This document shows positions 1 through 10,675 of a stretch of DNA of 10,675 nt, one piece after another (position 1 is the stretch's first letter; the number at the start of each line of letters is the position of its first letter). Source of the DNA: Gemmatimonadota bacterium (lineage in GTDB: Bacteria > Gemmatimonadota > Gemmatimonadetes > Gemmatimonadales > Gemmatimonadaceae). A program made the position numbers and the translations under genes. The stretch lies in the NCBI GenBank assembly GCA_028287205.1, contig JAQBQC010000017.1, positions 1 through 10,675 on the forward strand, read 5' to 3'. The notes beneath the pieces are model-generated. The model was not told the DNA's origin. It was given only the letters and a program-made list of their open reading frames with translations, and did no database searches.

Positions 1-329
1 GTGTGCTGCTCAATCTCACGACGAACGCGCTCAAGTTCACGTCGAGCGGGTTCGTCGAGATCTCGGTGAAGGCGCCGTCGCGCTCGCGGCTGGAGTTCTC
101 GGTGCGCGACACCGGACGCGGGATCCCGGCGCAGGTAATGAGCTCTCTCTTCGATCCATTCCGCCGTCGCGACCCCGGCGACTACGCGTTCTCGAGCGCG
201 GGGCTCGGACTCTCGATCTGCCGAAAGCTCGTTGCCGCCATGGGCGGAACGCTCGGCGTGGAGACGAGTGAGGCGAACGGCACCCGATTCTTCTTCGAGC
301 TGGAGCTGCCGGTCGTCACGCGGCTGTAG
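1..329 (+). CDS. Sensor histidine kinase, C-terminal ATPase domain (5' end outside window)
   Basis: This is the ATP-binding (HATPase_c) end of a two-component sensor kinase, which would autophosphorylate a histidine encoded upstream of the window. About 108 residues are visible. The N box is LLNLTTNALKFT at the very start, the G1 box is DTGRGIP around residues 36-42, an F-box-like LFDPF lies near 49-53, and the G2 box is GLGLSICRKL around 68-77. The fragment ends in the usual final strand, FFFELELPV, followed by TAG, so no receiver domain is fused at the C terminus. The frame is open to base 1. The GTG at base 3 lies inside the N box and is not a true start. The sensor type and partner regulator cannot be seen. 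The stop codon lies in the loop of a perfect hairpin shared with the convergent FtsH-like gene. The family call is firm and the specific role is unknown. Confidence 0.93.
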   Translation, partial: VLLNLTTNALKFTSSGFVEISVKAPSRSRLEFSVRDTGRGIPAQVMSSLFDPFRRRDPGDYAFSSAGLGLSICRKLVAAMGGTLGVETSEANGTRFFFELELPVVTRL

Positions 330-346
330 CTGCCGCGTGACGACCG
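310..346. terminator. Perfect 15-bp hairpin between convergent genes, probable bidirectional terminator
   Basis: CGGTCGTCACGCGGC (310-324) pairs perfectly with GCCGCGTGACGACCG (332-346) around a 7-nt loop that contains the kinase stop codon TAG (327-329). It ends 2 bp before the last base of the FtsH-like gene on the other strand. Neither side has a T-tract, so it is not a classic intrinsic terminator. The GC-rich stem and tail-to-tail position suggest it ends or protects both transcripts. Pairing is seen directly. Function is inferred. Confidence 0.7.
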
Positions 347-347
347 A

Positions 348-2264
348 TCAGGCCGTCGCGAGCGATTCCGTGGTCGTGGTCGCGCGGCCCGTGTGGACGC
401 CATGCGCTTCAGCGATCGCATACGCCTCCTCGGCGGTGAGCACCTCGCGCTCGACGAGCGCGGAGGCCAGCGCCTCGACCGCATCGCGATGCTGTTGCAC
501 GATCGCTTCGGCGCGGGTGGCTTGCGCGGTCATGAGAGCACGAATCGCGGTGTCGATCTCGCCCTGGAGCTGTCCGCTCGGCGCGCCGCCCTGTGCCTGC
601 GGGTCTGCACTCACGAGGCCGATCGTGTCGCTCATGCCGAACTCGGCGACCATGCGGCGGGCGATGCTCGTCGCCTGCACGAGATCGCTCCCGGCGCCGG
701 TGGTTACGGCGTCGCGACCCAGGAACACGAGCTCTGCTGCGCGACCGCCGAGTGCCTTGGCGATGATCCCTTCGAGATAATGGCGCGGATGCAGGTGGCG
801 ATCGGACTCCGGCGAGAAGTGCGCGGCGCCGAGTGAGCGTCCACGCGGCTCGATGGTGATCTTGTGCAGCTTGTCTTCCGGGCACGCGACCATTCCGACC
901 ACTGCGTGTCCCGACTCGTGCAACGCGATGAGACGGCGCTCCTGGTCGTTGATCACCATCCCGGAGCGAACGCGCCCCAGGAGGATGCGGTCGCGCGCCT
1001 GCTCGACGTGCGCGTTGGTGATGACGTCGCCAGTGTCCTGCACCGCGATGATCGCAGCCTCGTTGAGCAGATTCGCGAGCTCGGCGCCCGAGTGTCCGAC
1101 GGTGAGCTGGGACAGTCGGTCGAGATTCACGTCGGGCGCGAGCCTGCTGCGCGCGGCGTGGATCTTCAGGATCTCGAGGCGATCCGCAGCCGTGGGCAGC
1201 GGAACCTCTACGACGCGATCGAAGCGGCCCGGGCGGCGAACGGCGGGATCGAGCATGTCTTCGCGGTTCGTCGCGGCCATCCAGACGACGCCGTTGTTGC
1301 TGGCCATGCCGTCCATCTCGACGAGCAGCTGGTTGAGCGTGACCTCCTCTTCACCGGACCGATTGGGCCGGCCGCGGCGTCCACCGAGCGAGTCGAACTC
1401 GTCGATGAAGACGATGCAGGGGGCGGCGTCGCGGGCCTGCTTCGCGAGCTGGCGCACGCGACGCGAACCGATACCGACGTACATCTCGTTGAAATCGGAG
1501 CCGGCTGCCACGATGACGGGGCAGCCTGCCTCACCGGCGACCGCGCGTGCGAGCAGCGTCTTTCCCGTTCCCGGGGGACCGACGAGAAGCACGCCCTTCG
1601 GGCAGTGCGCGCCCATCGTCAGAAAGCGCTCGGGGCTCTTGAGATAGGCGATGACGTCTCGCAGATCGGCCTGCGCCTCACGCGCGCCGCCCACGTCGCG
1701 TAGCGTCAGGTGCCGCGAGGCTGGCGACGGCGCGAAGCGATTGGTGCCGAGGGCGCCGCGATGATGGAGAGCGTAGCCGACGATCAAGGAGAGGACGAGG
1801 AGCAGGCTCCCGAGCTGGATCAGGCGCTCGGTCGTGCTTGCGTGCGGCTCCACGACCCGAACGATGGTTCCGGAGGCGCCCCAGCGCTCGAGATCCGCCA
1901 GAGAAATGGCGCGCGCGGGGGCGAGCGCTTCCACGGTTCGGATCTCGCGGCCGTTGACGATGCGCGGAGTGCGCAGCGTGAGAAGGAGTCGCGCGCCGTC
2001 GTTCGTGACGGTCAGGGTGGAGACCTGGCGTGCGCTCAGTACCTGCGCGGCTTCGGAGTACGCGATGCTCGTGTCGCTAAGCGCCATCGCGGGTGAGAAT
2101 CTCCACACGAGAAACGCCGCCACGATAGCAACGACGATGGCGCCGGCCGTCCAGTACTGGACCGGGCCGCGTCGCAGCGTGATTGCGGAGAATGGGCGGA
2201 GCTTCCAGTTACGCCGCTCGCGTGGAGGGGCGGACTGGTCGTTGGCACGAAGAGGTGTTGTCAT
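348..2264 (-). CDS. ftsH: FtsH-like membrane AAA+ zinc metalloprotease
   Basis: This 638-residue protein has full FtsH architecture: membrane-anchored, ATP-driven degradation of membrane and cytosolic proteins by a hexamer. TM1 is about residues 38-56, then an extracytoplasmic segment of about 90 residues, then TM2 about 149-166. The AAA+ module has Walker A GPPGTGKT (229-236), a pore loop MYVG (261-264), Walker B IVFIDEFD (284-291) and second-region-of-homology arginines in RRPGRFDR (343-350). The M41 peptidase has HESGH (449-453) and a third zinc ligand, Asp527, in GAGSDL. All catalytic residues are present. Differences from textbook FtsH are Tyr instead of Phe in the pore loop, RRPGRFDR where LRPGRFDR is usual, and HSGAELANL for FSGADLANL. 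It may therefore be a second, diverged FtsH, but the rest of the genome is not visible. The ATG at 2264 gives the whole N-terminal anchor, and no clear Shine-Dalgarno precedes it. It is divergent from an M48 protease gene. Confidence 0.95.
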   Translation of the reverse strand: MTTPLRANDQSAPPRERRNWKLRPFSAITLRRGPVQYWTAGAIVVAIVAAFLVWRFSPAMALSDTSIAYSEAAQVLSARQVSTLTVTNDGARLLLTLRTPRIVNGREIRTVEALAPARAISLADLERWGASGTIVRVVEPHASTTERLIQLGSLLLVLSLIVGYALHHRGALGTNRFAPSPASRHLTLRDVGGAREAQADLRDVIAYLKSPERFLTMGAHCPKGVLLVGPPGTGKTLLARAVAGEAGCPVIVAAGSDFNEMYVGIGSRRVRQLAKQARDAAPCIVFIDEFDSLGGRRGRPNRSGEEEVTLNQLLVEMDGMASNNGVVWMAATNREDMLDPAVRRPGRFDRVVEVPLPTAADRLEILKIHAARSRLAPDVNLDRLSQLTVGHSGAELANLLNEAAIIAVQDTGDVITNAHVEQARDRILLGRVRSGMVINDQERRLIALHESGHAVVGMVACPEDKLHKITIEPRGRSLGAAHFSPESDRHLHPRHYLEGIIAKALGGRAAELVFLGRDAVTTGAGSDLVQATSIARRMVAEFGMSDTIGLVSADPQAQGGAPSGQLQGEIDTAIRALMTAQATRAEAIVQQHRDAVEALASALVEREVLTAEEAYAIAEAHGVHTGRATTTTESLATA

Positions 2265-2455
2265 GAATACCGGCGCAGTGCACTGTGGGGGAGCACCACC
2301 CGTGGAACGTCACGCGCGGTACAGTGAAAGGACGGAGGACGAATGGTTGCCGTAACAGCGCCCTGCAGCCAATCTAACTTCACTCGGCCATCGGGCGTAG
2401 GGTCGAACCACGCTGCACCCGATTCGGCGTGCGGCTCCTCCATCAAGAAAATCCA
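2265..2455. promoter_or_regulatory. Divergent intergenic region between two membrane-protease genes
   Basis: These 191 bp lie between the starts of the FtsH-like gene (-) and the M48 gene (+), so promoters for both should be here. I could not identify a convincing -35/-10 pair on either strand. A GGAGG at 2334-2338 precedes an ATG at 2343 that opens an 81-codon frame running into the M48 gene out of frame. Without that frame being confirmed, it is described as a finding and not as a gene. Confidence 0.5.
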
Positions 2456-3802
2456 ATGTCTTTCATTCGAGCGCTGTACACGGCAGCACTATTCTGTGCG
2501 CTGGCCGCACTCGCGGCGCCTGCGTGCGCGCAGCGGTCGGGAGCATCGCCTGTGCTCGCCACGCCTCCCGTTGCCGCGCGGGGAGTGAACGGGCGTCTGG
2601 ATCCCGAGGCGGCCACCCGAGCGTACCTCGCGACCCTTTCGAGCGATCGGAAGGCGCAATCGGATGCGTATACCGAAGGAAACTACTGGCTGAGCCTTTG
2701 GGACTTCGTAATTGCTGGTTGCGTATTCATACTCCTCCTCGCGACAGGAGTTTCCTCGCGCATGCGGGATGTCGCCGAGCGATGGACGAAGGTGAGGGTG
2801 CTGCAGAACGCGCTGTACTGGGTGCAGTTCCTGGCCTTGGTGACACTGCTCACGCTTCCGTGGACTATCTACGAGAGCTTTGTTCGCGAGCACGCGTACT
2901 CTCTCTCGAATCTCACCTTCGCGGCGTGGATAGCCGAGCAGGGGAAGGGGTTCGTGCTCTCGCTCGTGATGGGAGTGCTGTTCGTCGCGGTGCCGTACAC
3001 GTTCGCGCGCCGCCTCCCGAAACACTGGTGGGTGTGGGGCTCGATGGTCGCGGTCGCGATCGAGTTCTTCTTGGTCGTGCTCACGCCGATCGTGCTCGTG
3101 CCCGTGTTCAATTCACCCACCAAGCTCGCGGATGCGCGCGTGGTCGACCCGATCCTTCGCCTGGCGCGGCAGAACGGCATCGCCGTAACGGACGTGTGGG
3201 AGATCGACGCATCGAAGCAGAGCAAGCGGATCAGCGCCAACGTGAGCGGTGCGCTCGGGACGGAGCGCATCACGCTCAACGACAATCTGCTCAACCGCGC
3301 TTCACTGGAAGAGATCGAGGCGGTGATGGGACACGAGATGGGTCACTACGTGTTGAATCACGTCTACAAGGGATTCATGGAGCTCGGGATCCTCATCGTG
3401 ATCGGCTTCGCGCTCGTGGCGTGGCTCTTCGAGCGACTTCGCACGCGCTACGAGGCGACGTGGAAGGTGCGTGGTGTCGCCGACATCGCGGGGCTGCCGC
3501 TTTTCGCGTTTCTGTTCACCGCGTACTTCTTCGTGATCACCCCGCTCACCAACACGTTGGTGCGCACGCAGGAATACGAGGCGGACATCTTCGGCCTGAA
3601 CACCGCGCGGCAACCCGACGGCTTCGCCCAGGTGGCGCTCAAGCTGAGCGAGTACCGGAAGCTCGAGCCGGGCCCGTGGGAGGAGCGAATCTTTTTCGAT
3701 CACCCGAGTGGGCGCACGCGCATCTATACCGCGATGCGCTGGAAGGCGGAGAACCTCCCTGCTACGACACCTTCCGCGTCTTCCGCTTCAGGAAGTCCAT
3801 GA
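2456..3802 (+). CDS. M48 family (Ste24/CAAX-protease-like) membrane zinc metalloprotease
   Basis: This 448-residue integral membrane protease resembles bacterial Ste24/M48A proteins. From the ATG at 2456 it starts with a signal-like segment, MSFIRALYTAALFCALAALA, followed by APACAQ. Hydrophobic helices follow near residues 82-98, 118-138, 165-182, 191-217, 308-325 and 346-366. The zinc site is HEMGH (293-297) with the third ligand Glu373 in EYEAD, and HPSGRTR (416-422) near the end fits the family C terminus. Glu294 is the catalytic residue. An in-frame GTG at 2429 would add nine residues before the signal segment, so I prefer ATG 2456, although its upstream Shine-Dalgarno is weak. Prenyl proteins are not expected in bacteria, so a role in membrane protein quality control or peptide cleavage is more likely. 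The divergent FtsH-like gene supports this. The 3' end overlaps the convergent VWA gene by 41 bp. Confidence 0.93.
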   Translation: MSFIRALYTAALFCALAALAAPACAQRSGASPVLATPPVAARGVNGRLDPEAATRAYLATLSSDRKAQSDAYTEGNYWLSLWDFVIAGCVFILLLATGVSSRMRDVAERWTKVRVLQNALYWVQFLALVTLLTLPWTIYESFVREHAYSLSNLTFAAWIAEQGKGFVLSLVMGVLFVAVPYTFARRLPKHWWVWGSMVAVAIEFFLVVLTPIVLVPVFNSPTKLADARVVDPILRLARQNGIAVTDVWEIDASKQSKRISANVSGALGTERITLNDNLLNRASLEEIEAVMGHEMGHYVLNHVYKGFMELGILIVIGFALVAWLFERLRTRYEATWKVRGVADIAGLPLFAFLFTAYFFVITPLTNTLVRTQEYEADIFGLNTARQPDGFAQVALKLSEYRKLEPGPWEERIFFDHPSGRTRIYTAMRWKAENLPATTPSASSASGSP

Positions 3803-5015
3803 GAATGAACTGACCGAGCGTCATCGTGTTCGTGAAGTACGCCTTGCCGCGGCTGATCGCGGACATGCGCTTCACGAACTCAATGAGAGCGCGGTCGCGC
3901 GCGAGCATGAAGGTGTTGATCACGATCCCCGACCGCCGGCAGTCGGCGACTTCGCGTAGCGTGGCGGCCGTGACCATGGCGTCGAGCCCCATCGAGTTCT
4001 TGTAGATCATCCCGTTGGGCATCGTGAGCGCGCTCGGCTTGCCGTCCGTGATCATCACGATCTGTCGCATGTCCTTCTTCTGCGACATGAGAATGCGCCG
4101 CGCGAGCTTGAGCCCCTCGGCCGTGTTGGTGTGGTACGGGCCGACCTGCGCGTGCGCGAGGCGGTTGAGCGGGATCTCCTCCGCCGAGTCGTGAAAGAGC
4201 ACCACGCGAATCGTGTCGCCGGGGAACTGGGTGCGAATGAGGTGCGTGAGCGCGAGCGCCACCTTCTTTGCCGGCGTGACCCTGTCCTCGCCGTACAGGA
4301 TCATCGAGTGCGACGTGTCGAGCATCAGCACCGTCGCGCACGAGGAGAGGTACTCTGCCTGGCGCACCATGAGGTCCCCGTAGTCGAGATCGATGGGGAC
4401 GTCCAGATTGCCGTTTCGAATGAGCGCGTTCTGCAACGTCGCGTTCACGTCGAGGTTGAGCGTGTCGCCGAACTCGTAGGGCTTGCTCGACGCATCGGCT
4501 TCGATGCCCGTGGCGAGATAGGGCGTGTCGTGGCTGCCGAAGCTCGAGCGGCCCAGTGATCCCAGAAGGCCGCGCAGGGTCTTGAAGCCGAGGAAGTCGA
4601 TGCCCTTCTCGGAGAGTGAGAACTGCACGTCCTTCGAGGCTGCGTGCGCGAGTCCGCCGGGGCCGGTGACGGGCTGATGGCTCGCGGGCATCTGCGGCGG
4701 CGCATCGACGTTGAGGTAGCCTTCCTCGACGAGCTTGGAGATGATGTCGTCGAGGAGCTTGGCGAGCTTTTCGGCGCTCTCACCGTCGTCGTCCTTGCCG
4801 TCGCCGCGGAGCGCCTCGAGCATCTCGGCGGTGAACTGCCCGCTCTCCATCAGCGCGTTGAGAATCGCTTCGCGCAGCGCATCCATCGAGCGATCCTGCT
4901 CGTGCCCCATGTCATCCCAGTACGGGCTCTGCATCTTGCCGCCGGCGAAGCCCGACTGCAGCAGAAAATCCGCCAGCTTGTCGAGCAGGGACTGGAGGTC
5001 GATGGCATCGGCCAT
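3762..5015 (-). CDS. VWA-domain protein (CoxE/ViaA-like partner of a MoxR-type ATPase)
   Basis: Counted from the ATG at 5015 this is 417 residues. An alpha-helical N-terminal part holds an acidic stretch near 70-82 and a segment with FKTLRGLL near 144-151. A C-terminal von Willebrand factor A domain starts near 227. The metal-binding MIDAS is complete: DTSHS (233-237), Thr in the NTAEG region (296-298) and Asp324 in ITDGK. No signal peptide or membrane helix is seen, so it should be cytoplasmic. Such proteins act as substrate-binding or regulatory partners of MoxR/Mg-chelatase-like AAA+ ATPases, and one of that class is at 8056-9531 on the same strand. The start is uncertain: the frame is open to 5273, and LRFHTYGKFSPQ, just before the ATG, reads like real protein. 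A CTG start at 5051 (429 residues) is possible. The far-upstream ATG at 5273 would overlap the divergent exporter and encodes Arg-rich sequence, so I reject it. Confidence 0.88.
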
Positions 5016-5165
5016 CTGGGGGCTGAACTTGCCGTACGTGTGAAAGCGCAGCTGAGTGGACGGCTTTAGGTTGTGGTGGTCGCGAACTCGCGTAGAGCAG
5101 GAGCGACACGGCCGGGTGTCTGATCGCAGGATGACACTGACGCCGGGACCTTGCAACCCCTCGGG
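5016..5165. promoter_or_regulatory. Divergent region between VWA gene and MFS exporter
   Basis: About 150 bp separate the two chosen starts, or 114 bp if the VWA protein begins at CTG 5051. Promoters for both genes would be expected here. No strong -35/-10 pair, operator palindrome or riboswitch-like fold was recognised. Confidence 0.4.
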
Positions 5166-6449
5166 ATGATCGACTCCGCACCACCGACGACGCTCACACC
5201 GCCGCGCGGGACGCCCTCGGGCGCGATCGCCGCGCCGCGCTACCGGAATCCGTTCTCGGTGCTCATCAAGCACCGGAACTTCCGGATCTTCTGGTTCGGA
5301 CAGACCGGCTCGCTCGTTGGCACCTGGATGCAGCAGGTGGCGCTCGGCTGGGTGGTTCTGCAGATCACGAACAGTCCGTTTCTCGTGGGCGTGGAGTCGG
5401 CGGCGGGTTCACTGCCGGTGCTGTTCTTCACGCTGTACGCGGGAGTGCTCGCGGACCGGCGCGACAAGCTGAAGCTCGTGCGGATCACCCAGGCGCTGCT
5501 GCTGTTCGAGGCGACGCTGCTCTGGTGGTTCAACTGGACCGGACACGTGACGATCGGCGTGCTCATTGGGATCGCGCTCTTCGGCGGGACCGCGAGCGCG
5601 TTCGACATCCCCACGCGGCAGTCGCTGATGGTGGAGCTGGTGGGCCGCGACGATGTGGTCGATGCGATCGCCTTGAACTCCAGCGGATTCAATCTCGCGC
5701 GCATCGTGGGGCCGAGTCTCGCGGCGGTGATCATCGATCGCTTCGGGCTGGCGTGGTGCTTCGCGATCAATGCGCTCAGCTACCTGCTCGTGCTGATCAG
5801 CCTCTTTCGCATCAAGCTGACGCCCAAGCCTGCGACGCACACCGATCTCTCTCCGACCGAGGGGTTGATGGAGGGGATCCGCTTCATGCGGAAGTCGCGC
5901 GAGGTGTCGCTGCTCATGAGCATGGTGACGGTGTACTCGATCTTCGGCATTCCGTATCTCGTGCTGATGCCGGTGATCGCGCGCGACACACTGCACGGCA
6001 CGGCGCGAACGTACGGGCTGCTGCTCGCGAGCGTGGGACTGGGCGCGGTGACGGGCGCGTTCGCGCTCGCGATGGTCGGGCGGCGCGTGCGGCGCGGGAA
6101 GGTGCTCGCCGCGGCGGCGTTCTCGTTCAGCACCCTGCTGATCGCGTTCTCCTTTTCGCGCAACATCTGGCTCTCGACGGTGATCCTGTTCTTCGCCGGC
6201 ATGACGATGATTCTCAACAATGCGCTGGCGAACGGGTTGCTGCAGACGATCACGCCCGACCATCTGCGCGGACGAGTGATGTCGGCGTATGCGTTCGTGT
6301 TCGTGGGGATGGGGCCGGTGGGCTCACTGTTGTCGGGGAGCGTGGCATCGGCGCTCGGTGCACCGGCTGCCATCGGGATAGGCGGCGGGGTGCTGCTCTG
6401 CTTCGCGGCGTGGGTGTTCGGGACGCGGAAGGAGCTCAAGGGGTTGTAG
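5166..6449 (+). CDS. Major facilitator superfamily exporter (MFS_3, EntS-like)
   Basis: This 427-residue, 12-helix-type transporter belongs to the MFS_3 group that includes the enterobactin exporter EntS. The cytoplasmic loop motif after helix 2 is LADRRDKLKL (95-104). Family landmarks are FDIPTRQSLM (146-155), ALNSSGFNLARIVGPSLA (169-186) and RGRVMSAYAFVFVGMGPVGS (368-387). Hydrophobic helices run throughout, and a short proline-rich N-terminal tail (1-29) precedes helix 1. The substrate cannot be read from sequence; members export siderophores, drugs or other small molecules. ATG 5166 is chosen, with an in-frame TTG at 5151 as an alternative. Neither has a clear Shine-Dalgarno. It is the only rightward gene between two leftward stretches and is followed by the long inverted-repeat region. 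Confidence 0.92.
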   Translation: MIDSAPPTTLTPPRGTPSGAIAAPRYRNPFSVLIKHRNFRIFWFGQTGSLVGTWMQQVALGWVVLQITNSPFLVGVESAAGSLPVLFFTLYAGVLADRRDKLKLVRITQALLLFEATLLWWFNWTGHVTIGVLIGIALFGGTASAFDIPTRQSLMVELVGRDDVVDAIALNSSGFNLARIVGPSLAAVIIDRFGLAWCFAINALSYLLVLISLFRIKLTPKPATHTDLSPTEGLMEGIRFMRKSREVSLLMSMVTVYSIFGIPYLVLMPVIARDTLHGTARTYGLLLASVGLGAVTGAFALAMVGRRVRRGKVLAAAAFSFSTLLIAFSFSRNIWLSTVILFFAGMTMILNNALANGLLQTITPDHLRGRVMSAYAFVFVGMGPVGSLLSGSVASALGAPAAIGIGGGVLLCFAAWVFGTRKELKGL

Positions 6450-6483
6450 GGAAGGAGCTCGTGGATCGAGCAGGGATCAGATC

Positions 6484-6539
6484 ACCTGCCAACGGCTGGA
6501 CACGAATAACGGCGGCATGAGACGAATCGAACCCGACGA
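6484..6539 (+). repeat. Outer inverted repeat, left arm (56 bp)
   Basis: Begins ACCTGCCAACGGCTGGACAC and ends AATCGAACCCGACGA. It matches the reverse complement of 6804-6859 at 55 of 56 positions; the only mismatch is at 6497 (partner 6846). Arms this long and this clean are much larger than a normal terminator stem. They suggest either two head-to-head copies of a dispersed repeat or the ends of a small non-autonomous element. Confidence 0.9.
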
Positions 6540-6596
6540 AGACCGATCGCATCGCGCCTCCTCGAGTATCCACATCGCGCCTTGCGAGCTCCTTTA

Positions 6597-6627
6597 GTTT
6601 GTGTCCGTTCAATCCGTTTGTGTCCGT
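6597..6627 (+). repeat. Tandem 12-bp repeat, part of inner inverted repeat
   Basis: GTTTGTGTCCGT occurs at 6597-6608 and again at 6616-6627, a 19-bp period. The segment TTTGTGTCCGTTCAATCCGT (6598-6617) is the left arm of a perfect 20-bp inverted repeat with 6715-6734. A further 9-bp pair, GCGAGCTCC (6584-6592) and GGAGCTCGC (6641-6649), encloses this block. Confidence 0.85.
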
Positions 6628-6714
6628 ATCTCAGACTATTGGAGCTCGCCCTGAGCGGCAGTTCGTGATCCCGAGAGCGCGACCGCGCAGGTCAGGCTTT
6701 AACAAGTTGATGAT

Positions 6715-6734
6715 ACGGATTGAACGGACACAAA
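6715..6734 (-). repeat. Inner inverted repeat, right arm (20 bp)
   Basis: ACGGATTGAACGGACACAAA is the exact reverse complement of 6598-6617. Together with the outer arms it shows that 6484-6627 and 6715-6859 are two related copies in opposite orientation. They are well conserved at both ends and diverged in the middle. The left copy carries an extra unit, TTGTGTCCGT, after the shared 20 bp. Confidence 0.88.
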
Positions 6735-6803
6735 CGGATAAGTGCGAAACGAGAACGCGTGATGCTCGAGAAATGCTCGAGGATGCGAGGACGCCCTCCC
6801 TCA

Positions 6804-6859
6804 TCGTCGGGTTCGATTCGTCTCATGCCGCCGTTATTCGTGTCCGGCCGTTGGCAGGT
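6804..6859 (-). repeat. Outer inverted repeat, right arm (56 bp)
   Basis: Starts TCGTCGGGTTCGATTCGTCT and ends GTTGGCAGGT, the reverse complement of 6484-6539 with one mismatch. The 9-mer CGGCCGTTG appears inside its outer end (6845-6853) and again just outside it (6865-6873). It lies 32 bp past the stop of the leftward kinase-like gene, so it would be transcribed in that gene's 3' untranslated region. Confidence 0.9.
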
Positions 6860-6891
6860 TACAGCGGCCGTTGAAAGCGAATCCGTAAGGC

Positions 6892-7512
6892 TCACCCGAA
6901 ATGCTCGCGCGCGACCTGCACGACGATCGAGGTCGCGCGATCGATGCCAAGCCATCCGGTATTGAGACAGAGATGGTAGTTCTCGTGCGCGAGCCACGAC
7001 CGATTCCAGTGGGAGCGAATGTACTGCTCCCGCTGCCTGTTGCTCTCCGTCACGTACTTCTCCGCATCCTTGACTGAGAGCGACAGGCGCGCCGCAACGC
7101 GCGCGACGAGCTCCGACCTGGCCGCGTAGCACAACACGTGCAGCGAGTCCTCGCGCTCGCCGAGCACCCACTGTGCGCCGCGGCCGACGACGACGGTCGG
7201 GCCGGCGGCCACCGCCTCCTCGATGACGTTCGCCGTCACCTCGAGAATGCGCTCCTCGCTCGGCGGCAGCGTCGTCGGCCGCCCGGTGAGCACTTCGGGG
7301 GCGCCGAGCGCGAGCGCGTCCGCGATGCGCTGCACCAGCGTCGGAACTTTCTCCTCGCGTTCGACGACTTCCGCTACCGGGACGCCCAGTCGCTGGGCGA
7401 CGGCGTCGACGAGATCGTTGTCGACGAGCTGCCAGCCGAGAGTCGCGGCCACTCGTGCCGCCAGCTCGGCGCCGCCCGCGCCGACCATTCGCGAGATCGT
7501 GATCAGCGGCAT
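6892..7512 (-). CDS. Cytidylate kinase-like family protein
   Basis: At 206 residues this matches the cytidylate-kinase-like family (Cytidylate_kin2 type) of P-loop proteins. The N terminus, ITISRMVGAGGAELA (4-18), is the family's glycine loop, usually close to SRxxGSGGxxIA, and lacks the Walker A lysine, as is usual for that group. DNDLVD (31-36), VVVGRGAQWVL (107-117) and the Arg-rich lid-like stretch VTESNRQREQYIR (154-166) also fit. Family members are presumed nucleoside monophosphate kinases or related phosphotransferases, but the substrate is rarely shown, so classical CMP kinase activity should not be assumed. The ATG at 7512 puts the P-loop right at the N terminus, as expected. The frame is open upstream, but that part lies inside the acetyltransferase gene. 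It starts 13 bp after the acetyltransferase stop, on the same strand, probably in one operon. No Shine-Dalgarno is visible. Confidence 0.85.
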   Translation of the reverse strand: MPLITISRMVGAGGAELAARVAATLGWQLVDNDLVDAVAQRLGVPVAEVVEREEKVPTLVQRIADALALGAPEVLTGRPTTLPPSEERILEVTANVIEEAVAAGPTVVVGRGAQWVLGEREDSLHVLCYAARSELVARVAARLSLSVKDAEKYVTESNRQREQYIRSHWNRSWLAHENYHLCLNTGWLGIDRATSIVVQVAREHFG

Positions 7513-7525
7513 GTGTGCGTGCGAA

Positions 7526-8059
7526 TCAGCTGAGATGGCAGACCCGCAGATGCTCGACGACCTGAAAGCCGAGCGCATCCCAGACGGCGTTGGCGGTCTC
7601 GTTCTCGACTGCGTTGTGAAGCCGCGCCTCGCGAAGCCCGCGCGCGCGGCACCAGTCGATCGCCGCGGTGAAGAGCGCGCGGAGCACACCGTGCCGCCGC
7701 GCGGTCGGAACCACGTAGACGGACGAGATGTACCCGTGTCGCGCGGGGAAGAGCAGCGGCAGGCCCGCGCTCGTGATGCATCGCAGCACTCCAACCGCAA
7801 CGCCGTCGCTCTCGGCGAGGAAGGTCACTTCGCTCGAACATCGAAGCTGCGCCGCGAAGAGCCGGCTCGCGCGCGCCGGTGCATCGGGCCGCAGCCGGCG
7901 ATAGATCGGATTCTGCGAATGCTCGCGAAGGAGTGCGAGCCGAAGCTCGACGACGACGGCGAGGTCCGCCATCGTCGCTGGTCGCACGGTGAGCCCGGCA
8001 TCGAGGCGAGCATCCGCCTCGAGCGACTGTCGCTGGTCGCTTGCCGGATGCTCGATCAC
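7526..8059 (-). CDS. GNAT family N-acetyltransferase
   Basis: This is a 177-residue single-domain GNAT enzyme, which transfers acetyl from acetyl-CoA to an amine; the substrate is unknown. [17 protein letters not shown] (24-40) is the typical first strand and helix. [20 protein letters not shown] (111-130) is the acetyl-CoA-binding motif region. [19 protein letters not shown] (147-165) is the usual C-terminal motif (N..A...Y/W..lGF). In the CoA loop the pattern is RRHGVL where (Q/R)xxGx(G/A) is usual, so the last small residue is replaced by Leu. The start chosen is GTG 8059. It shares GTGA with the stop of the upstream ATPase gene and so suggests translational coupling. An internal ATG at residue 30 would cut into the domain. 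The longer upstream frame is Arg-rich and lies inside the ATPase gene. It is followed after 13 bp by the kinase-like gene. Confidence 0.88.
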
Positions 8060-9531
8060 GCCATCATGCCGCCGCCGAAGAGATCCTGATTTGGCCGGCG
8101 CCGCTCGGGAGGCTGCGCGCGACCGTACTGTCCCGTATCGGAGCGCGAGATCTTCTTGCGCGCCACCAATGCCTCGAGCACGAGCTCCGATGCCGCGGCA
8201 ACCACGGACGCATCGCCGCTCTCTCCGAGCCCGCTCTCGTAGACGACCTCGAGCAGTCCCGGGATGCGCTGAAAGCCTTCGACCATCGCGCCGGACGACA
8301 CATCGCCATCCACCTGCAGCGCGTTCCCCTGATCGAACCACATCACCATGTCGTCGGTGTTGAGCGAGCCCGCGCGCTCGTGCATCGTCGCATCGGCCGC
8401 GCGACGAATCAGCTCGTGCGCGATCGCGTGCCCGCCCACGAGCTCGCCCTCGTACTCGAGCTCGATCTTGCCCGTGATGGCGGGGAGCGCCGCGTAGATG
8501 TCGCTGATGCGCGGCACCACATCGCACTCGCCCGTGAGCAGCGAGCGGCGCTCCGCGTTCGAGATCGCGTTCTCGAGCGCGGAGATCGGCATGCGCTGCG
8601 ACACGCCGGAGCGCTTGTCGATGCGCTTGTCCATGCGCGCTTCGAATGCGATGCGCTCGATCACCTCGGAGATGAAATCGGGCACACGCACGGGGAGCCC
8701 ACCGCGCGAGGCCCACGCCTCCTGCTGCGTGATTGCCATCCCGAGCTCCACGGACTCCGGATAGTGCGTCATGACCTCGCTGCCGATGCGGTCCTTGAGC
8801 GGCGTGATGATCTTGCCGCGCGCCGTGTAGTCCTCGGGGTTCGCCGTGAAGCAGATCAGCACATCCAGCGGCAGGCGAATGGGATAGCCTTTGATCTGGA
8901 CGTCCCCTTCCTGCATGATGTTGAAGAGGCCGACCTGAATCTTCCCGGCCAGATCCGGAAGCTCGTTCAACGCGAAGATGCCGCGGTTGGCGCGCGGGAG
9001 CATTCCATAATGGATCGTGAGCTCATCGGCGAGCACGTGCCCGCCGCGCGCCGCACGAATCGGATCCACGTCACCGATGATGTCGGCGATCGTGACGTCC
9101 GGCGTCGCGAGCTTCTCGACATAGCGCGAATCGCGATCGAGCCACGCGATCGGCGTGTCGTCGCCCATCTCGGCAATCCGCATGCGCGCGAACTTCGAGA
9201 TCGGCGCGAAGGGATTGTCATTGATCTCGCTGCCGGCGATCACGGGAATCACTTCGTCGAGCAGCGTCGCGAGCGAGCGCAGGATGCGCGACTTGGCCTG
9301 ACCGCGAAGCCCGAGCAGGATGAAGTTGTGACGCGAGAGCAGCGCATTCACGATCTGCGGGACGACGGTCTCGTCGTAGCCCACGACGCCGGCGAAAATG
9401 GGACCGCCCTTCGCGAGGCGGGCGAGCAGATTGGCTCGCACCTCGTCCTTCACGGAGCGATGCGCGAGAGATGCGGCGGCGTACGGCGAACGCTTCAGGG
9501 CGCCGAGAGTTTCGGGGTGCGACGACGACAC
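8056..9531 (-). CDS. Mg-chelatase/MoxR-like AAA+ ATPase
   Basis: This 491-residue cytoplasmic AAA+ protein is of the magnesium-chelatase/MoxR type, chaperone-like ATPases that remodel or activate protein complexes with a VWA partner. Walker A is GLRGQAKS (74-81). The Walker B region is [11 protein letters not shown] (184-194), with Asn189 where the acidic residue is usual. Sensor 1 is FTANPED (228-234), the probable arginine finger is in PLKDRIGSE (244-252), and the sensor-2 arginine is in SGVSQR (308-313). A helical C-terminal part, a low-complexity tail and GGGMMA end the protein. It is not the BchI/ChlI subunit of pigment synthesis, as no chelatase partners are seen. The start is GTG 9531 with GGAG 6 nt upstream. 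Its stop overlaps the acetyltransferase GTG, and a molybdoenzyme gene ends 68 bp upstream on the same strand. The likely VWA partner is at 3762-5015. Confidence 0.92.
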
Positions 9532-9537
9532 GGACTA

Positions 9538-9541
9538 CTCC
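9538..9541 (-). promoter_or_regulatory. Shine-Dalgarno site of the AAA+ ATPase gene
   Basis: On the minus strand GGAG, followed by a 6-nt spacer (TAGTCC), precedes the GTG at 9531. This is one of the few clear ribosome-binding sites in the window and supports the GTG start. The surrounding 9532-9599 gap shows no hairpin terminator, so read-through from the molybdoenzyme gene is possible. Confidence 0.65.
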
Positions 9542-9599
9542 GATGCTACAGGGTGGAAACGGGGCGAGTCTCAGCCTACAGTGGTGCAGCGGCCGTCCG

Positions 9600-10675
9600 C
9601 TAGTCCTCTACGGCGGCGGCGGTGACCTCCACCAGATTGTCATAGAATACGGGGCCGTGGCCGAGGTCGGTCTCGCGTTGCGATGTGGTGTCGTTGGCGT
9701 TGCGGCCGTCCTTCGAGAACTTCGTCCACCAGATCGACGGTGCCCACACGGTTCCCTCGCTCACCGCGTCCGACACGCGGGCGACGGCGCTGAAGCTTCC
9801 CCGATCGTTGTGCACCTCGACCCGCGTTCCGTTCAGCACGGAGCGATGCGTCGCGTCTTCGGGGTGAATCATCAGCTCCGGCTCGTGCGCGCTGCGTCGA
9901 AGCGTGTCGACGTTCACGAACGACGAGTTGAGGAACTGATGCGCGGGCGACGAGATGAGCGAGAGCGGGAAGCGCGATGCCAGCTCGGGCGAGCTGTCCG
10001 CGGATTCGTAGGGCGGCGTGTAGGTCGGAATCGGATCGAGTCCCATGTCCGCCAACCGCTGCGAATAGAACTCGCACTTTCCGCTCGGTGTCGGAAAGAT
10101 TCCCTCGGCGAACGGGAGATAGGGCCGCGCAACGTTCAGGCGCGTGTACCCTTTCTCGAGCAGCACCTCGAGCGTCACGCCGTGCAGCTTGTCGCTCTCC
10201 GAGTCGAGCGCCTGCCGGATGAGCGTGAGATCGTCGTCGCGCATCACGGGATGATCGATGCCCATCCGCGCCGCGAGAAGACGGAAGATCTCGCTATTCG
10301 GCTTGCACTCGCCCACAGCCACGATCGACGGCCGGTTGAGCGTCACGTAGTGGTGCCCGTACGAGTAGTGCACGTCCCAATGCTCGAGCTGCGTCGTGGC
10401 AGGGAGCACGATGTCGGCCCAGTCGGCCGTGTCGGTAAGGAAGTGCTCGAGGACCACCGTGAAGAGCTCCTCGCGCGCGAGCCCGCGCACCACCGCGCTC
10501 CGATCCGGCGCCACTGCCGCGGGATTGGAGTTGTAGACCACCAGCGCGCGCACGGGTGGACCGCCCACGCCGGCGTCGGGAGTGGTGAGCGCCTCACCGA
10601 GCCGGATCATGTTGATGGTGCGCACGGGCGGCGAGAGATCGGGGCGGAACAGCTTCGCGCGATTGAACTGAAAGT
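9600..10675 (-). CDS. Molybdopterin oxidoreductase, C-terminal part (5' end outside window)
   Basis: This is the C-terminal 357 residues of a bis-MGD (DMSO-reductase family) oxidoreductase. The frame is open to the right edge, so the GTG at 10625 is internal and not a start. Fragment positions: VVYNSNPA (about 45-52) and TDTADWADIVLPATTQLE (80-97) are classic molybdopterin oxidoreductase core signatures. PTPSGKCEFYS (194-204) precedes the C-terminal dinucleotide-binding (Molydop_binding) domain. That domain starts near 236 with LISSPAHQFLNSSF and contains HPEDA (270-274), GTRVEVHNDRG (282-292) and the closing FYDNLVEV. The iron-sulfur and metal-ligand regions lie outside the window, so the substrate (formate, nitrate, thiosulfate, DMSO or other) cannot be told. 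The end is a normal TAG. It lies 68 bp before the AAA+ ATPase gene, which may be cotranscribed. Confidence 0.93.
   Translation of the reverse strand, partial: FQFNRAKLFRPDLSPPVRTINMIRLGEALTTPDAGVGGPPVRALVVYNSNPAAVAPDRSAVVRGLAREELFTVVLEHFLTDTADWADIVLPATTQLEHWDVHYSYGHHYVTLNRPSIVAVGECKPNSEIFRLLAARMGIDHPVMRDDDLTLIRQALDSESDKLHGVTLEVLLEKGYTRLNVARPYLPFAEGIFPTPSGKCEFYSQRLADMGLDPIPTYTPPYESADSSPELASRFPLSLISSPAHQFLNSSFVNVDTLRRSAHEPELMIHPEDATHRSVLNGTRVEVHNDRGSFSAVARVSDAVSEGTVWAPSIWWTKFSKDGRNANDTTSQRETDLGHGPVFYDNLVEVTAAAVED

What the first reader, a model, noticed from the sequence alone, without database searches (positions are those of the whole stretch)
6484..6859. Long inverted-repeat element with nested repeats between convergent genes
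A 376-bp stretch is bounded by 56-bp inverted arms that match at 55 of 56 positions. Inside are a perfect 20-bp inverted pair (6598-6617 with 6715-6734), a 9-bp pair (6584-6592 with 6641-6649) and a 12-bp tandem repeat of 19-bp period. The order of blocks shows two copies of one roughly 140-bp sequence head to head, conserved at the ends and diverged in the middle. No transposase frame and no clear target-site duplication were seen. Possible readings are a dispersed intergenic repeat family (BIME-like pair), a MITE-like non-autonomous element, or a structured RNA that ends or stabilises both converging transcripts.
Basis: partly seen in the sequence, partly recalled or inferred. Interest (0 to 1): 0.72.

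Follow-up and report, generated by a model that had tools for sequence, protein, structure and literature searches.

The report
Gene-less nuclease-linked inverted-repeat element
The stretch looks like a folded-back, gene-less copy of a small insertion element that normally carries a little-studied nuclease gene (GxxExxY), and it points to a link between that gene family and families of scattered repeats in bacterial genomes.

Summary
The inverted repeat is real (55 of 56 arm positions) and not a local duplication. This incomplete genome, probably Gemmatimonadaceae, holds 22 places of the inner unit (B; two of them overlapping contig ends) and 9 of the outer arms (A). Both halves of the window element match, in order, part of a GxxExxY (PF13366, PD-(D/E)XK nuclease fold) gene region: B arm, spacer, gene start. 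So it is best read as a head-to-head, gene-less derivative of such an element. In 26 of 49 GxxExxY loci the gene lies between inverted repeats, against 0 of 30 PIN genes. Sites with and without an insert exist for an A copy and for related elements on plasmids, not for the window copy. The S23p gene family shows the same layout, mostly with 7-base units (23 of 27 loci). How the elements move is not shown; nuclease-driven movement is inferred. The RNA-structure reading is unsupported but not excluded. My searches of an open-access library found no paper linking GxxExxY to repeats.

The parts
6484..6539 (.). Left outer arm (A-type inverted repeat)
   Evidence: 55 of 56 match to 6804-6859; A matches at 8 further places of the genome; A-like arms flank the GxxExxY gene of contig C86 on both sides
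6534..6569 (-). Remnant of a GxxExxY gene start, left half
   Evidence: score 21 against gene starts, shuffles 10.6 +- 1.3, 0 of 200 reach it
6570..6596 (-). Pre-start spacer, left half
   Evidence: colinear with the region between B arm and gene start in L108 and L111
6597..6627 (.). Left arm of the B unit, TCCGTT repeats of 9-10 bp period
6628..6714 (.). Core of the B unit (holds a GTTAGTGCC...GGCACTAAC pair in many other copies)
   Evidence: alignment of 13 own-genome and 11 relatives' copies
6715..6739 (.). Right arm of the B unit
6740..6761 (+). 22-bp pre-start spacer; same length between the last ACGGAT and the gene-start anchor in L108 and L111
6762..6772 (+). ATGCTCGAGAA, followed by a second ATGCTCGAG at 6773
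6773..6809 (+). Remnant of a GxxExxY gene start, right half
   Evidence: score 25 against the L108 gene start, shuffles 10.6 +- 1.3, 0 of 200 reach it
6804..6859 (.). Right outer arm (A-type inverted repeat)
5151..6449 (+). Left neighbour: MFS transporter gene (host gene, not part of the element)
   Evidence: PF05977/PF07690; ORF bounds
6892..7527 (-). Right neighbour: cytidylate-kinase-like gene (host gene, not part of the element); the ORF listed runs to 7800
   Evidence: PF13189; a match of 88-91% identity in 4 of 4 other genomes of the genus

Best explanation
The 376 bp are a gene-less, folded-back derivative of a small insertion element whose full form carries one gene, a GxxExxY PD-(D/E)XK nuclease, between inverted repeats. 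Shown: other copies, homology of both halves to the 5' region of GxxExxY genes, many GxxExxY genes lying inside such repeats, sites with and without an insert for one A copy and for related elements. Inferred: a parent element lost its gene body, became a palindrome (perhaps by a template switch at the B hairpin) and spread as a MITE-like passenger. Inferred and least certain (about 0.4 on its own): the cognate nuclease recognises the short-period arms and cuts the element's hairpin or the target, so that host repair copies the element into gaps between genes. Copies between converging or co-directional genes would be kept because they harm no promoter. The confidence given is for the derivation and the MITE-like spread.
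Against: No clean empty site for the window copy itself: G003 has its own B-type arrays there, G004 another coding stretch, G001 and G002 a different left neighbour. No target-site duplication could be named at the junctions read. 23 of 49 GxxExxY loci miss the TIR threshold, among them all five B-type genes of the genus tested: four have a strong hairpin on the 5' side only, L107 only half a unit. A palindrome beside the gene is less telling than the TIR: at score 25 or more, 21 of 49 GxxExxY, 7 of 27 S23p but also 7 of 30 PIN loci have one. Of 8 plasmid GxxExxY loci 2 reach 19.8 and 1 reaches the 22.7 that is the 99% value of mismatched pairs in that set. Only 12 of 50 GxxExxY loci show a strong short period. 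Co-inheritance of gene and arms as one unit would also give the Mantel result. No activity of a GxxExxY protein is known to me (recall).
Confidence: 0.72

Rival explanations
1. Same derivation, but movement is driven by an unseen enzyme (a transposase, recombinase or reverse transcriptase acting in trans); GxxExxY is a passenger or a regulator of its own repeats. This rival overlaps the best explanation in all but the last step.
For: A second, unrelated gene family (S23p, PF05635) has the same layout, so neither protein need be the mobilising enzyme; no target-site duplication or other mechanistic mark was seen.
Against: The arm period differs by gene family, 9-10 against mostly 7 bp, and arm sequence follows protein similarity; GxxExxY keeps D and E-x-K residues expected of the nuclease fold.
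Confidence: 0.35
2. A structured RNA or bidirectional 3' end element (terminator, mRNA stabiliser, RNase III site) is the selected function, spread being incidental.
For: Very stable fold on both strands; lies between converging genes here; 0 of 24 rows divergent.
Against: 14 of 24 rows are between co-directional genes; no terminator-like site; covariation in B gives no support, 1 of 11 pairs; presence and absence at an orthologous site.
Confidence: 0.12
3. REP/BIME-type repeat spread by a RAYT (Y1, HUH) transposase.
For: Palindromic, intergenic, many copies, some tandem.
Against: No PF01797 match in the own genome (68% complete, so not decisive); unit of about 145 bp against REPs of 20-40 bp (abstract of PMC3733652, listing); partner gene of another fold.
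Confidence: 0.03
4. A chance local duplication with no relatives.
For: None after the searches.
Against: Copies across the genome and genus.
Confidence: 0.01

Closest known systems
MITEs (non-autonomous inverted-repeat elements)
   Same: Short, gene-less, terminal inverted repeats, dispersed between genes, remnants of a parent gene inside
   Different: The parent gene found here is a lone nuclease, no transposase; no target-site duplication named
REP/BIME/REPIN with RAYT
   Same: Palindromic intergenic repeats; in the scheme proposed here, paired with one or few genes
   Different: No RAYT found; units longer, built of 9-10-bp repeats; PD-(D/E)XK instead of HUH fold
23S rRNA intervening sequences (IVS) with S23p, e.g. 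Coxiella (PMC4990558, passages read)
   Same: Inverted-repeat-bounded element with one small gene, no transposase; the paper calls functionality and origin unclear
   Different: The window element and the relatives read here lie between protein genes, not in rRNA; its gene family is GxxExxY. S23p genes elsewhere in this bacterial family share the layout
Heptameric repeats of Xanthomonas and Nostoc (PMC4692102) and TAACTGA repeats of Beggiatoaceae (PMC4679880); passages read
   Same: Dispersed, mostly intergenic arrays of short units, in Xanthomonas often in inverted pairs, of unexplained spread
   Different: 7-bp units, which fit S23p elements, not the 9-10-bp units of the window. PMC4692102 says its repeats are generally not associated with mobile elements and lie in regions of increased stability

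Membership tests
MITE-like non-autonomous element | Terminal inverted repeats without a full gene | tested here: met
   the ORFs over it are mechanical frames
MITE-like non-autonomous element | Multiple dispersed copies | tested here: met
   22 B and 9 A places
MITE-like non-autonomous element | Derived from a gene-bearing parent element | tested here: met
   gene-start remnants; GxxExxY genes beside A/B arms. That the parent is mobile is inferred
MITE-like non-autonomous element | Presence/absence at orthologous sites | tested here: inconclusive
   met for the A copy of C154; not shown for the window copy
MITE-like non-autonomous element | Target-site duplication | tested here: inconclusive
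   none clear at the junctions; flanks in the genus are only 88-91% identical
REP/BIME with RAYT | Y1 (PF01797) transposase in the genome | tested here: inconclusive
   0 matches, genome 68% complete
REP/BIME with RAYT | GTAG/CGTC tag at one end | not tested
   tags known from the title of PMC3733652 (listing); unit ends were not scanned for them
GxxExxY element (as defined here) | PD-(D/E)XK nuclease fold of the gene product | tested here: met
   [not shown]
GxxExxY element (as defined here) | Gene lies between inverted repeats | tested here: met
   26 of 49 loci pass, 23 do not
Structured RNA | Compensatory changes in the predicted stem | tested here: inconclusive
   1 of 11 pairs in B; most pairs hardly vary; A arms not tested
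23S rRNA IVS | Location in rRNA | tested here: not met
   lies between two protein genes; no Rfam match at gathering scores in the window
Integron attC site | Integron integrase in the genome | not tested
   considered because of CACTAAC/GTTAGTG motifs; integrase not searched

The most novel reading that the evidence does not exclude
GxxExxY nucleases and S23p four-helix-bundle proteins mark one undescribed class of transposase-free insertion elements whose ends are arrays with a unit length that goes with the protein family (9-10 or 7 bp). Their gene-less derivatives would account for many unexplained short-period intergenic repeats in bacteria, possibly including the heptamers of cyanobacteria and Xanthomonas. 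The window element is a folded-back derivative of one of them.
Probability: 0.45. Interest if true: 0.92.

Novelty: new variant of a known kind. Interest (0 to 1): 0.8.

Why it matters
GxxExxY genes are common (102 of 148 genomes searched in this bacterial family) and I found no paper on what they do. If they belong to repeat-bounded elements, the protein family and a class of unexplained intergenic repeats get a common, testable explanation. A 2015 paper on TAACTGA repeats raised the possibility that a repeat-binding protein is itself the mobile element (PMC4679880, passage read); S23p would be a candidate to test for 7-bp repeats.

Tried and rejected
Local duplication: rejected. REP/RAYT: no Y1 transposase found. 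Rfam: no match. Terminator: none. RNA covariation in B: no support. At first I read the window as B inserted into A; I now favour one colinear derivative, because B arm, 22-bp spacer and gene start keep the order and spacing of L108 and L111. In L107 the script gave -1 because a second ACGGAT directly precedes the anchor (22 by eye from the array's last unit); in L109 it gave 16. The inserted-B reading is less likely but not excluded. Integron attC resemblance: considered, integrase not searched. Conserved outer end of B-type elements (a 31-nt consensus of mine, so biased to its sources): 25 at C492 right (null maximum 17 of 600), 17 at C205, 16 at C492 left, 21 at L107, 16 and 18 at L112; most of the other flanks of 18 places stayed near the null; left open. 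PDB by sequence for GxxExxY: nothing significant. PADLOC: weak Cas4 (best 1.1e-4) and DpdE (0.02) matches only. Motif search of papers with five 16-base repeats: 2 unrelated papers. The arm palindrome of G017 has no match in G042 and G125. An MMseqs-like wide control for S23p inside its own loci was not possible: those loci were too short (0 intervals).

The 30 loci per family search are high-scoring ones chosen by the tool, not a random sample; the PIN control came from 59 genomes, the other two from 148. Of 24 plasmid records with S23p, 8 were fetched; of 8 with GxxExxY, 8. Plasmid tests used 300-bp flanks. In one search, 27 GxxExxY loci entered because 300-bp flanks were used there. In one search two B places (C131, C221) had no locus, and the row printed for A at C180 lies outside the fetched locus and has no meaning.

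Full report
What is there. Named relatives of its genes are Gemmatimonadaceae and other Gemmatimonadota, mostly MAGs. Between an MFS transporter gene and a convergent cytidylate-kinase-like gene lies the 376-bp inverted repeat.

It belongs to dispersed families. The own genome gives 47 blast matches to the 376 bp. They fall into two families. The inner unit B, about 145 bp, has arms of TCCGTT repeats spaced 9-10 bp; 13 own copies align. The outer arms A recur at C421, C544, C154, C409, C478, C244, C86 and C180. Merged within 300 bp there are 22 B and 9 A places; C492 and C506 are by eye one sequence at overlapping contig ends, so 21 distinct B places. Of the 28 places covered by a fetched locus none lies inside an ORF of my simple caller; of 24 rows with a gene on both sides 10 are convergent, 14 tandem, 0 divergent. 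The window counts twice in these rows, and in two of them the neighbour is the GxxExxY gene itself. Among 40 relatives the 376-bp query matches in 3, all of the own genus (of 4 in it).

The link to a gene. Reading downstream of several B copies showed a GxxExxY gene. A search for PF13366 gave 9 places in the 5 genomes of the genus. By eye: five (own C242, G003:C32, G001:C98, G004:C262, G002:C26) have a B-type array or hairpin 5' of the gene, in the first four with an ATG inside the last ACGGATG unit. Own C86 lies between A-type arms, G002:C61 between weaker ones (TIR score 19.8). G003:C181 has a B-type array in place of its gene start. G003:C107 shows none that I noticed.

The window element as a derivative. 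Its + strand at 6773-6809 matches a GxxExxY gene start with score 25, shuffles 10.6 +- 1.3; the - strand at 6569-6534 scores 21; 0 of 200 shuffles reach either. The two halves are inverted copies and so not fully independent. Of the six other A copies tested, C421, C478, C154 and C544 exceed all 200 shuffles on one strand; C409 and C244 do not. From the B arm through the spacer into the gene start the match to the G001 gene (L108) is colinear, 69 of 95 and 67 of 85 positions. So the element reads as two head-to-head copies of the 5' part of a GxxExxY element, joined to A-type ends. How it became a palindrome is inferred.

Is this general? I tested whether 500 bp upstream and 500 bp downstream of a gene are inverted repeats of each other. 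Of 49 GxxExxY loci 26 reach the 99% value of mismatched pairs (19.8), 24 of 42 outside the genus. Controls: 1 of 980 shuffles, 0 of 73 other intervals of the same loci, 0 of 30 PIN-domain genes of the same bacterial family. A palindrome on one side is not a good mark: 21 of 49 GxxExxY, 7 of 27 S23p and 7 of 30 PIN loci have one. The arms are of the kind ACCACAGAGGACACAGAG, ACCGCAGAGGACGCAGAGG or GCGGATGAAGCGGAT. 12 of 50 GxxExxY loci have a strong period, 9 or 10 bp in 10 of them. Prompted by the 23S rRNA intervening sequences I tested S23p (PF05635; 121 of 148 genomes, none in the own genome): 23 of 27 loci pass, shuffles 1 of 540; 24 of 30 have a strong period, 7 bp in 18; PIN 0 of 30. Arm similarity follows protein similarity in both families (r = 0.42 with 27 loci, 0.28 with 23, 0 of 5000 permutations each), which co-inheritance alone could cause.

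Outside this phylum. On plasmid records, S23p arms reach 19.8 in 7 of 8 loci fetched of 24 records (cyanobacteria and Azospirillum), GxxExxY arms in 2 of 8 (Bacteroides, Sphingomonas; Bernardetia 19.2). The mismatched-pair 99% value in this set is 22.7, because arms of different loci resemble each other; at that value 5 of 8 and 1 of 8 remain.

Insertion. At C154 the A copy sits where the flanking matches are 5 bp apart in G002 and 39 bp in G001, against about 300 bp here (sequence). G004 and two G003 contigs hold other repeat-like stretches there, judged by eye. The Nostoc plasmid pC052_D has an S23p element between two ORFs that are adjacent in other Nostoc plasmids of 91-95% identity, and pNsp_c has one a gene further on. 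Sites with and without the gene also exist for nrdB/nrdA in Nostoc against Calothrix (85% identity), after radA in Bacteroides against Parabacteroides (73%; a Phocaeicola record has other sequence there), and for fabD/fabG in two Sphingomonas (72%). No target duplication could be named. For the window copy itself no clean empty site was found.

Known or not. In the held open-access library GxxExxY occurs in 2 papers, passages read, both in passing, and PF13366/PDDEXK_3 in 1 listed paper, not read. Searches on S23p, heptamers and repeats gave as relevant the Coxiella IVS paper and two heptamer papers, of which I read passages. The terms S23 and four helix do not occur in the two heptamer papers. 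PMC4692102 states that its repeats are generally not associated with mobile elements and sit in regions of increased stability, which speaks against carrying my general reading over to them. The S23p relative in the PDB, 2gsc, is XCC0516, of Xanthomonas campestris by the reference title seen, the species of that study; I could not test that genome. Subscription papers and preprints were not searchable.

Verdict. The derivation from a GxxExxY element is well supported; MITE-like behaviour is supported for the family, not shown for this copy; the mechanism of movement is open.

Noticed in passing
L162-L191 (family search) and L222-L229 (plasmids): S23p (PF05635) genes lie between inverted arrays, mostly of 7-bp units: 23 of 27 and 7 of 8 loci at score 19.8; may bear on known heptamer repeats.
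   Followed up: partly
L112 (G003:C181): A GxxExxY gene whose start is replaced by a B-type array.
   Followed up: no
L249, L251, L255 (G004, G003): The place that holds an A copy in the own genome holds other, different repeat-like stretches in two relatives, as if it were a favoured site (by eye).
   Followed up: partly
L260-L289 (G017): One PF13366 match in that genome but 47 blast matches of its arm palindrome (both strands, about 28 places merged by hand).
   Followed up: no
L223, L227: S23p genes sit between CRISPR genes (cas6 and cas4; cas10 and a Cmr3-family gene) on cyanobacterial plasmids.
   Followed up: no
L127: A GxxExxY gene with 2 stop codons in the matched frame.
   Followed up: no
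[not shown]
   Followed up: no
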